This document shows, piece after piece, positions 1 through 64,000 of a stretch of DNA of 64,000 bases. The notes under the pieces were generated by a model. It was not told the origin of the DNA. It saw nothing but the letters and a program-made list of their open reading frames with translations, and did no database searches. A program made the position numbers and the translations under genes. Source of the stretch: Gemmatimonadaceae bacterium (GTDB taxonomy: Bacteria; Gemmatimonadota; Gemmatimonadetes; Gemmatimonadales; Gemmatimonadaceae); NCBI GenBank assembly GCA_013813715.1, contig JACCRF010000001.1, forward strand, positions 21,614-85,613, in the 5' to 3' direction. Position 1 is the first letter of the stretch. Every line of letters starts with the position of its first letter.

Positions 1-96
1 TGAAGCACTCCCTGAGCGGGATCGACCGTCTGCTTGCGTGGTGACATGCAGTTCGGAACCTAGCTCTCTTCCACACGCGACGGTAGATTCGGAGCG

Positions 97-573
97 ATGT
101 CTTTCTGGAGTCGCTTCAGCGGCGGGAAGTCCAAGAGCGAGCAGAAGCGCCTCGACTACCTGAGCGAGGGGCTCGCGCTCGAGCGTCAGGGGGATTTCGA
201 GGCCGCCCTCACCTCATATCAGCTTGCGCTCAGAGACGATCCCACCAACCATCGTGTTCTGCAGAACATGGCGATCGCCTACTCCCGCACCGGACGGCAG
301 ACCGAAGCCGTTCGCTGCTACCGGAGGGCGCTCGAGATCCAGCCGAAACTTTCAGGCGCCCATTACGGGCTCGCCTTCCTGCTGCTGCGGCGCGGCGAAA
401 CAAGTGACGCGGCCTTCCACCTCGAATCGTTTCTCATGGATCCGCCTCCGCCAGGCGCTGAGGCAGACCGCTGGGTAACGCACGCCAGGGAGACCCTCGA
501 TCGCATTCGAACGACGGATCAGCAGCCCGAGGACGCGATCGAGACCGGGGAGTACCCGGAGGCGTCGGAGTAG
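97..573 (+). CDS. TPR-repeat protein
   Basis: ORF with TPR-like helical repeats (DPTNHRVLQNMAIAYSRTGRQTEAVRCYRRALEIQP); stop abuts the parA-like start. Confidence 0.85.
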   Translation: MSFWSRFSGGKSKSEQKRLDYLSEGLALERQGDFEAALTSYQLALRDDPTNHRVLQNMAIAYSRTGRQTEAVRCYRRALEIQPKLSGAHYGLAFLLLRRGETSDAAFHLESFLMDPPPPGAEADRWVTHARETLDRIRTTDQQPEDAIETGEYPEASE

Positions 574-1341
574 ATGGGTGATGTGCTCGCCATCGTCAGC
601 CAGAAGGGAGGTGTCGGAAAGACGACAACGGCGGTAAACCTCTCCGCTGCGTTCGCGAGGCGAGGGCTCAAGACGCTGATAATAGACGTTGACCCCCAGG
701 GATCTGTTCGGTATGGCGTCGGACTCCGGCGCGATCATCAGAACGCCGGGTTCGCCGACTACCTGAACGGTCAGAAATCCCTGCGCGAAGTAATCCTTCC
801 CACTGCGCTGCCATGGCTCAGAGTCATTCTTGCAGGTTCCGTATCCGACGCCGCCGACCACGCCACCTACCAGCAGCTCATTGCCGAGACCGACGTTCTT
901 CCCGACCTGCTCGCCACCGCGAGACAGAGATGTCACGTTGTGGTGGTGGACGCCCCTCCTGGCATTGGCCCAATCACGCGGAAAGTCCTCGAAACGAGCC
1001 AGCGAGTAATCGTGCCGCTCCAATGCGAGCCTCTCGCGCTCCAGACCACGCCGCAGATCCTTCGCGGCATTCAAGACGTCGTCGCGACGAACGAACGGCT
1101 CACTCTCGACGGAATACTGATGACAATGTTCGAGCCGGGAAACGCGGCGAGCGAGCGTGTCGTGGATTACGTGCGCCGCCACCTTCCGGCGAACATCGTG
1201 TTCAATACCGTGATCCCGCGGACGATCGCCACCACCGATGCATTCGCGGCGGGTCAGCCGGTGGTTCTCCGGACGCCGGCCGATGCCGCCTCTTTGGCCT
1301 ACATCGAGCTCGCTTCGCAGCTCGCGGAACGCTTCATATGA
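574..1341 (+). CDS. ParA/Soj-family ATPase
   Basis: Deviant Walker A QKGGVGKTTTAVNLSAA, DVDPQGS, VVVDAPPG motifs. Confidence 0.93.
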   Translation: MGDVLAIVSQKGGVGKTTTAVNLSAAFARRGLKTLIIDVDPQGSVRYGVGLRRDHQNAGFADYLNGQKSLREVILPTALPWLRVILAGSVSDAADHATYQQLIAETDVLPDLLATARQRCHVVVVDAPPGIGPITRKVLETSQRVIVPLQCEPLALQTTPQILRGIQDVVATNERLTLDGILMTMFEPGNAASERVVDYVRRHLPANIVFNTVIPRTIATTDAFAAGQPVVLRTPADAASLAYIELASQLAERFI

Positions 1342-2105
1342 CCGGACGCGCTACGCTTCTCGTTTCGGCAGCCGCGGCGATGGCTGGGGCAGTCGTCGCA
1401 TGTACGGACATTCCGTCCGAGCCCGGCGCGGTGCTGTCCTTCTCCGTCGACTCCCTTCCCTTTCCTTCGGTAGTGCTCGGGGATTCGTTGCGCGACACCG
1501 CCGGTGTGGTATCGCCGCTTACGGTCACCGCGTACAACTTCCAGGGCGCCGTGATTCCGGACGTGCCGGTGAGGTTCAGCACGCGCGACCGCGGCGTCAG
1601 CGTCGACAGCGTGACCGGCATCGTGACCGGCGACAGTCTTCGCTCCACACCGGCGCGTCTTGTCGCGAGAGTCGGCACCCTCGAGGCGCCCTTCTCTCTC
1701 GACGTAACGCTCCGACCCGACACGGTAGCAGCCGTCGCGGCCCGCGACAGTCTTCTCTACTCGCTCATCGATACGACGGTGAACGTGTCGACACCGCTCA
1801 CCGTCAGGGTGCGCCACGGCCTCGGGTCGAGCGACAGCGCGGTCAAGGCCTGGCTCGTCACATTTGCGATCGTAAGCCCCGGCGATACCGCACTCGCACG
1901 GCTTGTCGACGAAGGCGGCCGCGCGTCGCTGACGGACACGACCGATGCCGGAGGCGTGGCGGGAAGAAGGATCCGGCTCAACGCCGCGCGGGTGACATCC
2001 GCGCGTGATTCGGTAGTCCTTCAGGCGAGTGTCAAGTATCGCGGCGCCCACATCCGCGGAAGTCCGGTAAGACTGGTACTCATCGTGAGGCCGCGTACGC
2101 CATGA
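1338..2105 (+). CDS. Predicted lipoprotein with Ig-like/beta-sandwich character
   Basis: ATGA overlap with parA-like gene; MTGRATLLVSAAAAMAGAVVAC lipobox; beta-rich Ser/Asp/Thr sequence. Confidence 0.65.
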   Translation: MTGRATLLVSAAAAMAGAVVACTDIPSEPGAVLSFSVDSLPFPSVVLGDSLRDTAGVVSPLTVTAYNFQGAVIPDVPVRFSTRDRGVSVDSVTGIVTGDSLRSTPARLVARVGTLEAPFSLDVTLRPDTVAAVAARDSLLYSLIDTTVNVSTPLTVRVRHGLGSSDSAVKAWLVTFAIVSPGDTALARLVDEGGRASLTDTTDAGGVAGRRIRLNAARVTSARDSVVLQASVKYRGAHIRGSPVRLVLIVRPRTP

Positions 2106-3955
2106 CCAGAATTCCCCCCGAGACGAAATCGATAACGAGTGGCGGGCCGGCCCCGGTACCCGGCACCATCAATCAACTTTTCTTCGAGGCGATCGAGCGC
2201 TTCGACAGGCCTGACGCGCTCCAGTTCAAGGCGGCGGGAAAATACCATCCCATCTCCCATCGAGAGATCGCCGAGCGGGTCCGGCGTGTTGCGTTCGGGT
2301 TGAGGGCGAGCGGCGTCGTGCGCGGCGACCGGGTTGCAATTCTGTCAGAAAACAGGCCGGAGTGGGCGATCTCCGACTACGCGTGCCTCACGAGCGGGCT
2401 CACCGATGTCCCCATCTATCCAACCCTCCCATCCGAACAGATCGCGTACATCCTGAAGGATGCGGGCGCGGTGGCGGTATTCGTGTCCACCGCCGCGCAG
2501 GCAGCGAAGATCAGTGAGATCCGCGGCACCGTACCGGCGCTCGTGTCCGTCATCAGCTTCGACGACGTCGGTGATCTCGCGGATATGACGCTGGTCGCCC
2601 TCGAGGCGAAAGGAGTGAGCGCCGAGACCCCGGACGCGATTGCGAGGTACCGTGAAGAGGCTGGCCAGGTGAAACCGGACGACATCGCGACCCTCATTTA
2701 CACGTCGGGCACGACCGGCCCTCCGAAGGGCGTGATGCTCTCGCACGACAACATCCACTCGAACGTGATGGCCACGCGGAACAAGATTCCGTTCGCTTCC
2801 ACCGATGTCGGGCTCAGTTTTCTGCCTCTGTCGCACGTCTTCGAGCGGACCGCCGACTACATCATGTTCGCGACAGGAACCTCCATCGCCTACGCCGAGA
2901 GTCTGGACACGGTACCGGCGAATATGCAGGAGGTGCGGCCGACGATCGTGTTCTCGGTTCCGCGACTCTACGAGAAGATGTATGCGAGAGTGCTGCAGGG
3001 CGCTCTCTCCGGCGGCTATCTGAAGCGGAAGATCTTCTTCTGGGCGCGATCAGTCGCGGGAAAATACGCCGACGTGCGACTCGCCGGCGGGAAGCCCGGC
3101 GTAGTGCTTTCCAGGCAGTACGCAATGGCCCAGAAGCTGGTCTTTTCAAAGCTGAAGGAGCGTACCGGTGGGAGGCTCCGCTATTTCGTCTCCGGCGGGG
3201 CTCCCCTCGCTGACGAGATCAACAAGTTCTTTTTCGCCGCGGGACTCACGATTCTCGAAGGTTACGGTCTGACCGAGACGTCTCCCGTGATGTCGGTCAA
3301 CACGCCGGAAGATTTCGTCATCGGCACCGTGGGAAAGCCGATCGAGGGCGTCGAAGTCACGATCGCGGCCGATGGCGAGATCCTGACTCGCGGCCCTCAT
3401 GTCATGAAGGGTTACTACAACAATCCCGTCGCCACCGCCGAAGCGATCGATCCCGACGGCTGGTTTCACACCGGCGACATCGGCGAGCTAAGGAACGGGT
3501 TCCTCGCCATCACCGACAGGAAGAAAGACATCATCGTCACCGCCGGCGGCAAGAACATCGCGCCACAGCCGATCGAGAACCGGGTCAAGACGAACAAGTT
3601 CGTGACCCAGGCCGTGATGATCGGCGACAAGCGGAAGTTCCCGTCGATGCTGATCGTTCCCAACTTTGATCAACTCGAGGCGTGGGCGAAGAAGGCCAAC
3701 ATCGTCTGGGCCGACCGCGCCCAGCTTCTCAAGATGCCGGCGATCTCGGCGAAGATCGCTGAAGAAGTTCACAGCCAGCTCGAGGGCCTCGCCAGTTTCG
3801 AGACCCCGAAAAAAGTCGCTCTGATCGAGCACGACTTCTCACTCGAGCGCGGGGAGCTCACACCAACCCAGAAGGTGAAGCGAAAGGTGATTGACAAGAA
3901 CTACAAGCAGGTCATCGATTCACTCTACGCCGAGCCGGCGATAGACGCTGGTTGA
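2102..3955 (+). CDS. AMP-dependent long-chain acyl-CoA synthetase
   Basis: LIYTSGTTGPPKGVMLSH, GYGLTETSPV, WFHTGDIGEL, TDRKKDIIVTAGGKNIAP motifs. Confidence 0.95.
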   Translation: MTRIPPETKSITSGGPAPVPGTINQLFFEAIERFDRPDALQFKAAGKYHPISHREIAERVRRVAFGLRASGVVRGDRVAILSENRPEWAISDYACLTSGLTDVPIYPTLPSEQIAYILKDAGAVAVFVSTAAQAAKISEIRGTVPALVSVISFDDVGDLADMTLVALEAKGVSAETPDAIARYREEAGQVKPDDIATLIYTSGTTGPPKGVMLSHDNIHSNVMATRNKIPFASTDVGLSFLPLSHVFERTADYIMFATGTSIAYAESLDTVPANMQEVRPTIVFSVPRLYEKMYARVLQGALSGGYLKRKIFFWARSVAGKYADVRLAGGKPGVVLSRQYAMAQKLVFSKLKERTGGRLRYFVSGGAPLADEINKFFFAAGLTILEGYGLTETSPVMSVNTPEDFVIGTVGKPIEGVEVTIAADGEILTRGPHVMKGYYNNPVATAEAIDPDGWFHTGDIGELRNGFLAITDRKKDIIVTAGGKNIAPQPIENRVKTNKFVTQAVMIGDKRKFPSMLIVPNFDQLEAWAKKANIVWADRAQLLKMPAISAKIAEEVHSQLEGLASFETPKKVALIEHDFSLERGELTPTQKVKRKVIDKNYKQVIDSLYAEPAIDAG

Positions 3956-3964
3956 CTGTTCCGT

Positions 3965-4654
3965 CTATCGCGACAGCTTGACGAGCTCGCCGGTAAGCTC
4001 CGCCACAACGTAGCGCTCGTCGCGAGCCAGCTCGCGAAATGCCGGCGGCAACTGTGTGCCCGGCGCTACTACAAGGCGCCCTCCCGGTCGGAGCACACGC
4101 CCCACATCTAGCACCAGCGATGGGGCGGCGGAGCCATCGAGCGCGACACCATCGGCAGAGCCCCGCGCGAGCGGCACAGCGCTGCTGCATTCGACGGCGG
4201 CGATTCCTTCCTGCTCGTCGAGCTCGCCGGCAGGTGGGTTGAGGGCAATAACGCGCGCGGCGGCGAGGTTACGCACCTCGCCCGCGAATCGGGATGTTTC
4301 GCCCTCGAGTACTGCGAGCCCCCCTGGACGCGTGAGTGAGAGCATTGCCGCCATCCGCATCGCGCCTTCCGCGGCCGGTTCGCTTATGCCCGGCTGGGTG
4401 TCGGGCAACGCGTTCCGGGTAACGGGTACCGGGTGCCGGGCACCGCCCTGGACGGCCGGACTTTCGGGAAGCTCCTCAGGAGCTGCGTCGAACCTGGGGA
4501 TCCCATCCCGAATGGCGTATCGCTCTCCGCAGACCGGACACCCGAGCGTGCCTTCAACGACGAGTCGCCCATCCATCCGCGCGAAAGACGCCACGAGCCA
4601 ACTGTCTTCATGCGGCCGCGGACACCGGAGCAGGTCGATAAGCTCGATGTGCAC
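3965..4654 (-). CDS. Trm112-like zinc domain fused to a degenerate SAM-methyltransferase-like domain
   Basis: N-term MHIELIDLLRCPRPHE...GTLGCPVCGERYAIRDGIPRF; C-term LVLDVGRVLRPGGRLVVAPG resembles methyltransferase post-motif. Confidence 0.6.
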   Translation of the reverse strand: MHIELIDLLRCPRPHEDSWLVASFARMDGRLVVEGTLGCPVCGERYAIRDGIPRFDAAPEELPESPAVQGGARHPVPVTRNALPDTQPGISEPAAEGAMRMAAMLSLTRPGGLAVLEGETSRFAGEVRNLAAARVIALNPPAGELDEQEGIAAVECSSAVPLARGSADGVALDGSAAPSLVLDVGRVLRPGGRLVVAPGTQLPPAFRELARDERYVVAELTGELVKLSR

Positions 4655-4663
4655 GAGTCCGGC

Positions 4664-5389
4664 TCAGCTGCTCGACAGGCGGAGCTCGTCTACGTTTACC
4701 GTGGGTGGCTGGGCGAGAGCGTAAAGCACGGCTTCCGCGATGGCTTTCGGCCTGAGCATGGAGGCACGCGCCGGGAAAGGTGTGGTCTCGCCATCAGTGT
4801 CGATGGGGTCCCACAGACTTGTATCGACGGATGACGGAGAGATGAGCGTGGCACGCACGCCGGTGCCGCGTGTCTCCGCGAGCAGCACCTCGTGCATCGC
4901 TCTCAGCCCGAACTTGCTGGCCGAATAGGCTCCGTTCCCCGGGAAAATGGTTCTGTCGCCCAATGAGCCGATTGTGACAACGTGGCCGTCCTTCCGTTCG
5001 CGCATCTCTCGGAGAAAGGCGTTGATGACGAGAAAGGGCGCGACGAGGTTCGTCTCGACGGATCCGACGAATTCCTCCGGGGTCATTGATTCGAGCGGCG
5101 AGACTCGGAAGAATCCCGCGTTGTTGACGATGATGTGCGGCGCCTCTCCAAACTCCGATCGCACGACGGCCGCCGCGGCCGCGACAGATGCGGCATCGGT
5201 GACGTCGCAGCGGACGGGCAGCGAACGGCCGCCGATCTCGGCGGCGAGCGTGTTGAGCGCGTCCGCGTTCCGCGCGAGCAATGCGACTCGGGCCCCACTG
5301 GCCGAGAGCGACCGCGCGATCTCCGCTCCGATGCCGCGGGACGCGCCAGTGACGAGCGCAGTCCGCGACGCAAGCCCGACGGCCGTCAA
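4664..5389 (-). CDS. SDR-family oxidoreductase (sepiapterin-reductase-like candidate by context)
   Basis: TGASRGIG, NNAG, S...YSASK motifs; directly downstream of PTPS and FolE genes. Confidence 0.85.
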   Translation of the reverse strand: MTAVGLASRTALVTGASRGIGAEIARSLSASGARVALLARNADALNTLAAEIGGRSLPVRCDVTDAASVAAAAAVVRSEFGEAPHIIVNNAGFFRVSPLESMTPEEFVGSVETNLVAPFLVINAFLREMRERKDGHVVTIGSLGDRTIFPGNGAYSASKFGLRAMHEVLLAETRGTGVRATLISPSSVDTSLWDPIDTDGETTPFPARASMLRPKAIAEAVLYALAQPPTVNVDELRLSSS

Positions 5390-5392
5390 CCT

Positions 5393-5967
5393 CTAGTTTC
5401 CGTTGTGGGCCAGGCGCAGGAACTCGTCCCGCGTCTTGGAGTCGTCGCGAAAGACACCGCGCAGCGCCGACGTGATCGTCTTCGAGTTCTGCTTCTGCAC
5501 TCCCCGCATCATCATGCAGAGATGATACGCTTCGATCACCACCCCGACTCCGAGGGGATCGAGAACGTCCGTCAGCGCTTCCGCGATCTGCTCGGTGAGG
5601 CGCTCCTGAACCTGGAGCCGCTGCGCAAACACGTCCACTACCCGCGGCAGCTTGGACAATCCCACTATCCGCCCATTCGGGATGTAGGCGACATGCGCCC
5701 TTCCGTAGAATGGAAGCATGTGGTGCTCGCACATTGAGTACAGCTCGATGTCGCGAACCATGATCATGTTCGAGTGGCAGTCGTCGAACATTGCATCGCC
5801 GATGACCAGCCGCACATCCTGCTCGTAACCGCGCGTAAGCCATTGCAATGATGCCGCGACTCGGGCGGGTGTCTTGACCAGCCCTTCGCGTGACGAGTCT
5901 TCGCCAATTAGCTCGAGCTGCCGGCGGACGAGCTCCTCGAGCTCGTCAGTCTCCGGAGTATTCGACA
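5393..5967 (-). CDS. folE: GTP cyclohydrolase I
   Basis: [38 protein letters not shown]; start taken as [13 protein letters not shown]. Confidence 0.95.
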
Positions 5968-6362
5968 TAGTTGTTTTCAGTTTCCCAGAGTACCAGCCGC
6001 CGGAGCCGGGCCGGAGCGACGGCCGGCACAAGGATGCCCCAGAACGCCACGACGATGTTCTCGGCCGTCGGAATGGTACTCTGCATGAAGGGAACGTCGA
6101 TGTTGAAGTTGCGGTGATCCACCATGTCCACCACCTCGCGCTCCACGATCGCTCCGAGCTTGCCGAGGTCGATCACGTAGCCGGTGGATTCATCGATCGG
6201 GCCTTCCACCGACACGTCGAGCGTGTAGTTGTGGCCGTGCCAGTTCGGGTTATTGCATTTCCCGAACGTCGCCTCGTTCTCGGAATCGGAGAACTGGGGG
6301 TTGAACACGCGGTGCGCGGCGTTGAACCGGAGCCGGCGGGTCACAGTGACGCGCTTCGTCAT
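5946..6362 (-). CDS. 6-pyruvoyl-tetrahydropterin synthase (canonical PTPS type)
   Basis: [20 protein letters not shown]...[23 protein letters not shown]-x5-HGH spacing; ...[13 protein letters not shown]...PTAENIVV. Confidence 0.92.
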
Positions 6363-6382
6363 TATTCCCGGGGAGTGAGCGG

Positions 6383-6421
6383 AAAAAAAGCCCCGCCGGC
6401 ACGTTACGGCGACGGCGGAGC
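6383..6421 (-). terminator. Intrinsic-terminator-like hairpin in the leader of the PTPS-folE operon
   Basis: Minus strand GCTCCGCCG-(14 nt)-CGGCGGGGC followed by TTTTTTT, about 20 nt upstream of the PTPS start codon. Confidence 0.7.
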
Positions 6422-6657
6422 TTCCAACAGGAACGAAGAGGGATTTTGAAGCCCTGTCGAATTTTGGGATCCTCACTCTTGCCTCCCGCCTTCCCCGCAC
6501 TGGGGCATGACGTCAGCACGATTTATTGGACCCTCTCGGAGGACTTATCGGCTCAAAAAGATGATCTCTCCGTCCCTCGAAGATGAGGGCAGGTACCCAC
6601 CATCCTCGTAACGGCTGTAATTTACGGCTGCGCCAACTCACCGTCAACGAAACGAGC

Positions 6658-6831
6658 ATGGACCTGGGACTCATTGCCGCAGTCGTGATGCTGCTTGTCT
6701 GGGCTGTCCTCACGGTCGCGACGGAAGCGCCGGGGTATGTACACCTTCTTCTTACGATCGGCGTCTTCGTGCTTATCTGGCGCATCACCGTGCGCGGATC
6801 TCCCGGGACGCGCTCCACGCTCAAGAAGTAG
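6658..6831 (+). CDS. Small two-TM membrane protein (lmo0937-like)
   Basis: MDLGLIAAVVMLLVWAVLTVATEAPGYVHLLLTIGVFVLIWRITVRG. Confidence 0.65.
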   Translation: MDLGLIAAVVMLLVWAVLTVATEAPGYVHLLLTIGVFVLIWRITVRGSPGTRSTLKK

Positions 6832-6849
6832 GGTCTCGAGGCGAATACC

Positions 6850-7887
6850 GTGACTCCCCACGGCGGTTATCCGGGGGCGGAAATGGAAGCGGCGAGCGAG
6901 ATGTCATCTGTCGCCGTCGCCGAGCAGCCCCAGTCCATGGGGACGGTACGAGACCAGCCGGTCGTCGTCACTGGAGCTGCAGGACTCGTCGGCACTCACG
7001 TCTGCCGTACTCTGGTGAATTCGGGGTTCAAGGTGCGCGCTGTCGTGCGCGATATGGCGAAGGCCGCGTCGAGGTTTGGGCACCTGCCGATCGAGATTCG
7101 CGTCAGCGACATTCGCAACGCCGATTCGATGCGCGCCGCGCTCACCGGCGCTGGCTCGCTGATTCATCTGGCGGCGATAGCCATCGAGAAGCCGGGCCAG
7201 AGCTACGCCGATGTCAACACCGATGCCACACGTATCCTGCTCGACGCCGCGAAGAGTGCCGGGGCGAACCGGATTGTTTACATGTCGCAGAACGGGGCGG
7301 ACGCCGGCTCCCGGTACGCATTCCTGCGCAGTAAGGGAATCGCCCAGGAAATGGTCGCGGGCAGCGGATCAAGATGGACCGTGCTTCGCCCTTCGGTGAT
7401 TTTCGGACCGGAGGATGAGTTCGTGAACGTGCTGGGACGGATGGTGAAGCTGTCGCCCCTTGTCTTCCCGTTGCCGGGCGGCGGGACCGCGAAGTTTCAG
7501 CCAGTTGCCGTCGGCGACGTGGCACGAGCGGTCGTGAAGGTGCTCGCCGATCCCGAATCGGTGGGCCGCACCTGGTCGCTCGGCGGATCCACGCCGTTGA
7601 CGCTTCGCCAGATGACAGAGCGCATCCTCATCGCCATGAATACATCGCGAGTTCTCGTCGGCGTTCCGGTGACGGCGCTCCGGCCTGTCGTAGCGCTCGC
7701 CCAGAAGGTGCTCCCCCATCCGCCGGTAACGACTGGCCTGCTGGATCTCCTCGAGATCGACAACGTCATCGATAAGAACGATCTCACCGAAACGCTCGGC
7801 ATAACCCCAACGCCGTTTGCGCCTGAGGAACTCCTCTATCTGCGCAAGATCACCGTCTCGTCGGCGATCAAATCGCTCTTCGGGTAG
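6850..7887 (+). CDS. NAD-dependent epimerase/dehydratase family (NDUFA9-like) protein
   Basis: VVVTGAAGLVGTHVCRTLVNSG Rossmann motif; atypical-SDR layout. Confidence 0.85.
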   Translation: MTPHGGYPGAEMEAASEMSSVAVAEQPQSMGTVRDQPVVVTGAAGLVGTHVCRTLVNSGFKVRAVVRDMAKAASRFGHLPIEIRVSDIRNADSMRAALTGAGSLIHLAAIAIEKPGQSYADVNTDATRILLDAAKSAGANRIVYMSQNGADAGSRYAFLRSKGIAQEMVAGSGSRWTVLRPSVIFGPEDEFVNVLGRMVKLSPLVFPLPGGGTAKFQPVAVGDVARAVVKVLADPESVGRTWSLGGSTPLTLRQMTERILIAMNTSRVLVGVPVTALRPVVALAQKVLPHPPVTTGLLDLLEIDNVIDKNDLTETLGITPTPFAPEELLYLRKITVSSAIKSLFG

Positions 7888-7897
7888 CGTGCACGAG

Positions 7898-7922
7898 AAA
7901 GCGTTAACACAGATGACGCTTT
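7898..7922. terminator. Hairpin between convergent genes
   Basis: AAAGCGT-11 nt-ACGCTTT flanked by A/T runs between two convergent CDSs. Confidence 0.5.
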
Positions 7923-7945
7923 TCCTCAACAGTTTGAGGTAGCAC

Positions 7946-8938
7946 TCAGATCTCCCAGTTGGATAGCACGACCCCGCGCTCCGGCCTAAGCTCCTCGCGG
8001 CCCTCGAGTGTCATGCGGAGATCGGACCAGCGAACTCGGCCGCCGCGCTGCACGAGATGGTGGTATGCCTCCGCATAGTATCCCTGCATCCGGATAGCCA
8101 CCCGGCGCGTGCCACTTCGCCGCGCGTGGTCGGTGAGCATCGTCACGAGAAGGTTGAACGCCTCGTCGTCGCGTGCGACGAGCTTGAGCACCCGCAATTC
8201 CTCCCGCACCCGGCCTTCCACCAGCGGTACTGAATGGCAGACAGCGAAGCCGCAAAGGTCGTCGCCGCGCCACAACATCAGCGTGTCGCCAAGCGACAGC
8301 TCCTCGGTGAGCCGTATCTCGCGCGAGAAGTCGTATCCCGGCAGCATCCGCTCGGTGAGAGAGAAACACTCTCCGACCGCGTCATCGAGCTCGTCCGCGT
8401 GCAGGCTCCCGAGGCGGACGCCGCGAAGCCCCCCTGAGATGGCCGACGCATATCCGCCATCGAGCGTGACGGTGAGTGTGAGATGGCCGGGCAGAAGTCC
8501 GAGAGACGAATAGAATCCGATGTTGTCCATCGTTCGCGGCATCGTCTCGAGGCCGATAACGCGCGCGCCGCTCGACCTGAGGTGATCCAGCCCGGCGGCG
8601 ACCACCGCCTTGCCGACGCCGTGACCCTGATAATCGGGATGAACCGCGAGAGGGCCCATCCACGCCTCCACTCCGGAGAGATGCGCAACGTTGAATGCCG
8701 CTACCTGGCCGCGTTCGTCCCGCCAGAGCATGGCGCCCGGCCCCGCATCGGCGATCGCAAAGCGCCACACTGCGGGATTGAGGTGCGGCACACGCACGCC
8801 CGCCATCCCGTCGCGTCGGTAGCGGTCGGTAAACGCGTCGCTGAAAACTCCGTTGAGAACCGCAATGTCGCTTTCGAGAATGCGATGCGGGCCCACGGGC
8901 ACCTTCGACTGACGCCAGGTCCGCGCGACAGCCATCAC
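7946..8938 (-). CDS. GNAT-family N-acetyltransferase (tandem GNAT-like domains)
   Basis: LAVHPDYQGHGVGKAVVAAGLDHLRSSGARVIGLETM. Confidence 0.8.
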   Translation of the reverse strand: MMAVARTWRQSKVPVGPHRILESDIAVLNGVFSDAFTDRYRRDGMAGVRVPHLNPAVWRFAIADAGPGAMLWRDERGQVAAFNVAHLSGVEAWMGPLAVHPDYQGHGVGKAVVAAGLDHLRSSGARVIGLETMPRTMDNIGFYSSLGLLPGHLTLTVTLDGGYASAISGGLRGVRLGSLHADELDDAVGECFSLTERMLPGYDFSREIRLTEELSLGDTLMLWRGDDLCGFAVCHSVPLVEGRVREELRVLKLVARDDEAFNLLVTMLTDHARRSGTRRVAIRMQGYYAEAYHHLVQRGGRVRWSDLRMTLEGREELRPERGVVLSNWEI

Positions 8939-11394
8939 CCCGCTCCCGCGGTCTCGAGAGCGAACCGCTCCTCCCGCTCGTCGGCAGTGGCGCCCGCACC
9001 GCCATCGCTGTGATCTACCACTGACGATGCCGTTGCCGGATCGTACCGCACCGAAATCACCTTATCGAGTCCATCGCGAACCGACTCGATGTGCGTAATG
9101 AGAATCACCTGCTCGAACCGGTCGCCAAGTGCGCGCAGCAGCTCCAGGACGTTGAACCGGCGCGTCTCGTCGAGCGATCCGAATACCTCGTCGAGAATGA
9201 GCAGCGAAAACGGCTGGCCCGAGCGCTCGGCGATCATTTGCGATACGGCTAGGCGCAGCACCAGATTCGCGATGTCCTCCTCGCCGCCCGAAAGCACGGG
9301 CTTGGCAATGCCATCCTCGAGCACCGTGACATTGTACTTCTCGTCCAGTTCCATCTCCGTTGTGCGTGAATCCACCAGCTGGCGGAGGAACGTCGTGCCG
9401 AGCTTAGATAGCTCGGGACGCAGCTCGGCGTTGAGCTGCGCGCGCATCTCGTTGAACGCCCGGTCCAGCTCTTCATGAAGCCGCCTGTCCTTTTCGCGCT
9501 CGGCCACAGTCGCCTGTCTCGCCCGCGATTCCTCGTTCGAGGCGATCGCCTTGCCAAGCGACTCCTTTGCGTTCGCGAGGTTTCCCGCGGCTGTATTGAG
9601 TTCGAGCTCGGCGGCACGCCCTTCGGCGAAGTATTTCTCGAACGCCGACTTGAGCCGGTCGTAATCGGCGGCGGCGAACGCCATCTGCCGGTGCCTGACG
9701 CGCAACGTGCCGAGGAGTGAGCCGATCGATGCGAATGTGTCCGAGTACTCCTTGTGTTCACCGACCAGCTGCGGCTCGCGATCGATCAAGGCGCCGCATC
9801 GAGCCGCTCGTGAATCGAGCGGCGTGAGTCGCGTGATCTCAGATTTCACGAAGTCGTATCTCGTTGCGTCGAATCCACGCGCAATCACCGCGATGTCACG
9901 CCGCATCTGCTCGATCCGGCGATCCTTCGTTGCGATCTCACGAATCAGCCCGCCCAGCTCCTGCACCGCGAGTTGCACCCGGGCAAGCTTGCGCTCGAGC
10001 GCCGCCGTTTCGCCCGTCAGCGCGCGACGGCGTTCATCGAGCGCCTGGACGTTGGCAGGCATGTCAGAGAGCTGCTCGACGCGTTTCCGGTAGTAGGCGC
10101 CGTCCACGACAAGCGTTTCGCTGGTCTCGGTCAGATGATCCACGACGGTATGGAGGTGCTCGCCGAGCATTCGGCTGCACGTCGGACAGGCGCCATCCGC
10201 GCCAAGGCTGATGACGCGCTCTCGCTGCTCCTGCACCTCGAGGTACTGCTTCCTGAGATCGTGCAGCTTCGTATCCGCTTCCTGCTTGTCGCGCACCCAC
10301 TCGGTGCGCCGCGCCTCAAGCTCCCCCTGCGCGTCCTCGAGCTCCGCGCGCCTCTTCTCGAGCTCCAGGGTCACCTCTTCCTCGTGAGCCGGCGCCTTCT
10401 CGATGAGCGCGTGCCGTGACCGCAGCCGGTCAAGCTCCTCGCGAAGGGCCTGCTCGCTCTCGACGAGCGTCTTTCGGCGACCGTCCTCCCTGTACATCTC
10501 ATCCAGGATGCCGAGCTCGTCACGCAGCTCGCCGAGCGGCTCCAGTGCGCGCTGTAGCCTGGCGAGCTCGGCGCGAGCTTCGGCGATCGTCGCCAGCTCC
10601 ATCGAAACGCGGTCGACGTTTCGGCGGACCGACGACTCCTCTCTCTCGTTGGCCGCGATGTCGGCGAGGATCGACTGCGCCTTCTCCCGGTTCTGCTGAG
10701 CGAGCTCCCACCGCGGGCTGATCGTACTGACGGCCCCCTGTGACAGTGTGTGACGGTGCTCGGCGCTTTGCAGCAGTGATGTCGCCTTCTCCACGCGTAT
10801 TGTTGCGTCCGATACGGCGCGCTCGATGGCCTCCGGGTCGGGCATTCCCGCGCGCAACCCGGCGATCTCCGCGCTCAACGTCCGGCGGCGCTCGCCGATC
10901 ATGTCCTGCGCCATCCTGAGCTTTTCGTAACCGAGTACCTTCGATAGAAAGCGGCCGCGCTCGGACGGAACCATCGCCGCCATCAGAGCGAGCTCCTTCT
11001 GGCCGGTGAAGTACGTGCGGAAGAACTCATCTCGCGACATTCCCAGCGTCCGCTGAAGCCGCTCGGTGACCGCGCCCGCCGAGTCGGCAATCGGTGCCTC
11101 CTCGTCATCGAGATAGAGCTCGGCCGTGGTTCGACCCCGCACGATGCGGTAGCGGTGCCGCGCCAGCTCGAACTCCAGCTCTACGCTCATGGACTGTCGC
11201 GGCTCGGCGCTCAGCGAGAGCATCTGCTCGCGGGTGGTTCGTCCGGATGCGTACAACGCGAAGGCGATTGCCTCGAGGATAGTGGTCTTACCCGCGCCGT
11301 TGGGACCGATGATTCCCGTGATCCCGGAGCTGAAGGTCAACTCCGTCGCGACATGCTGCCGGAAGTTCCTAAGCTTGAGGGAGCTGAGCTTCAC
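8935..11394 (-). CDS. sbcC: Rad50/SbcC-type SMC-like ATPase with zinc hook
   Basis: IIGPNGAGKTTILEAIAFALY Walker A; CPTC hook (codons 10177-10188); LSGGEEDIANLVLRLAVSQ signature; LLILDEVFGSLDETRR. Confidence 0.93.
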   Translation of the reverse strand: MKLSSLKLRNFRQHVATELTFSSGITGIIGPNGAGKTTILEAIAFALYASGRTTREQMLSLSAEPRQSMSVELEFELARHRYRIVRGRTTAELYLDDEEAPIADSAGAVTERLQRTLGMSRDEFFRTYFTGQKELALMAAMVPSERGRFLSKVLGYEKLRMAQDMIGERRRTLSAEIAGLRAGMPDPEAIERAVSDATIRVEKATSLLQSAEHRHTLSQGAVSTISPRWELAQQNREKAQSILADIAANEREESSVRRNVDRVSMELATIAEARAELARLQRALEPLGELRDELGILDEMYREDGRRKTLVESEQALREELDRLRSRHALIEKAPAHEEEVTLELEKRRAELEDAQGELEARRTEWVRDKQEADTKLHDLRKQYLEVQEQRERVISLGADGACPTCSRMLGEHLHTVVDHLTETSETLVVDGAYYRKRVEQLSDMPANVQALDERRRALTGETAALERKLARVQLAVQELGGLIREIATKDRRIEQMRRDIAVIARGFDATRYDFVKSEITRLTPLDSRAARCGALIDREPQLVGEHKEYSDTFASIGSLLGTLRVRHRQMAFAAADYDRLKSAFEKYFAEGRAAELELNTAAGNLANAKESLGKAIASNEESRARQATVAEREKDRRLHEELDRAFNEMRAQLNAELRPELSKLGTTFLRQLVDSRTTEMELDEKYNVTVLEDGIAKPVLSGGEEDIANLVLRLAVSQMIAERSGQPFSLLILDEVFGSLDETRRFNVLELLRALGDRFEQVILITHIESVRDGLDKVISVRYDPATASSVVDHSDGGAGATADEREERFALETAGAG

Positions 11395-12575
11395 GACTGC
11401 TCTCCATTCATCGCAGGGGCAAGCCGGTCTGCTTCGACAAGGTAGTGAAGCCCGAGCTCCACGAGCGACGTCCGATCGATTCCCGGCGTCAGGTCGCGCG
11501 ATTCGAGCATTGCCCTGACGGTCTCAGTCAGCGATGCGCGCCTCCCGGCAGCACCGCTTGCTTCGGTGCGCACCGGCTCCGGGCGCCTCGCGTCGAGGAG
11601 AAAATGCAGCGCGCGCCGCTTGTACTCACGGATCCGGCGGTGATCGATGTCGCGGAGCACATGACGCGGAACGTCGCGCACCACGATCCGGACGATACGG
11701 TCGTCGATGCCCCCTTCCAGCCCGTCCACCTCGGCACAGATCTCGGCGCTCAGCTCTGACGCGCTCTTTCCCGCACCGTAGATCTCCGGAATGTCTATCA
11801 CGCGGCGCGCGAGCTGGATCGGGTGAAACCGATGCGACCCGGTAGCGAGATCATGCTCGATAAAGCCCTTGCCAGGAACACGATTCGCAATCTCGTCGTC
11901 AACTTCGCCCCACACGTTCGTGCTCGCGTACTCCAACGACCCTGAGTAGTACGCGTTCGGTAGAACCCGGTGGTAGACATGGTAATGGCCGAGGGCGATG
12001 TAGGTCCAGCGATCGCCGCGGAGCTCGCGTTTCGTGATCTCGCCGGCCGGCCGCTCGGCGAGCCCCCCGAAGGAACGAATTACACCCTCGACGCGTCCGT
12101 GCAGAAGGAGGACGTTGTAGCGCGCCGACGGATTAGGGTCGAACACCGGGTATCCGCGCAGGCTGTAGGGAACCGCCAGCACCGATAACTCACCACCCCT
12201 GACGCTGACTCGCCGCGGCTCCCCTTCCACCACTTCGATGCCAAGTTGAGAGAACAAACGCAGCAGGCACGTGGTCTCGGTCGTCCGCGGCGTTTCATGA
12301 TTGCCCGACACCATGATGACGCTCGTGTCCGGCAGCATCTCGACAAGTCGCGAAAAGTGTTTGTACGCGCTTAGAATCGCCGGATTGGTCGGCCGCACCG
12401 TGTGGAATACGTCCCCAGCGACGAGGACGACGTCAGGCTGGATCTCGATTATCCTGTCGATCGCCTTGCGGAATGCAGCAGCGACATCGGCCTCGCGCTG
12501 ATTGATTCCCGAGGCGGTCTGCCGCTGGTACTGGCGGAACCCGAGATGAATGTCGGATAGATGTACGACCTTCAA
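11391..12575 (-). CDS. sbcD: Mre11/SbcD-type exonuclease
   Basis: TTG start; LKVVHLSDIHLGFRQ, DVVLVAGDVFH, VSGNHET, ALGHYHVYHR phosphoesterase motifs. Confidence 0.93.
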   Translation of the reverse strand: MKVVHLSDIHLGFRQYQRQTASGINQREADVAAAFRKAIDRIIEIQPDVVLVAGDVFHTVRPTNPAILSAYKHFSRLVEMLPDTSVIMVSGNHETPRTTETTCLLRLFSQLGIEVVEGEPRRVSVRGGELSVLAVPYSLRGYPVFDPNPSARYNVLLLHGRVEGVIRSFGGLAERPAGEITKRELRGDRWTYIALGHYHVYHRVLPNAYYSGSLEYASTNVWGEVDDEIANRVPGKGFIEHDLATGSHRFHPIQLARRVIDIPEIYGAGKSASELSAEICAEVDGLEGGIDDRIVRIVVRDVPRHVLRDIDHRRIREYKRRALHFLLDARRPEPVRTEASGAAGRRASLTETVRAMLESRDLTPGIDRTSLVELGLHYLVEADRLAPAMNGEQS

Positions 12576-13429
12576 CGTGTCGCCCTGAGAAGCTGCGTCA
12601 CTCGCGTGCGAACCAGCATCGGCTGACCGCTGCTGGCGGGCGTGACAGTTGACTGAGTGGTGATCGCCGCCCGCGTCTCGGTGATCCATGCCAGGCGACG
12701 ATCGAGCTGAATGGTTCCCGCGAGCTGCCCCGAAGGTTCAGAGTCCCGGCCATCCACATGATCGTGAGACATGGTGCCGCGCATCGAGATGAAGGCGACG
12801 TCGCCCCCGCTTCCGAGCGAGTCGAGCTGAAACGTCGCGCGCACCAGCCCGCTCTTGCCCGACTCGCCGGGAAGCGGAATCCGCATCTGTCGCACCCACT
12901 TCTCACCTACCGCGACCGCCTTTCGCGACAACATCGCCGGCATCTGGCCGAAAATCGTCCGCAGCTCATCACTTGCGGCCTCATCCACGACCTCCGCCCC
13001 TCCATCGGTCGACACCCTCAGCTCGACCGAGCTCTGCGGTACGCTCCGACGCGTCGGCTCCACATCGCGGTTCTGTGAGCTGGTTGCCGAAGTGCGCACC
13101 GAATCGGTGACGGCGAGCACCATGGTTCCCTCCGGCGTCGCTCTGCCGATGATGGCGCGACTGAATACTTCCGTGCGCGTCGTCATGTGCCGCGTGCCCG
13201 CCGCGCAGGGCAGCGGACGCACCGCGGGAGCGGTGTTGCGTCCTGGCGCCGCATCCACCGTCACGCAGCCGGCAGGAGTGCCGGTCATTTCGACCTTCTG
13301 ATTCAGGCGGACGCTGAGCGTATCGCCCGAGCGCGGCCTGATTTGAAGGAGCACCGCCTGCGTCGCAGCTGCGTCAGGAACGGACATTCCAGCAGCGAGC
13401 ATCGCCACCGCCAGCGCTCCTCTATACAT
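12572..13429 (-). CDS. Predicted secreted protein of unknown function in the DNA-end-processing operon
   Basis: Signal peptide MYRGALAVAMLAAGMSVPDAAATQA; TTGA overlap with sbcD and short overlap with herA. Confidence 0.7.
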   Translation of the reverse strand: MYRGALAVAMLAAGMSVPDAAATQAVLLQIRPRSGDTLSVRLNQKVEMTGTPAGCVTVDAAPGRNTAPAVRPLPCAAGTRHMTTRTEVFSRAIIGRATPEGTMVLAVTDSVRTSATSSQNRDVEPTRRSVPQSSVELRVSTDGGAEVVDEAASDELRTIFGQMPAMLSRKAVAVGEKWVRQMRIPLPGESGKSGLVRATFQLDSLGSGGDVAFISMRGTMSHDHVDGRDSEPSGQLAGTIQLDRRLAWITETRAAITTQSTVTPASSGQPMLVRTRVTQLLRATR

Positions 13430-15440
13430 CGTAGGGATCGCCCAGCGGAAGGGGCTTGAGCGCAGCAGGCTCGCTTCGCGAGGTGGTCGCGAGCGCTGGC
13501 TGCGACGGCACGATTTTCCGGAACTGCGACTCGAAGTACGCCTTCACTTTCGCGGGCTTCGCCTTCATTACGGCGTTGCGCGCGCGAAGTATCTCCGGCT
13601 CATCGTAGAGCGCGACCATGTCCTTGGCCCACGACAGCGACACCGACGGATCGAGTAGGCGAAGCGAGCGATACAGCGCCGCCTCGAGCGTGACGTCAGC
13701 CGCCTGCGGATAGCGTTCGGCGCCATCGCGTCCCTGCATCACCGCCGGCCGCGGAAACCGCACGAAAATCGGCTGCGTGAAATGAGGGTGACGAACCATC
13801 AACTGACCCTTCTCCAGAGTCGCCAGCTTGGTCCGCGTCGCCGGGCTCAACACGGCATAGCCGGGAGTCGCGAGCTCGTCGCTGTCCATTCTGCCGAACA
13901 GCGACGTGCCGGAATTGCCGACGACCCGCCGGTGCACCTGCGAGCGGAACTGCTGGGCACTGAAAAGCACGAGGCCCAGGTATCGCCCGCGCTCCGCGAT
14001 GTCGAGCAGCATCTTGCGGACGTATGTGTCCTGGCCGTCGCTCGGAGCGTACTTGTTCAGCTCGTCGACGAATACGATGAGATGCTTGACGCCGAGGTCC
14101 CGGCGCTCGAGGTGCTCGCGGAGTTTGGAGACGACGCGCGCGAAGATGAGGTCCTGCGCGTCTTCCTCGAGCGTCGCTACGTCAACCACATACACGGCGC
14201 GGTCGTCGAAGCTTCCAAACGGCAGGTCGCTGACCTCGCCGGAATCCGTCACCAGCCCGGCGCACCGCGTCGAGATATTCGACAGCCGATTCCGCACTTT
14301 ACGAATCGTCGCGATGTGATGCGTACGCCACGAGTCGGCATTCGCGCGCTCGAGCCCGCGCAGCAGGTCGCGGAACCAGTTCTCGAGATCACCGAACGAC
14401 TGAACAGTGTGCTCGCGCGAAAGGTGGGGATCAGCATCGAACTTTCGATTCACCACCCGCTCGGTGATGAAGTCGATCAATGCGTCGGCCTTGGCGTCGA
14501 TGTCGTCCTTGTTGAGAAGAACCTCCGCAAACTGAAGCACTTCGCGCAGACCCCACGTGAGCGGCACCACGTTGTCGAGCAGCTCCTCGTTCGACCGAAG
14601 GGTATTGAGCGCGTATCCCTTCGCGGTATACGGAGCGTAGTAGGTGACTTTCTCGAACGGCCCGGCCCGGACGCCCATCTTTTCATAGAGCGCGCGGTCG
14701 CGGTCGTCAATCTGGCCAGGCTGATCGAGGTAACAGAGGTCCGGCCCCTTGACGTTGAAGCAGACCGCGGCAATCGAGCCCTTGCTCTCAGGAAAGTGCG
14801 CGAACACCGAAGCGAGAAGCCATTCCACCGCGCTCGTCTTCGTGGCGAGGCCGGACATTCCCGAGATGTTGAGATGGGCCGCCTCGGGACCGAGAAGGAA
14901 ATCCGCATCGAGGTAGATCACCGAATCGGTTGCGCCCGCGCGATACACACCGACGGGAATCCCGGTGTTGGAGCCTTCACGGAGATAACCGTCCATCCGC
15001 AGCGCCGTGGCGACGTCCTCATCCTCGGCGAGGAAGACCTCACCCATCGGAACCGGCTGAAGCGGCTCCTCCGGTATCTGACGCAATACAGCGGCGGAAT
15101 ACAGTCGGATCTCCGCGCGCTCAGTGACGGAAAAGCCCGCATTGGCTGGAGAGCCGTCGTGGCCGAGCACGTCGTGCATCGGCGTCTGAAGGTCGGTGTA
15201 GCTGAAACCCTCGACGACGATTCCGTAGATGTGCGGAACCTGTCCGCCAATCGGATTCGCTCCATCCACCCTCACGATCGTCCCGATTCCGACGGGAGAA
15301 TCGAGCGCCGTCCAGAAATGGAATTCGTGTGGCGTGTTTGGCTTACGCTCGGTCGCGACGACCCGGCCCAGCGGAGCGGTCAAGATATCGCTCTCAGAAA
15401 TTCTTCGGTGTCGCGAATACCGTACGCCATCTTGTCCCAC
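13422..15440 (-). CDS. herA: HerA-like bipolar DNA translocase ATPase
   Basis: HLNISGMSGLATKTSAVEWLLASVF (atypical P-loop), LIVFVDELNKYAPS Walker B, GNSGTSLFGRM; next to NurA. N-terminal start uncertain. Confidence 0.85.
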   Translation of the reverse strand: MGQDGVRYSRHRRISESDILTAPLGRVVATERKPNTPHEFHFWTALDSPVGIGTIVRVDGANPIGGQVPHIYGIVVEGFSYTDLQTPMHDVLGHDGSPANAGFSVTERAEIRLYSAAVLRQIPEEPLQPVPMGEVFLAEDEDVATALRMDGYLREGSNTGIPVGVYRAGATDSVIYLDADFLLGPEAAHLNISGMSGLATKTSAVEWLLASVFAHFPESKGSIAAVCFNVKGPDLCYLDQPGQIDDRDRALYEKMGVRAGPFEKVTYYAPYTAKGYALNTLRSNEELLDNVVPLTWGLREVLQFAEVLLNKDDIDAKADALIDFITERVVNRKFDADPHLSREHTVQSFGDLENWFRDLLRGLERANADSWRTHHIATIRKVRNRLSNISTRCAGLVTDSGEVSDLPFGSFDDRAVYVVDVATLEEDAQDLIFARVVSKLREHLERRDLGVKHLIVFVDELNKYAPSDGQDTYVRKMLLDIAERGRYLGLVLFSAQQFRSQVHRRVVGNSGTSLFGRMDSDELATPGYAVLSPATRTKLATLEKGQLMVRHPHFTQPIFVRFPRPAVMQGRDGAERYPQAADVTLEAALYRSLRLLDPSVSLSWAKDMVALYDEPEILRARNAVMKAKPAKVKAYFESQFRKIVPSQPALATTSRSEPAALKPLPLGDPYDV

Positions 15441-16396
15441 CGCCCGTCGGGAAGTGCGAGTGGCGAGCCCTCGGCCACGACCCAGCGCGATATCTCATCG
15501 GCCCGCGACGTGATGTCCTCGCCATCAGCCGCTTCAACCCGCACGAGGCCGAACAAGGCATCGCGCCCGCTGGCGTTCCGCACGCGAAGATACCAGCTCG
15601 CGACCGCCTGCCTCGTGCGCGGTGACACCTTGAAGATGGACGATCGCTCGCCGGCGGCGAGGCCGACGATGACCTCGAACGCATCGCCCTCGGCGTAGAG
15701 CCGGCGGTGGCTCTTGATTATCCCGACGGCGCGACGTGATCCCGCCACAGAGCCATTGGCGGTGATACTTCCGTCAACGTAGAGAACTCCCTCTTCCGAG
15801 CCGCACCATTCCTCGGCGAGCTCCTGCTCGAGCAGCTCGCGATCCTGCTGTATCCGCTGCACCGCACGCTCCATGAGGGCCGCGGGGTGGCGCGAGGGAA
15901 ACTTGCCGGCTGCATCCGGCACCCCCGTATCCACCACCCGGCCGTCGTGCCGGAGCTCAACAGGAATTGCGTCCACATAGCGAATCGGAACGTAGAATCG
16001 CCGCGCCACAGTCGGGGCCCGACGCTGCCAGGCGACGAGACGCCGGTCGACGCGCACGCGCACGGCAGCCGAGACCGTCCCCCACACGATCGGTATCCCG
16101 CCCATGTGGCTCACGATGCCAATCTGCTGCGTGCCGTCCAGGAAACCGCCGAATCCGCTGGAGCCGCGAACAGTGCGAGGATCAGCGACGCGAATCGCCC
16201 TGAAACTGGTGCCTTCCATGAGCGAAGGCTGGACCATGACCGGCGGTTCATCGCTCCGACCATAAATGTCGCCGTCGCCGGGCGGCGCATCAACCGGCGT
16301 GCAGCCGGGAACATGACTCTGAATGAACCGCCGCGCTTCATGCGCCGATACCGGCCAAGCCTCGCGTTCGCCGCGCTCGGATGATTGCGGTATCAC
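15380..16396 (-). CDS. nurA: NurA-domain nuclease
   Basis: GTG start overlapping the upstream stop (GTGA); GFLDGTQQIGIV, VLYVDGSITANGSVAGSRRAVGIIKSH NurA-like acidic motifs; paired with HerA. Confidence 0.8.
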   Translation of the reverse strand: MIPQSSERGEREAWPVSAHEARRFIQSHVPGCTPVDAPPGDGDIYGRSDEPPVMVQPSLMEGTSFRAIRVADPRTVRGSSGFGGFLDGTQQIGIVSHMGGIPIVWGTVSAAVRVRVDRRLVAWQRRAPTVARRFYVPIRYVDAIPVELRHDGRVVDTGVPDAAGKFPSRHPAALMERAVQRIQQDRELLEQELAEEWCGSEEGVLYVDGSITANGSVAGSRRAVGIIKSHRRLYAEGDAFEVIVGLAAGERSSIFKVSPRTRQAVASWYLRVRNASGRDALFGLVRVEAADGEDITSRADEISRWVVAEGSPLALPDGRWDKMAYGIRDTEEFLRAIS

Positions 16397-16671
16397 TCCA
16401 ACCCGATGTCCCACGCCTGCTCCAGATCCTTCTTCGAGTAAGCCCGAAAGGCTGTCAGCGTCTGCGTACTTCGGAGCCCGGGCACCGACGTGATGTTCTC
16501 TGTCACGACTCGCGCCACACTCTCGTAGTCGGTCACCTCTACGAGCGCCACCAGATCCCACTCGCCCGATACTGAATACACCTGCGAAACGCCCTCGATT
16601 CCCGCGAGCTTCGTCGCGCACTGAGGAATGGACTTCGGTTCGGCTTTGATCAGAACGATTGCTGTGATCAT
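16393..16671 (-). CDS. Stand-alone RAM (AsnC/Lrp ligand-binding) domain protein
   Basis: MITAIVLIKAEPKSIPQCATKLAGIEGVSQVYSVSGEWDLVALVEVTDYESVARVVTENI; 92 aa, no HTH. Confidence 0.85.
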   Translation of the reverse strand: MITAIVLIKAEPKSIPQCATKLAGIEGVSQVYSVSGEWDLVALVEVTDYESVARVVTENITSVPGLRSTQTLTAFRAYSKKDLEQAWDIGLE

Positions 16672-16826
16672 TGAGGCGAGTACGTGGGGCGGCAGCTGAT
16701 CGAGCGGCGGGCGATACGCAACCTGTGATGCTATACTTCAATTCGGTGCGAACGCGCCCCGAGCTAGAGATAATAACAGTATCGGCGCGGCGGAAACTGC
16801 GCCATGTCGCATTCAGGAGCACGCAG

Positions 16827-18263
16827 GTGGAAACGGAAGAGAGAGAGGAACGCGGCTCCGGCCGCAGTCAGAACGTCGTTCACACCCTTCCGCGCTCAAT
16901 GGCCTCCGTGCCCCATTTTCTGACCGGTCCCCTCGAGCGAACCGACCCGGCTGCAGGGGAGACTCAGGTGCTCGTAATAACCTCCGACCCGGAGAGCGCG
17001 GTAACGCTCGCCGAGACGGTTCTCCGGATGACCGGTCCGGGCGGCATCGAGCTTTTCCCGGTGACGACGGCACGCCGTGCCGCGCGGCTGATGGCGGGCC
17101 GGCCAGTCCTCGCAGTGGCCGCGTCTCCGCGCGACATCCAGGACCTGGTGCGCGGCAGCCACATCAAGATGACGGGGATACGGACAATCGTTCTGGCGTG
17201 GGCCGACGAGATACTGAATGGCGATCCGGCCGGAATCGAGGCACTCGAGTCGATTATGGGCGAGCTCCCGAATGACGCCGCGCGAGTAGTCGTCACGAGC
17301 CGGTCGGAGGGCCGAGTCAACGCCTTCGCAGAACGCTACTTGCGGCGTGCCCGTCGCGAGGTGGCCGAGGACATGGCGGGCGAGCCGATCTCGCTTCAGT
17401 ACTTGACCGTGTCGCCAACCGGCAGGGCGGCGGCTCTGCGGCGGCTCCTCGACGACCTCGATCCGCCGTCGGCGGCGGTAATCGTCAGCTCGGAGGAGGC
17501 GGAAGTCGAAGTCCGGCGAACACTGCGATTGCTAGGCTACGCCGACGATTCTTCAAGTGTGCGAGTGTCTCGCGGCCAGGTCGAGGCAGGAACGCACGCC
17601 GTCATTTTTTTCGATGTGCCAGGCGCTAGAGAGCTGATGTCGCCCGCCGTCGCCGCGTCCCCAGTGACCATCGTCGCACTGACAGAGCCGCGAGAAGTCA
17701 GTGCCATGCGAAGACTCGCTGGGGGCGAGGTGAAGCCCTTCACCCTGAGCGCTCCTGGAGCCTCAGCGCGCGAGCGGGAAGCGGCGATCCGCCGGGAGCT
17801 CGCAGGAGTGCTCGACTCCGGGCTCGCGTCGCGCGAGGTGCTTGCGCTCGAGCCCCTGCTCGACCGGCACGATGGCATCGAAATAGCCGCTGCGGCGTTG
17901 CGGCTCCTGGAGAAAGAGCGGATGCTTCGAAAGGGCACCGGCGTTGAATCGCGGACGCGATCGGTAACACCGCCGGCGGCGGCGCCAGCTCGCGGCGGTT
18001 TCGACCGCGGCAGCAGCCCGAGCTCTCGGCCGTTCGGTGACCGTCCGCAGGGAGGTGCCGGCCGCGGTCGCGGTGGCCCGCCGCGCGGCGCAGAAAGTCC
18101 GCCCGATGCCCGCGGCCGTCCCCCGCGCAACGACCGCAGCCGTCCCCCGCGCGATGACCGTGGCCGGACTCCGCGCGATGACGACCGCCGTCCTCCACGC
18201 AATGACGGCGGCAGCCCGCCACGGGACGGATTCATGCGCCCGCCGCGGCGCGACCGTCCATGA
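16827..18263 (+). CDS. Degenerate DEAD-box-helicase-like protein with Arg/Pro/Asp octapeptide-repeat tail
   Basis: DEAD-like order of segments ([12 protein letters not shown]..., [44 protein letters not shown]) but no Walker A; start (GTG 16827) uncertain. Confidence 0.6.
18117..18260 (+). repeat. Six tandem 24-bp units encoding octapeptides of the form RPPRxDxx
   Basis: [48 protein letters not shown] at exact 24-nt period. Confidence 0.85.
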
Positions 18264-18871
18264 CCCAGGCTTTCCATCAGACCGGAGGATGGATCGAAGT
18301 CATCGCCGGCGTGATGTTCAGCGGCAAGAGCGAGGAGTTGATTCGCCGGGTGCGACGCGCGATCATCGCACGCAAGCGCGTCCAGGTATTCAAGTCGCAT
18401 CTCGACGCCCGGTACGCGGGCATCTACAGCATTTCCAGTCACGATGGTCGAACCGTGCATGCTGTGCCCGCTGACTCGGCGGCGCAGATCGCGCTTCAGA
18501 TTGACCCGATGGCGCATGTTATCGCGATCGACGAAGCGCAGTTTCTCGACGAAGGGGTCGTTCCGCTGGTGACCTCGCTGGCGGCGCGTGGTCGCCGCGT
18601 AATCGTCGCTGGAACCGATACGGATTTCCGCGGCGAGCCATTTGGGGCGATGCCGGATCTGATGGCCATCGCAGAAGTGGTGGATAAGCTACACGCCATC
18701 TGCGTCCTCTGCGGGGGGCCGGCCAGCCGCAATCAGCGTCTCATTGGCGGGCGGCCAGCCCCCTACGACTCGCCAACGATAATGGTAGGCGGCACCGAAT
18801 CCTACGAGGCGCGCTGTCGTATGTGCTTCTCGATTCCGCGAAGGGACGCCCATCAGGCGTCGCTGCTTTGA
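18260..18871 (+). CDS. tdk: Thymidine kinase
   Basis: [34 protein letters not shown], zinc-binding Cys pairs; ATGA overlap. Confidence 0.95.
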
Positions 18872-18876
18872 CGGGT

Positions 18877-19010
18877 GGAAAGCGATCGGGCGGATTGAAC
18901 GGATCAGGGGCAGAATCGATTGATGGAAAGATCGCTGGTGCCGGTACACCCCGAGTTTCATCGTTAGCGGCTCCGTCGCTTATCCGCAACAATCCGCCAA
19001 ATCGCTTTCC
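18877..19010. repeat. Dispersed intergenic inverted-repeat element, copy A
   Basis: GGAAAGCGATCGGGCGGATT (18877-18896) inverted against AATCCGCCAAATCGCTTTCC (18991-19010). Confidence 0.7.
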
Positions 19011-19103
19011 CCGTAAACATCAGATGTTCACCGGCGGGTTATTTTCTGTATGTCCATCCACGGGAATGTTTTACCTTAGTTGGGTCTATAACCCCCCTGA
19101 CCG

Positions 19104-19733
19104 ATGCGTGTAATTGGGCTGACCGGAAACATTGCCAGCGGCAAGACGGCGGTTTCCGATCTCCTCGCCGAGCGAGGAGCGACGATAATTGATGCGGACG
19201 TACTTTCACGCGAAGCCGTGAAGCGCGGCTCTGGCGCCCTCGAAGCAATTGAGCGCCGCTGGGGACCGCAGGTGCTCGCGGACGACGGTAACCTCGACCG
19301 TGCGTCTCTCAGAAGCATCGTCTTCAAGGACCAGTCCGAGCTGGACGCCTTGAACGACATCGTCCACCCCGAAGTGCTCCGCCTGAGGGATGTGGGAATC
19401 GAGGCCGCTCGTACACGAGGCGCGCAACTGGCCGTTTGCGTCATCCCGCTGCTCTTCGAGCGACACCACACTGGCGAGTTCGATGCGATTGTCCTTGTGG
19501 ACGCTCCTCGCGCGATGCGCCTCGAGCGCATCATGCGCGACCGTGGCCTCGACGAAACCGAGGCCATGAACATGATCGCGGCGCAAATGCCCGCCGACCT
19601 CAAGCGGGCGCGCGCCGACCACGTGATAGAGAACTCGGGGACGCTCGAGGAGCTCGAGGTCGAGGTCGGCCGTTTATGGGAGTCCCTCGGCGGCAACGGC
19701 GTCTCCAGACTCGATACCGCGAACGCACGCTGA
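19104..19733 (+). CDS. coaE: Dephospho-CoA kinase
   Basis: MRVIGLTGNIASGKTAVSDLLAERGATIIDAD. Confidence 0.95.
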   Translation: MRVIGLTGNIASGKTAVSDLLAERGATIIDADVLSREAVKRGSGALEAIERRWGPQVLADDGNLDRASLRSIVFKDQSELDALNDIVHPEVLRLRDVGIEAARTRGAQLAVCVIPLLFERHHTGEFDAIVLVDAPRAMRLERIMRDRGLDETEAMNMIAAQMPADLKRARADHVIENSGTLEELEVEVGRLWESLGGNGVSRLDTANAR

Positions 19734-19819
19734 TATCTTCCCCGCGCATCCGGCAGCGCCCGGCAATTTCTCCAATACGGTCGCGTAGCGCGCCGGGCTA
19801 AACCCGAAGAGGAGCGATA

Positions 19820-20203
19820 GTGGCGAGCATACCCGACGATCTCAGGTACACGGAAGAGCACGAGTACGTGCGCACCACAGGGGACGGGGTCGTCGAAATA
19901 GGCATCACGGACTACGCGCAGGGAGAGCTGGGTGACGTCGTCTACGTCGAGCTTCCGACCGCGGGTACCCGGCTCGGCGCGCACGACGTGTTTGGGACCA
20001 TCGAAGCGGTAAAGGCAGTGTCCGAGCTTTTCTCGCCGCTTGCGGGCGAGGTGACGGAGGTCAACTCGCGGCTCGATCAGGAGCCCGCGCTCGTGAATGG
20101 CGATCCGTACGGGGCTGGATGGATGATCCGTATGCGCCTCGACGATGTAGCCGCTGCGGAGTCTCTACTGGACGCTGAGGGTTACCGCAAGATCATCGGG
20201 TAG
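19820..20203 (+). CDS. gcvH: Glycine cleavage system H protein
   Basis: IPDDLRYTEEHEYVR...IGITDYAQGELGDVVYVELP...FGTIEAVKAVSEL lipoylation site. Confidence 0.97.
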   Translation: MASIPDDLRYTEEHEYVRTTGDGVVEIGITDYAQGELGDVVYVELPTAGTRLGAHDVFGTIEAVKAVSELFSPLAGEVTEVNSRLDQEPALVNGDPYGAGWMIRMRLDDVAAAESLLDAEGYRKIIG

Positions 20204-20319
20204 GCCAATCCCGATTCAGCCGGCAGCAGGCATCGCCCATCGAGCCGGCCGCCGGCGGCGAGGTCGTTTGTTCCGCCCTTCCCAGCACGAATATCGCCGT
20301 ATGCCGGGATGTACTGTGT

Positions 20320-20604
20320 TCAGCGAAGCGCTTCCTTGAAGCTGACTCCCGCCCTGAAACCCGGGATCTTGCGTGCCTTCACCTTTACCGTCCGGCCGGT
20401 GAATACGCTGTTTACCTCACGAGCCTTGTGGGAGCGCCGGTCGAACGTGCCGAATCCAGCGATCGTGACCTTGCCCCCTCGCTTCACCTGCCGGGCGATG
20501 ACACCGTCTTGAGGATCGAAAATGGCGTCGACTACGCGCTTGACGTGTGTCGGCCGCAGCTTTGTCTGTTTCTGCAGCGCTTCCAGCATTTCCGCCTTGT
20601 TCAT
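20320..20604 (-). CDS. HU-family DNA-binding protein
   Basis: MNKAEMLEALQKQTKL...GGKVTIAGFGTFDRRSHKAREVNSVFTGRTVKVKARKIPGFRAG. Confidence 0.93.
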   Translation of the reverse strand: MNKAEMLEALQKQTKLRPTHVKRVVDAIFDPQDGVIARQVKRGGKVTIAGFGTFDRRSHKAREVNSVFTGRTVKVKARKIPGFRAGVSFKEALR

Positions 20605-20767
20605 ACCGGCTCCATGAGCAGCATTGTGGCGTGATGCGCAAGCGGTTTGGCCCGCATGCCGGACTCGCTAAAGTAGTGCTGCAGGCCAGTGACTGCCAGC
20701 GAGAAGATCTCCCGACGCGAGCGTTCCGCAATCTGTTTTCTTGTCCGTCCCTTCTCTGGTTCTGTGT

Positions 20768-23656
20768 CTAAACAGCGTAGGCGTCGGTCGGCGGACACGA
20801 GCAGATCAGGTTCCGGTCGCCATACGCGCTTTCGACGCGCGCAACCGCGGGCCAGAACTTGTAATCACGCGACCTCTCTGCAGGAAACGCCGCCTTTTCC
20901 CGTGTGTACGGGTATTCCCATTCGCTGGCGGTGACCCTCTCGAGAGTGTGGGGCGCATTCTTGAGGACGTTGTTCTTTCGGTCGGCCGCCCCCCGCTCGA
21001 TGTCACGGATCTCCTCGCGAATCGAGATCATCGCGTCGCAGAACCGGTCCAGCTCGGCCCGGGACTCGCTCTCCGTCGGCTCGATCATCAGCGTCCCAGC
21101 CACCGGAAACGAGACCGTGGGGGCGTGGAAGCCGTAGTCCATGAGGCGCTTCGCGATGTCCTCCACCTCGACACCGCTCGTTGGTCTCACGACGCGGGTA
21201 TCCACTATGCATTCATGGGCGATAGTGCCGTGCGATCCCTTGTAGAGAACCGGAAAGTGCGGCTCAAGGCGGCGCGCTACGTAGTTCGCGCTGAGAATCG
21301 CCACTTTTGTCGCCTGCGTGAGTCCGTCGCCGCCCATGAGGCGAATATACGCCTGAGATATAGGCAGAATGCTGGAACTGCCCCAGGGTGCGCCCGACAC
21401 CGCGCCGACCGTTGTCCGCCCCTGCTGCGCGATGACCGCGTGTCCCGGAAGAAAAGGCACGAGATGCTTCGCGACGCCAATGGGCCCCATGCCCGGGCCG
21501 CCACCGCCATGCGGAATGCAGAAGGTCTTGTGCAGATTGAGATGACAGACGTCCGCGCCGATGTCACCCGGACGGCAGAGGCCGACCATCGCGTTCATGT
21601 TCGCGCCGTCCATGTAGACCTGGCCGCCGAACTCGTGAATGATTTGACATATGTCGACGATCCCTTCCTCGAACACGCCGTGGGTGGAGGGATACGTGAC
21701 CATCAGCGCCGCCAGATCGTCGCGATGCTCTTCGGCTTTCGCGCGCAGATCCGCCATATCGATGTTGCCGCGCACATCCGTCTTCACGACGACGACGCTC
21801 ATGCCCGCCATCACTGCACTTGCCGGATTGGTTCCATGCGCTGACTGAGGCGTCAGGCAGACATCGCGGTGACGCTGGCCTTTCGAAGCATGGTAAGCGT
21901 GTATCGCCAAAAGGCCGGCATACTCGCCCTGCGAACCGGCGTTCGGCTGAAGCGAGACCGCTGCAAAGCCGGTGATCTCGGCGAGCGCACCTTCCAGATC
22001 CTGAAAGAGGTGCTGGTATCCCTCTGTCTGGTCCACCGGCGCGAAGGGATGGATTTTCGAGAAGCCTGGCCACGTGATCGGCATCATCTCCGCCGTCGCG
22101 TTGAGCTTCATCGTGCATGAGCCGAGCGGAATCATGGAGTGCACGAGCGAGAGATCGCGCGATTGCAGCCGGTTCATGTAACGGAGCAGCTCCGTCTCCG
22201 ATCGGTGCGTGTTGAACACCGGATGCTCGAGGTAGGGCGTCGTTCGCTTGAATCGCTCGTCGTAGCGTGGGTCGGCGCCCTCCGCGACCGTGGCCGGCGT
22301 CATATCCGCACTCCCTCCAAAGACGGCGAAGAGATTCGCGAGGTCGTGCTCGTCCACCGTCTCGTCGAGGGCAATGCAGACCGAGTGATCGCCCACCTCC
22401 CTCAGGTTTATCCGGCGCGCGAGCGCGGCGGACATCAGTTCGGCGGAATTCCTAGCGCCGACCTCTACGCGGATGGTATCGAAATAGTCTTCATGCGCGA
22501 TCGCGAAGCCTAGCCGCCGCAATCCCTCGGCGAGAATTGTCGCCAACTGGTGGACACGCGACGCGATGCGCCGAAGGCCGTCCGCGCCATGATATACCGC
22601 GTACATGCTTGCCACTACGGCCAGGAGCACCTGCGCAGTGCAGACATTGCTCGTCGCTTTCTCACGGCGGATGTGCTGCTCGCGCGTTTGGAGCGCCATC
22701 CGCAGCGCGGGACGTCCGTCCGCATCCCGCGAGACGCCAATGATCCGGCCGGGAATCTGGCGCTTGAACTCGTCCCGCGTCGCGAAATAGGCGGCATGCG
22801 GTCCGCCGTATCCCAGCGGAACGCCAAAACGCTGGGTGTTGCCGACGACGATATCGGCGCCCCATTCACCCGGTGGTATCAGCAGTGTGAGCGCAAGCAG
22901 GTCGGCGGCGACCGTGACGAGGGCCCGCACGGCGTGGGCTCGCTCGCACAGGTCACGGTAATCGATTACCGCCCCATCGGTCGCTGGATACTGGACGAGC
23001 ACCCCGAACACATCCTCGCCGATCGACTCGGACAGGCAGTCGCCGACTCTCACCATAAGCCCGCGGGCCGCGGCACGAGTCTTCACGACGTCAATGGTCT
23101 GCGGGTGGCAAGCGTCGGAAACGAAAAAAGTCTCCCTGCCCTCCTTTCCCCGGATGCCATAGCTCATCGTCATCGCCTCGGCGGCAGCGGTGGCTTCGTC
23201 GAGCAGCGACGCGTTGGCGATCTGCATCGCCGTGAGGTCGATGACCACCGTCTGAAAATTGAGCAGTGCTTCGAGGCGGCCCTGCGCGATCTCGGCCTGG
23301 TACGGCGTGTAGGCGGTGTACCATGCCGGGTTCTCGAGCACGTTCCGCTGTATGACGGGAGGTGTGATGCAGTCAGAGTATCCCATCCCGATGAACGATC
23401 GGAATACCTTGTTTGCCGCAGCCATTTCGCGGAATTCCGAGAGCACCTGGTGCTCGGCCCTTCCCGCCGGCAGGGCCAGCCCGCCGCGGAATCGAATCTT
23501 CTCCGGGATCGTCGCGTCAATGAGCTCGTCGAGCGAGCTGAACTCCAGAGTCGCGACCATTGCTTCGATATCTTCGGCACCCGGTCCGACGTGACGCGGA
23601 ACGAAGGAGTCGGCGGGAGCGAGTGGGTTACGGATGTGCTTGATTGTCGTGGCCAT
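20768..23656 (-). CDS. gcvP: Glycine dehydrogenase (decarboxylating), fused P1/P2 form
   Basis: 962 aa; [12 protein letters not shown], ...[29 protein letters not shown]-lysine motif. Confidence 0.97.
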
Positions 23657-23784
23657 GGTGAGGTCAATTTAACAGTTCATGGCGGAGTTTAGGGATGTGC
23701 TTCGAACTACGGAACCGAGAACAACCAGGCTGCCGGCGCTGGCTCGGTAGGGCGCTACCTGCCGCCGGCTGAGCCAGACTGCTG

Positions 23785-23823
23785 GAAATGCGATCGAGCG
23801 GATTGAACGGATCAGGGACGGGA
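23785..23823. repeat. Dispersed intergenic repeat, copy B (half element)
   Basis: GGAAATGCGATCGAGCGGATTGAACGGATCAGGGAC. Confidence 0.65.
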
Positions 23824-23972
23824 TGGAGACATTTGTGGTCGAGACTGACTCCGGGAGTCCAACATGCGTCGTTCTGGTCGCGCCGGAAGCCGGCAGCGCC
23901 TTTTGTGGCCGATAGCCGGCAGCAGGGTAGTTCTATTTTCTGTTCTTTCACTCGATCAGCGTGGAAGATGGC

Positions 23973-24767
23973 ATGAATGATCATCGCCCCCGTCAACGAT
24001 GGCGGCTGCTCCTCGTTCCGCCGCGATCGGGCGCAGAGAACATGGCGCGCGACGCGGCACTGATGGGTCGCGCCGGGACGACCGGGGAGACGGTGTTTTC
24101 CGTTTACTCATGGACCTTTCCGACACTGTCGCTGGGACGGAACGAGGAGGCGCGCGGCCGCTACGACCTCAACCTGATCAGTGCCCGGGGAATCGACGTC
24201 GTTCGGCGGCCCACCGGCGGCCGGGCGTTGCTCCACCATCGCGAAGTCACATACAGCGTCACGGCTCCGATCGATCCCCGCGTACCGCTGCGTGAGTCCT
24301 GCCATCGCATCAACGCCGTCCTGGCGGCGGGGCTCGCGGCGCTCGGAGCGCCAGTCGCGGAGGCCGATCCCAAAGAACGGACGCCTGCGCCAGGCGCTAC
24401 CCCCTGCTTCGCCGCGCCCGCCCGGGGAGAGCTCGTCGCCGGAGGGCGAAAGCTCGTCGGCAGCGCGCAGTGGCGGAATAACGGAGCGCTGTTGCAGCAT
24501 GGCTCAATTCTCATCCACGACGACCAATCGTCGATCGCCGGCCTTGCCATCGGCAGTCCGCTTACCGCGGCATCGGCTCGCCCAGCGACACTTGCTTCCC
24601 TCCTTGGATATGCGCCCACGCTGGATGACGTCGCGGCGGCGCTCTTCGGCGCGGTGCGAGCGCTCGAGGATGCGGAACCAACCGAGATGGACGAGGACGA
24701 GATCCGCGCAACAGCATTGACGCTCGTCCAACGATACAAAAGCGAACGGTGGACGTGGCGGCGGTGA
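23973..24767 (+). CDS. LipM-like octanoyltransferase / lipoate-protein ligase family
   Basis: VVRRPTGGRALLHHREVTYSV; ATPCFAAPARGELVAGGRKLVGSAQWRNNGALLQHGSILI with Cys in the LipM-type position. Confidence 0.8.
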   Translation: MNDHRPRQRWRLLLVPPRSGAENMARDAALMGRAGTTGETVFSVYSWTFPTLSLGRNEEARGRYDLNLISARGIDVVRRPTGGRALLHHREVTYSVTAPIDPRVPLRESCHRINAVLAAGLAALGAPVAEADPKERTPAPGATPCFAAPARGELVAGGRKLVGSAQWRNNGALLQHGSILIHDDQSSIAGLAIGSPLTAASARPATLASLLGYAPTLDDVAAALFGAVRALEDAEPTEMDEDEIRATALTLVQRYKSERWTWRR

Positions 24768-24786
24768 GCACGCAACTTAGTGAGAC

Positions 24787-26469
24787 GTGACGATTCGCAT
24801 CCTGGCATGCTTGTCTCTTCTAACGGCGTCTGCGGTTGGGTGCAGCGGCGGCGATATGGCGCTTGATCGAGGTGCAGCGTCAGAGGATGGCGGCACGCTG
24901 GTGATCTCGACGGGCGGTGATCCGGACATTCTTTTCCCGCCGCTTACGAGTACGATTCCAGGAAAGATCATCAACGACCTGGTATTCGATCATCTCGCCG
25001 AGATCGGGGATTCACTGAATACCGTCGGTGACGCCGGTTTCGAACCGCGCCTCGCGCGGAGCTGGGAGTGGGCCCGCGACTCGCTGTCCATTGCGTTCCA
25101 TCTCGATCCCGCGGCAAAGTGGCACGACGGTATACCGGTGAGCGCCAGCGACGTCCAATTCACGCATCGCGTTTACTCGGATTCGGCCTCCGGCTCCCCT
25201 TTCGCCTCGGTTGTCGCGAGCATCGATTCGGTGAGCGTTCGCGACAGTCTCACTGCTGTGTTCTGGTTCGAGTCGCGGTCACCTCTTCAGTTCTTCGATG
25301 CCGTGTATCCGATGTCGATTCTTCCTCAACACGCTGTCGGGGCGGTGCGCGGACCGGCGCTGAGGACGGCGGCGGTTGCCCGCGCACCGGTCGGAAGTGG
25401 TCGGTTCAGATTCGTGCGGTGGCGCGCCGGCTCGGCGGTCGAGCTCGTCGCCGACCCCGGGAACTACCGCGGGCGGCCGCATCTCGACCGCGTGCTGATG
25501 ACGATCGCGCCCGACTTCAACACCGCCCTCACGAGAGTGCTCGGCGGCGAAGCCGACATGCTGGAGCAGGTGCCGATGGTGAACGTCGCGCAGCTCGCGG
25601 CCAATCCGCAGTTGCGCGCAATAGCGTCGCCCGGCCTCGACTACAACTTCATTCAATTTAATCTTCGTGACCCGAAGAACCGGTCGCGTGCGCATCCCGT
25701 GTTTGGTGACCGTGCCATGCGCCGCGCGCTCACGCTGGCTGTGAACCGCGGCCCGACGGTGAGGAACGTGTACGATACTCTCGCCTCGCTGGCCGTCGGC
25801 CCGACTGTGAGAGCTTACCCCACTACCGATACTGCTCTTCGTCAGATTCCACATGCACCCCACGAGGCCCGCAGGATTCTCGACTCGCTCGGCTGGAAGA
25901 AGGCAAAGGGTGGGGGCGTTCGCGAACGCAACGGCCGCCCGCTCCAGTTCACCCTCTCCGTTCCGAGCTCGAGCAAGGCCAGAATAAACATGGCGGTTCT
26001 CGTCCAGGATCAGCTGAAGCAAGTCGGAGTAAAGCTCGTCATTGACCGCCTCGAGTTCGCCGCGTTCATCGACAGGGAGACGCGCCGGGACTTCGATGCG
26101 GTTTTCGGCGGCTGGCATGCGGAGGCCAGTCCGGGTGGTATTCGCCAGACGTGGGGCAGCGCCGGCTCGCGTGCCGGCGGCGGATCGAACTACGGATCGT
26201 ACGAGAATCCTGTGTTCGACGCGCAAGTGGACAGCGCGCTCAACAGTACGACCGCGGCCGCGCGCCGCAGGTGGTTCACCGCGGCCTACAGGACGATCAT
26301 CGACGACGCCCCCGCGATCTGGATGGCGGAGCCGCACCGCGTGATGGCGCTGCACCGCCGCATCGATGCGGTACGAATGCGGCCCGACGCGTGGTGGGCG
26401 CACGTCGGCGAATGGTCGATTCCCCGAAGTAGACGTATCGCGCGCGATCGCACCATCGCGGCGCAGTAA
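24787..26469 (+). CDS. Peptide ABC transporter substrate-binding lipoprotein
   Basis: Lipobox SAVGCSGG; SBP family 5 layout (LARSWEWARDSLSIAFHLDPAAKWHDGIPVSASDV). Confidence 0.9.
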   Translation: MTIRILACLSLLTASAVGCSGGDMALDRGAASEDGGTLVISTGGDPDILFPPLTSTIPGKIINDLVFDHLAEIGDSLNTVGDAGFEPRLARSWEWARDSLSIAFHLDPAAKWHDGIPVSASDVQFTHRVYSDSASGSPFASVVASIDSVSVRDSLTAVFWFESRSPLQFFDAVYPMSILPQHAVGAVRGPALRTAAVARAPVGSGRFRFVRWRAGSAVELVADPGNYRGRPHLDRVLMTIAPDFNTALTRVLGGEADMLEQVPMVNVAQLAANPQLRAIASPGLDYNFIQFNLRDPKNRSRAHPVFGDRAMRRALTLAVNRGPTVRNVYDTLASLAVGPTVRAYPTTDTALRQIPHAPHEARRILDSLGWKKAKGGGVRERNGRPLQFTLSVPSSSKARINMAVLVQDQLKQVGVKLVIDRLEFAAFIDRETRRDFDAVFGGWHAEASPGGIRQTWGSAGSRAGGGSNYGSYENPVFDAQVDSALNSTTAAARRRWFTAAYRTIIDDAPAIWMAEPHRVMALHRRIDAVRMRPDAWWAHVGEWSIPRSRRIARDRTIAAQ

Positions 26470-26472
26470 CGA

Positions 26473-27444
26473 ATGGCCGCGTTCCTTGGCCGGCGGATCG
26501 CGCAGGGAGCCGTGGTCGTCGCGCTGGTGGCCACAATCGTCTTCTTGCTGATACGGCTCGCTCCGGGTGATCCGTTCGCAGCATCGATGGCGGATCCGAG
26601 AATAAGCGAGTCGGTGCGAAATGAATGGCGACGCTCGTATGGTCTGGATCTTCCGATCTCCCAGCAATACCTGCGATACGTCGCCAGCGTCGCGAAGGGC
26701 GACCTCGGATTCTCGTTCTCGCTTCAGCGCCCGGTACGGTCGGTGCTCGCCGATGCCCTCCCCAATACACTGCTGCTGATGGCGGTCGCGCTCATCGCGA
26801 GCTTCGCCGCGGGAATCGCGGTCGCCCTCGCGCAGGTGAGGCGCCGAGGGCGCCTCTCCGATCGCGTGCTCGGCGGCGTCTCTCTTCTGTTCTTCTCCGT
26901 CCCCGACTTCTGGCTCGCACTGCTTATCCTCACGCTGTTCGCGTACTGGGGTCCCTTTCCGATCGGCGGCGCCGTCGATCCGACGAGTCATGATCTGCTC
27001 GGACCAGCGGGTCGCATCGTTGACCGCTTGAACCACGTTGTGTTGCCGGCGCTGACACTCACCCTCCTCTACTTTCCGCTCATCGCCCGCCATCAGCGGG
27101 CCGCACTGCTCGACGAGCTCCCGTCCGACTACGTGACCACCGCCCGCTCGAAAGGCCTGACGGAAAAGGCCATCCTCTCGCGGCACACTCTGCGAAACGC
27201 CCTGCTCCCCGTCATCGCGCTCTTCGGGCTGGCGTTTCCAGCGCTGCTCACCGGCGCGGTGTTTGTCGAGAAGGTTTTTTCGTGGCCGGGGATGGGCCTC
27301 ACCATTGTCAACGCGATCGACAGCCGCGACTATCCGCTGCTGACCGCCTGTGTGCTGCTGGGGAGTGCGTTCGTGGTCGCGGGCGGAATTCTCACTGACC
27401 TGCTGTACCGGCGATTCGATCCCCGGCTCCGCGATGAACTCTGA
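26473..27444 (+). CDS. Peptide ABC transporter permease (DppB/OppB-like)
   Basis: RLAPGDPFAASM, RHTLRNALLPVIALFGL, GAVFVEKVFSWPGMG. Confidence 0.93.
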   Translation: MAAFLGRRIAQGAVVVALVATIVFLLIRLAPGDPFAASMADPRISESVRNEWRRSYGLDLPISQQYLRYVASVAKGDLGFSFSLQRPVRSVLADALPNTLLLMAVALIASFAAGIAVALAQVRRRGRLSDRVLGGVSLLFFSVPDFWLALLILTLFAYWGPFPIGGAVDPTSHDLLGPAGRIVDRLNHVVLPALTLTLLYFPLIARHQRAALLDELPSDYVTTARSKGLTEKAILSRHTLRNALLPVIALFGLAFPALLTGAVFVEKVFSWPGMGLTIVNAIDSRDYPLLTACVLLGSAFVVAGGILTDLLYRRFDPRLRDEL

Positions 27445-28312
27445 CACTCCGCTGGTTCAGCCCCGAGGCGTAGCCCCTCTTCGCGGCTGGCAGCCGTCGC
27501 GTGGAGCAGCCGTTGCAGCCTCGGTCGTCCTTGTGATTATCATCGCTGCCTGCGCGCTCGCACCGCTGATTGCTCCCTACGATCCGACCGTGCAACCGAA
27601 TATCCTGGCGTCCAGCCAGCCCCCGTCGTTGGCACATCCATTTGGAACCGACCCGTACAGCCGCGACGTGCTGAGTCGCGTGATTCATGGCGGGCGCGTG
27701 TCACTGCTTGTTGCGGTCCTCGCGACGCTGGTGAGCGTTACACTCGGCACCGCGTATGGCGCGGCCGCCGGATACGCGAGAGGAATTTCCGGGGCGGTGC
27801 TCGAGCGGCTCCTGGAAGCCTTGCTCTCGATTCCTCGCCTGCTTCTCCTGATCGCAGTCTTTGCAGCATGGCGCGAAGTTCCCATCAAGGGGTTCATCCT
27901 CATTCTCGGCGTCACCGGCTGGTACGGGCTCGCGCGCCTCGTCAGGGGTCAGGTTCTTGCGTTGAAGGCGCAGGATTTCGTCGCATCGGCGCATGCGCTC
28001 GGTGCAACCCGGGCGAGGGTGATTATTCGCCACATTCTGCCGAACGTGCTTACGCCCGTCGTGGTCGCGGCGACCCTGGGGCTCGGGCACGTGATAGTAT
28101 TGGAGGCCGGTCTCTCCTATCTCGGAATTGGGGTGCGACCGCCTGATCCGAGCTGGGGCAACATAATCCAGGACGGATCAGACCAGATTGCCGCGCACTG
28201 GTGGATTTCCCTTTTTCCGGGAGTTGCGATTGTGCTGACGGTGATGGCGTTCAACGTTCTGGGGGATGCTCTTCTGAGGGAACTTCGGCCCCGGCAGATC
28301 GAGACTGGATGA
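27434..28312 (+). CDS. Peptide ABC transporter permease (DppC/OppC-like)
   Basis: [42 protein letters not shown]. Confidence 0.93.
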
Positions 28313-29337
28313 CGCAACCGCTCCTTTCCGTCGAGAATCTCTCAACGTGGTTTCACACCAGCTCCGGCGTCGCGCGATCGGTCGACGGAGTCTCCTTCGC
28401 CATAGGCGCCGGCGAAACGCTAGGCATCGTCGGCGAGTCCGGCTGCGGAAAATCCGTCACAGCGCTCTCGATTCTGCGACTGATTCAGCCACCGGGCCGC
28501 ATCGAGGCGGGCAGCAGGATCATGTTCGAGGGCAAAGATATCGTCACGCTCGACGACAAGGGAATGCGGGGCATCCGCGGCAACCGCATCTCAATGATCT
28601 TTCAGGAGCCGATGTCTGCGCTGAATCCGGTATTCACTGTCGGCGATCAGGTAGCGGAGGTGGCTCGCGTTCACGGCAACGGATCCCGCCAGGACGCGTG
28701 GAACCGCGCGGTCGAGATGCTCTCGCTCACCGGCATCCCCTCGCCCGAAGAGCGCGCGAAACAGTACCCCCACCAGCTTTCCGGCGGAATGCGACAGCGC
28801 GTGCTCATCGCGATGGCACTTATGATGACCCCGGCACTGATCATCGCGGACGAGCCGACGACGGCGCTCGACGTCACCATTCAGGCGCAGATTCTCGAGC
28901 TTCTCGTCGAGCTCCAAAACCGCCTCGGCACATCGATTCTCATGATCACGCACGACCTCGGCGTGATCGCCGAGACCGCCTCGCGAGTTGTGGTGATGTA
29001 CGGAGGCGAGGTGGTGGAAGAGGCTGAGGTGAAGACGCTGTTCGCTGGCGCCCACCATCCTTACACTGAAGGCCTGATGAATGCGATGCCCCAGATCACG
29101 GCGTCTCGCGGGCGGCTGAACGTGATCCCGGGCACCGTACCCTCCCCAACCGAATGGCCGTCCGGCTGCCGATTCCGTGACCGCTGCTCTTATGCCTGGG
29201 AGCGCTGCGAGCGCGAGCATCCACCGCTGTACCAGATATCCGGGAGCCACACTTCGAGATGTCATCTCGCGGTTGAGCCGGAGCGGCGCGCGCATCCTCA
29301 TTTGCCGCTCGTCGAGCAGGCAAACGCGACGGTATGA
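28309..29337 (+). CDS. Peptide ABC transporter ATP-binding protein (DppD-like)
   Basis: [49 protein letters not shown]. Confidence 0.95.
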
Positions 29338-30467
29338 CGACCGCGACCAACCGGCCGCCCGCCGACGCATCTGACTCGCCACCCGGCACGCCTCTGGAAT
29401 CCGCCCGTTCGCTGGTATCAGTTCGCAACCTGCGAAAAGTCTTTCCAATCACGCGCGGCATTCTCGGAAGAAAGGTCGGAGAGGTGCGCGCCGTGCACGA
29501 AGTTTCGTTCGAGATCGCCGAGGGCCAAACGCTCAGCCTGGTCGGTGAATCGGGATGCGGAAAGACGACCACCGGGCGCGCGATTCTGCGGCTCATCGAG
29601 CCGACGTCGGGCGAAGTGCGCTTTGCCGGCAAGGATATTCTCGCGATGGGCCCGGCCGAGCTGAGGGCCATCCGTCGGCAGATGCAGATCATTTTTCAGG
29701 ATCCCGTTTCGTCGCTCAACCCACGGATGACAGTCGGCGCCGCGATTCGCGAGGGAATCGCGATTCACCGCCTCGCCGAGGGCGCGGCCGCTGACGCCAA
29801 AGTCGGCAAGCTGCTCGATGAGGTGGGATTGCGGCGCGAGTACGCCTCGCGCTATCCGCACGAGTTCTCCGGCGGCCAGCGCCAGCGTATCGGAATCGCG
29901 CGCGCCCTCGCCGTCGAACCGCGCTTCATCGTGTGCGACGAGCCGGTTTCCGCGCTCGATGTCTCCGTGCAGGCGCAGGTCATCAACCTCCTCCGCGACC
30001 TGCAGAAGGAGCGGCGGCTGACGTATCTCTTTATTGCTCACGACCTGTCGGTGGTAAAGCACATGTCCGATCACGTTGCGGTGATGTACCTCGGTAAGAT
30101 CGTCGAGCAGGCGCCGGCCGAGGATCTTTATCGTGAGCCGCTCATGCCGTACACGCAGGCACTTCTGTCGGCGGTGCCGGTCGCCGATCCAACGGTGGTG
30201 AAGCAGCGGATCATCCTGGAAGGCGACGTGCCGTCGCCGGCGTCGCCCCCTTCGGGATGCGTCTTCCATCCGCGATGCCATCATCCCGCCAGGGACGCCG
30301 CCTGCTCGAAGATCAATCCGCCACTCGAGGAAAAGGCACCCGGCCATTTCGCGGCGTGTATCAAGCAAGTGCCAACGACAGTTTCGTGGGAGGAACAGCT
30401 CAAGGCGGGTGGCGTCAACCCACCCGAACGATATCTTCCCGTCGTCGAACAACTCTCCAGACACTAA
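29334..30467 (+). CDS. Peptide ABC transporter ATP-binding protein (DppF-like)
   Basis: [48 protein letters not shown]. Confidence 0.95.
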
Positions 30468-30495
30468 CCCAGCCCCTTACCGTGGCAAGGCAACC

Positions 30496-32103
<1,608 letters not shown>

Positions 32104-32163
32104 GGGCAACGTAGAAACCAGCCCTCGCATCTTTGTCTTTCTATGTTGATTTCCCCCCGGTAG

Positions 32164-33891
32164 TTACGGCCAGTTGAAGATGCTGGTCGGAACCGACCTC
32201 TCGCGGTTGCGCTGTACGTCCCCCGGCTCTTTCCAGAACATCCGGGTGAAGTTGCGACTGGTTACGATGACTCTCCATCGCGCACCGTCCTCGGGGTTGA
32301 CCGGGATCGCGAGGTCGAGCCTCCACGGGCGTTGCGACCTCGGCGGCAACGCCGCCAGCAGGCCTACTCCGACCGAGACGCTGAGCTTGCTGTCCACACC
32401 GAAGGGCACGTCACCCGCCCAGAGTTTGCCCGCGTCGACGAACGGAGCGACCCCGACCGATGCGAACTGCTTGATGCGGCCAACGAGAACGCGATCCTCG
32501 AGACGAACTACCACACGGCGTCCACCGGCAAGCCAGGAATCGGCGTAACCCCGCGGACCGCCGTCGCGATCGGCGAAGGTGAGCTGAAATGGGATTCGTT
32601 GCCGCCAGCCCGCGCTCCATTCGACGCTCGTCAGCAACGTCTGACGTTCTGTCGGCTTGAAGTAAGTCGCGGCACGTCCGCTCGCGAGGAGACCATCCCA
32701 CTGCTTCGTGTCACCGTCGCGGCGGCCTTCGGTGAGAATCTCTACCGCGCCGAACGCCGCAGGCGATCCCACTCCGACGTACAGATTGGCCGACACGAAG
32801 TCGTCGTGCTCGCTGGCGCCAAACGCATCAATTCCGCGTCCGAAGAGCGTCGCGAGCTCAACACCCTTTCGCACGTCCTGCGAACCCTCCAACGCCTCGA
32901 ATCCCTTCACCCGCATGAAGCTCACGTCGCGTAGACCGGCCAGTGCATTGATGCGAGCGGTGCCGAGTCGCTGATACCGGTTCAACAAGACGTCGCTTGT
33001 ATCGGGTTCCGTGGGTCCCGGTCCGAGGGACGTCGCGAATGGCTCGGGCAGCTCTCGCTCGTACGAGACCGATGCGCCCACTAGTGCGAGCCGGCCCGGT
33101 CGTCCAATCCGCACTACTCCGCCGCCGTCCGCGTGCGAGCGTTTCAGCCGAATCGCCAGTGGTTCAGCATCCGGCCGGATGAAGCTGCGATATCCGTCGC
33201 GCGAACCGGCGGTGGTGCGCCAGGAATACCGCTGGAGGTCGGAGAGGAAGGGGTGGCTTGCCTCGAACGCCCACTCGCCGCCCAGATCTCTTCGCGCGCC
33301 CTCGATCGACACCTGGTAAGGACGGCCGGCGAACTGATAGTCCCGGATTCGTGCCGACCAGGTGTCGCGAAAATTCTCGCTGTACCGCCAGTTGCCCACG
33401 ACCGACATGGCTTCGCCCATGAAGTTCGCTTCGCCAAGCCGGAAGGCACGAACGTACGGAGTTTGACCCGACGCCCCCCCGCCAATGATCAGAGACGTCT
33501 CGTCGACGGTCATTACCGCGAGGTACACGCCCCCTGCGTCGTCGGGGTACGCAGTGACGGTCGCATCGGCAATGTAAGGCTGAGTTCTGAGGATGCGCTC
33601 CGACTCCAGCCTCCTTTGCTCGGTGCACTTCATGCCGGGCCGCAGCACCAGGAAACGGGAGATGATCGAGGGATTCGTTGTCGCATGCAGGTCGGTGACC
33701 AGCCGCGCAACACGCTGCTGATACTTGGAGCCGGCAATCTCCAAGGGCGGCCGTGCACTCACCTCGATGCGGCTGATCACCTCCCCCTTGCACCGCACGG
33801 CGCCCCCTTCCAGACTTTGGGCCGGAAGGCGAACGGAGTACGAAGCGAGCGCCGCGGAAACTGCGAGAAAGCCAACACCCGGAGTTCTCAA
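32164..33891 (-). CDS. Omp85/BamA-like outer-membrane beta-barrel protein
   Basis: POTRA-like N-term (GEVISRIEV...), GGPRGYADSWLAGGRRVVVRLEDRVLVG, C-terminal beta strands; TTG start inferred. Confidence 0.65.
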   Translation of the reverse strand: MRTPGVGFLAVSAALASYSVRLPAQSLEGGAVRCKGEVISRIEVSARPPLEIAGSKYQQRVARLVTDLHATTNPSIISRFLVLRPGMKCTEQRRLESERILRTQPYIADATVTAYPDDAGGVYLAVMTVDETSLIIGGGASGQTPYVRAFRLGEANFMGEAMSVVGNWRYSENFRDTWSARIRDYQFAGRPYQVSIEGARRDLGGEWAFEASHPFLSDLQRYSWRTTAGSRDGYRSFIRPDAEPLAIRLKRSHADGGGVVRIGRPGRLALVGASVSYERELPEPFATSLGPGPTEPDTSDVLLNRYQRLGTARINALAGLRDVSFMRVKGFEALEGSQDVRKGVELATLFGRGIDAFGASEHDDFVSANLYVGVGSPAAFGAVEILTEGRRDGDTKQWDGLLASGRAATYFKPTERQTLLTSVEWSAGWRQRIPFQLTFADRDGGPRGYADSWLAGGRRVVVRLEDRVLVGRIKQFASVGVAPFVDAGKLWAGDVPFGVDSKLSVSVGVGLLAALPPRSQRPWRLDLAIPVNPEDGARWRVIVTSRNFTRMFWKEPGDVQRNRERSVPTSIFNWP

Positions 33892-33892
33892 C

Positions 33893-34675
33893 GTGTCATC
33901 AACCCTCGTGAACGAAATACCCGACTCGAAACGAAGCCGCCTGGGGCTGAGAGTAGCCCCGGCCGTAGCCGTTTCATCGACCGCCGATTCCACGCTCGGC
34001 GGTGCCCACCGCGTCCGCCTGAACAGCGCCTACATCATCGCCCTCGAGAGTGCAGGGCTCGTACCAGTCGTGGTGCCGCCGCTGTCTCGTCCTGAGGCGG
34101 CGAGGTCGATTGTTTCCCGAGTCGAGGGCATCGTTCTCACGGGCGGCGAAGATGTCGATCCAGCGCTTTACGGACAAGCCCGGCATGAAAAGGGCGGCGA
34201 GCCAAACCGCGACCGCGATGACACCGAGATCGCGCTGATCGCGGCCGCCCGACACATGCACAGACCAGTGCTGGCGATATGCCGCGGACCCCAGATCCTC
34301 AACGTCGCCCTCGGTGGCACGCTCTACCAGGATATCTCCTCCGATGTTCCCGGCTCGCTGGTACACGATGCGGCCGACCGACGCACGTCACGCGTGCACG
34401 ACGTCGAGATCGAGCCAGGCTCCCGCATCGGCAGGGCGATGGGCGCTACACGGATATCGGTGAACTCGCTCCACCATCAGAGCGCGCGCGACGTCGCACC
34501 CGGCCTCCGCGTCACAGCCCGGGCACCCGACGGAATCATCGAAGGCCTCGAGTCGGACACCGACGGATGGTGGGTGATCGCCGTGCAATGGCACCCCGAG
34601 GAAATGAACGATTCGCCAGAGTCATGGGACCGCGGCCTTTTCAGGGCATTCGCAGACAGACTGGCAGAGGTTTGA
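33893..34675 (+). CDS. Class I glutamine amidotransferase-like (peptidase C26) protein
   Basis: GIVLTGGEDVDPALYG, PVLAICRGPQILNVALGGTLYQDI, VQWHPEEM; GTG start inferred. Confidence 0.9.
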   Translation: MSSTLVNEIPDSKRSRLGLRVAPAVAVSSTADSTLGGAHRVRLNSAYIIALESAGLVPVVVPPLSRPEAARSIVSRVEGIVLTGGEDVDPALYGQARHEKGGEPNRDRDDTEIALIAAARHMHRPVLAICRGPQILNVALGGTLYQDISSDVPGSLVHDAADRRTSRVHDVEIEPGSRIGRAMGATRISVNSLHHQSARDVAPGLRVTARAPDGIIEGLESDTDGWWVIAVQWHPEEMNDSPESWDRGLFRAFADRLAEV

Positions 34676-35757
34676 AACGGCTTAGGGTCCTCCACCTCGA
34701 CTCGGGCACCACCTGGCGCGGTGGACAGCGACAGGTTCTGCTTCTTGCGCTGGGCCTCCGTGATCGCGGACACGAGCCGTTCGTTATCGGCGCACCGGAT
34801 TCTCCGCTTGTAGCGCGCGCGCGAGGCGCCGGTCTCGCCGTCGCGTCAATTCGCATGAAAGGCGACTGGGACGTTGCGGCCGCGCGCAGACTCAGGGCGA
34901 GGATGCGTGCGTGGAAAGCCGACGTCGTCCATGCGCACGACGCGCGATCACATGCCGTCGCGCTGATGGCGCTCATCGGAAGCCGCGAAACGCCGTTCAT
35001 TGTCACGCGGCGCGTCCCCTTTACGCCGAAATCAGTGCGTATGAAGTACGGCGAGCGTGTCACGCGATTCATCGCCATTTCCCGCGCGGTGCGTGACGCG
35101 ATGGTAGCAAGCGGAATCGCGCCGTCGCGGATCGACATCGTGCATTCGGGAGTCAAGCTCCCCGCGGCTCGCGTTGCTCCGCGCGCCTGGCGCTCTGAAC
35201 TCGGGTGGCCTGCCGATAGCATCGTCTGCGGGGTGGTCGGCGCCATGACTGCCGAGAAAGGCCTCGCGTCACTCAACGATATTGCGATCGCCCTCTCGTC
35301 CAAGGCGCAGCGCGTTGCACGCCTGGTGCTGATCGGCGGCACGACGGGCCTGGCGGCGGCATCCACGAATGGGAAGCAGGTCGCGAGCCCGGTGGAGACA
35401 CGCGCGGTGGGCTTCGTGGAAGAGATCAGTTCTGCGATCGCGGGACTCGACGTTCTCTGGCACCCGTCGCGCGCTGAAGGCCTCGGCACGTCAGTGATCG
35501 ACGCGATGGCGCTCGGAGTTCCACCGATTGCATTCGCCGTCGGCGGATTGCTGGAGGTGATCGAACACGACGTGAGCGGCCTGCTCGTAGCGCCGGGCGA
35601 CACCGCCGCGTTCGGCCGAGCCGCTACGCGGCTCATCGAAGATCCCGCGCTACGCGAGCGACTTGGCCTCGCCGCCAGGGCCCGAGCGAGTGAATTCGAC
35701 GCGGCGACCATGACCCTGCGTATTGAAGCGGTGTATTACGCCGTGCTTGCAGGGTAG
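34672..35757 (+). CDS. Glycosyltransferase family 4-like
   Basis: TTG start; LRVLHLDSGTTWRGGQRQVLLLALGLRDRGHE; WHPSRAEGLGTSVIDAMALGVPPIAFAVGGLLEVIE. Confidence 0.9.
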   Translation: MKRLRVLHLDSGTTWRGGQRQVLLLALGLRDRGHEPFVIGAPDSPLVARARGAGLAVASIRMKGDWDVAAARRLRARMRAWKADVVHAHDARSHAVALMALIGSRETPFIVTRRVPFTPKSVRMKYGERVTRFIAISRAVRDAMVASGIAPSRIDIVHSGVKLPAARVAPRAWRSELGWPADSIVCGVVGAMTAEKGLASLNDIAIALSSKAQRVARLVLIGGTTGLAAASTNGKQVASPVETRAVGFVEEISSAIAGLDVLWHPSRAEGLGTSVIDAMALGVPPIAFAVGGLLEVIEHDVSGLLVAPGDTAAFGRAATRLIEDPALRERLGLAARARASEFDAATMTLRIEAVYYAVLAG

Positions 35758-35781
35758 GCGGCTCCGTCCCAGTCGTCTATC

Positions 35782-36624
35782 TTGCGCAGGGCACCGCGTA
35801 ACCCCTCAAGAGGCGATTTGCTTTACATCTGCATTCCCGCATACAACGAGAGCGCAACCATTGGCGTTCTGCTCTGGAGAATTCGAAAGATCTTCCAGGC
35901 CTACTCGCGCGAGTACGAGATTCTCGTCTATGACGATGCGAGCACCGACGATACGCGAGAGACACTCCAGCCTTACGCTGACGTAACGCCGCTGACGGTC
36001 ATGCGCGGCGAACGCCGCAAGGGCTATGGCCATGCGCTGAACGCGCTCGTCCGCGAGGCCGCCCGCCGTACGAAGTATCCGCGGCGCGACGCGATGGTCG
36101 TGATGCAGGCAGACTTCACCGACCAGCCGGAGCACCTTCCGGAGCTGATCAAGCGGTTCGAGGGCGGCGCCGACATCGTCCTCGCCGAGCGAGAACCGAC
36201 AGAGGGGCCCGCCAAGGTCAGGCGCCTCAGGCAGATCGCTCCGTGGGCGCTGCGATTTCTCCTCCCCATAAGCGGCATTGACGATCCGTTCGCAGGCTAC
36301 CGGCTTTATCGTATCTCGCTCCTCCGGGAGCTCATCAAGACCTTCGGCGACAGACCCCTCGTCACAACCGACGGGTGGGCCGCGAATGTCGAGCTCCTGA
36401 TGCAGACAGTACCGCTTGCGCGCCGGCTCGAGCGCCTGACCCTTGCGTCCCGCTACGACGTACGCGTGCGCGAGACACGGATCAGGCCGTTTTCAGACGC
36501 GATGGCGATATACCGGTTCGCGAGACAGGCGAAAGGCCGCCGGATAGTCGCGCCGACGCTCGCGGTGACTCGCGGAACGAGCGTCGCGGCGCCCGCGCCG
36601 ACATCGGGAATTGCGTCTCGATGA
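35782..36624 (+). CDS. Glycosyltransferase family 2
   Basis: LYICIPAYNESATIGVLLWRIRKI, EILVYDDASTDDT, DAMVVMQADFTDQPEHLP. Confidence 0.9.
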   Translation: MRRAPRNPSRGDLLYICIPAYNESATIGVLLWRIRKIFQAYSREYEILVYDDASTDDTRETLQPYADVTPLTVMRGERRKGYGHALNALVREAARRTKYPRRDAMVVMQADFTDQPEHLPELIKRFEGGADIVLAEREPTEGPAKVRRLRQIAPWALRFLLPISGIDDPFAGYRLYRISLLRELIKTFGDRPLVTTDGWAANVELLMQTVPLARRLERLTLASRYDVRVRETRIRPFSDAMAIYRFARQAKGRRIVAPTLAVTRGTSVAAPAPTSGIASR

Positions 36625-37466
36625 TGCGACACGGACGGCGTTCTCTTGCAACCGGGTTTGCGCTCCTCATGCCTGTGCACGCAGACCTCGCGGCGCGGCC
36701 GGCTACCGTGGCGGCTGCCCAGTCGCTCAATTCATCTCCGAATCTCGATGCGGCGCGCCAGTCGCTTGCGCCCTCGCCTTCGTCCACCGCCCCTGCCGCA
36801 GTCCCATTCGGGCCGGGCGAGCGGTTCCTGTTCGAGGTCCGGTTCGGAAATCTCAAGGTCGGAAGCAGCGAGATGCACGTTCATGGCATCGAGAGCGTGC
36901 GCGGACGAGACGCGTGGCATACGTCATTCCGCGTTCAGGGAGGAACCTTCTTCTACAAGGTGGACGATCTCTTCGAAAGCTGGATCGACACGCGCACCTT
37001 CGAGTCGCTCCTCTTCATAACGCAGATCGAGGAGGGGACCCGGGAGCGCGCCAAACAGTACGAGATCTTTCCCGAGCGTCAGACCTACATCGAGCGGACG
37101 CGGAAGGATTCGAAGGAGGAGCGAAGCGTCCGCGATCCGCTCGACGAGGGATCATTCCTCTACTTCGCGCGCACGATTCCGCTCCGCGTCGGAGAGACGT
37201 ACGACTTCAACCGCTACTTCATCCCCGATCGCAATCCCGTCCGCATCCGGGTCCTGCGGCGCGAGCGACTGACCGTGCCGGCCGGCACCTTCAATGCGAT
37301 CGTTCTCCAGCCGATAATCAAGACGAGGGGAATCTTCGCTGAGAAGGGTCACGCCGAGGTCTGGATATCGGACGACCCGGCCCGCATGATCCTTCAGATC
37401 AGGACGCGCCTGTCGTTCGGCACCCTCACTCTGTTCCTGAAATCCTACACTCAGGCGAAGAAGTAG
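36621..37466 (+). CDS. DUF3108-domain exported protein
   Basis: GERFLFEVRFGNLKVGSSEMHVHGIE...; signal-like N-term; ATGATG overlap with the GT2 gene. Confidence 0.75.
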   Translation: MMRHGRRSLATGFALLMPVHADLAARPATVAAAQSLNSSPNLDAARQSLAPSPSSTAPAAVPFGPGERFLFEVRFGNLKVGSSEMHVHGIESVRGRDAWHTSFRVQGGTFFYKVDDLFESWIDTRTFESLLFITQIEEGTRERAKQYEIFPERQTYIERTRKDSKEERSVRDPLDEGSFLYFARTIPLRVGETYDFNRYFIPDRNPVRIRVLRRERLTVPAGTFNAIVLQPIIKTRGIFAEKGHAEVWISDDPARMILQIRTRLSFGTLTLFLKSYTQAKK

Positions 37467-37472
37467 AAATAC

Positions 37473-37736
37473 TCAGTACCGGTCTGCCTTTGTTGCCGAC
37501 CACTTCTCGCGAAGGCGTCGCGCCGTGTCAGGGCTCACGACACGAATGATTAGATACGCGATCCCGCCGACAATCAGCGCCTTGATTGCGAATCCAAGAA
37601 GCCAGAAAGTCAGGCCAATCAGGCCGCCGAATATCTTGAATACGAAACCAAGCGCGAAGAGGCCGAGCATCACCAGTACGCCAGTCATGAATATTGTGCC
37701 GAGCATCGCAGCTGTCTCCAATCGGGTTGATGCCAT
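37473..37736 (-). CDS. Small membrane protein
   Basis: Two hydrophobic helices: GTIFMTGVLVMLGLFALGFVF, LTFWLLGFAIKALIVGGIAYLIIRVV. Confidence 0.6.
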   Translation of the reverse strand: MASTRLETAAMLGTIFMTGVLVMLGLFALGFVFKIFGGLIGLTFWLLGFAIKALIVGGIAYLIIRVVSPDTARRLREKWSATKADRY

Positions 37737-37766
37737 TCCTACGGAGCGCCGAAGTTGGCGGTTTCA

Positions 37767-38843
37767 ATGAGCGGTCGCGACCCGGACGCGATCGTCGTCG
37801 GTGCGGGAATCGTGGGCCTTTGCGTCGCTACGGCGGTTGCGCGAAAGGGGCTGTCGGTCGTGCTCGTCTCTGAAAGCCGAAAGGGCGAGGCGTCTTCAGC
37901 CGCGGCGGGAATGCTGGCGCCATCAGTCGAGCGAGCCGACGGGCCGGCGCACGATTTCGCGGTCGCCGCGCGCGACCTCTACCCTTCGTACCTCGAGCGA
38001 CTGGCTGATGACGTCGGGATCCGCGTTCCGCTCAACGAGCTCGGTGTGCTCCAGGTGGCCCTTACAGAGCGCGGAATGCGGGGCCTCCAGAAGGCGGCCG
38101 GCCCGGAAAGCGAGTGGCTTGACCGCACCGAGCTCACCCGCACCGAGCCGGCCCTCGGCCATGCCCTCGGCGCGGTGGTCAATCCCGGCGACGGAGCGGT
38201 CGACAATGTTGTTCTGATGGCCGCTCTCACCGAGCTTGCCGCGATGCTGCCCGGCATCCGCCGGCTGGATGGCTCGGTCGTCTCGGTTTCTCAGAACGCA
38301 GCAAGCCAATCGGTCACGCTTCGATCGGGAGAATCGCTCGACGCCATGTGGGTTGTGCTCGCTCCCGGGGCGTGGGGATCGTACATCCGGGGAGCGCCGG
38401 CCCTTCGTGTCGTCACGCCGTCTCGAGGGCAGTTGGTCTCGTTTGAGCCAGTCGGGCTCAGGCACGTTGTTTACGGACCACGCGGCTACGTCGTGCCGCG
38501 CGCAAAGGGGCCGACGATTGCCGGCAGCACGATGGAGAACGTGGGATTCGAGGCCAGCACGACCGCCCAGGGAATAGCACACGTCCGCTCGGCCGCCGAA
38601 GAGATTGCGCCCGCGCTCGCTGTGTCTCCTGTCGCATCGGCGTGGGCTGGGTTGCGCCCGGTGACACCCGACATGCTGCCGCTTCTCGGGCAGGATGCGG
38701 AACGTCCGGGTCTCGTCTATGCGTGCGGACATTCCCGCAACGGAATTCTGCTTGCCCCGCTCACCGGCGACGTCGTCGCGGCGATCGTTTCCGGGGGAAC
38801 AGTAGGCCATGACCTCGCTCAATTTCGCCCGGCCAGGTTTTAG
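37767..38843 (+). CDS. thiO: FAD-dependent glycine oxidase-like protein
   Basis: DAIVVGAGIVGLCVATAVARKGLSVVLV; AAAGMLAP; GLRPVTPDMLPLLG; CGHSRNGILLAP. Confidence 0.8.
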   Translation: MSGRDPDAIVVGAGIVGLCVATAVARKGLSVVLVSESRKGEASSAAAGMLAPSVERADGPAHDFAVAARDLYPSYLERLADDVGIRVPLNELGVLQVALTERGMRGLQKAAGPESEWLDRTELTRTEPALGHALGAVVNPGDGAVDNVVLMAALTELAAMLPGIRRLDGSVVSVSQNAASQSVTLRSGESLDAMWVVLAPGAWGSYIRGAPALRVVTPSRGQLVSFEPVGLRHVVYGPRGYVVPRAKGPTIAGSTMENVGFEASTTAQGIAHVRSAAEEIAPALAVSPVASAWAGLRPVTPDMLPLLGQDAERPGLVYACGHSRNGILLAPLTGDVVAAIVSGGTVGHDLAQFRPARF

Positions 38844-38862
38844 CGTAGATTCCCCGAGACAC

Positions 38863-39771
38863 ATGACCGAAGTGCTATACCAGATCATGGGCCGCCACCG
38901 CGCCGAGCCGCTGCCCGATCGGAAGCCCTCGTGGCTCAAGGTGAAGGCGCCGGGCGGGCCGAACTACCTCCGGCTCAAGCACCTGATGCGTGAGCTCGAC
39001 CTCCATTCCGTATGCGAGGAGGCACACTGCCCCAACGTCGGCGAATGCTGGGAGCATGGCACCGCCACGTTCATGATATTGGGCGACGTCTGCACGCGAA
39101 ACTGCGCGTATTGCGCGGTAGCTCACGGCCGGCCGCCGAAGTACGACATCTCCGAGCCTGGCCGCGTCGCCGAAGCCATCGCGCAGATGCAGCTCCAGCA
39201 CGCCGTGATCACGTCGGTGGATCGCGATGATCTGCCGGATTTCGGGGCGCATATCTTCGCCGAAACGATCCGTCAGATTCATATGCGCGTGCCGGGGTGC
39301 TCCGTCGAGGTGCTGGTGCCAGACTTTCAGGGAAGCGAAAAAAGCATTCGTACCGTACTCGACGCAGGTCCCGATATCTACAATCACAACACCGAGACCG
39401 TTCCGCGTCTGTACAAGAGGGCGCGGCCCGGCGGCCGATATGCACGGGTTCTCGAGATATTTCGCATCGCGAAGCGCCTCGCCCCGGACATTCCAACCAA
39501 GTCTGGAATGATTCTCGGGATGGGCGAGACAGTCGAGGAAATCGAAGTTGTGATGAAGGATCTTCGAATGGTCGACGTGGACATTCTGACGCTGGGACAA
39601 TACCTGCGCCCGTCCGACAGCCACATCGCCCTCGACCGCTACTATACTCCGCAGGAGTTCCGGCGGCTGTACGAGACGGGTATGGCGATGGGATTCCGGC
39701 ACGTCGAGTCGGGCCCGCTTGTCCGCTCGAGCTATCACGCATGGGAGCAGGTGCAGGCGGCGGGCGTGTGA
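38863..39771 (+). CDS. lipA: Lipoyl synthase
   Basis: CEEAHCPNVGECW and CTRNCAYC [4Fe-4S] motifs. Confidence 0.97.
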   Translation: MTEVLYQIMGRHRAEPLPDRKPSWLKVKAPGGPNYLRLKHLMRELDLHSVCEEAHCPNVGECWEHGTATFMILGDVCTRNCAYCAVAHGRPPKYDISEPGRVAEAIAQMQLQHAVITSVDRDDLPDFGAHIFAETIRQIHMRVPGCSVEVLVPDFQGSEKSIRTVLDAGPDIYNHNTETVPRLYKRARPGGRYARVLEIFRIAKRLAPDIPTKSGMILGMGETVEEIEVVMKDLRMVDVDILTLGQYLRPSDSHIALDRYYTPQEFRRLYETGMAMGFRHVESGPLVRSSYHAWEQVQAAGV

Positions 39772-40829
39772 CAGACACTCTCTCGACCGAGATGCCCACG
39801 AAGACTGACTTGCCGGTTCCGGAAAAGACCGACAACGGTGCGTCCGCGACTACGTCGCAGGCATCTCTGCGCGGGGAGTTGCTCCGGTCGATGCTTCTCC
39901 AGCGGCGCTTCGAGGAGCGCTGCGCCGAAGCCTACGCACTCGGCAAGATCGGCGGATTCTGCCATCTCTACATTGGGCAGGAAGCGATATCCGCAGGCAC
40001 GATGTCGGTTCTTCGCCCCGACGATTACGTCGTGACGTCGTACCGCGATCACGGACAGGCGTTGGCGAGAGGAATCCCGGCGCGGTCCGTGATGGCCGAG
40101 CTGTTCGGAAGGCGCGCGGGCTGTTCGCACGGCAAGGGCGGCTCAATGCATCTCTTCGACAAGAGTGCCAACTTCCTCGGCGGACACGGAATCGTCGGCG
40201 CGCACATTCCTCTCGCGGCGGGTGTCGCGTGGGCGATCAAATACCGCAAGGGTGACCAGGTCTGCATCTGCTTCTTCGGGGAGGCCGCAGTCAACATCGG
40301 CGCCTTCCACGAAGCGCTCAACATGGCCTCGCTGTGGAGCCTGCCCGCGGTCTTCATCATCGAGAACAACCGCTACGGCATGGGCACTGCCATCTCGCGC
40401 GCGACCGCGAACGAAGACGTCAGCGTGCGCGCTGCCGCCTACGGGATGACCGGCGAGTCAGTGGACGCCCAGGACGTATTCGCCGTGCGTGATGCGGTCG
40501 AACGCGCGGTCGCGGTCGCGCGCGGCGCGCAGCGTCCGACGCTGCTCGAGATGCGGACGTATCGCTTCATGGGTCACTCGATGTCCGACGCGGCCAGCGG
40601 AACTTACCGGTCGCGCGAGGAGCTCGAGGAGAACATGAAGCGCGATCCGATCGTCGTGCTGCACGACCTGATGCGGAAGGATGGAGAGCTGAGCGAAGGC
40701 GAGTTCGCGAAGCTCGATGAAGAGCAGAAAGCGATCTGTCAGGACGCGTGGGACTTCGCCGACGGAAGCCCGGAGCCGTCGGTCGAGGACGACCTGCATG
40801 CGGACGTGCTCGTGGACACGACCAGCTGA
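39768..40829 (+). CDS. pdhA: Pyruvate dehydrogenase E1 alpha
   Basis: GTG start overlapping lipA stop; CHLYIGQEAISAG, GCSHGKGGSMHLF, FFGEAAVNIGAFHEALNMA. Confidence 0.95.
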   Translation: MTDTLSTEMPTKTDLPVPEKTDNGASATTSQASLRGELLRSMLLQRRFEERCAEAYALGKIGGFCHLYIGQEAISAGTMSVLRPDDYVVTSYRDHGQALARGIPARSVMAELFGRRAGCSHGKGGSMHLFDKSANFLGGHGIVGAHIPLAAGVAWAIKYRKGDQVCICFFGEAAVNIGAFHEALNMASLWSLPAVFIIENNRYGMGTAISRATANEDVSVRAAAYGMTGESVDAQDVFAVRDAVERAVAVARGAQRPTLLEMRTYRFMGHSMSDAASGTYRSREELEENMKRDPIVVLHDLMRKDGELSEGEFAKLDEEQKAICQDAWDFADGSPEPSVEDDLHADVLVDTTS

Positions 40830-40832
40830 CGA

Positions 40833-41813
40833 ATGCCGGTACTCACTTACAGGGAGGCCCTTACGCAGGCGCTCAGGGAAGAGCTCACGCGAGACGAGCG
40901 AGTCTTTCTCATGGGCGAAGAAGTCGCGCAGTACAACGGAGCGTACAAAGTGTCGAAGGGGCTGCTCGATGAATTTGGGCCGATGAGGATCGTCGACACG
41001 CCGATCACGGAACTCGGGTTTGCGGGCATGGGTGTCGGGTCGGCGATGGTCGGACTCAGGCCGATAATCGAGTTCATGACATGGAACTTCGCGCTCCTCG
41101 CCATCGATCAGGTCGTGAACGCGGCGGCGAAGATGCTGTACATGTCCGGCGGGCAGTTCCCCATGCCAATGGTCTTCCGCGGCCCGAACGGCTCGGCGCT
41201 GCAGCTTTCGGCGCAGCACTCACAGGCGTGGGAGAGCTGGCTGGCCCACATCCCCGGGCTCAAGGTCTGCACTCCCGGAACGCCTGCCGATGCGAAGGGA
41301 CTTCTCAAGTCCGCCATTCGCGACGACAATCCTGTCGTGTTTCTCGAAGGTGAAATGCTTTATAACACGAAGGGGGAAGTACCGGATGGTGAGCACATTG
41401 TCCCGATCGGTAAGGCTGAGGTTAAGCGTGAGGGCGGAGACTGCACCATCGTGGCGCACGGCAAGATGATACTCGTCGCGATGCAGACAGCCGACGCCCT
41501 CGACAAGGAAGGCATCGCTGTGGAGGTGGTTGATCTGCGAACCATTCGGCCGATGGACATCGAAACGATCAGCGTATCAGTGCAGAAGACGAATCGCGCG
41601 GTCGTTCTCGAGGAAGGGTGGGAGATCTGCGGCGTCGGGGCTCAAGTGGTGGACTTCATCCAGCGCGAGTGCTTCGACGACCTGGACGCGCCGGTGGTTC
41701 GCGTTCACCAGGCCGACGTTCCCATGCCGTACGCAAAGAACCTCGAAAGGGCGGCAAAGCCGGACGCGGCGAAGGCGATCGCCGCGGTCAAGAAAGTCAT
41801 GTATCTCGACTGA
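40833..41813 (+). CDS. pdhB: Pyruvate dehydrogenase E1 beta
   Basis: MGEEVAQYNGAYKVSKGLLDEFGPMRIVDTPITELGFAGMGVG. Confidence 0.96.
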   Translation: MPVLTYREALTQALREELTRDERVFLMGEEVAQYNGAYKVSKGLLDEFGPMRIVDTPITELGFAGMGVGSAMVGLRPIIEFMTWNFALLAIDQVVNAAAKMLYMSGGQFPMPMVFRGPNGSALQLSAQHSQAWESWLAHIPGLKVCTPGTPADAKGLLKSAIRDDNPVVFLEGEMLYNTKGEVPDGEHIVPIGKAEVKREGGDCTIVAHGKMILVAMQTADALDKEGIAVEVVDLRTIRPMDIETISVSVQKTNRAVVLEEGWEICGVGAQVVDFIQRECFDDLDAPVVRVHQADVPMPYAKNLERAAKPDAAKAIAAVKKVMYLD

Positions 41814-41817
41814 CCCA

Positions 41818-43197
41818 ATGGCAACCAAGGTCGTGATGGAGGCGCTCTCTCCGACGATGGAGGAAGGCCGCCTCGTCAAGTGGCTCAAGAATGAAGGTGA
41901 TGCGGTCAAGACCGGAGATATTCTCGCCGAAGTCGAGACCGACAAAGCGGTAATGGAGCTGGTTGCCCGCGGCGATGGCATAGTGCGGAAGCGGCTGGCA
42001 AGCGAGGGCGACGCCTCGCCGGTTGGAACGCTGCTGGCGGTAATAGCTGCGGCCGACGAGAACATCGACGCACTCGTCGCGGGCCCCCCGAAGGCGGAGG
42101 CGCCTCCCGCTGAGGCGCCGGGCGCCGCACCAGCGGCCTCGGAACCGTCTTCCGCCGAGCCGTCTCCCGCCCCGCCGGCATCAGCCGAGGAGCAAGCGGC
42201 GGCGCCCGCGCAGGAAACAGCCCAGGCGCCCACTCCTCCTCCTCCTTCTCCCCCTGCTCCCCCTGCTTCTCCTGCCCGCGGTTCTCCCTCTTCTCCCGCC
42301 CTTTCCCCTCATCGCTCTGCTCCCCACCCTCGGTCATCCCCGCTCGCGCGCCGGATGGCGTCCGAGCGCGGCGTCGAGCTCGCTCGGTTGCGCGGGTCGG
42401 GGCCGGGCGGGCGGATCGTAAAGAAAGACGTCGAGAGCGCGGCCGCAGCCGGAACGGCTCGCCCTGGTACCGCCGGGACCGCCGTCGTTGCGCCGCGGTT
42501 CATTTCGCGCGAGGGCGATTACCAGGACATTCCGCTCACGCAGATCAGGAAAACGATCGCGCGGCGACTGGTCGAGTCAATCGGACCCGTACCGACCTTC
42601 TACCTCACGACCGAGCTCGATGCCGGCCAGGCAGCGGAAATGCGCGCGCAGCTCAAGGAACTCGGCGACGATTACAAGGCCAGCTTTAACGACATCGTCC
42701 TGAAATCAGTGGCGAGCGCTCTGTCAGACCACCCCGAAGTGAACGCTCACTGGATGGGCGACCACATCCGCCACTTCAATCGTGTTCACGTCGCGATGGC
42801 CGTGGCCGTCCAGGAAGGCCTGATAACGCCGGTCATCTTCGACGCCGACCGCAAAACACTGGTTGAGATCTCGGCCGAGGCGCGGCAGCTCGCCGAAAAG
42901 GCGCGCCAGCGAAAACTCACGCCCGAGCAGTACACCGGAGGAACATTCTCGGTCTCAAACCTCGGTATGCTTGGCATCGAGGAGTTCACGGCGATCATCA
43001 ATCCGCCCGAGGCGGGAATTCTCGCCGTGGGCGCGGTTGAAGCGAAGCCGATGGTTGTCGACGGCGAGATTGTCGTGCGGCAGAGAATGCGCGTCACGAT
43101 GAGCTGCGATCACCGAGTGATCGACGGCGCTACGGGGGCGAAGTTCCTCCAGACCGTGCGCAGGTATTTCGAGAATCCGCTGTTGCTTGTTATCTAG
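41818..43197 (+). CDS. pdhC: Dihydrolipoamide acyltransferase E2, one lipoyl domain
   Basis: EVETDKAVMEL lipoyl motif; SPLARRMASERGVELARLRGSGPGGRIVKKDVE binding domain; MSCDHRVIDGATGAKFLQ. Confidence 0.95.
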   Translation: MATKVVMEALSPTMEEGRLVKWLKNEGDAVKTGDILAEVETDKAVMELVARGDGIVRKRLASEGDASPVGTLLAVIAAADENIDALVAGPPKAEAPPAEAPGAAPAASEPSSAEPSPAPPASAEEQAAAPAQETAQAPTPPPPSPPAPPASPARGSPSSPALSPHRSAPHPRSSPLARRMASERGVELARLRGSGPGGRIVKKDVESAAAAGTARPGTAGTAVVAPRFISREGDYQDIPLTQIRKTIARRLVESIGPVPTFYLTTELDAGQAAEMRAQLKELGDDYKASFNDIVLKSVASALSDHPEVNAHWMGDHIRHFNRVHVAMAVAVQEGLITPVIFDADRKTLVEISAEARQLAEKARQRKLTPEQYTGGTFSVSNLGMLGIEEFTAIINPPEAGILAVGAVEAKPMVVDGEIVVRQRMRVTMSCDHRVIDGATGAKFLQTVRRYFENPLLLVI

Positions 43198-43228
43198 AGC
43201 AACGGTCAACTGGCAACGGGTAACGGTA

Positions 43229-44635
43229 ATGGCATCCTTCGACGTGATCTTCATCGGTGGCGGTCCCGCCGGTTATGTGGGCGCGATCCGCTCAGCGCAG
43301 CTCGGAATGTCCGTTGCCGTGATCGAGCGCGAAGCGCTTGGCGGCACCTGCGTGCTGTGGGGGTGCATTCCGGCGAAAGCACTGCTCGAATCGGCGTCCC
43401 TCGCCAACAAGATCAGGAAATCAGAGGAGTTCGGAATCACGGTCGGAGACACCAAGTTCGACTACGGCGTCGCGATGAAGCGGTCGCGGGCGGTGAGTAC
43501 CCAGAACTCGAAGGGGGTCGAGTTTCTCTTCAAGAAGCATAAGATCACCCACATCAAGGGCACGGCGAAGCTCGCCGGCAAGAACGCCGTGACGGTGAAA
43601 ACAGCGGAGGGCAAAGACGAGAAGCACGATGCGAAAAAGGGCGTCGTCATCTCCACGGGCTCACGCGTCAAGGGACTGCCGCAGGCGGGGCTCGAGCTGA
43701 ACAGGAAGAACGTCCTGTCATCGGATGAAGTCCTCGTTCTGGAGAAAGCGCCGAAGACCATGGCGATAGTCGGCGCAGGCGCGGTGGGCTGCGAATTCGC
43801 TGACGTGTTCAATGCCTTCGGCACCCAGGTGACACTGCTGGATGTAGCACCGGCGATTCTCCCGCTCGAGGACGCTGAGTGTTCGGCCGAGCTCGCGAAG
43901 GCATTCAAGAAGCGCAAGATCGAGGTGATCACCGGCGCGAAGATCGGCAACGTGAAGATCGGCGAGTCGTCGGTGTCGATGACGATCGAGGCCGGCGGAA
44001 AGTCGCAGACGCTCGAGGTCGAGCAGGTACTCGTGGCCACTGGACGTGCGCCCAACGTGGAGGACATCGGCCTCAACGAGGCTGGAGTCCAGCTCACCGA
44101 CAAGGGATTCGTGAAGATCAACGAGCGCATGGAGACGACGATGAAGGGCATCTACGCGATCGGCGATGTTGCCGGCCCGCCGATGCTCGCCCACAAGGGC
44201 TCTCGCGAAGGGTCCGTGCTAGCCGAGCTGCTGGCGGGAAGCGCTAAGCCCCATCTGGTTAACTACGGCAACATTCCAAACGCGACGTACTGCCATCCCG
44301 AGGTCGCATCCGTCGGGCTTACCGAGCAGCAGTGCAAGGACAGGAAGCTCGAGTACAAGGTCGGCAAGTTTCCCTTCTCCGCCAACGGACGGGCCCGGAC
44401 GTCGGGAGAAACCGAGGGATTTGTCAAGATCGTCCGCGACGCGAAGTACGGCGAGATACTCGGCGCTCACATCATCGGCTCGCATGCGACAGAGCTGCTG
44501 CATGAGCTCGTGGTAGCGAGAGAGAACGAGTTCACGGTGGAAGAGGTGGACCTGGCGGTGCACGCGCATCCGACGCTCTCCGAGGCGGTAGCCGAGGCCT
44601 GCCTGGATTCGCTGGGCAGGGTGATCCACGCCTGA
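43229..44635 (+). CDS. lpdA: Dihydrolipoamide dehydrogenase
   Basis: GGGPAGYVGAIRSAQLG, GGTCVLWGCIPAKALLES redox Cys pair, HAHPTLSEAVAEA. Confidence 0.96.
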   Translation: MASFDVIFIGGGPAGYVGAIRSAQLGMSVAVIEREALGGTCVLWGCIPAKALLESASLANKIRKSEEFGITVGDTKFDYGVAMKRSRAVSTQNSKGVEFLFKKHKITHIKGTAKLAGKNAVTVKTAEGKDEKHDAKKGVVISTGSRVKGLPQAGLELNRKNVLSSDEVLVLEKAPKTMAIVGAGAVGCEFADVFNAFGTQVTLLDVAPAILPLEDAECSAELAKAFKKRKIEVITGAKIGNVKIGESSVSMTIEAGGKSQTLEVEQVLVATGRAPNVEDIGLNEAGVQLTDKGFVKINERMETTMKGIYAIGDVAGPPMLAHKGSREGSVLAELLAGSAKPHLVNYGNIPNATYCHPEVASVGLTEQQCKDRKLEYKVGKFPFSANGRARTSGETEGFVKIVRDAKYGEILGAHIIGSHATELLHELVVARENEFTVEEVDLAVHAHPTLSEAVAEACLDSLGRVIHA

Positions 44636-44663
44636 CAGCGGCGACGGCCGGAGCAACTCGGAC

Positions 44664-45389
44664 TTATCGCGCGAGCTTTGGGTCGTCCGCCTCGGAAGGA
44701 CCGGCTACGAAGAGGCGCTGGGGCTCCAGCGCGCCGCCGCGAGAGACAGAATCACCGGAGCGATCCCTCAGGATCTGCTGATCCTCGTCGAGCACGATCC
44801 CGTCGTCACGCTCGGACGCTCATCGAAGCAGAAGAATCTCGTCGCAAGCGCCGACTACCTCGCGTCGCGCGGCGTCGAGTTGTTCGAGGTCGAGCGGGGC
44901 GGCGACGCCACGTTCCACGGCCCGGGCCAGCTCGTGGGCTACCCGATCATAGATCTCAAGCGGCACCGCCAGGACCTCCACTGGTTCCTGCGCCAATTGG
45001 AGGAGGCTCTTATCAGGACTGTCAGTGAATATGGGATATCGGGAGAACGGAGCTCGGGGTACACCGGCGTCTGGACGAAGGGCCGCAAGATCGCGTCGAT
45101 CGGCGTACACGCCCGCGACTGGGTGACCTGGCACGGTTTCGCCCTCAATGTCGTGACGGATCTCTCGTATTTCGATCTCATCGTGCCGTGTGGCATTCAG
45201 GGAGTCGAGATGACGTCCATCTCGAAGGAGATTTCGACGCGGAGCGATGCGGCGCCAGTCAGCTTGAGTGTCGAATCCGTCGGCGATCTTGCGTCCTCGG
45301 CGTTCGCGGAAGTCTTCGATCTCGCTCCAGTCGACGTTTCCGCGGGCGAGCTTGAGGTCGCCACGACTGGCTCGTATGAAAAAGGTTGA
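44664..45389 (+). CDS. lipB: Octanoyltransferase LipB; no ATG/GTG/TTG upstream of the conserved N-terminus
   Basis: In-frame read-through (L)SRELWVVRLGRTGYEEALGLQ...VEHDPVVTLGRSS...RGGDATFHGPGQLVGYPI...KIASIGV; first ORF-track start (TTG 44880) lies inside the domain. Confidence 0.8.
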   Translation, partial: LSRELWVVRLGRTGYEEALGLQRAAARDRITGAIPQDLLILVEHDPVVTLGRSSKQKNLVASADYLASRGVELFEVERGGDATFHGPGQLVGYPIIDLKRHRQDLHWFLRQLEEALIRTVSEYGISGERSSGYTGVWTKGRKIASIGVHARDWVTWHGFALNVVTDLSYFDLIVPCGIQGVEMTSISKEISTRSDAAPVSLSVESVGDLASSAFAEVFDLAPVDVSAGELEVATTGSYEKG

Positions 45390-45390
45390 G

Positions 45391-45490
45391 GAACGATTGA
45401 ACGGATTTGAACGGATCAGGAACGCGTTTAGAGATTGACTGAAAGAGCTTCGGCTATCCGTCCCTGAGCCGTTCCCATCCGTCAGATCGC
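45391..45490. repeat. Dispersed intergenic inverted-repeat element, copy C
   Basis: GAACGATTGAACGGATTTGAACGGATCAGGAACG facing TCCGTCCCTGAGCCGTTCCCATCCGTCAGATCGCC. Confidence 0.7.
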
Positions 45491-45492
45491 CG

Positions 45493-46750
45493 TTACAGCG
45501 ACTTCAGGTACTGGACGAGGTCGCGCTGTTGTGCAGCGGATAGATTCAGGTGGCGGACAGTATTGTAGTGCGCCACCACGGCCTCGAGCGAGGCAGCACT
45601 GCCGTCATGGAAATAAGGCGGATGCTGCCATAAGCCCCGGAGCGGTGTAGTTCGATATGCCTTGTTCGTCGTACGCAACGCGTACGCACCATCCATTCCC
45701 GTCTCCGCCGCGGCGTGGAGCACACCCGAGTTGTTATCGGTGCCGCTGCCGCCAACGTGGCATGGTGCACAGGAGCCCTTGAACACCGCTCGCCCGCGGT
45801 GGGCAGCGTCCGAGTCGAAGCTCCCCGCAGGTGGCGCAGGCGCCTCCAGGCTGTGCTGATAGGCACGCAAGGCAGGGAGCTTCGGGCCGACCAGGTCCGG
45901 GGTCTGGCGGATATCGATGCCCAGACGGGGATCGGAGAAGTTGCCCTGCCCGTGCATCTGCGTCACCGCAACGTAGGCGTTCCAGTACGAGACGGGACCT
46001 TCCGCCGTGTACGTCTCGTTTCGCACGCGCGCCAAGCCATAGGCGGGAGGCAGTACGAGCGGGGTGTTCTTGCCGTCGATGTTGAAGCGCGGATCGTACT
46101 TCCCCGGGCCCCACGAGTTGTAGACCGCCTTTTGCGCCGGTGTGATCGCCGGAGATAACGCGATGATAGCTCCCACATTGAGATCGCGGTTCGGCCAGCC
46201 ATCCTTGCGGTGTCCTATGCCTTTCGAGAAGGGTTGCCAACGGTCGAATGACAGAGTGCACAGGTTATTCCTACGCGCTTGAGCACGTCTTTGCCATTCA
46301 CCGTCTCGACGGTGCCCTGAACTCCGACCACAGCGTTCAACTTGAGCAGCGTGACGGTGGTCGCCGGATCGTTCAGATCCACCTGGCCGGCCTTTATCGC
46401 CGCCGCGATATCGGGGGGGATAGCATCGGCGTCGACCTTGAGCCCGACCGATAAAGCCGTTGTCGGGCTTACCGAACTCTGAATGACTTCGTGCAGGCGA
46501 GCGGTATCTGTCCAGAATTGTTCGTCGCCGAAGGTGTCGAAGCGGAATATCCGCTGCCCGGCCGCTATGGCCTGGGGCGAGCGGTCCTCGGCAACGACTC
46601 TCGCGTCTGTCGGACCTTCGGGCGGCATTTCGTTCGACCGATCGGCGACGTGCACCCCGCGGCGAACAGGATGACAAACCCGGCAGCGAGCCACCGCAAC
46701 TGGCCGAGACGTGCTAAACGCTGGTTCGCTCGAACGAATCCCGTGGACAT
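45493..46750 (-). pseudogene. Di-haem cytochrome c (peroxidase-like) lipoprotein split across frames by two apparent frameshifts
   Basis: MSTGFVRANQ...FAAGCTSPIG in one frame, MPPEGP...ITCALCHSTV in a second, FSKGIGHRKDGWPNRDLNVGAI...CAPCHVGG in a third. Confidence 0.75.
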
Positions 46751-47036
46751 TTGACACCCCTGATCAATGTGGCAGAGAAGGTGACTGGACGCCCTTCCCA
46801 AAATATCGGCTAGGCGCGAGGGATGGGCAAGTCCGTACTGCGTTATCTGCAAGAATCTGACCCAGGGCATGCGAAACGGGACGCTTGGCGAGCGCCGCCG
46901 CGAACGACAAGACCGCTGTTTCCCTTTGGCGGCGCAAGCTTCCATGCCTTGCTCACGCGGCGCACTTCTGGAACTTTTATTTGTTGAGCCGGGAAATCTT
47001 CCCGGTCCGCGTGATTCCTTGACCCGTTCCGGCCGT

Positions 47037-47681
47037 ATGGCGATGGCGCTCGTTCGTCCGAACAGTTCAGCCCGCAAAGTGCTGGCGCAGCTTCGCCGCG
47101 GACCGATGACAGTGGAGGATCTGGCAATGGTCCTCCGGCTTACAGACAATGCAATTCGGAACCAGCTTCGGAAGCTTCAGGACGCGGCGCTGGTCACTCG
47201 AACCGGGGTGCGTCCCGGAGTGAGCAAGCCATCGGCGCTCTATGCGATAACCCTCGAGGGACAGATTCAGTTTTCTACGATCTACCTCCCGGTGCTCACG
47301 CAATTCATGCTGGTGGCCGAAGGCCAGTGCGCGGGAAAGCAACTGGAAACATTCATGAGGGAAACCGGAAAGTCGCTCGCCGCCCGCTATCCCAAACCCA
47401 TCGGCGATATCGGCCTTCGTGTCCACGCAGCGGCCCGCCTGCTGAAAAGCTTCGGCGGACTAGCCGACGTACGCACCCGAAACGGAACTTTCGTGATTCA
47501 AAGTCCGGTGTGTCCCCTCGCCGCGCTCACTTCCGAGCATCGTGCTGCCTGCAAGGTGCTCGAGGGATTGCTCACGGAATACACCGGCGCTCCGGTGAAT
47601 AGCTGTTGCAGTGTCGAAGAAGAGCCGCAATGCTGCTTCGAGGTGCCAAGGGCGGGTGTCCCGGCAGCCCGCCGTGGATGA
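47037..47681 (+). CDS. Winged-helix regulator with Cys-rich C-terminus (SufR-like)
   Basis: VLAQLRRGPMTVEDLAMVLRLTDNAIRNQLRKLQDAALVTR; CPLAALTSEHRAACKVLEGLLTEYTGAPVNSCCSVEEEPQCCFEV. Confidence 0.75.
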   Translation: MAMALVRPNSSARKVLAQLRRGPMTVEDLAMVLRLTDNAIRNQLRKLQDAALVTRTGVRPGVSKPSALYAITLEGQIQFSTIYLPVLTQFMLVAEGQCAGKQLETFMRETGKSLAARYPKPIGDIGLRVHAAARLLKSFGGLADVRTRNGTFVIQSPVCPLAALTSEHRAACKVLEGLLTEYTGAPVNSCCSVEEEPQCCFEVPRAGVPAARRG

Positions 47682-47835
47682 TCGGGCAAAGCTCCGGAAT
47701 CCTGTCGCCAAAACCGGTTTTGCGTTTCAAGGGGCAGAGAAGCAATTCGGCCAAATACGCAGATAAGGCTGCGGTATCTTATCTCCGCCGAGAATCTTCG
47801 GCACCTTTTCGGGAAACGGACCTATATTACGTCGG

Positions 47836-49917
47836 ATGACTGAAGCCGCGGGTCCCCGCGTTTACCCCGCCCGGAAGCGAGTCGTCCACTCCAACCCGGC
47901 GCGTGACCTCGCCGCGGATCTGAACCCCCAGCAGGCGGCTGCCGCAACGCACGGCGACGGTCCTCTCCTCATCATCGCGGGTGCGGGCACTGGCAAGACC
48001 CGCACACTGGTGTATCGCGTCGCGCACCTGCTCGACTGCGGGGTGCGGCCCGAGAGAATTCTTCTGCTGACCTTTACCCGCCGCGCGTCGCAGGAGATGC
48101 TGTCTCGCGCGGAACGGCTCGTCGGATCGACAAGCCGCAAAGTTCACGGCGGGACGTTTCATGCCACCGCCCACCGGCTGCTGCGCCGCTATGGACTGGC
48201 GGCGGGACTCGCGAAGGACTTCACGATCATGGACCAGGGAGATTCTGCCGACCTCATGCGGCTCTCCCGTTCCCAGCTCGGCTACGCGACCAGATCGAAG
48301 CGCTTTCCGAAGAAAGAGACACTCCAGTACGTGTACTCGCGTCACATCAATACCGGCATCACGATAGAGGACATCGTCCGCGACGAGTACGCGCAGTTCG
48401 TGGACTACCTCGAGGACTTCGGGAAGGTCTTCGCCGACTACACCGATCGTAAGCAGCAGCGCAACCTGGTTGACTACGACGACCTCCTGCTGTTCTGGGC
48501 GCTGATGCTCGAAGCGTCTCCGGAGCTCGCTGCAAAGATTTCGGGCATGTACGACCACCTGCTGGTGGACGAATATCAGGACACGAACGTTCTCCAGGCA
48601 CGAATTCTTCGGGGCATGTGTCGCACGCATGCGAACATCACCGTCGTCGGCGACGATGCGCAGAGCATTTATTCGTTCCGCGGCGCGAACTTCCGGAACA
48701 TTCTCGGATTCCCGAAGCAGTTCGCCGGCGCGACGATAGTCACGCTGGAACAGAACTACCGCTCGACGCCCCAGATTCTCGAGGTCACCAACACGATGAT
48801 CTCGCGTGCGACGGAGCGGTTCACCAAGAACCTGTGGACCGAGCGCGCCGGCGGCGAGACACCGTGGCTCGTCGCGGCACAGGACGAACACCAGCAGACG
48901 CGGTTTGTCGTGGATCGCATCCTCGAGCTGCACGAGGAGAGTATTCCGCTTAGTGAGATCGCAGTGCTATTTCGTGCCGGATACATGTCCGCCGACCTCG
49001 AGATCGAGCTCACCAATCGCAAGATCCCGTTCGAGAAATGGGGTGGCCTCAAGTTTCTCGAGGCGGCGCACGTAAAGGATGTTCTCGCGTTTCTCCGGAT
49101 TCTCGAGAACCCGCGCGACGAGGTGAGCTGGTATCGAATCCTGCTGCTGCTTCCTGGAATCGGTGACGCAACCGCGCGATCGGCGATCGAGGCGATGGCG
49201 AGCGCGGCGTGGGAATCGGCGGCCTTCGGAAGATATCAGCCTCCGCCGCGCGCCCGCGCTGCACACACCGCGCTCGTCGCGCTGCTCGACGGGCTTCGCG
49301 ATGATCCCAACGCCGACCAGGCGAAAGTGACGGCCGACATCGCACGCGTCAGGACGCTGTACGACAGCATCCTCCGCGAGCGGTACGACAGAGCGGAGCC
49401 GCGGCTTTCCGACCTCGACCAGCTCCAGACAATCGCCGCCGGGTACCCTGACCGTGCCGCTTTTCTCTCGGCACTGGCTCTCGAGCCCCCTCAGGCGACG
49501 CAGGATCTGGCCGGCGCATCACGCGACGACGACGATTGCCTCATCCTGAGCACCGCCCATTCGGCCAAAGGCAAGGAATGGGATGCGGTGTTTGTCATCT
49601 GGGCGGTAGATGGCTGGTTTCCGTCCGCGCGTTGCCTCGACAATGACGAGGACACCGATGAGGAGCGCCGGCTCATGTACGTAGCGATGACGCGCGCGCG
49701 AAACTATCTCAGCGTCACTTACCCTTTGAACGCGTATTCGACACGGCGCGGGGCGAACTACTCGATCGACCAGCTCTCGCGTTTCATCGACCGCGGCGTG
49801 CGCGACCGGATGGAACGCGTAGCGCTCGGCTCTGAACAGGCGGTTCGCCCGGTCGAAGCGCCGGCCGTCTCGCCGCTCCTCGACCTGCGGGCGCTGCTGC
49901 GCGGCAAATTTGGTTGA
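47836..49917 (+). CDS. UvrD/PcrA-type ATP-dependent DNA helicase
   Basis: AGAGTGKTRTLVYRV, LLVDEYQDTN, VVGDDAQSIYSFRGA, STAHSAKGKEWDAVFVI, YVAMTRAR. Confidence 0.96.
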   Translation: MTEAAGPRVYPARKRVVHSNPARDLAADLNPQQAAAATHGDGPLLIIAGAGTGKTRTLVYRVAHLLDCGVRPERILLLTFTRRASQEMLSRAERLVGSTSRKVHGGTFHATAHRLLRRYGLAAGLAKDFTIMDQGDSADLMRLSRSQLGYATRSKRFPKKETLQYVYSRHINTGITIEDIVRDEYAQFVDYLEDFGKVFADYTDRKQQRNLVDYDDLLLFWALMLEASPELAAKISGMYDHLLVDEYQDTNVLQARILRGMCRTHANITVVGDDAQSIYSFRGANFRNILGFPKQFAGATIVTLEQNYRSTPQILEVTNTMISRATERFTKNLWTERAGGETPWLVAAQDEHQQTRFVVDRILELHEESIPLSEIAVLFRAGYMSADLEIELTNRKIPFEKWGGLKFLEAAHVKDVLAFLRILENPRDEVSWYRILLLLPGIGDATARSAIEAMASAAWESAAFGRYQPPPRARAAHTALVALLDGLRDDPNADQAKVTADIARVRTLYDSILRERYDRAEPRLSDLDQLQTIAAGYPDRAAFLSALALEPPQATQDLAGASRDDDDCLILSTAHSAKGKEWDAVFVIWAVDGWFPSARCLDNDEDTDEERRLMYVAMTRARNYLSVTYPLNAYSTRRGANYSIDQLSRFIDRGVRDRMERVALGSEQAVRPVEAPAVSPLLDLRALLRGKFG

Positions 49918-49960
49918 AAACGATCTGGCGATTCTCCGCCACGCGGCATCCGAGAACCAA

Positions 49961-50078
49961 GGTTAAAACGATCTGACTGATTGGAACGGATCAGGGACGG
50001 ATTGAACTTGGGGTTTGGCCTTTTTTCAATCTCCGATGCGTTTCTAATCCGTTCAAATCCGCCCAATCGTGGTTAATA
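49961..50078. repeat. Dispersed intergenic inverted-repeat element, copy D
   Basis: GGTTAAAACGATCTGACTGATTGGAACGGATCAGGGACGG facing TCTAATCCGTTCAAATCCGCCCAATCGTGGTTAAT between convergent genes. Confidence 0.75.
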
Positions 50079-50112
50079 TTTTTTCATAGGAGCCAGTCGC
50101 GGCGACACGAAA

Positions 50113-51183
50113 TCAGCGCGACGCGACCCAGCGTCTTAACGCCGCATAGGGGTCGCTGCGGCCGGATTTTGCAAGCCCGATGATCCGCCCAATCGAACGC
50201 TTCAGGTCGCGGCCCTCCCGCAGGTACACCGCATCGAACAGGTCGAGCTCCTTCGCGTAAACCCTTCGCGCGAGCAGCGACGCGTTGTCGAGCGGCACGC
50301 TCTGTACATAAAGTGGACTGATCGTTCTCAACCGCGGTCCGATATCGCTAACCAGGGCACGTCGGGCGTTCAGATAGACCGTGTCGCGCGCAAGGATGCG
50401 CGCCGCCTTGCTCTCCGGATGGCGGGCGTAGGCCGATTCCAGGGACTGCGAAAGCGCCGACCAGAACGCGCCGAGCAGCTTGTCATCCTCCCACTCTGCA
50501 TCGACCTTCGCTGCGGCCTCGTTCTGGCCGCGCGATCTGAAGAACGCCGCCGCTCCCCGAGCTCCCACGAAGCTCGCGAACGACTCGTTGAAGACCGCCT
50601 GATCCGGTGCGTAGAACGTGTTGTGCGTCACCTCGTGGATGACTGTGTTCACGAGCTCCAGGCTGTCGCGGGAGAGGGTGGTGCTGAGCAGGGGATCATT
50701 GAAGAATCCCAGGGTGCTGAACGCCCCGGATGGCCGCAGCGCGACATCGTAGCCCTCATCGTAGAGCGACTTCGCTGCTCTCCTCGCTTCCCCGAAGTCG
50801 AAGTAGCCCTTGTACGGCACCCGACCGACGATCGGAAACCACCACGTGTAAGGTTCGAGTCGATCCCGATATGCCGCCGAGAGGACGAGTACCAGTGTGT
50901 CCCGGTCGAGCTTCGAATACGTCGTGAAGCTCTCTTCGGTGCGGAGTCGGATCGAATCCTTTGCATACTGCCTGGTGTCGAGGACGATTTGCAGCTTGCG
51001 CCGTACGGCCGGCTCGATCGAGCGGTCGTTGACGAGCTTGGCGATCGGTTGCCGGCGCGCCAGAATCTTGCCCTCTTCCCAGCCTGCGCGGCTCAGGTAA
51101 CAGCCCGTGGGCGTGAGCGCTGCCAGCAGAACGATTGCTCCGGCCAGTCCGGCTACCAGTCGTTTACGCGACCTGCCTCCCAA
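50113..51183 (-). CDS. Predicted zinc aminopeptidase (PF10023-like)
   Basis: VIHEVTHNTFYAPDQAVFNESFASFVGARGA: HExxH plus downstream E. Confidence 0.8.
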   Translation of the reverse strand: MGGRSRKRLVAGLAGAIVLLAALTPTGCYLSRAGWEEGKILARRQPIAKLVNDRSIEPAVRRKLQIVLDTRQYAKDSIRLRTEESFTTYSKLDRDTLVLVLSAAYRDRLEPYTWWFPIVGRVPYKGYFDFGEARRAAKSLYDEGYDVALRPSGAFSTLGFFNDPLLSTTLSRDSLELVNTVIHEVTHNTFYAPDQAVFNESFASFVGARGAAAFFRSRGQNEAAAKVDAEWEDDKLLGAFWSALSQSLESAYARHPESKAARILARDTVYLNARRALVSDIGPRLRTISPLYVQSVPLDNASLLARRVYAKELDLFDAVYLREGRDLKRSIGRIIGLAKSGRSDPYAALRRWVASR

Positions 51184-51740
51184 GAAAAGTTGGTTCGTTC
51201 GCAGATTACCGGGACTAGATCTTGGAGCCCGACTCGGGGTTGATTCAGCAACCTGCGGTCTGGCATCCGGCTTCGCCAGCTTCCCGGCACCCGGCTACGA
51301 CGGGCAAGGAATAAACGCATAGTTGGTAGCTTTCAGCTTGGTCAGCGACCTGCGGCGAGCTCGGCCAGCGGTACAGACCGGGCAAATTGCTAAGCTGTTT
51401 GTTTGAGCGCGGGGCTGAGCGCTGACCAAGCTGGCTTCTAAGCACTATGTCGTTATTCCTTCCCGTCGCAGCCGAAAGCTTACGCAGCCGACAAAGCTGA
51501 ATGCCAGACGGCTGGCAGCCCGCAATCGAGAATCCCTTGATGGCGCAGTCTGGCTTGCTGAAGGACGGAAAATAGAAGCCGTATCCAACAATGAAAAGCA
51601 GGAGTCGCTGCTCGATCCCGCCGGATGACTACGCATCCACTCGACAAGCCGCCGGAAAGGTAGCAATAACGAACGAGGCGACGTACTCGCTACGCCGCCT
51701 GCGTCCCTGCACCTGGCTCGTCGGAACCCTGGTAGAGCTC

Positions 51741-51760
51741 GGCCGGGCGATCACCCGGCC
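51741..51760. terminator. GC-rich hairpin just beyond the susD-like stop
   Basis: GGCCGGG-cgatca-CCCGGCC perfect 7-bp stem, no U-tract. Confidence 0.35.
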
Positions 51761-51770
51761 GGATGTGAAG

Positions 51771-53168
51771 CTATGCGTTTCGGTCGAGGCAGGTCGTGAA
51801 GTTGGGATTGTTCGTTTCGTCGAACGGAATCGGAAAATTCACGTCCGGGCCATAGACTCCTCCCTTGAAAAAGGGACCGGTCGGGAACACCGTCTCGGCG
51901 TTCCGGCCGTATTGACGCACAAGCCGCCGCATGTCGCCCAGGCGATGCGACGTCAGCCAGAGCCAGTACGCCCTCTCGCGGAATAGCAGGTTCTCGCGAG
52001 CAGCGGTCGTGCCTGGATCTGTCAGGCTCGTCAATCCTCCACCTGCGCGCAGCGCATCGAGCGTGGCCAGCGCTGACGCAAAGTTGCCCGCACGCAGGCT
52101 CGACTCGGCTTCGATCAGACGCGCCTCGATACCGCTCGCGACCGTGACAGCAGTGGTACGCGCCGGATACTTCTGCTCGAGAAACAACGGCGTGGTGCCA
52201 TCGAATCCACTGGCCAGCGATCCCGTGCCGCGCGCATTGGGAGTTCGAGAATCCTGCTGAGTTCGAAATGGCAGCCCGTTGCCGCCCTCACTGTCGCTCA
52301 CGGTAAACCGGCGCCCTTCATAGACGAGACTGAAGATACCGTTGTGCTGGCGCGCGCTGTTCTCCGAGTGCACGGCGGAGTATTGAAAGTTCGTCGGTAT
52401 GCCCGCGACCGCCGCGGCAGCGGCGGCGTGCTGGCCGAGGTTCACGAGCGCCCGACCCTTAACGATCCGCGCAAAAAACCGCTGATCAGCAAACGCTGCT
52501 CCCGTGGCCACTCCCAATACCTTGAGTGCCGAGTCGGCGCGCACCACGGCGCGGGTGAAGATGCTGTCCCGCGGAAGAGGATTTCCGTAGGTCGTTTGTC
52601 CGTCGACGAGTTCGCTGAAGGGCACGCCGGAGCAGTAATTCTCACCAATGAGATTATAGACCGTTCCTTCCAGATTCAGCGCTTCGCCGTAACCCGAAGC
52701 AATTGGATCGAAGCGGGCAAAGCCATCGGCAGCCCGCGCTGCCGATGTTCGCGCACGCTGAACGTTTCTGAAGAGCCCGTCCATAGTGACATTGACCGGC
52801 TGGACGCTGCGGATGTCTACTTCCTGACGAGTCGGGAACGTCTCGGCCCACTGAAACTCGTCGGTGAAGAGTGCGCTGAGGCTGATCTGGCTGTCGCCTC
52901 CAGATTGGCCGCTATAGGCCACCGTGAAATCTCCAATCGCGCCCGCGAGTACCGCACTCAGCGCGGCCTTGTCCTGCACGGATTCCGGCGTGGCGACGTC
53001 CGGATCTGGAACGTCGAGAATCTCGTCGCTGTCGCACGCGGCAGCACCCAGCGAGAGAGCGCCCGCCAGCACGAACCTGCCGGCGCGGCTCAATCCAGGG
53101 CGCCTGAATGTGATTAGTCTGGTCATCTCTATATAGGAGTTGGAATGGTCGTTATCAGAAATTGGCAT
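51771..53168 (-). CDS. SusD/RagB-like outer-membrane lipoprotein
   Basis: FVLAGALSLGAAACDSDEILDVPDPD; ...FRERAYWLWLTSHRLGDMRRLVRQYGR; next to a SusC-like gene. Confidence 0.9.
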   Translation of the reverse strand: MPISDNDHSNSYIEMTRLITFRRPGLSRAGRFVLAGALSLGAAACDSDEILDVPDPDVATPESVQDKAALSAVLAGAIGDFTVAYSGQSGGDSQISLSALFTDEFQWAETFPTRQEVDIRSVQPVNVTMDGLFRNVQRARTSAARAADGFARFDPIASGYGEALNLEGTVYNLIGENYCSGVPFSELVDGQTTYGNPLPRDSIFTRAVVRADSALKVLGVATGAAFADQRFFARIVKGRALVNLGQHAAAAAAVAGIPTNFQYSAVHSENSARQHNGIFSLVYEGRRFTVSDSEGGNGLPFRTQQDSRTPNARGTGSLASGFDGTTPLFLEQKYPARTTAVTVASGIEARLIEAESSLRAGNFASALATLDALRAGGGLTSLTDPGTTAARENLLFRERAYWLWLTSHRLGDMRRLVRQYGRNAETVFPTGPFFKGGVYGPDVNFPIPFDETNNPNFTTCLDRNA

Positions 53169-56100
53169 TCAGCCGCACCGTGAAACCCCGGACGGGCGGC
53201 TGGGCGAGAAAGTCCGACGTCGTGAAATTGGCGCCCGAGTTGCTGTTCACTTCCGGATCGAAGCCGGAGTAATTCGTCCACGTTTTGAGGTTTCTTCCGG
53301 CGAAAGTCAGGCTGAGCGCCTCGCTCCGTAACGAAGCCGCGAGCGATGCCGGCAGCGAGAAGGTCAAAGCAACCTCTCGCAGTTTCACGAAGTCTGCGTC
53401 TTCGATATAGCCGGCGGCGGTGCCCATCAACCGGGCTACGGCGTTGGCCTGGTCGACGAGCGAGCTATTTCGGTCCTGAATGTCCTGGCAGTTCAGGAAC
53501 TGCGAGCACCTGAACTCGCGCGTGGAGTTGAACTGCTTGACGCCCTTTCTCATGTCGAGCAGCGCGCTAAGCCTCACGATCCTGCCGAGCGAGATCGTGT
53601 TGCTGAACGCGATCTGCGTGGGCGCGATTGGCGTTCCGAGGTATTCGACGGAGTCGCTGAGCGTGATCTCGCAAGCCGCCCCGCCCGCCACCTGAGGGTT
53701 GGCAACGCCGGCGACCGTCGGACAATTGACGCGGCCGATGAGCCCATCACCGTTGAGGTCGGAGTATGTGAACGTGCGCTGGAAAAAGCCGCCGGCTGGG
53801 AAGCCGCTCCGGAACTGCTGGACGCTGCTGAAACCGAAGATGACGGGGGTGATTCCCTCGCCGAGGCGGATGAGCTTGTTCTTGTTATGAGATGCAGAAA
53901 TGGAGCTTTCCCACCGGAGCGCTTCCAGCGAAAGCGGTACGAGCGTCACAAGCCCCTCGACGCCGGTGTTCCGCACGTTACCGAGATTCTCGACGCGTGT
54001 CAGAGTTGCGCCCAGTGAAGGTGCCAGCCGCCGATCGATCAGAGCATCGTCCGTGACCTTGCGGTATGCGGTGAATTCCAGGGCCACGCGACTTCCGAAA
54101 GCCGTGAGGTCGAAGCCACCCTCCAGCTCATCAGTCTTTTCGGGTTTGAGAATCGCGTTCCCCGTGCCGCCAAGTGTAATGGCCGGCGACTCGACGTTCG
54201 ACACATTTACGGACACCGGCGAGAAGAACGTCTCCGCCTGGCGAAATGACGGCCTCTGTCCGGACCGGCCCGTCGCGATCCGCCACCGGAACTGATCCAG
54301 CGCGCCAAACCGCGGGAACCACGGCTCCTCCGACACGACGTGCGAAATGCCGAACGAGGGATAGTATATCTTTCCGAATTCAGCGCCGAAGGTGCTACCC
54401 TGGTCACCGCGGACGGCCGCGTTCAGAAAAAGCCGGTCGCGCCAGGCGAACTTCTGCTGCGCATAGAGCCCGAGAGTGACTACCTGCTGGTTCAACTCGG
54501 TTACCGCGAACCGGGCACTCGTACCGCCGAGTGAACCCGTTCCGGCGAGGATCTTTGCTCCAAAGCCGCTCGTCGAACGGAAGTCTTCACGGGTGTACTG
54601 ACCACCTGCCGACGTCGTGGCCTGAAGCGATTGCCTGAGCTGATAGGTCGCAACCAAACTCCCGGACGAGTTGTACGTCGGTACGTACAGACGGTTGCTG
54701 AAGCGCGAGCCCTCGAGCGTCGTCGGGCTGAAGGCCACTCTATTCGCCGGTGTGAGCTGGTCGTCGTGGCGCTGGACGATATCCATCCCAGCCTGACCGA
54801 TGGCCTGAAGCCAGGAGAGCACCTGCCAGTTTGCGTTCAGGCCCCCAGTGAACCGCTCGTTCGCCTGCTTGCTCTGGATGACGAAATAGTCGGCCGGGCC
54901 CACGTTTGCCGTGAAGTACCCGCGGCTCAGCGAATCGGTACCGCAAAGCGTCTGCTGCTTGAAGGTCGTCGTGCTGCAATCAAAGGCCTTTCCCAGAAGA
55001 CCAGCCGAGATCGCACCAAAAGCAGTGTTGTCGTTGAACGGGAACCGGCTCCTGCTGGAGAAATACCCGACACTCGCCTGCACGTCCGCGCGCGAGGCCA
55101 GGCGAGCGTTGATGTTAGCGCGGAGATTTATCCGCTTGAGCTTGCTGGCGTCGTACACTCCCTGCTCGTAATCCTGCTCGGCGCTGAGAAAGTAGGTTGC
55201 GACATCGCTGCCGCCGCCGACGTTCGCCCCTACAGAGTTACGGAATCCATTGCGGAGAGGTGAAACGGTCTCGATCGGGTTGAAGGAAAGGAGGGAATCC
55301 GGTTTCGGGGTGCATATGCCCCGTGCCTGGGCATCGATGGTGCAACGTGTATCCCTGTCTCCAGTTGGCGTAACGCCGATCTGCCGGTAGTTGGCCGGAT
55401 AGTCGATCACGTCCTTCAGAGTTCCAGTCTCGGCATACACATTCCATCGTGCCGGCCCGCTTCCGCCGCGCTTGGTGCGAACAACGATCACACCGTTCGC
55501 CGCGGCCGTACCATAAAGCGACGCCGCGGCAGGACCCTTCACGACCTCAACCGACTCGATCTCCTCGGGGTTGACATCGTCGAACCGCGATATCGTCTGA
55601 CCGCCAAGGCCGACCGAGAAAGAAGTCGTCGAGTTGTTGATGCGAACTCCATCTATGATCAGCAATGGCTCATTCGACAGATTGATGGAGTTCGAGCCGC
55701 GTATTCTGATTCTGGAAGACGTTCCGGTGGTCCCGCCTGATTGCGTCACCGAAAGTCCTGGACTGCGCGCGTTGAGTACGTTGGAGAGCGTTGGCGTGGT
55801 GGCCAGCGGGACTTTCGAGGTTTCGATACGTCCAACCGTTACTCCGCTCTCGCGCCGAAGCTCCGATGCACCAATGGCGGTCACGACGACTTCGTCCAAG
55901 GTGGTCGCCGACGCAACCAGTGCAAAATTCGCCGTGACGGCCTGTGCCGCGGAGAGTTCGAGAGTCTGCGACTGGGCCTGGTAGCCGATGCGAATTGCCC
56001 TGACCTGCACCCTTCCTTCTGGAACTCCGGCGATCCGGAAGCGGCCGTCAGCGCCGGTGCGTGATCCGCGCGGAGTGCCGGCGACCAGGATTTGCGCTTC

Positions 56101-56316
56101 GGCCAGAGGCTGGCTGGTTGCCCGGTCCGTGACTTGACCAGTAATGGTTGCAGTCTGGGCCCCGGCAACGACTGGCAATACAGCCAGGACGAGCAGGAAA
56201 CTCAGACCGCGCCGAAACTCACGAGCTCTAACAGCGAATTCAGATCGTGGAACGGCACTAGACCGACGATAGATGGCCATGCTCACCTCGGGGTTAGGGA
56301 GTGAATGCCGAAACAC
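53155..56316 (-). CDS. SusC/RagA-like TonB-dependent outer-membrane transporter
   Basis: Carboxypeptidase-like N-term (ITGQVTDRATSQPLAEAQILV), plug (SPGLSVTQSGGTTGTSSRIRIRGSNSINLSNEPLLIIDGVRI), long beta barrel. Confidence 0.95.
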   Translation of the reverse strand: MFRHSLPNPEVSMAIYRRSSAVPRSEFAVRAREFRRGLSFLLVLAVLPVVAGAQTATITGQVTDRATSQPLAEAQILVAGTPRGSRTGADGRFRIAGVPEGRVQVRAIRIGYQAQSQTLELSAAQAVTANFALVASATTLDEVVVTAIGASELRRESGVTVGRIETSKVPLATTPTLSNVLNARSPGLSVTQSGGTTGTSSRIRIRGSNSINLSNEPLLIIDGVRINNSTTSFSVGLGGQTISRFDDVNPEEIESVEVVKGPAAASLYGTAAANGVIVVRTKRGGSGPARWNVYAETGTLKDVIDYPANYRQIGVTPTGDRDTRCTIDAQARGICTPKPDSLLSFNPIETVSPLRNGFRNSVGANVGGGSDVATYFLSAEQDYEQGVYDASKLKRINLRANINARLASRADVQASVGYFSSRSRFPFNDNTAFGAISAGLLGKAFDCSTTTFKQQTLCGTDSLSRGYFTANVGPADYFVIQSKQANERFTGGLNANWQVLSWLQAIGQAGMDIVQRHDDQLTPANRVAFSPTTLEGSRFSNRLYVPTYNSSGSLVATYQLRQSLQATTSAGGQYTREDFRSTSGFGAKILAGTGSLGGTSARFAVTELNQQVVTLGLYAQQKFAWRDRLFLNAAVRGDQGSTFGAEFGKIYYPSFGISHVVSEEPWFPRFGALDQFRWRIATGRSGQRPSFRQAETFFSPVSVNVSNVESPAITLGGTGNAILKPEKTDELEGGFDLTAFGSRVALEFTAYRKVTDDALIDRRLAPSLGATLTRVENLGNVRNTGVEGLVTLVPLSLEALRWESSISASHNKNKLIRLGEGITPVIFGFSSVQQFRSGFPAGGFFQRTFTYSDLNGDGLIGRVNCPTVAGVANPQVAGGAACEITLSDSVEYLGTPIAPTQIAFSNTISLGRIVRLSALLDMRKGVKQFNSTREFRCSQFLNCQDIQDRNSSLVDQANAVARLMGTAAGYIEDADFVKLREVALTFSLPASLAASLRSEALSLTFAGRNLKTWTNYSGFDPEVNSNSGANFTTSDFLAQPPVRGFTVRLNANF

Positions 56317-56542
56317 CCGCCACGGGCGAACGCCGAGACACGGTGTCCTTACATTTCCCTTACAGTATGCTGACGGTCTCGCGATCCGGCAAGATCGCGT
56401 TTTCGGGATTTCGGGTGCGCGTTTTCGGGAAGGACTTTCGGGACAGAAATCGTGTGGAGCGGCTTCATATCCCAGCCACTTGCGCCGGGCGCGATCGGGG
56501 TCCGCCTTGTCCGATCTGGCGAGCGCGACGTATTCTTATCGT

Positions 56543-59500
56543 GTGTCCTTCGTCCACCTCCATTGCCACTCCGAGTACTCTCTTCTCGACGGTGCGAACC
56601 GAATTGATGACCTGATTCTGCGCGCCCAGGAGTTCGAACAGCCCGCGCTCGCAATCACCGATCACGGCAACCTGCACGGGGCGTGGGAATTTCAGGAGAA
56701 AGCAAAGAAAGCGGGCATCCGTCCCATCCTCGGGATGGAAGCGTATGTCGCTCCCGGAGACCGCAGAATCAAGGAGCGGGAGGGCCACCGCAAGCCCTAC
56801 TATCATCTCGTCGTTCTCGCAAAGAACGCAGTCGGCTACCGGAATCTCGTCAAGCTTTCCTCGCTTGGGTTCACCGAAGGCTTCTACTCGCGCCCCCGGG
56901 TCGACCGCGAACTCCTCGCCCGCTACAGGGAGGGCATCGTGGTCTCGTCGGCCTGCATGGCGGGCGAGGTCGCCACCCACCTGATTGCCGACCGGTGGGA
57001 CGCCGCCCGAGAAGCCGCAGCGTGGTACGCCAACACCTTTCAGGACTATTATCTCGAGGTCCAGGCGCATCAGACCCAGGGCCAGGAGGAGCTGAACCGG
57101 CGCGTCTTCAAGCTCGCCGCGGAACTCGGGTTGCCAGTCGTTGCAACCAACGACGCCCACTTCCTGCGCGCCGAAGACCATCAGGCGCACGACGTCCTCC
57201 TCTGCATCGGACTCGGCAAGGATTTCAAGTCGCCCGACCGGATGCACTACGACGAGGGCCTGTACTTCAAGAACGCGGAGGAGATGAAGGCCGCGTTTCC
57301 AGACCGGCCCGACGTCATTGAGAACACGCTCCGCATTGGCGAGGAAGCGGACATCGAGCTGTCCAAACAAATTCAGGTTCCCGCATTCCCGCTGCCCGAA
57401 GGCGCGACGTCAGAGAACGAGCTGCTCGTCCAGCTCGCCGACAAGGGAGCGCGCGAGCGATACGGCGACACGCTCCCGCTGGAAGTCCGCGACCGGCTCG
57501 ACTACGAGCTCGGCGTAATCACCAGCACCGGCTATGCCGGGTACTTCCTCATCGTCGCGGATTTCATCAAGGCCGCGCGCGACAAGGGTATACCAGTGGG
57601 GCCCGGCAGAGGGTCGGCGGCCGGCTCGATCGTCGCGTATTCGCTGCGCATCACGGACGTTTGCCCCCTCCGGTTCGATCTGCTGTTCGAGCGGTTTCTC
57701 AGTCCAGAGCGCGTGTCGATGCCGGACATCGACATCGACTTCTGTCAGGAGCGGCGCGGTGAAGTAATCGACTACGTGCGTGACAAGTACGGGCGCGACT
57801 CCGTCGGTCAGATCATCACATTCGGAACCCTCAAGTCGCGAGCGGCGGTCAAGGACGTCGGACGCACGCTTGGATTCACGCCGGCTGAGACTGATGCGCT
57901 TGCGAAGCTGATTCCCAACGCGCCGAATTTCTCGCTTACCGTGAAGGAGGCGATCGCGAAAGTTCCCGAGGTGAAGAAACTGTACCGCGACGACGAGCGG
58001 TATCGCGAGCTCCTCGATTACGCGATCGCGCTCGAGGGCCTCTCGCGGCACGCGGGTGTGCACGCGGCAGGAGTGGTTATCGCGCCGGGACCGCTGGACG
58101 AGTACGTGCCCGTCTGCACGCAGGGATCGAAGGGTACGTCTGCGGGAAGCGACGACAGCATTGTCGTTACTCAGTACGACATGAACGCGCTCGAGAAGGT
58201 CGGGATGCTGAAAATGGATTTTCTCGGCCTCACCACCCTTACCGTCATCCACGATACGCTGGCGTCCATCCGCGCGCGGACGGGGAGCGCTCCGGACATG
58301 GACAACCTCGCTCTCGACGATCCCGAGACGTATCGGATGCTGCGCGCGGGAAAGACAGCCGGAGTATTCCAGTTCGAATCTCCTCTGGCGACCGACATGG
58401 TCAGGAGCATGCGTGCCGACCGCTTCGACGATCTCGTCGCGTCGAATGCGCTCATGCGTCCCGGCCCGCTGGACGCCGGCATGCACAAGGTGTACTGCCG
58501 AAGGAAGCGGGGAGAGGAAAAGGTCAGCTACGCCCTTCCCGAGCTCGAGGAGATCCTCGATACGACCTACGGCGTCATCACCTATCAGGAGCAGGTGATG
58601 CGTATCGCGCAGAGGCTCGCGGGAATCTCGCTCACCGAAGCTGACGTGCTGCGCAAGGCCGTCGGCAAGAAGGATCCGGTGCTCATCCGCGCCGAGCTCG
58701 GCAAGTTTGTCGAGAAGTCCGTCGCGAGAGGGTACGACCGCCAGATAATCGAGGAGATCGCCAGCCAGCTCGAGACTTTCGGGCGGTACGGCTTCCCGAA
58801 GGCGCACTCCGTCGCGTATTCGATCGTCGCCTATCACACAGCGTGGCTCAAGGTGCACCACCCGGCCGACTTCATGGCCGCGCTGCTCTCGTCGCAGATC
58901 GGCGATACGGACAGCGTCGTCAAGTACATCAACGAAGCCCGCGAGATCGGAATCGAGCTCCTGCCACCCGACGTCAACGAGTCAGGCTACAAGTTCACTG
59001 TGATTGGCGACAAGCGGATCCGGTTCGGGCTGGGGGCGATTCGCAACGTCGGTAAGTCGGCCATCGACTCCATCCTCGCGGCGCGGGCGAAAGCTCTATT
59101 CGTTTCCGTCTTCGACTTGACCCACAGCGTAGACCTCAGGGTCTGCAACAAGCGCGTGTTCGAGGCGCTCGTCCAGTCTGGTGCGCTCGACGTATTCGGC
59201 CACCGGGCGCAGCTCCTGGCGGTTCTCGATGGCGCTATTAGAGAGGCCTCGCTTCAACAGGAGGACGCGCTCACCGGGCAGGTCTCCATGTTCGGCGCAA
59301 CGTCCGAAGATACGGGTCGCAGCAGCTCGGCGCCGATGCTGCCCAACGTCGCGCAATGGACCGAGTCGGAGCGGCTCGCGAAGGAAAAAGAGATCCTCGG
59401 CTTTTACATTTCCGGCCATCCGCTCGAGCCGTTTGCCACGGAATGTGAGCTGTTTGCGACACACAAGGTCGCCAACATCAGCGGGTGGACGGCCGATCCA

Positions 59501-60016
59501 ATGGCGCTCGCCGTAGTGGTGACCGCCATCAAGCGCCAGACGAGCAAGCGCACGGGCGCCGAGTTCGCTCGGCTCACCATCGAGGACTTCTCGGGGTCGG
59601 CCGAAGTCCTCGTATTCGCCGAGAAATGGGCCGCCCTGGGCGACCAGGTGAAGACCGACGTGCCGATATTGCTTCGCGGCGGGTATCCGCGCCGCGACCA
59701 AGACGCCGAGAATCCGGCGTTCGTGGTCGAATCTCTGACGAAGCTCGCCGAGCTGAGAGCGAACGGGCAGGTCATGATCGCGATCCAGCTCCTCAAGGAT
59801 CCGACCCGCACGCCGCAGCTCATGAGCGACGTTCGATCGGTGGTTGAAGCCTTCCCCGGTACCGTGCCGCTCGAACTCCAGTATAGTGATGGGAACGGGT
59901 TGCGAGCCCGACTCAGGTCCCGCAGTTTGACACTCGCCGTCAACAGCACTGCATTGGGCGAGCTGCGCTCGCTCCTTGGGATCGATTCGGTTCGCCTGCA
60001 ACGCGGGAGCAAATAG
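56543..60016 (+). CDS. dnaE: DNA polymerase III alpha subunit
   Basis: GTG start; FVHLHCHSEYSLLDGAN PHP, VGPGRGSAAGSIVAYSLRITDVCPLRFDLLFERFLSPERVSMPDIDIDF. Confidence 0.97.
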   Translation: MSFVHLHCHSEYSLLDGANRIDDLILRAQEFEQPALAITDHGNLHGAWEFQEKAKKAGIRPILGMEAYVAPGDRRIKEREGHRKPYYHLVVLAKNAVGYRNLVKLSSLGFTEGFYSRPRVDRELLARYREGIVVSSACMAGEVATHLIADRWDAAREAAAWYANTFQDYYLEVQAHQTQGQEELNRRVFKLAAELGLPVVATNDAHFLRAEDHQAHDVLLCIGLGKDFKSPDRMHYDEGLYFKNAEEMKAAFPDRPDVIENTLRIGEEADIELSKQIQVPAFPLPEGATSENELLVQLADKGARERYGDTLPLEVRDRLDYELGVITSTGYAGYFLIVADFIKAARDKGIPVGPGRGSAAGSIVAYSLRITDVCPLRFDLLFERFLSPERVSMPDIDIDFCQERRGEVIDYVRDKYGRDSVGQIITFGTLKSRAAVKDVGRTLGFTPAETDALAKLIPNAPNFSLTVKEAIAKVPEVKKLYRDDERYRELLDYAIALEGLSRHAGVHAAGVVIAPGPLDEYVPVCTQGSKGTSAGSDDSIVVTQYDMNALEKVGMLKMDFLGLTTLTVIHDTLASIRARTGSAPDMDNLALDDPETYRMLRAGKTAGVFQFESPLATDMVRSMRADRFDDLVASNALMRPGPLDAGMHKVYCRRKRGEEKVSYALPELEEILDTTYGVITYQEQVMRIAQRLAGISLTEADVLRKAVGKKDPVLIRAELGKFVEKSVARGYDRQIIEEIASQLETFGRYGFPKAHSVAYSIVAYHTAWLKVHHPADFMAALLSSQIGDTDSVVKYINEAREIGIELLPPDVNESGYKFTVIGDKRIRFGLGAIRNVGKSAIDSILAARAKALFVSVFDLTHSVDLRVCNKRVFEALVQSGALDVFGHRAQLLAVLDGAIREASLQQEDALTGQVSMFGATSEDTGRSSSAPMLPNVAQWTESERLAKEKEILGFYISGHPLEPFATECELFATHKVANISGWTADPMALAVVVTAIKRQTSKRTGAEFARLTIEDFSGSAEVLVFAEKWAALGDQVKTDVPILLRGGYPRRDQDAENPAFVVESLTKLAELRANGQVMIAIQLLKDPTRTPQLMSDVRSVVEAFPGTVPLELQYSDGNGLRARLRSRSLTLAVNSTALGELRSLLGIDSVRLQRGSK

Positions 60017-60988
60017 GTGGCGACTTCGGGTCAGACGCTCGACTTCGAGAAGCCAATCGTCGAGCTCGAGAAGCAGATCGAGGAGCTCAAGCGGCTCGCC
60101 GGAGAACGGCAGATGAGCGTCGCCGACGAGATTGCGCCGCTCGAGGGCAAGCTCACCCAGCTTCGCGAGGAGATCTACCGCAATCTCACGCCGTGGCAGC
60201 GAGTCCAGGTAGCCCGCAATTCCAGGAGACCGTTCACCTCCGAGCTCATCGAGCTGGTTTTTACCGACTTCATCGAGCTGCACGGCGACCGCGCATTCCG
60301 CGACGACCCCGCTATCGTCGGCGGCTGGGCTCGCCTCGACGGCGAAACGATCATGGTGATGGGCCAGCAGCGCGGACGCGACACGAAAGAGCTCCTCAGG
60401 CGAAACTTCGGAATGCCCCACCCGGAGGGCTACCGCAAGGCGCTGCGCCTGATGAAGCTCGCCGAGAAGTTTCACGTGCCCGTCCTTACGTTCATAGACA
60501 CGATGGGAGCGTGGGCCGGCATCGGGGCCGAGGAACGCGGCCAGTCGGAAGCGATCGCGCGGAACCTGCTCGAGATGAGCCAGCTCACCGTTCCCATCAT
60601 CGCGACGGTGATTGGCGAAGGCGGTTCGGGAGGAGCGCTTGCGCTTGGCGTCGCCGATAGGGTGCTGATGCTGGAGAATGCGGTTTATTCCGTCATCAGC
60701 GTCGAAGGGTGCGCGACGATTCTATGGAAGGACGGCAAGAGTCCGGAGATGCGCGAAAAGGCGGCGACAGCGCTACGGGTCACCGCTCCCGACCTTTTCG
60801 AGCTTCGTGTGATCGACGAGATCGTTCCGGAGCCGCCGGGCGGCGCGCACGTGGACCATGCAGAGGCCGCAAAGGTATTACAGGAGACGCTTAACCGTCA
60901 TCTCGAGGAGCTCCGAAAGCTGCGCCCCGAAAAACTGGTGCGCCGCCGCCGGCAGAAATATCTCCGCCTCGGCCAGTGGACCGAGTAG
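60017..60988 (+). CDS. accA: Acetyl-CoA carboxylase carboxyltransferase alpha subunit
   Basis: [44 protein letters not shown]. Confidence 0.97.
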
Positions 60989-61063
60989 ACTTCGATAGCA
61001 ATGGCCCCCGATGACAGGAGCACTTGACCGTCCGTCCGGAGGCTCACACAAGAATCCGCTGTT

Positions 61064-61104
61064 GCGCCCCTGATCTGTTCAATCCGCCCAATCGCTTTCC
61101 CCGG
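61064..61104. repeat. Dispersed intergenic repeat, copy E (half element)
   Basis: GCGCCCCTGATCTGTTCAATCCGCCCAATCGCTTTCCCCGG. Confidence 0.65.
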
Positions 61105-61111
61105 ATAATCA

Positions 61112-62263
61112 TTGGCCCATCTCGTTGAAATAGCGTTCGGGGGAAACCGCAAGGAGTTTTTCCTCTGGGACTACCCCGATCCGCCTGCCCTCAAGGCGGC
61201 TGTGATTGTTGATGCCGACCGCGGCGAGGATCTCGGCTACGTCCATTCGCTTGGGCCGCAGGCACAGCTGAGAAACGGCGGCTGCCCGCATGGCTGCGGA
61301 ACGTCGGCGCCAACCAGGAAAGCACTGCGGCTCGCGAACCAGAAAGACAAGGCGTCGGCTAAAGAGCTGCGCCGGCTTAACGACGATGCGCGGCACAAGG
61401 CGACGGAGCGCGTGCGAGCCAACGGCCTGGTGATGAAGCTGTCAGACGCGGAATGGCAGTGGGACCGGAAAAAGCTGACATTCTATTTTACGGCTGAAAA
61501 GCGGGTGGATTTCCGCAATCTCGTACGCGATCTCGCCGCGCTTTTTCGCGCTCGCATCGAGCTGAAGCAAATCGGTGTGCGCGACGAGGCGAAACGGTTG
61601 GACGGGGTCGGGCGGTGCGGCCGCCAGTTTTGTTCAGCCTCATGGCTCCCCGAGCTGCGCCCCGTCAACCTCGGCGTGGCCAAGGATCAGCGGCTGTCGC
61701 TCAACCCGGCGCAGATATCCGGAGCGTGCGGCCGGCTCATGTGCTGCCTGCGCTACGAGCACGAATTCTACGTGCAAAGCCGAAAGCGGTTTCCCAAGGA
61801 AGGCAGAATAGTCACGACCGCGCGCGGCGAAGAGAAGGTCATGTCGATCGACATCTTTCGCGAGCGTCTCACTCTGCGCGCGGCCGAAGGCGAAACACGG
61901 GTGGTCTCGCTGGCGGATTTCAAACTCGAGATGTCGTCGCTAGCAACGAAGCCGGGTGATGACGCTCCGGCGGCGACCGCCGTTGCAGACGAGCCTGACG
62001 GGACTGAGAACGGCTACGAGATTTCGCCCGAGCTGATGTATACGGCGGAGCACGAAATGCTGATGGTTCGCGAGGTCGTCGTGGTCGACCCGGTCGCACC
62101 CGTCGAGGAACCACCGTTGCGCGATGGCGGTGACCCGCCCTCTTCTGAGATCGATGCGTCTGCCACAACGCGCAGCGGTGATCGCGACGAGTCCGGTTCG
62201 CGGCGCCGCCGTGGCCGCCGCGGCGGACGCCGCGGAAGGGGCAGCGAGCCGGGAGAGCGCTGA
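61112..62263 (+). CDS. PSP1/YaaT-domain protein with Arg/Gly-rich C-terminal tail
   Basis: GRCGRQFCSASWLPELRPVNLGVAKDQRLSLNPAQISGACGRLMCCLRYEHEFY; tail RSGDRDESGSRRRRGRRGGRRGRG. Confidence 0.9.
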   Translation: MAHLVEIAFGGNRKEFFLWDYPDPPALKAAVIVDADRGEDLGYVHSLGPQAQLRNGGCPHGCGTSAPTRKALRLANQKDKASAKELRRLNDDARHKATERVRANGLVMKLSDAEWQWDRKKLTFYFTAEKRVDFRNLVRDLAALFRARIELKQIGVRDEAKRLDGVGRCGRQFCSASWLPELRPVNLGVAKDQRLSLNPAQISGACGRLMCCLRYEHEFYVQSRKRFPKEGRIVTTARGEEKVMSIDIFRERLTLRAAEGETRVVSLADFKLEMSSLATKPGDDAPAATAVADEPDGTENGYEISPELMYTAEHEMLMVREVVVVDPVAPVEEPPLRDGGDPPSSEIDASATTRSGDRDESGSRRRRGRRGGRRGRGSEPGER

Positions 62264-62264
62264 A

Positions 62265-63794
62265 GTGGGAGGCTTCTATCTCACTTGCGCCATCGATTAC
62301 GCCAATGGCGATCCGCATCTGGGGCACGCCTACGAGAAGATCGGCGCCGATGTAATCGCCAGATACCAACGGATGTGCGGGAACGACGTGCGCTTTCTCC
62401 TTGGAATGGACGAGCATGGTCAGAAAGTCGCGCTCGAGGCAGCTGAGCGCGGCGTTGAGCCGCAGGCGCTCGTCGACGCTGTCTCGGGTCGGTTCCAGGC
62501 GATGTGGGGCCGCCTGGGCATCTCGCACGACCAATTCATCCGGACCACCAGCGAAAGCCACCACGTGGGCGTCCGGGCGCTTATAGAAGCCATCTTCGCA
62601 CGCTCTCCCGACGACTTTTATGAGAAGGCGTACGAGGGCTGGTATTGTGTCGGCTGCGAGTCGTTCAAGCAGGACAACGAGATCATTCAGGGGAAGTGCG
62701 TCCTGCACCCGACGCGAACGCTCCAGTGGGTCGCGGAGAAGAACTGGTTCTTTCGCCTTTCTGCTTACAGCGAGAGACTGCGAGCGCTGATATCGGAGAC
62801 TGATTTTCTGGGGCCGCGGAGCCGGCGGAACGAGATGCTCGCGCTGCTCGATCAGGGGCTCGAGGACATTTCAGCGAGCCGGTCGCGGTTTACGTGGGGG
62901 GTTCCCTTCCCGCGCGCGTCGAGCGACGGGGAAACGCAGACGACCTACGTGTGGTTCGACGCCCTTCCCAACTATCTCACCGCGACCGGATACCCCGCCG
63001 ATTCGTATTCCGGACTTTGGCCGGCTGATCTGCACGTTATCGGCAAAGACATCACCCGCTTCCACAGCATTATCTGGCCGGCCATGCTGATGGCGGCGGG
63101 GCTCGAGTTGCCGCGGCGCGTATGGGCCCATGGGTTTGTACTGCTGGCGGGTGACCGGTTCAGCAAGTCGGCGGGCGTCAGGCTCAACCTCGACGGGGCG
63201 ATCGATCGGTTCGGCGCGGACGCCTTTCGCTATTTTCTCCTACGCGAGGTTCCGTTCGACTCCGACGGAAACTTCGCGTGGGAGCGGTTCGAGGAGCGGT
63301 ACAACGCCGATCTAGCCAATGCATGGGGTAACCTTGCCAGCCGCACGATATCGATGATCGACCGGTATCGGGACGGCGTGATTCCGGAAGGGGGCGATTC
63401 AGCGATCGACGCGGCCGACGAGGCGGATTTCAGCGTCTACCACGAGAATATGAACGGGGCGAGCGGCTACATGCTCCACGACGCGCTGAAGGCGGTCTGG
63501 CGCGCGGTGGCGCGCGGCAATGAGTTCGTCGACCGTCAGGCGCCGTGGAAGCTGGCCACCGACCCGTCCGCCGCCGCCGAGCTCGACCGGACGCTGGGTT
63601 CCCTCGCCCTCCAGTTGGCGCGGCAATGTGTTCACGTCGCTCCGTTCATGCCGGAGAGGGCCGAAGAGCTATGGCGGCGCCTGGGCGCCCCGGGGTCGGT
63701 GCACGACCAGCGATTCGCATCATCCGGTGCCCTTGACCCGGCTGGCTGGGCCGTGACGAAGGGCGCGCCGCTTTTTCCGAAGGAGCCGAAGTAG
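62265..63794 (+). CDS. metG: Methionyl-tRNA synthetase (short form)
   Basis: GTG start; YLTCAIDYANGDPHLGHAYEKIGADVIARY; GDRFSKSAGVRLNLD (KMSKS-equivalent). Confidence 0.95.
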   Translation: MGGFYLTCAIDYANGDPHLGHAYEKIGADVIARYQRMCGNDVRFLLGMDEHGQKVALEAAERGVEPQALVDAVSGRFQAMWGRLGISHDQFIRTTSESHHVGVRALIEAIFARSPDDFYEKAYEGWYCVGCESFKQDNEIIQGKCVLHPTRTLQWVAEKNWFFRLSAYSERLRALISETDFLGPRSRRNEMLALLDQGLEDISASRSRFTWGVPFPRASSDGETQTTYVWFDALPNYLTATGYPADSYSGLWPADLHVIGKDITRFHSIIWPAMLMAAGLELPRRVWAHGFVLLAGDRFSKSAGVRLNLDGAIDRFGADAFRYFLLREVPFDSDGNFAWERFEERYNADLANAWGNLASRTISMIDRYRDGVIPEGGDSAIDAADEADFSVYHENMNGASGYMLHDALKAVWRAVARGNEFVDRQAPWKLATDPSAAAELDRTLGSLALQLARQCVHVAPFMPERAEELWRRLGAPGSVHDQRFASSGALDPAGWAVTKGAPLFPKEPK

Positions 63795-63908
63795 CGGCCG
63801 GGCTGTGACGCCCCCGGCGGAACCGTTTGACAAATTCCGGTCCGCGCCGTATCCCCTACATTCAGCGGGAGCGAGCTGGCCATCAATTTCATTGAGGGAT
63901 GAACGCGA

Positions 63909-64000
63909 ATGAAGCGAATTCTTTTTCTTGCGACGGCTTGTGCCGGAGCGCTTGCATGTGCGCCGAGTGCACCCGTGGAAGGGGGCGCTTCGCCCTCCAG
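63909..64000 (+). CDS. N-terminus of a predicted lipoprotein, truncated by the window end
   Basis: MKRILFLATACAGALACAPSAPVEGGASPS. Confidence 0.55.
   Translation, partial: MKRILFLATACAGALACAPSAPVEGGASPS

Follow-up and report, generated by a model that had tools for sequence, protein, structure and literature searches.

Does a bacterial order found mostly in soil and fresh water hold, as one operon, an end-resection set familiar chiefly from thermophilic archaea, and, if so, of what type is the set and what is its task? The question arises from a 64,000-nucleotide stretch of a Gemmatimonadota genome (the window), for which a preliminary description claimed an overlapping seven-gene minus-strand operon at 7946–16671. 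That claim holds. All seven ORFs were verified in the sequence at the coordinates given (Table 1), in the 5′ to 3′ order RAM, NurA, HerA, secreted protein (Sec), Mre11, Rad50, GNAT, and neighboring genes overlap by 4–8 nt, with the NurA/HerA value depending on the HerA start. The junctions read GTGA for RAM/NurA, Mre11/Rad50, and Rad50/GNAT, TTGA for Sec/Mre11, and ATGTATAG (8 nt) for HerA/Sec. The NurA/HerA overlap is 61 nt if HerA starts at GTG 15440 and 4 nt (TTGA) if it starts at TTG 15383; the conserved part of HerA begins at TTG 15383, which is likely its true start. The Mre11 ORF as listed, with a start at 12689, is too long; translation most likely begins at TTG 12575. The operon lies between the divergent plus-strand gene 16671–18263 upstream and, across a 58 nt gap downstream, a convergent plus-strand gene ending at 7887. 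A promoter and terminator scan gave no signal above chance. Judged from gene arrangement, NurA, HerA, Mre11, and Rad50 make up one transcription-unit-like array.

Table 1. Operon genes and flanking genes, in window coordinates
Feature	Position	Strand	Basis
RAM	16393..16671	-	Pfam PF01037 E=2.8e-16
NurA nuclease, bacterial type (predicted)	15380..16396	-	family profile, AlphaFold model + Foldseek, motif residues
HerA hexameric dsDNA translocase, bacterial type (predicted), ORF 672 aa	13422..15440	-	phmmer, profile, Walker motifs
Putative secreted protein (Sec), DUF6263-like	12572..13429	-	PF19777 E=4.6e-4, below cut-off
Mre11/SbcD nuclease	11391..12575 (ORF listed to 12689)	-	PF00149 E=4e-12
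Rad50 ATPase, 819 aa	8935..11394	-	PF13476 E=1e-17
Acetyltransferase, tandem-GNAT-like fold	7946..8938	-	PF00583 E=2e-13
GTP cyclohydrolase I-like and 6-pyruvoyl-tetrahydropterin synthase-like genes, downstream flank	5393..6500	-	names by reading
ORF 16671-18263 and thymidine kinase-like gene, divergent upstream flank	16671..18871	+	thymidine kinase name by reading

The HMM check proposed for NurA and HerA gave a divided answer: single-sequence Pfam scans matched neither protein (with Pfam and NCBIfam together, single-protein scans failed for NurA and almost failed for HerA), and family profiles recovered both as relatives of the Deinococcus proteins in 7f6d. PF09376, the NurA domain, matched neither the window protein nor any other protein of its genome and only 1 of 48 homologues (E=0.007), and phmmer with the NurA sequence alone found no match in the PDB. 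Identification of NurA thus required a family profile plus a structure model. The profile matches D. radiodurans NurA (7f6d, E=2e-6) and T. maritima TM1739 (1zup). The same two proteins are the best Foldseek matches of the AlphaFold model (pLDDT 93; 7f6d, E=2e-11; 1zup, E=1e-9; TM about 0.5–0.6) and its only PDB matches at E<0.001, which gives the model a NurA fold. Across 94 sequences, D87, D208, and K228 are conserved to at least 95%; in Deinococcus NurA, D87 corresponds to D53 and K228 to K201 (profile alignment and PMC9960219). The predicted catalytic residues are D87, the Asp of motif I, and D208, the second Asp, with K228, the putative phosphate-contacting Lys, and R319 (ORF numbering).

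HerA matches D. radiodurans HerA (7f6d) by phmmer at E=2e-39 and by profile at E=3e-58, the latter spanning residues 15–298 and 369–606 of that protein (HAS barrel and RecA-like ATPase). Walker A K201/T202, D234, and Walker B D459/E460 are invariant, K231 is also kept, and the P-loop reads GxSGxATKTS, as in Deinococcus HerA. In the alignment, the HAS region with its acidic patch is rewritten relative to Deinococcus HerA and carries an insertion. The equivalents of pore arginines R495 and R552, which Deinococcus HerA requires for DNA translocation, are replaced in 22/22 aligned clade members; both positions are Arg in most Deinococcus-like relatives. R475 and K476 are candidate substitutes. The two arginines are not family-defining, so membership in HerA stands, and with them replaced the pump may hold DNA in another way or perform poorly. 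The HerA proteins of the operon loci form one supported clade in the tree, and a HerA clade that, by alignment, is without both DNA-gripping arginines essential in Deinococcus is new here.

The pair had been described as archaeal-type, a label that we abandon. Its nearest characterized proteins are the Deinococcus pair and Thermotoga TM1739, the P-loop is Deinococcus-like, and the family profiles did not retrieve the solved archaeal NurA and HerA structures. Profiles and the structure model place NurA-HerA with the bacterial (Deinococcus/Thermotoga) type, not the archaeal one. An archaeal origin of the pair was considered and is not supported, the nearest solved relatives being bacterial.

The second pair carries the motifs expected of Mre11-Rad50 (SbcCD), namely phosphoesterase motifs in one protein and an ABC ATPase with a zinc hook in the other. 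Mre11 matches TIGR00619 (E=1.6e-19) and M. jannaschii Mre11 (3auz, E=1.7e-18), and its phosphoesterase motifs are conserved in the family alignment, as are the Walker A, signature, and Walker B motifs of Rad50, whose hook is C403-x2-C406. Rad50, the only one encoded in the genome, scores 159 bits with the archaeal Rad50 model versus 89 bits with the SbcC model and matches M. jannaschii Rad50 (3aux, E=1.4e-31). By such scores Mre11-Rad50 leans to archaeal models. We do not claim a recent archaeal transfer: plasmids of Arcobacter and Pontibacillus carry Rad50-like ATPases that are similar over most of their length and are paired with a phosphoesterase. The proposed identities of all four proteins are thus borne out by family profiles, the NurA model, and Pfam/TIGRFAM and PDB matches.

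Gene order proved to be conserved in relatives, a check that the preliminary description had proposed: NurA-HerA-Mre11-Rad50-GNAT lie on one strand in 53/56 relatives with enough flanking DNA, far above chance. In-frame start/stop overlaps of 4 nt, of the kind that couples translation, are also seen repeatedly in relatives, at NurA/HerA (45/94), Mre11/Rad50 (52/79), and Rad50/GNAT (26/65). Throughout the order the operon occupies a conserved site among housekeeping genes, with homologues of the downstream GTP cyclohydrolase I-like and 6-pyruvoyl-tetrahydropterin synthase-like genes in 42 and 45 operon loci, and of upstream ORF 16671–18263 and the thymidine kinase-like gene in 69 and 68. Of 298 genomes sampled from the phylum, 158 have HerA of the operon type. 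These genes form a genuine and ancient group that has been passed down throughout the order, and this order-wide vertical version of the four-gene set is new here.

The site also bears on the anti-phage role of HerA raised as an alternative, by which the operon would be an anti-phage or anti-plasmid cassette with HerA pumping foreign DNA into NurA and Mre11-Rad50 sensing free ends. HerA-nuclease pairs are known in defense, Rad50 resembles the PADLOC LmuB and mad3 models, and four-gene relatives carried on plasmids have Wadjet-like genes (Streptomyces) and ImmA/IrrE genes (Streptomyces, Chlorohelix) close by. However, the PADLOC HerA models match only at E=0.014 or worse, the HerA proteins form a single clade, and the housekeeping site and broad occurrence are unlike those of patchy defense islands. 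No Sir2 or DUF4297 domain, as expected of a defense partner of HerA, was found among the seven operon proteins. We consider a defense cassette very unlikely.

Some relatives have lost part of the operon in place. At loci L194 and L195, nurA-herA is cleanly gone, with Sec-Mre11-Rad50-GNAT and both flanks kept, and at L197 and L198, Mre11-Rad50-GNAT alone is kept. These losses, and the study of a Thermus HerA homologue in transformation and transjugation (PMC5448004), are what one would expect if Mre11-Rad50-GNAT were the core, cleaning hairpins and ends like SbcCD, and NurA-HerA a separate module, for example, for DNA uptake or transfer, that shares only the transcript. Yet distant lineages, in which the gene order differs, again have NurA-HerA linked to an Mre11-Rad50/SbcCD pair, a recurrence that argues for a common task, and Sulfolobus Mre11 binds HerA (PMC2288612). 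A separate module is, in our estimate, improbable.

The three genes initially counted as accessory are not on a par, and the GNAT gene is the steadiest of them. It stays with Mre11-Rad50 where nurA-herA was lost in place, and its domain starts at most 60 nt from the Rad50 stop in 64/65 loci. Its alignment has 92 positions that are at least 95% conserved, including Q104, G107, and G109 of the acetyl-CoA motif QxxGxG, and tandem GNATs are among the best structural matches of its model (pLDDT 94). The secreted DUF6263-like protein, found in 61/100 loci, has only 10 such positions, and the RAM protein, a stand-alone Lrp/AsnC ligand-binding domain of 92 aa, adjoins NurA within the genus and elsewhere often lies 1–4 kb upstream; both are more likely operon passengers than machine parts. 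The literature that we searched gave no description of an acetyltransferase linked to Mre11-Rad50 in bacteria. The operon makes this tie: the tandem-fold GNAT is a near-constant partner of Mre11-Rad50, new here, and is probably a regulator or modifier of Mre11-Rad50 or of a nearby protein.

What the operon may do is suggested by the rest of the genome. PF12705, the AddA/AddB/RecB nuclease domain, was undetected in this genome and found in 12/14 control genomes; RecJ and Ku are present. With no detectable AddAB/RecBCD nuclease domain, the operon is probably the main processive end-resection machine. Across the phylum, strong PF12705 matches occur in 28/158 genomes with operon-type HerA versus 111/140 without, a contrast that is phylogenetically confounded since it is largely one split between orders. 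Strict exclusion of HerA and AddAB is rejected, as the two co-occur in 28 genomes and are both missing from 29; the latter, without any HerA or strong AddAB-type match, indicate that end resection is possible without either. A literature search on Gemmatimonadota with HerA or AddAB gave nothing relevant among the papers listed.

We therefore favor, with fair confidence, a processive end-resection machine that acts in place of AddAB/RecBCD and beside RecJ. By analogy with studied homologues, Mre11-Rad50 would bind the DNA end and open or clean it, a HerA hexamer would load and pump duplex DNA into a NurA dimer, and NurA would unwind the duplex and cut its 5′ strand, so that RecA would receive a single-stranded 3′ tail. 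The D. radiodurans NurA-HerA complex resects 5′ ends (PMC9960219) and adds little to radiation resistance (PMC4663267). Deinococcus kinship, catalytic residues, five-gene order, overlaps, flanks, and the PF12705 result speak for resection; the confounded AddAB contrast, the genomes with both or neither of HerA and AddAB, the mild Deinococcus phenotype, and the replaced arginines speak against it. A fuller picture, a Gemmatimonadales break-processing machine with a divergent HerA grip lacking the two arginines, archaeal-like Mre11-Rad50, acetylation control by GNAT, and the AddAB/RecBCD role order-wide, is doubtful as a whole.

Resection could instead fall to RecJ with a RecQ-type helicase, as in Deinococcus, in which case the operon would play only a small or a regulatory part in repair. 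RecJ is present here, and in D. radiodurans its loss is severe, that of NurA-HerA is mild, and HerA stimulates RecJ (PMC4663267). Against this, the operon is conserved strongly and widely, and RecJ, being near-universal in bacteria, does not explain why the operon is present; we judge this division of labor unlikely. Under the favored reading, the set can be read as a replacement for AddAB/RecBCD, and its relatives, some having NurA-HerA, some lacking it at the same site, and some having AddAB, offer a natural contrast for what NurA-HerA contributes.

The presence of the four-gene union in a bacterium is confirmed, but not its supposed rarity: it is already known in bacteria and is not unique to Gemmatimonadales. 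Oceanithermus profundus carries a nurA-hepA-sbcD-sbcC (herA-type) cluster (PMC5448004), likewise with Mre11-Rad50 homologues downstream of HerA; there they are named sbcD/sbcC and GNAT is not mentioned, whereas the Gemmatimonadota Rad50 has its higher scores with archaeal Rad50 models and belongs to a cluster found order-wide. Archaeal herA-mre11-rad50-nurA clusters (Sulfolobus, hyperthermophilic archaea; PMC2288612) unite the same four functions in one array, but their NurA and HerA are distant and the Gemmatimonadota locus has extra genes. The Deinococcus pair (7f6d; PMC9960219), handled as one operon like ours, shares the families, P-loop, Walker B, and RNase H-like NurA fold; it differs in HerA, as above, and its linkage to Mre11-Rad50 is not reported in the cited literature, whereas here Mre11-Rad50-GNAT follow. 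Other Gemmatimonadota have a second kind of cluster, ordered HerA-SbcD-SbcC-NurA (L199, L201, L202) or NurA-HerA-SbcD-SbcC (L200, L203, L205). It too joins NurA and HerA to an Mre11-Rad50 pair in one array, but with true SbcCD-type proteins and a Deinococcus-like HerA, and no GNAT of the operon family was found at these clusters. Four-gene clusters of this kind also occur on plasmids of Actinomycetota, Cyanobacteriota, and Chloroflexota, and within the phylum a strong AddAB-type nuclease domain accompanies such a cluster in 30/30 genomes.

The NurA-HerA-Mre11-Rad50 system is of a known kind, and this operon is a genuine variant of it with specific testable differences. Profile searches, a structure model of NurA, and retained motifs together place all four named proteins in the operon. 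Rad50, Mre11, GNAT, and RAM (a stand-alone Lrp/AsnC ligand-binding domain) give clear Pfam matches; Pfam searches of the single HerA and NurA proteins give none. HerA matches D. radiodurans HerA (7f6d) with E = 2e-39 as a single sequence and E = 3e-58 as a profile. A NurA profile of 48 relatives matches D. radiodurans NurA (E = 2e-6) and Thermotoga TM1739 (E = 0.006); a phenol hydroxylase chain ranking between them (E = 0.003) is presumably a chance match. The same two NurA proteins are the only PDB matches at E < 0.001 of the NurA AlphaFold model (pLDDT 93), and because the TM-scores are moderate (0.52-0.63), its domain arrangement may differ from theirs. Motif residues are retained in NurA (D87, D208, K228, R319) and HerA (K201/T202, K231, D234, D459/E460), as are the phosphoesterase motifs of Mre11 and the Walker A, signature, Walker B, and CxxC hook of Rad50. 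From the alignment and PMC9960219, NurA D87 and K228 would correspond to Deinococcus D53 and K201; equating R319 with R309 is a guess.

The seven minus-strand genes joined by short overlaps, as the preliminary description had them, are borne out by the window sequence, its translations, and our reading of the junctions (Table). Promoter and terminator scans gave no informative signal.

Table. Layout of the operon and its surroundings (Sec, putative secreted DUF6263-like protein)
Feature	Coordinates	Reading
Operon, minus strand	7946-16671	RAM, NurA, HerA, Sec, Mre11, Rad50, GNAT
RAM/NurA junction		GTGA
NurA/HerA junction	15380-15383	TTGA, or 61-nt overlap if HerA starts at GTG 15440
HerA/Sec junction		ATGTATAG
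Sec/Mre11 junction		TTGA
Mre11 start	12575	probable true start
Mre11/Rad50 junction		GTGA
Rad50/GNAT junction		GTGA
Operon ends		divergent gene upstream, convergent gene downstream
One flank		thymidine kinase-, CoaE-, GcvH/GcvP-like genes (names by reading)
Other flank		pterin-synthase-, GTP-cyclohydrolase-like genes (names by reading)

The window belongs to a 3.73 Mb assembly (183 contigs, completeness 96.6%). From the named genome collection, 80 relatives of HerA were retained; their contigs bear the labels Gemmatimonadaceae, Gemmatimonadales, Gemmatimonadetes/Gemmatimonadota, or names of genera within the phylum, save one labelled simply "bacterium". The order NurA-HerA-(Sec)-Mre11-Rad50-GNAT is repeated among 100 loci of relatives, a few of them counted twice since the two collections used share some genomes. 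All five core genes are linked on one strand in 53/56 loci with enough flank, and GNAT starts ≤60 nt from the Rad50 stop in 64/65. In-frame 4-nt start/stop overlaps occur at NurA/HerA (45/94), Mre11/Rad50 (52/79), and Rad50/GNAT (26/65). Sec was found in 61 of the 100 loci and RAM in 67, near NurA in only 25. Dozens of relatives share the neighboring genes, which marks the locus as a core site passed on by vertical inheritance. Two genomes from a different genus (L194, L195) lack nurA-herA at this conserved site and retain RAM, Sec, Mre11, Rad50, GNAT, and both flanks. At one locus (L075, genome G022) NurA and HerA lie ∼15.5 kb apart, and the operon appears split by insertion or rearrangement; at another (L087/L023, G011) NurA is broken into two reading frames, either as a pseudogene or through misassembly.

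The union of the four genes, highlighted in the preliminary description, is real and not unique among bacteria. A second kind of cluster occurs in other families of this phylum. It combines a Deinococcus-like HerA with true SbcD/SbcC, ordered HerA-SbcD-SbcC-NurA (L199, L201, L202) or NurA-HerA-SbcD-SbcC (L200, L203, L205). The four genes also occur on plasmid records of Streptomyces, Sphaerospermopsis, Chlorohelix, Aulosira, and Nonomuraea (the last, at 11.9 Mb, really chromosome-sized), and sbcD-sbcC downstream of hepA was already reported in Oceanithermus profundus (PMC5448004). On a Streptomyces plasmid (L244, NZ_CP134205.1), HerA-SbcD-SbcC-NurA adjoins Wadjet-like TIGR02680, TIGR02678, and DUF2397 family genes and an ImmA/IrrE gene, possibly a mobile, defense-linked form of the system. 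The HerA proteins of one Chloroflexota and one cyanobacterial plasmid (L246, L248) have deviating P-loops (GAAGRGTKS, GMTGAGTKT); an ERGR stretch common to all the other sequences is missing from both.

HerA of Gemmatimonadales forms one supported clade in the tree. The pore arginines R495 and R552, required for translocation in Deinococcus HerA (PMC9960219), are both replaced in 22/22 clade members, and the HAS region, the site of the acidic patch that binds NurA, has a rewritten sequence that includes an insertion. The operon Rad50 scores 159 bits on the archaeal Rad50 model versus 89 on SbcC, where second-kind clusters reach 239-269; archaeal transfer is not implied, as related Rad50-like ATPases occur in other bacteria. 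Mre11 is ambiguous (71 bits on the sbcd model, 64 on archaeal Mre11). The GNAT model has a tandem-GNAT-like fold, and GNAT has 92 near-invariant positions versus 37 in NurA. On three IMG/VR contigs classed as viral (L239-L241), NurA adjoins or lies near a HerA that is nearest to the Gemmatimonadales clade, on long branches.

By analogy with Deinococcus and archaea, Mre11-Rad50 would likely open the DNA end, HerA would pump duplex DNA into NurA, and the resulting 3′ tail would serve RecA. PF12705, the nuclease domain of AddA/AddB/RecB and our AddAB/RecBCD marker, has no match in GCA_013813715.1, the genome of the window, and matches 12/14 control genomes; this genome encodes RecJ and Ku and only one Rad50. 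Among 298 phylum genomes, a strong match (E < 1e-12) occurs in 28/158 with this HerA versus 111/140 without, a contrast that fits the operon replacing AddAB/RecBCD in a comparison confounded by ancestry; 29 genomes have neither. Four loci (L194, L195, L197, L198) keep Mre11-Rad50-GNAT without NurA-HerA, several of them in genomes that also lack a strong AddAB-type nuclease match.
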